10,507 bases of DNA. Source: Gemmataceae bacterium (GTDB lineage: Bacteria; Planctomycetota; Planctomycetia; Gemmatales; Gemmataceae). Position 1 is the first letter of the stretch; each line of letters starts with the position of its first letter. The stretch covers positions 1 to 10,507 of the forward strand of contig JANWVS010000031.1 of assembly GCA_025056835.1 (NCBI GenBank). Reading direction: 5' to 3'. Made by a program: the position numbers and the translations under genes. This document shows positions 1 through 10,507 of this stretch, piece by piece. The notes beneath the pieces are model-generated. The model saw nothing but the letters and a program-made list of their open reading frames with translations. It ran no database searches and was not told where the DNA came from.

Positions 1-346
1 GCGCGCGCTCTAATCGGCTTGGCTGCTCGGCGAGCATGCTCTTGCTCACGTCGAGGACGATGACGACATCCCGGCCAGTCCGTGTCTCCACCCCCTCCCC
101 CCGGCCCCAACGCGGCTGAGCCAGCGCGACAACCAGGCTGCCCAGTCCCAGCAACGTCAGCAGCGCCGCGCGGCCGCGTCCTGCTTGTCGCGCCTGCAAC
201 GCGGCACGGAGGCCTGTCGCTCCTCCCAAGTGCCGCAGCGTGCGCCGGCGGCGACTGCCGCCCCAGAGGAGGAAACCCAAGGCAACCGGCACGACGGCAA
301 GAAGCCACAACGCGGCCGGATGGGTAAAATGGTGCGCCGCGATCAT
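1..346 (-). CDS. VWA-domain membrane protein, BatA/BatB-like (3' end outside window)
   Basis: The first 115 codons of a Bat-type von Willebrand factor A protein are visible. They hold a hydrophobic helix at about residues 11-29, an Arg-rich cytoplasmic stretch (31-38), and a second hydrophobic segment at about 61-77. A VWA domain then opens with the metal-site motif DVSKSM (D99, S101, S103). The second metal-site half and the C-terminal membrane helix must lie beyond the left edge. The ATG overlaps the stop of the preceding VWA gene (ATGA, 343-346), and GGAGGG at 354-359 sits 7 bases upstream, so the start is well supported. In this family two adjacent VWA proteins are membrane-anchored, with the VWA domain predicted on the periplasmic side, and are linked to a MoxR ATPase. 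Whether this one is BatA or BatB cannot be settled from a fragment; its position second in the pair suggests BatB. Confidence 0.9.
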   Translation of the reverse strand, partial: MIAAHHFTHPAALWLLAVVPVALGFLLWGGSRRRRTLRHLGGATGLRAALQARQAGRGRAALLTLLGLGSLVVALAQPRWGRGEGVETRTGRDVVIVLDVSKSMLAEQPSRLERA

Positions 347-1341
347 GGCACGGCCCTCCACCAGGTCGCCTCCGAAACGATGATAACCAACCAGCAGGCC
401 AAGGCGATCATGACGAACCAGTGGTAAGTTTCATGATAACGCCGATACGAGAAACTGCGAATCTCGTCACGTTCCAACCGATCAATGGTTTGCAGTGCGT
501 CGGCGAGGGCCGCCGCGTCGGTGGCGTGGAAGTATCGACCGTGGGTCAGCCGGGCCAGACCTTGCAGCGTCGCTCTGGCTTTTGCCGTGTCGGGGGAGTC
601 GTCGTCCGGCGCCGCGTCGATAGCATAGACGGGCACGGTAAGGTTTGCGGCGAGCTGGCCGGCTTGTAGTGGCCGCAGTGCCGGCGGCGGCACGTTGCTT
701 TCTCCGTCGGTCAAAAGGATGATGACTCGGCGGCGCGTGGGTGCCTTGGCCAGACTCGCCAGTGCCCAGGCCAGAGCATCTCCCGGATTCGTGGTCGCTT
801 CCGTGACCACCGTACGCGGCGATTCCGCGTCAAGAATCGCCAATAATGCTCGATGATCGAGCGTCAAGGGGCAGGCGGTTTCCGGTCGCGTGGCAAAGCA
901 CACTAATCCGAGCAGGTCATGGGGACGTCCGGGGAATGTGATTCCATTGGGCGCCGTTCCCCCGGCCACGAGCAGGCGGAAGACGTGCCGCACCCCATCG
1001 AACCTGGTCACAAGTTGTTCGCCGAAGTGAAAATCTTGCGCAGTCATGCTGTGGCTGGCATCAACGACAAACATGATGCTGATGCCCTCAGTTGGCAGAC
1101 GACTGCCTTCGTCGGGCCAGCGCGGCTCCGACAGCGCGACCACGCCCGCCGCCAACCCTAGCAAGCGCAGCGCCATTCCCCAGCGCGCCATGGCCAAGGC
1201 CCGTCGCCCACGACGCTCAAGGCCCCTGGCCAGCGAGGGAACCACCACCGCGGGTTGCTGTCGGCGCCGCCAGAGCCAGCCCAGAAATGGCACGACAGCC
1301 AAGAGTACCAAGGCCCATGGTTGCGCGAAATAAGCCGCCAT
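343..1341 (-). CDS. VWA-domain membrane protein, BatA-like
   Basis: A 332-residue protein with the BatA layout: an N-terminal membrane helix (about 8-24), a basic stretch (25-27), a second hydrophobic segment (about 56-72), a VWA domain (about 87-285) and a C-terminal membrane helix (about 306-326). The metal-ion-dependent adhesion site is intact: D94-x-S96-x-S98, a Thr pair at 183-184 before PGDAL, and D212 in LLTDGESN. The segment around 115-145 is longer than in a minimal VWA fold and includes GRPHDLLGLVCFA; I believe this insert is common in planctomycete relatives. The ATG at 1341 is the first possible start, because an in-frame TAA lies four codons upstream (1351-1353); no good Shine-Dalgarno precedes it. 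The gene is divergent from the lipoprotein gene and overlaps the next VWA gene by four bases. BatA-like proteins work with MoxR ATPases in envelope or stress processes; the substrate here is unknown. Confidence 0.93.
   Translation of the reverse strand: MAAYFAQPWALVLLAVVPFLGWLWRRRQQPAVVVPSLARGLERRGRRALAMARWGMALRLLGLAAGVVALSEPRWPDEGSRLPTEGISIMFVVDASHSMTAQDFHFGEQLVTRFDGVRHVFRLLVAGGTAPNGITFPGRPHDLLGLVCFATRPETACPLTLDHRALLAILDAESPRTVVTEATTNPGDALAWALASLAKAPTRRRVIILLTDGESNVPPPALRPLQAGQLAANLTVPVYAIDAAPDDDSPDTAKARATLQGLARLTHGRYFHATDAAALADALQTIDRLERDEIRSFSYRRYHETYHWFVMIALACWLVIIVSEATWWRAVP
354..359 (-). promoter_or_regulatory. Strong Shine-Dalgarno site for the second VWA gene
   Basis: Read on the minus strand this is GGAGGG, 7 bases before the ATG at 346. 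It lies inside the end of the upstream VWA gene. Together with the 4-base ATGA overlap it suggests coupled translation of the two VWA proteins. Confidence 0.6.
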
Positions 1342-1379
1342 GCCGCTGGTTTAGCAACTTCCGGACCAACTTTCCGCTC

Positions 1380-1408
1380 TTGACGGCGGCTACGAACCTC
1401 GCTATCGT
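1380..1408 (+). promoter_or_regulatory. Putative sigma70-type promoter for the lipoprotein/SET pair
   Basis: TTGACG (1380-1385) matches the -35 consensus at five of six bases. It is followed after exactly 17 bases by TATCGT (1403-1408), four of six for -10. Transcription would start near 1415, leaving a leader of only about 15 bases before the ATG at 1430. The site lies in the 88-base divergent gap (1342-1429). I saw no comparable pair facing the VWA gene on the other strand. This is motif matching only, in a phylum whose promoters are poorly defined. Confidence 0.35.
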
Positions 1409-1429
1409 CCGACCGATTCCGAACTTCAG

Positions 1430-2335
1430 ATGAACTTCTATTCACTTGGGGACGCCGTGTTCAGACGGGGGCGGCGCCTGCTACCGATCTTACTTTGCGT
1501 GGCACCGGTCGGATGCTTCACCACGCCCGGGCCTCGCGAAACCTCCAGGCCTTGGGGAATGCGTCAGGCCTTACCCGGCGACGCGGTGATCATCGATGTG
1601 GCCCTGATTGAACGGGAATTGGGCGACCCCTTTCTGAATGAGGAGCTTTGGAACAGTACCGATGAAATGGTCGTGGATCTGGCCACCAAGGCCGTTTTGG
1701 AAGCCAACGGACTGCGCGTCGGCCAGGTGGTGGGAATGACGCCCGCGCAATTGCAACGGCTGTTAAGCTCAGAGCGGTGGTGTATCAATCCACAGCGTTT
1801 CATCCATGCCGCCGGCAAGACCACGACGCATTACCTCGGTCCGGTGCTCCCCCATTGCGATTATGACCTTCGCGTGGGCGGTACAGTCCAGGAAGTGCGC
1901 GTCGATCGAGCACGTTTTTGCTTCGAAGTGCTGGCGACTCTGACCGACAACGGCAAGACGAAACTGACTTTCACTCCCAAGGTCGAAACCGCCGAACAGG
2001 TTTTGCCGTATCAACCCTCTGCCGACTTGTCGCGCTGGCAGATTAAGATCGAGCGGCCCGGCACGGCGTATCCCGAGTTGCGGTGGGAAGCAAAACTGGC
2101 GCCGAATGAATACCTCGTGGTGGGTGCACTCCTCGACAAACCCGGCACTTTCGGACATTGTGCCCTTGTTGAAGAAGACGGCTCTCGACCCGCGCAACGG
2201 CTATATGTTGTCCGCACGAGCCGCTCACTCACAGATGAATTGCCGGCGCTCGCCGACCGGCCCCTTTGGAGCCAATCGCCGCCGCTGGCAGCCCAAGCGG
2301 GCCTGAGCGGCATCATCCGCGCCAGCCGTCCCTGA
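1430..2335 (+). CDS. Putative secreted lipoprotein of unknown function
   Basis: I do not recognise a named family for this 301-residue protein. The N-terminus has a basic patch (RRGRR, 12-16), a hydrophobic core (LLPILLCVAPV) and Cys29, which looks like a lipoprotein signal peptide. The residues before the Cys (PVG) fit the lipobox poorly, so ordinary signal peptidase cleavage is also possible. A GTG at 1457 (residue 10) would give a more compact signal peptide and is an alternative start; neither start has a clear Shine-Dalgarno. The mature part is a mixed alpha/beta sequence without repeats. It has several Cys (118, 143, 164, 244) that could pair in an oxidising compartment, and a near-C-terminal block, PNEYLVVGALLDKPGTFG (225-242), that reads like a conserved core. 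It is the first gene of a two-gene plus-strand unit with the SET protein. Confidence 0.8.
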   Translation: MNFYSLGDAVFRRGRRLLPILLCVAPVGCFTTPGPRETSRPWGMRQALPGDAVIIDVALIERELGDPFLNEELWNSTDEMVVDLATKAVLEANGLRVGQVVGMTPAQLQRLLSSERWCINPQRFIHAAGKTTTHYLGPVLPHCDYDLRVGGTVQEVRVDRARFCFEVLATLTDNGKTKLTFTPKVETAEQVLPYQPSADLSRWQIKIERPGTAYPELRWEAKLAPNEYLVVGALLDKPGTFGHCALVEEDGSRPAQRLYVVRTSRSLTDELPALADRPLWSQSPPLAAQAGLSGIIRASRP

Positions 2336-2359
2336 GACCGCCACCTATAACACTTCCTC

Positions 2360-2836
2360 ATGCACCATCGCTGTCTGGAAATCCGCGCGACGAAGTCGAA
2401 GGGCCGCGGCGTCTTTGCTACCGCTCCGATCGCCCGCGGCGAAGTGCTGGCGCACATGCAAGGATGGTTGGCGACAACGGCTCAACTCGACGAAAACTGG
2501 TTCGCTCTTCAGGTCGGCCCTGATTTGTGGCTTTGCTCCGACGGCACCAGCCTGGACGATTGCATCAATCACTCGTGCGATCCCAATGCCGGCTTTCGCG
2601 ACGGTCAACCGATTCTCGTCGCCTTGCGCGACATCGACGCCGATGAGGAAATTGGCTGGGACTACTCCACGGCGATGGCCGAACCGAACTGGTCCTTGGT
2701 CTGCCGCTGTTCCGCCCCGACTTGCCGGCGGATTATTCGTCCGTGGCCGGACCTGACTCCCCAGTTGCAGGAACGCCTCCGGCCGCATGCCCTGGCCTAT
2801 TTGCGCAACGATCGGGTGAAGCCGGCCGGGCGATAA
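2360..2836 (+). CDS. SET-domain protein (putative lysine methyltransferase)
   Basis: A compact 158-residue SET protein. It has the N-terminal KGRGVFA motif (14-20, the AdoMet-binding GxG region), the hallmark NHSCDPN (70-76), ALRDIDADEEIGWDYS (88-103) carrying the catalytic-type Tyr (Y102), and a post-SET-like Cys cluster CRCSAPTC (C115, C117, C122). C73 with those three Cys could form the zinc site seen in eukaryotic SET enzymes. SET enzymes transfer a methyl group from AdoMet to protein lysines; bacterial members are known, but their targets are mostly unknown. The protein has no signal peptide, so it should be cytosolic. The start lies 24 bases after the lipoprotein stop, so the two are probably co-transcribed, although their products should be in different compartments. 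It converges with the oxidoreductase gene, with only 24 bases between the two stops and no visible hairpin. Confidence 0.9.
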   Translation: MHHRCLEIRATKSKGRGVFATAPIARGEVLAHMQGWLATTAQLDENWFALQVGPDLWLCSDGTSLDDCINHSCDPNAGFRDGQPILVALRDIDADEEIGWDYSTAMAEPNWSLVCRCSAPTCRRIIRPWPDLTPQLQERLRPHALAYLRNDRVKPAGR

Positions 2837-2860
2837 CGAAACCGACCGCGACCACGGCAT

Positions 2861-3910
2861 TCAAGACGGCAAGGGTACGGCCAATCTTTCAGCCAGCGAC
2901 CTGAGTTGGCTCCAAGTCCCATCATCCAGGGGAATTCCCGAGGCGAGCCGCTGCGTCTTGGTCCGTCGCTCCGGATCGCCCGGCAGCAGAATCTCGGCGA
3001 CCCCCGCGGCCTTGGGGCAAGTGCGGACCGCTTGGGCCAAGCGCGTCGACTCGCTGATGAAATGGCTGTGGCCAGCGAACTGCCCAATATCCATCACCAA
3101 GAAAAAGACGGCGTTCGCCGACAGGTTGGGATGGCTGGGATGGCTGCACGGCGCACCGGACAAGCCGCCAGCAAACATGTCCAGCAACAGTCCGATGCCG
3201 AAGCCTTTGTAAGCCTGTTCCCCGCCCAAGGGGAGGATGCTGCCGCGCGGCTCCTTGTATAGCACGCCTGGATCAGTCGTCGGTTGACCGTCGGCATCGA
3301 GCAGCCAACCAGGCGGAACGGCCTGACCCTTGTTAAACGCAACGCGGACCTTTCCCTCGGCCACAACGCTGGTGCCGATGTCGAGCACGATCGGAACGTC
3401 GGCCGTCGGCGCCGCCAGACAGAGCGGATTGGTGCCGATGCGAGCCTGAATTCCCCCGGGCGGGGCGACGCCGCGACCGAATCCGTGATTGTTGACCGTG
3501 GCCATAAACGCCATGCCTTGTGCGGCAGCGGCTTCGGCATATTCGCCCAGGCGGCCGATATGGCCGCAGTGCTTGAGCGTACCGGCGGCCAGCCCAAGGG
3601 CTTGGGCGCGGGGGACCAGTCGTTCGAGCAAACGATGAGCCTGCACCTGCCCCAGCCCCCAGCCGCCGTCGACCACGAGTACGGCCGCGGTTTCTCGAAT
3701 CACGGTAAAAGGGGCGCCAGGCTTCAAACGTCCATCCTTGATCGCCTCGACGTATTGAGTGATGCGAAGGACGCCGTGCGAATCGTGCCCGCACAAATTG
3801 GCATCGACGAGACTTTGCGCGACGCGCTGCGCTTCTGGCTCGCCGACGCCGGCGGCCTGGAACAGCGCCGCGGCAAAACGAGTCAAAGGCTCGGCATGGA
3901 AAAGCGGCAC
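2861..3910 (-). CDS. Ldh family (malate/L-lactate/ureidoglycolate-type) NAD(P)-dependent oxidoreductase
   Basis: A 349-residue protein of the Ldh_2 family, which oxidises 2-hydroxy acids such as malate, lactate, ureidoglycolate or sulfolactate with NAD(P), and which is unrelated to classical LDH. Visible family motifs, counted from the GTG start: GHDSHGVLR (41-49, with the active-site His45), HCGHIGRLGEY (114-124), NNHG (140-143), GTNPLCLAAP (159-168), VLDIGTSVVAEGKVR (175-189), and the YKGFGIGLLLDMF block (234-246). The GTG at 3910 is chosen because GGAGGG lies 9 bases upstream and the family homology begins right after it. An upstream GTG at 3973 would add 21 Arg/Ser-rich residues overlapping the phosphatase gene and is unlikely. 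It follows that gene after 19 bases and is probably the last cistron. The exact substrate cannot be told from sequence. A soluble metabolic enzyme is an odd partner for a signalling cassette. Confidence 0.93.
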   Translation of the reverse strand: MPLFHAEPLTRFAAALFQAAGVGEPEAQRVAQSLVDANLCGHDSHGVLRITQYVEAIKDGRLKPGAPFTVIRETAAVLVVDGGWGLGQVQAHRLLERLVPRAQALGLAAGTLKHCGHIGRLGEYAEAAAAQGMAFMATVNNHGFGRGVAPPGGIQARIGTNPLCLAAPTADVPIVLDIGTSVVAEGKVRVAFNKGQAVPPGWLLDADGQPTTDPGVLYKEPRGSILPLGGEQAYKGFGIGLLLDMFAGGLSGAPCSHPSHPNLSANAVFFLVMDIGQFAGHSHFISESTRLAQAVRTCPKAAGVAEILLPGDPERRTKTQRLASGIPLDDGTWSQLRSLAERLAVPLPS

Positions 3911-3919
3911 TCGGCAAAT

Positions 3920-3925
3920 CCCTCC
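3920..3925 (-). promoter_or_regulatory. Strong Shine-Dalgarno site fixing the GTG start of the oxidoreductase
   Basis: Minus-strand GGAGGG, 9 bases before the GTG at 3910 and just after the stop codon of the phosphatase gene (3930-3932). Its position within the 19-base gap is the main reason for preferring this start over the GTG at 3973. Confidence 0.65.
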
Positions 3926-3929
3926 GCGA

Positions 3930-6128
3930 CTATGACGCCCGCACGACGACGATCGTCGCGTTGTCCGTCGCACCGCGGAGGTTGACGAGGTTCAACAACC
4001 GCCGCGCTGCTTCTTCGGCCGAATAAGCCGCTTCACGCGTCAGCATCGTCTCGATTTCCTTGTTGCTGACGTGGTTCGTCAGACCGTCCGAGCATACCAG
4101 GATCCAATCGCCACGGGCCAGCTTGGCGCTGTACAAGCCTGGAATAACGTCCGGCTGCCCGCCGATCGCTTGCTGAAGCTCATTCTTGCGAGGATGGGTC
4201 TCGGCTTCGGCGGGAGTCAACTGGCCAAGCTCCACGAGTCGGTTGACGAGTGTTTGGTCGCGCGTCAGTTGTTGCAAGCGGCCGCGGTGCAGATGATACG
4301 TCCGACTGTCGCCGACGTGTCCGACCACGACATTGCGGCTGTCGATGTAAATTGCCTCGGCCGTGCAGCCCATCCCCCGCTTGCCGCGGCCCGGGGTGCG
4401 TCCTGCCGTGTAGACTTCTTTGTTGGCGTGCCGCAAACACGCTTCCAGTACTTTTTTGGTCGCTTCGACGTCCACCGGTTCGGGCGGCGGTTCCTTGCCG
4501 CTGAGGGCCGCAAACATCGGTTGCTGCAAGAGGAACTTGCGCATCTCCGAGATGGCCAGTGCTGCCGCCACTTCGCCGGCTTCGTATCCCCCCATGCCGT
4601 CGCACAACAGGATGAGAGCATATTCGTGCAGGTCGTCTTGGCGCGTCTCGACAGCGTGCAAAAATGCCAAGGCATCTTCATTGCCGGTGCGAACCATGCC
4701 GGTCGTCGTCCAGGCGGCCATATCAAACCGAACCTTGTCGAACGTCCTGCGGCAGAGCTTGATGGTGTCGATCAGTTCTGTGAATCCCGTGGGATCTTTC
4801 TTGGCAGCTTCGTCGGTCGGAAAACGTGTAAACAGATCCCGGCAGAACGTTTTGTTGATCAGACGCAAAAAAAGCGGATGCACGTCGGGAAATTTCTCGG
4901 TGATTTGGTTCGGCGTGAACTGGCGCTCGAAGTCCTTTTCCTCCAACGGATGATGGAGGTATTCCAAAGCGTACAGCATCGCGCCGACGCTATAGAGATC
5001 CGAACGGGCGTCGGCCGATTGCGGATCGAGAATCAACTCAGGAGCCGTGTAGAGCGTCGCGCGGATGGGTGGATTGGCAGGTAACGGCAAGGGCAAAAGA
5101 TCGGAGAGATCCGTCAGCACGGCGCGACCATTGGCGTCGACCGTTACGAGGTCGGGACGCACCCCCTCCAGGACCGCGCCGGCGCCGTGCAATGCTTGCA
5201 AACCTTCGCAAACTTGTTGCAGCCAGCCGTAGCGTTGATCGGCGCTGGCTTCGGGATCGTCCCAAGCGTCCCACAACGATCGGCCCTCCGGACGACTGAC
5301 GACTAAATACTCGGTGTCATTTTCGACGAAATAATCGACAACACTCGGTAAGGCTGCGGAGCCGGCCTTCGTCAAAACCTGCTTCTCCCAAGCCACGCCT
5401 GGCCATGTCGCCGACTCCGACGCCGCAATCGGGGCGGCAGCGGGAGCTGCTGCCGGAAGATTGTCGAACTCTGGCATGAACTCCTCTTCGGCGTCGGCGC
5501 TCTCGGCAACCTCGGGCAACGCTTCCGCCACTGGTAACAAGGCTTGAGCTACGATGGTGACGGGGCGCGGCGTGCCGTCGCCGTGGTCAAAGCCGGTAAA
5601 TCGGCTGACCCCCAGGCGTTCGCTGATAAGCGAGACGATCTCATAGCGGCCCAGCAGTCTGCCGGGCGGGTTCGTGAATGCGACCGCGGGTAGCCCGCCG
5701 CTTGGAGCCCCGCTCGGCCCCGCCGCCGCCATCGGTCCGGCATGCGGTGCGGCAAACAGCCATCCGCAATCATCGCAAAACCTTGCTCCCGCTTTGGCAG
5801 TCGCGCCACAAGCGGGGCAGGTCAACGACGGTGCCGCCGGCTCGGCGGGAAGCAACGTCACCGGTGGCGTAGGAACCGGCGAAGTCACGGCACTTGCCAG
5901 GGGCAAAGCGCTCGGCAAAGCCTCGGCCGCAGCCGCGGGAGTGGCCGCCGCTGCCGCTTGAACCTCGGCAGATTGGGCCGCCGCCGGCACCTGATCGAAT
6001 TCGAGGGGGATATCGCTTCCGTCGGCGTCGGTCTCCGGCGTCCCTTGCTCGTCCGCGGCGGCGTGGTTGTCGACACCGAACAATCGAGCCCACAGGCCAC
6101 CACTTTTTGGATTACGCGGATCGGTCAT
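3930..6128 (-). CDS. Zinc-ribbon / pseudokinase / PP2C phosphatase fusion protein
   Basis: A 732-residue modular protein. It has an Ala/Pro-rich acidic leader (1-100), a zinc ribbon (C104, C107, C118, C121), a degenerate Ser/Thr kinase-like domain (about 161-465) and a C-terminal PP2C domain (about 469-732). In the kinase-like part the ATP-binding Lys is Val (V193), HRDxKPxN reads LEGVRPDL (320-327), and DFG reads DLS (340-342). The structural APE (362-364) and SDLYSVG (376-382) survive, so it should be catalytically dead. An acidic, then Ala-rich, insert separates the beta3 and alphaC regions. The PP2C part keeps the metal-binding Asp set: NED (D485), DGMGG (D510), CSDGL (D681) and ATDN (D722), plus GHVGDSR around D607, so Mn/Mg-dependent phosphoserine/threonine phosphatase activity is expected. 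I chose the ATG at 6128; a GTG at 6236 would add 36 residues overlapping the kinase gene by 71 bases. No membrane helix is seen. The likely partner is the kinase encoded just upstream. Confidence 0.92.
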   Translation of the reverse strand: MTDPRNPKSGGLWARLFGVDNHAAADEQGTPETDADGSDIPLEFDQVPAAAQSAEVQAAAAATPAAAAEALPSALPLASAVTSPVPTPPVTLLPAEPAAPSLTCPACGATAKAGARFCDDCGWLFAAPHAGPMAAAGPSGAPSGGLPAVAFTNPPGRLLGRYEIVSLISERLGVSRFTGFDHGDGTPRPVTIVAQALLPVAEALPEVAESADAEEEFMPEFDNLPAAAPAAAPIAASESATWPGVAWEKQVLTKAGSAALPSVVDYFVENDTEYLVVSRPEGRSLWDAWDDPEASADQRYGWLQQVCEGLQALHGAGAVLEGVRPDLVTVDANGRAVLTDLSDLLPLPLPANPPIRATLYTAPELILDPQSADARSDLYSVGAMLYALEYLHHPLEEKDFERQFTPNQITEKFPDVHPLFLRLINKTFCRDLFTRFPTDEAAKKDPTGFTELIDTIKLCRRTFDKVRFDMAAWTTTGMVRTGNEDALAFLHAVETRQDDLHEYALILLCDGMGGYEAGEVAAALAISEMRKFLLQQPMFAALSGKEPPPEPVDVEATKKVLEACLRHANKEVYTAGRTPGRGKRGMGCTAEAIYIDSRNVVVGHVGDSRTYHLHRGRLQQLTRDQTLVNRLVELGQLTPAEAETHPRKNELQQAIGGQPDVIPGLYSAKLARGDWILVCSDGLTNHVSNKEIETMLTREAAYSAEEAARRLLNLVNLRGATDNATIVVVRAS

Positions 6129-6165
6129 GGTGTTGTCCGTGATCGGTGTCGTCGGGTGACGACGT

Positions 6166-7605
6166 TCAGCGGAGTCGGTTGCCGCAATGGATGCAAAACC
6201 GGCTGCCCATGCGATTGAATTTGCCGCAACTGGCACACGGTGCCGACGACTCCGTGAGCGGCTCCGCGCATTGGACGCAATACGGTGTTCGCACCTTGTT
6301 CATCGTGCGGCATTTGGGACAAGGCAGCTCGGTGGTCACGCATTGGCGTTCCAAATCAGCCTTGATCTCCTTGGCAGAAAAATAACGATCATTCACGTCT
6401 TCTGCAAGGTTGATACGAATGAGTTCGAAGAACCAGCGATACTGAGCCGGAAGCGGCGACTTTGGGTCAGCCAATTGCGCTTCCAACTCCTTGGCGGTGT
6501 AAAATCCTTCCGGAGCTTTGCCCGTCGCCAAGTGATACAGAGTAGCGGCAAGGGCGAACAGGTCGCTTCGCGCCTCAGGTTTGCCGACGATCTGCTCGGG
6601 CGGCGCGTAACCTTCCGTGAATACCCGGGTCTTGCCGGCCATACGCTCCTTTACTGTGCGGCCGAGGTCCCGGGCCGTGCCGAAGTCGATCATCTTGATC
6701 GATTTCTGATCCTCCAGCAGCATGATATTATCCGGCTTCAGATCGCGGTGGATGATCGGCGGCGTTTGGCTGTGCATCGTGTGCAGGACGTCGCAGATGC
6801 TTTTGCCCCATTCAATGACGTTTGCGATCGGAAACGGTTTGTTGCCGTTGGCTTCCATGATCTCGAGCAAGTCCTTGCCCTGGATAAATTCCATAACGAG
6901 ATGCGCGATCTGTCCTTTCTGGATAAAATCATAAACCTTTGGAACGATCGGCATGCCATCCAGAGAGCGCAGGATCTCGGCCTCGCGGCGAAAAAAATTG
7001 AGGCGGATGGCGAATTCCTGGGGATCGTTACCAATCATGTCTTTGATAGCCACGGGGCGATTGCCGGCCTTGGTGTCGGTCGCGGCGTACACCGCGCCGA
7101 AGCCCCCCATCTTCAGCAATCGGTCGAGCCGATAACGGCCTTCGAGTAACGTGCCGCCGGCAATCGGCAGGGGTTGCCCGCAGCGCTGGCAATTGCGCTC
7201 TCCCGGCGGATTCGCGACCCCACAAGCGGGATTGGCGCACAGGTTGGGCGGCCCCTCCGCTTCGGCCGGTCCGGTGTCGGCCTGAAGCATGAAGCCGCAG
7301 TCCATGCAGGCAATGGCCCCTTCGAGCAACGGCGTGCCGCAAGCGGGACACTTCGTCGGCGTCGCCGGCGGGGACGTAGCCGGAACGCGCGATCCATCAC
7401 CATCGGCGGGTCGGGACGCGACGGCAGCTGCGGCCGACACCGAAGACGACGACCCACCGGCAGAGGACGACGACGCCCTCGGCGGCGCCGCCGCAGGCAC
7501 CATGAACGGCTGTTTGCACGAGGGACAGGCCAGGCGCTTGCCAGCGACGTTGTCCGGCACTTGCATCGATTTCTGGCAATGCGGACAGCGAAGTACCTGC
7601 GGCAT
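6166..7605 (-). CDS. Multi-zinc-ribbon Ser/Thr protein kinase (Hanks type)
   Basis: A 479-residue soluble kinase with zinc knuckles at both ends. The N-terminal part has CPHC/CPSC (C7, C10, C27, C30), a Ser/Ala/Pro linker, a second ribbon (C86, C89, C100, C103) and a third (C123, C128, C139, C142). The kinase domain (about 157-420) is intact: glycine loop KMGGFGAV (165-172), ATP Lys K188, alphaC Glu near 208, HRDLKPDN (D288, N293), DFG (D307) and APPE (334-337). Thr residues lie in the activation segment (TVKERMAGKTRVFTEGY). The C-terminus is a double zinc ribbon (C429, C432, C443, C446 and C457, C460, C471, C474). It lacks the transmembrane helix and PASTA-type sensor common in bacterial kinases. 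The ATG at 7605 has GGAGGGG close upstream; a GTG at 7626 would add only seven residues. It lies 45 bases after the FHA gene and 37 before the phosphatase, so the three are likely made together. Confidence 0.95.
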   Translation of the reverse strand: MPQVLRCPHCQKSMQVPDNVAGKRLACPSCKQPFMVPAAAPPRASSSSAGGSSSSVSAAAAVASRPADGDGSRVPATSPPATPTKCPACGTPLLEGAIACMDCGFMLQADTGPAEAEGPPNLCANPACGVANPPGERNCQRCGQPLPIAGGTLLEGRYRLDRLLKMGGFGAVYAATDTKAGNRPVAIKDMIGNDPQEFAIRLNFFRREAEILRSLDGMPIVPKVYDFIQKGQIAHLVMEFIQGKDLLEIMEANGNKPFPIANVIEWGKSICDVLHTMHSQTPPIIHRDLKPDNIMLLEDQKSIKMIDFGTARDLGRTVKERMAGKTRVFTEGYAPPEQIVGKPEARSDLFALAATLYHLATGKAPEGFYTAKELEAQLADPKSPLPAQYRWFFELIRINLAEDVNDRYFSAKEIKADLERQCVTTELPCPKCRTMNKVRTPYCVQCAEPLTESSAPCASCGKFNRMGSRFCIHCGNRLR

Positions 7606-7609
7606 CAGA

Positions 7610-7616
7610 CCCCTCC
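7610..7616 (-). promoter_or_regulatory. Strong Shine-Dalgarno site for the kinase gene
   Basis: Minus-strand GGAGGGG, 4 bases before the ATG at 7605 (6 bases if counted from the GGAGG core). It decides the start in favour of 7605 over the GTG at 7626. Confidence 0.65.
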
Positions 7617-7650
7617 ACCATCTCACCCGTGCGGAGTTTCGCGAAGGCTT

Positions 7651-8586
7651 TCAAGCATCCGGCCGTCGTTTTTGTTTTTCGTAGAATCGCAACACGCTTT
7701 TACCCAGGCGGATCACGTCGCCTGACTGCAACGTTGTTCGGCCGTTCACTCGCTTGTCGTTGACAAACGACCCCCCCGCTGTTTGATTATCTTCCAGCAC
7801 ATAGCGTCCGTCGATCAAGAGGATTTGGGCATGTTGCTTTTCGACGCCTTGGTCGCCGAACAAGCCGATGTCATTTCCCTCCGCCCGACCGATCGTCGTT
7901 TTCTCCTTGGCCAAAATCATCTCCCGGCCAGCGCGAAAGCCTTGTTCGACGCGAATCCAAGCCTCTTTGAGGATGACCTGGGCCAGGCCGACCAGTAATC
8001 CGATGCAGCCGCCCAAGGCGACAAAACCGACAGCCGTCGGCGAACGCAACAGCGAAGTGTTTTTGTCGCTAAACAGAGCGGCCAGCCCAGCACGACAAGC
8101 GAGCACCAAGCCAGCGCCGCATATGCCCCCCACCGTCCCGCCCAGAACGCATTTGAACAATTTCGACCGCGCGCCTTTTTGATCCTTGCCGCGTGCCAAT
8201 CCTGCTAAAAAATCAAAGCAGCCCACCGACACACCGCACAGTAGCCCGACAATGGTCCAGGCTACGATAAAGACGTCGTCCCGCTGAAAGACGGCCACGA
8301 GCCAATGGCCGAACATACCGCTTATTAGTCCACCGATCGCCCCCAACGTCACGGCCACCAGCAAACGCAACAGGATCAGCCCCAGTCGATTCCAGGGGAC
8401 CACCCACAAGGCATCCACCAAGCCAAGCCCTAGCGCCACCGACAAGCCCAGGAACATGCCGATGAAGCCATTGCGCGCCAGCGATCCTGGCGATCCCGGT
8501 GCCAACAACATGCCCAAGAGCCAGCCGAAGAACGCCGCCCAGGCACCGATTAAGGCGCAATAATAAACGAAGAGCCGAAACGACAT
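7651..8586 (-). CDS. Six-helix membrane protein with C-terminal FHA domain
   Basis: A 311-residue protein. Residues 5-204 contain about six hydrophobic Gly/Leu/Val-rich helices (near 5-27, 38-60, 68-95, 105-128, 145-170 and 184-204) with no recognised family. Residues 213-305 form an FHA domain, a module that binds phosphothreonine peptides. It shows IGRAEGNDIGLFGD (232-245), GVEKQHAQI (247-255), LEDNQTAGGSFVND (264-277) and LQSGDVIRLG (286-295). Gly-Arg, the loop His and the C-terminal VN/GD elements are present. The usual Ser of the SRxH loop is Glu/Lys here, so phosphopeptide binding may be weak or altered. The FHA domain should face the cytosol, next to the kinase. The ATG at 8586 lacks a close Shine-Dalgarno (AGGGA is 12 bases away). 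The gene lies 33 bases after the BatD-like gene and heads the kinase/phosphatase cassette. It is inferred to be a membrane-anchored reader for that kinase. Confidence 0.92.
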   Translation of the reverse strand: MSFRLFVYYCALIGAWAAFFGWLLGMLLAPGSPGSLARNGFIGMFLGLSVALGLGLVDALWVVPWNRLGLILLRLLVAVTLGAIGGLISGMFGHWLVAVFQRDDVFIVAWTIVGLLCGVSVGCFDFLAGLARGKDQKGARSKLFKCVLGGTVGGICGAGLVLACRAGLAALFSDKNTSLLRSPTAVGFVALGGCIGLLVGLAQVILKEAWIRVEQGFRAGREMILAKEKTTIGRAEGNDIGLFGDQGVEKQHAQILLIDGRYVLEDNQTAGGSFVNDKRVNGRTTLQSGDVIRLGKSVLRFYEKQKRRPDA

Positions 8587-8619
8587 GTCCGGCGAGTCCC
8601 TAGCCCCGAAAGCGTCATG

Positions 8620-9657
8620 TTATGGGAATCTCTTGCCTTCCGCCAGGGCTTTCGACGGGCCGTCAGATAGCTCACGAAGAGCCGGCGCCAACGTCGGTCC
8701 CGCCACGGCCAGCTGAGCCGCACTCGCAACATTTGTGAGAAAGGTTCGCGCCGCGGCAGCCAGTTCCTCGGCAAGGTCGGGCGACGTACCAGGCGGCGCA
8801 AATTTGAGTCGATCGCAACGCTCCAAGAGGTCCGCCAAGGCAGCTCTCCCCTGTGCCGGGTCGAGGCACTGGTCCAGTGCGGCAAGCAATTCCACGGTCG
8901 TTCGCCGCCGGGCCGGCACACGGTACTTATCTTCGACGTAGCGGCGCAGCAAGGCCGCCAACAACGTGGCGAACTGGGCGTGCCGTCCTCGCGACAACAG
9001 CCGCCGTGCTTCGAGGCGAGCCAGGCGGGCAAGGGCCTTCACCTCGCACGACGGAACCTCGGTATGTTGGATTTTGCGCCGCCGCCACAGCCAAAACATC
9101 GCACCAACGACCCCAACGACGCCACCGGCAACCACCAGACTCACGAGGCTGCCGCGGTGCTCGGCCGGCGATGGGGCCGCCAACGTCTCGATGGCCGTGA
9201 TGTCCCGGGCCATGGCGGCATTCGGTTGGTCGAGCGTGCTGGTCACCCGAATGGGGATCGGTTGCCACCGGATCGATCGCCAGGTGCCGCCGTCGCTCCG
9301 GACCTTGATCGGCTCCAGTATCAGCAAGGCCTCGCCCGGCGCCATCGGTTCGACTAACAGGGTGATCGACCACTGCCGCTGGGACGAGCGCGCCGGGCCG
9401 GCCGGCCGTACCAGCCAGGGACTGTTGGTCCAGCGCTCCGGCGGCAACACCTCCAGCACATCGTTCGCGGTCGCTTCCAGAGTGAGGGTGATTACGTCAG
9501 CAAAAGCGATGGCCAGTCGTCCGGCAGCGTCAGGCACGGTTGGCGATTTCAGCGTTACCCCGTCGACGCACTGCAGGATGGTCGGCTGATCGACTCCCGC
9601 CCACGCCGATGCCGCGGCCAAAACAACAACCGCCACACTGCCGCCCAACGTTCTCAT
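8620..9657 (-). CDS. BatD/DUF4381-like membrane protein of a MoxR-associated cluster
   Basis: A 345-residue protein. It has a signal peptide (1-20, cleavage near AWA-G), a beta-rich extracytoplasmic domain (about 25-150), one membrane helix (169-191) followed by WRRRK, and a cytosolic helical tail. The tail contains the DUF4381/BatD-type segment LLAALLRRYVEDKYRVPA (232-249) followed by RRTTVELLAAL and LLERCDRLKFAP (277-288). Such proteins sit between DUF58 and VWA genes in MoxR clusters and are thought to link the envelope VWA proteins to cytosolic partners; the biochemical role is not established. The ATG overlaps the DUF58 stop (ATGA, 9654-9657), which indicates tight coupling. The usual next genes, the VWA pair, are not adjacent but lie 7.3 kb downstream on the same strand. 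Family assignment rests on the tail motif, topology and neighbours. Confidence 0.85.
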   Translation of the reverse strand: MRTLGGSVAVVVLAAASAWAGVDQPTILQCVDGVTLKSPTVPDAAGRLAIAFADVITLTLEATANDVLEVLPPERWTNSPWLVRPAGPARSSQRQWSITLLVEPMAPGEALLILEPIKVRSDGGTWRSIRWQPIPIRVTSTLDQPNAAMARDITAIETLAAPSPAEHRGSLVSLVVAGGVVGVVGAMFWLWRRRKIQHTEVPSCEVKALARLARLEARRLLSRGRHAQFATLLAALLRRYVEDKYRVPARRRTTVELLAALDQCLDPAQGRAALADLLERCDRLKFAPPGTSPDLAEELAAAARTFLTNVASAAQLAVAGPTLAPALRELSDGPSKALAEGKRFP

Positions 9658-10507
9658 CGGTGCCCCATGCGCCGCTGCCGCAAGGCAAAGAACCGCACTA
9701 GCGAATCAACGTGATCGCCGGCGGTCGACACAGCCAACCAATCGGCTTGAGCGGCACCAACGGCCTGTCGTACCGCGTTTGTCCGGGCCAGGGCGGCATG
9801 TCGATAGGCAGCTTGTACTTCGGGATCGGAGCTGTCGACCAAGAGCGTCGCACCGGTTTCGGCGTCGCGGACAGACAACAACCCGACAGCCGGCAGTTCG
9901 GTCTCAAATACGTCCTCACAAAAGACCGCAATCACGTCGTGCCGCCGCGCCGCCCGTCGAAGGGCCTTGTCGTAGCCCTGGTCGTGAAAATCGCTGATCA
10001 AGAAGACGATCGCGCGACGACGCAAGATCCGGTTGACAAAGTCCAAGCCGACACGGAGGCTCGTCCCGGTCCGCGTCGGCTCGAAAAGCCAAAGATCGCG
10101 GAGCAGCCGCAGCGCATGTCGAGTCCCCTTGCGCGGCGGCACGAATTTCTCAACGCGATCGCTGAGGGCGACCAGACCCACTTTGTCATTGTTGTTGAGG
10201 GCGCAAGCGGCGATCAACGCTCCAATCTCGGCCGCCACGGCGCGCTTGGTCGTGGCCTGCGTTCCGAAGTCCTGACTGGCACTGAAGTCCACAATCAGCA
10301 TCACCGTCAATTCGCGTTCTTCGATGAACCGCTTGACAAACGGATGGCCCATGCGGGCCGTGACGTTCCAGTCGATACTGCGGATGTCGTCGCCCGGCTG
10401 GTATTCACGAACCTCCTCGAACGCGATGCCGCTTCCCTTGAAAACACTGCGATAAGCGCCGCCCAGCCGATCTTCCACGGCCCGCCGCGCTTGTAATTGC
10501 AAACGGC
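9654..10507 (-). CDS. DUF58 domain protein, MoxR-associated (5' end outside window)
   Basis: The reading frame is open to the right edge. A TTG at 10502 is not a credible start, because the upstream codon continues in frame and the family normally has some 15-20 further residues before this point. The DUF58 signature is unmistakable: YRSVFKGSGIAFEEVREYQPGDD, then IRSIDWNVTARMGHPFVKRF (10383-10326), then a VWA-like core with IVDFSASQ (D codon at 10287-10289). A Thr of GTSLR and D of LISDFHD follow, so a metal site like that of the VWA family seems present. There are no membrane helices, so the protein is cytosolic. DUF58 proteins are nearly always encoded next to a MoxR AAA+ ATPase, and I expect that gene to lie just beyond the right edge. 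It overlaps the BatD-like gene by four bases. Confidence 0.94.
   Translation of the reverse strand, partial: RLQLQARRAVEDRLGGAYRSVFKGSGIAFEEVREYQPGDDIRSIDWNVTARMGHPFVKRFIEERELTVMLIVDFSASQDFGTQATTKRAVAAEIGALIAACALNNNDKVGLVALSDRVEKFVPPRKGTRHALRLLRDLWLFEPTRTGTSLRVGLDFVNRILRRRAIVFLISDFHDQGYDKALRRAARRHDVIAVFCEDVFETELPAVGLLSVRDAETGATLLVDSSDPEVQAAYRHAALARTNAVRQAVGAAQADWLAVSTAGDHVDSLVRFFALRQRRMGHR

Follow-up and report, generated by a model that had tools for sequence, protein, structure and literature searches.

A protein of 732 amino acids, encoded at 3930..6128 on the minus strand of the window (the whole analysed stretch of 10,507 nucleotides from a Gemmataceae bacterium, contig JANWVS010000031.1 of assembly GCA_025056835.1), is best explained as a PP2C phosphatase whose N-terminal kinase domain lost catalysis early in Gemmatales and was kept as a binding and regulatory module; the probability of this reading was put at roughly 0.6.

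Architecture of the fusion protein

The reading frame starts with the ATG at 6128 and was aligned with 44 orthologues. Orthologue counts refer to these 45 proteins (the window protein and 44 others, some of which are cut at contig ends), with two partial matches (genomes G080 and G018) and two divergent proteins (G021 and G093) left out. All features of the gene lie on the minus strand. An Ala/Pro-rich N-terminus is followed by a zinc ribbon (CPACG...CDDCG, residues 102-125, 5754..5825), to which Pfam Zn_ribbon_3/DZR matched under the cut-off and whose CxxC...CxxC pattern occurs in 40/45 orthologues. The pseudokinase domain (residues 158-445, 4794..5657) was delimited with Pfam (Pkinase over residues 245-442, at 43 bits against a cut-off of 31.7), hhalign against an intact kinase family, and AlphaFold2 with Foldseek. 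Its beta3 and alphaC are separated by a poorly conserved insert (about residues 197-241, 5406..5540; residues 197-240 have a mean pairwise identity of 0.205), which was modelled at a pLDDT below 50 over most of its length. A linker helix predicted by AlphaFold2 (residues 449-463, 4740..4784; mean pairwise identity of the linker region, residues 446-466, 0.469) joins the pseudokinase to the PP2C domain (residues 467-731, 3936..4730), which was identified by Pfam (PP2C, 42.9 bits, cut-off 20.3), structure and profile matches, and the alignment.

Loss of catalytic residues in the kinase-like domain

The register of the kinase-like domain was taken from a profile-profile alignment with the family of the intact kinase encoded by the neighbouring gene (probability 99.4-99.5%). 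In this register, VAIK is replaced by VTIV, HRDLKPDN by LEGVRPDL, and DFG by DLS, with V193 (codon 5550..5552) at the place of the VAIK Lys, L320-E321-G322 (5163..5171) at the HRD place with G322 for the Asp, L327 for the catalytic-loop Asn, and D340-L341-S342 (5103..5111) at the DFG place. Judged by the residues of active Hanks-type kinases, the Lys, the HRD Asp and the catalytic-loop Asn are missing and the DFG Asp (D340) is present. The VAIK Lys occurs in none of the 45 orthologues, and the HRD Asp (genome G014) and the catalytic-loop Asn in one each; Glu replaces the HRD Arg in 41/45, and the first-position glycine of the glycine loop is gone. The protein of G014 has an Asp at the HRD place, yet is without Lys, His, Arg and Asn, and the divergent proteins of G021 and G093, inspected by eye, lack the HRD Asp and contain APE and the PP2C motifs. 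Because the orthologues share the losses of Lys and HRD, these are more than a chance feature of one sequence, and a sequencing artefact was ruled out on the same ground.

The initial annotation had described the ATP Lys as replaced by Val and the HRD Asp as lost. Both statements hold, the latter residue being gone in 44/45 proteins, and homologues of this architecture do not commonly retain either one. Its further statement that DFG is lost went too far: Phe and Gly are changed in the window protein and the Gly is found in 7/45 orthologues, but the metal-binding Asp stays in 41/45. The APE (E364; Glu in 45/45) and SDLYSVG elements, described as structural, are retained in the window protein.

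The residues that remain bear on an alternative reading, in which the domain binds nucleotide in an atypical manner, via the DFG Asp, the alphaC Glu (34/45) and arginines close to what was once the glycine loop (position 171 in 33/45 and position 176 in 36/45), and acts either as a switch gated by nucleotide or as a transferase that does not phosphorylate. Arginine-based ATP binding has been modelled with AlphaFold3 for the DLHK pseudokinases, as described in the accessible text of a review (PMC12599244). However, a conserved substitute Lys was sought in residues 155-264 and no position carried Lys in more than 19/45 proteins, the first glycine-loop glycine and the catalytic-loop Asn are absent as given above, and families divergent in all three motifs are, in the same accessible text (PMC12599244), nearly always without ATP binding, although the DFG Asp is kept here. 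This reading was considered unlikely. A WNK-type relocated catalytic Lys was ruled out, as residues 155-264 hold no conserved Lys.

Predicted fold and phosphatase half

Residues 150-466 were modelled with AlphaFold2 from an alignment of four orthologues, other kinases being excluded, which gave a pLDDT of 75 and a pTM of 0.75, with low confidence in the beta3-alphaC insert. In a Foldseek search of this model against the PDB, all 50 matches listed were protein kinases (E 6e-11 to 1e-9; 297-388 alignment columns, covering most of the domain), with moderate TM-scores of 0.48-0.59 by query length; among the matches listed were PknS, PknB and the kinase-homology domain of Rv3910, which we take to be MviN. 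The predicted model is bilobal, and the assumption of a kinase fold, on which the initial annotation depended, was borne out by these matches. Together with the hhalign match to the intact kinase family, they rule out a non-kinase fold.

The aspartates of the five PP2C motifs, which we take to be metal-site residues, were all found, as had been claimed, with D485, D510, D607 and D681 present in 45/45 orthologues and D722 in 44, the remaining protein having a gap. A model of residues 96-732 (pLDDT 74, pTM 0.62) matched the PP2C structure 2pk0 best in Foldseek (E 6e-22), a profile match to 2pk0 was obtained at E 2.4e-57, and the domain resembles the structures of Stp1, PphA and PstP most closely. 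NCBIfam NF033484 (Stp1/IreP equivalog) scored 207.9 bits, under its cut-off of 230. By its intact motifs, the fusion is a PP2C-type Ser/Thr phosphatase with predicted activity.

Distribution and selection

Matches to the fusion were found in 49/102 Gemmatales genomes (E up to 1e-60), and in a sample of the phylum 2/294 genomes matched, namely the window's own and one matching the PP2C domain alone; three candidates were scored per genome in the phylum search and 11 and 15 in the order searches for the fusion and the kinase, respectively, and several genomes are incomplete. Both sampled families of Gemmatales share the loss of catalysis, which suggests that it took place early in the order.

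Ratios of dN/dS were determined by NG86 for same-genus pairs and the pair of the window with G003, using finite values only. The pseudokinase ranged over 0.03-0.28, PP2C over 0.01-0.16 and the N-terminal 100 residues over 0.125-0.62; single ratios are rough, since dS is often above 1 and in some cases was not computable. Close pairs gave pseudokinase ratios of 0.15-0.18 (G012-G096 and G016-G084) and 0.07-0.09 (six pairs of genus g19). The pseudokinase is constrained, as follows from these values: purifying selection acts on the dead half, more weakly than on PP2C and in general more strongly than on the N-terminal tail. The selection on the dead half proposed in the initial annotation, where it was taken to suggest a pseudokinase scaffold or allosteric regulator, is thereby supported, and recent decay is ruled out. 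Several positions of the domain are conserved in at least 41/45 proteins (E321, at the place of the HRD Arg, P346, P350, W242, P243, W247 and W289).

If the kinase-like domain were a degenerating remnant of a kinase-PP2C fusion with no current role, its faster evolution relative to PP2C would be accounted for. The purifying selection, the predicted fold and the conservation of E321, P346, W242, W247 and W289 argue against such a remnant, as does the open frame that covers both domains in all 45 proteins extracted, even though the genome searches flagged one stop inside the match in G025 and in G007. This explanation was regarded as very improbable.

Gene neighbourhood

The gene next to the fusion (6166..7605, minus strand, likely ATG at 7605) encodes a zinc-ribbon Ser/Thr kinase that has kept VAIK, HRDLKPDN and DFG intact and whose catalytic residues are invariant in 18 aligned orthologues, and the third gene of the cassette (7651..8586, minus strand) encodes a membrane FHA protein, identified by Pfam FHA and alignment. 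Of 37 stretches carrying the fusion, 28 have the kinase orthologue upstream on the same strand and 19 have an FHA gene before the kinase, counted over stretches of which several stop at contig ends, some before the FHA gene, and two (L035 and L179) seem to be one contig. The intact kinase noted beside the fusion in the window is accordingly its usual neighbour. Across the order, the kinase was found in 41/102 Gemmatales genomes, all 41 of them among the 49 with a fusion match. The eight genomes with a fusion match and no kinase include three whose matches are partial or at contig ends (G017, G018 and G080); in the remaining five (G005, G007, G008, G014 and G030) no kinase orthologue was found.

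The neighbouring kinase is probably the likeliest partner or substrate of the fusion. The presence of the fusion in five genomes in which no kinase orthologue was found counts against a strict kinase-docking role, and because of these genomes, targeting to a substrate or to the membrane is a live rival. The domain would then mainly recruit substrates or use the FHA membrane protein as an anchor for the phosphatase, with the kinase as a pathway partner without contact. A precedent exists in the contact of the FhaA FHA domain with the Rv3910 kinase-homology domain (PDB 3oun, as far as the accessible record of this solved structure goes). On the other side, the kinase is a commoner neighbour than the FHA gene (28 versus 19 of 37, with some stretches ending before FHA), and the FHA domain of the cassette is without the SxxH Ser. 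We hold recruitment or anchoring as the main role to be possible, at clearly lower probability than the broader reading of a binding and regulatory module. In 14 aligned orthologues of the FHA protein, the SxxH Ser is replaced by Glu or Asp (VEKQHA), with no change at the GR Arg and the Asn; assuming the usual roles of these motif residues, phosphothreonine binding may be altered.

Among the aligned fusions, all 39 that come from kinase-carrying genomes have the zinc ribbon and 5/6 of the others lack it, the sixth (G017) sitting at a contig end. On the tree, this co-occurrence needs 1-3 changes with one supported independent pair, and the link between zinc ribbon and kinase is therefore confounded by descent; it is contradicted by G021 and G093, which have the kinase next to a divergent fusion-like protein without zinc ribbon. 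A joint loss of both was rejected, the counts being suggestive and not independent on the tree. Highly divergent fusion-like proteins without a zinc ribbon lie beside the intact kinase in genus g22 (L163:7938-9941, minus strand, and L164:1187-3298, plus strand).

The idea that the pseudokinase arose as a tandem duplicate of the neighbouring kinase was unsupported: in the window's genome, the pseudokinase profile ranks other kinases above the neighbouring one, which it meets over the zinc ribbon and N-lobe only. Around the cassette, the window carries DUF58-DUF4381 genes (1-1341) and BatA/vWA genes (8620-10502), both on the minus strand, and a small SET-domain protein (2360-2836, plus strand; Pfam 45.9 bits, cut-off 22.4). 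None of the flanking genes (DUF58/DUF4381, Ldh_2, SET and BatA/vWA) was matched in any of the 37 stretches at E up to 1e-8. Defence-system models matched the kinase part only as generic kinases and were discarded.

Distant relatives on plasmids

A tblastn search over plasmids matched 210 records, and the nine best-ranked places together with H30 extend into the kinase-like region. Six of these ten places were examined (L183-L188; H3, H7, H8 and H30 were left out). The plasmid hosts are Nostoc, Trichormus, Tolypothrix, Gloeothece and Deinococcus. The six phosphatases resemble the window fusion in that a region like a kinase C-lobe precedes a PP2C domain that looks intact and that FHA and kinase genes lie close by; they differ in that the kinase part is far more degenerate and vWA genes lie nearby. 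By eye, the HRD Asp is absent in 5/6, the Deinococcus protein having TDLDP at this place; Pfam Pkinase matched 1/6, under the cut-off, and the zinc ribbon was not found in the six proteins. Comparison with the Gemmatales family by hhalign gave 100% over residues 273-732, a value driven mostly by PP2C. The plasmid stretches are annotated with FHA, vWA and Ser/Thr kinase in 5/6 each. Plasmid-borne kinase-PP2C genes accompanied by vWA, FHA and kinase genes may represent a broader module for signalling or conflict.

NCBIfam NF011149 (PRK14559, serine/threonine phosphatase) aligned to residues 234-731 of the window protein, i.e., the pseudokinase C-lobe and PP2C, at 119.1 bits, under its cut-off of 374. 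It matched 29/29 members of set A1 and 6/14 control genomes, Synechococcus elongatus included, with a score over the cut-off in one of the latter.

Comparison with known systems

Fusions of the Pseudomonas type, in which PP2C is tethered to a Hanks-type kinase with PP2C first (PMC1262709, accessible text), share with the window protein a single polypeptide with a PP2C and a kinase domain; in the window protein, the order is reversed and the kinase is dead. Genome G036 of the window's family encodes a fusion with N-terminal PP2C and C-terminal kinase that has VAVK, HRDLKPEN and DFG (L190:1593-3476, plus strand). An active version with the kinase N-terminal to PP2C was not among the 45 aligned proteins, none of which has the Lys.

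MviN/Rv3910 and the ActPs3 pseudokinases (PMC12599244, accessible text) share with the window protein a bacterial Hanks-type pseudokinase tied to an FHA protein. The pseudokinase of the window protein differs in sitting N-terminal to PP2C; MviN is a membrane protein that is not known to carry a phosphatase domain. The review lists seven bacterial pseudokinase families (ActPs1-3, GLW, CP1, DYD and DLHK), few bacterial pseudokinases having a known role, and makes no mention in its available portion of PP2C, zinc, planctomycetes or Gemmat (PMC12599244). Actinobacterial GAP1-N2 systems include gene groups of zinc-ribbon kinase, PP2C and vWA, and are alike in that a zinc-ribbon kinase gene adjoins a PP2C gene; in contrast to the window, their kinase and PP2C, each described as catalytically active, are separate genes, and inactive kinase domains in these systems are other effectors (PMC7159879, accessible text). 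In RsbU, partner binding by the N-terminal domain and the linker switches the PP2C domain, which resembles the window protein as an analogy of mechanism, namely control of PP2C by an N-terminal domain via a helical linker, although the regulatory part of RsbU is without a kinase-like domain (PMC12143880, accessible text). HltA was rejected as a relative, being a GAF-PP2C protein outside this fusion family as far as its accessible description goes (PMC9430166).

Proposed function

By analogy with RsbU and the Rv3910 domain, the pseudokinase may regulate or target PP2C. Under the preferred reading of a PP2C phosphatase with a retained binding and regulatory module, the pseudokinase would contact one of three partners: the kinase encoded next to it, the FHA protein of the cassette or a substrate. 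Such contact would position the phosphatase and set PP2C activity through the helical linker, and the cassette could work as a single kinase/phosphatase switch, with the fusion counteracting the kinase. This reading is weakened by the clustering of the co-occurrence by descent, by the five genomes with the fusion in which no kinase orthologue was found, by the kinase-bearing G021 and G093 with their divergent proteins that have no zinc ribbon, by the missing SxxH Ser of the FHA partner, and by the higher scores that the pseudokinase profile gives to other kinases of the window's genome. A bolder version, which we put forward with considerable doubt, makes the pseudokinase the regulatory subunit of a phosphatase opposing its active neighbour in one membrane-anchored complex, with PP2C gated by kinase contact or by nucleotide (via the kept Asp and the arginines); the distant plasmid versions would then make this a recurring self-balancing design in bacteria.

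Searches of the open-licence literature turned up no paper describing a family of bacterial proteins that join a pseudokinase to PP2C. The best-known models of regulation by pseudokinases come from eukaryotes. With a conserved pseudokinase joined to an enzyme of opposite activity, and usually an intact kinase beside it, the fusion is a simple test system, comprising a cassette of three genes with natural kinase-less variants as controls, and it would reveal whether a dead kinase fold can directly regulate a phosphatase.
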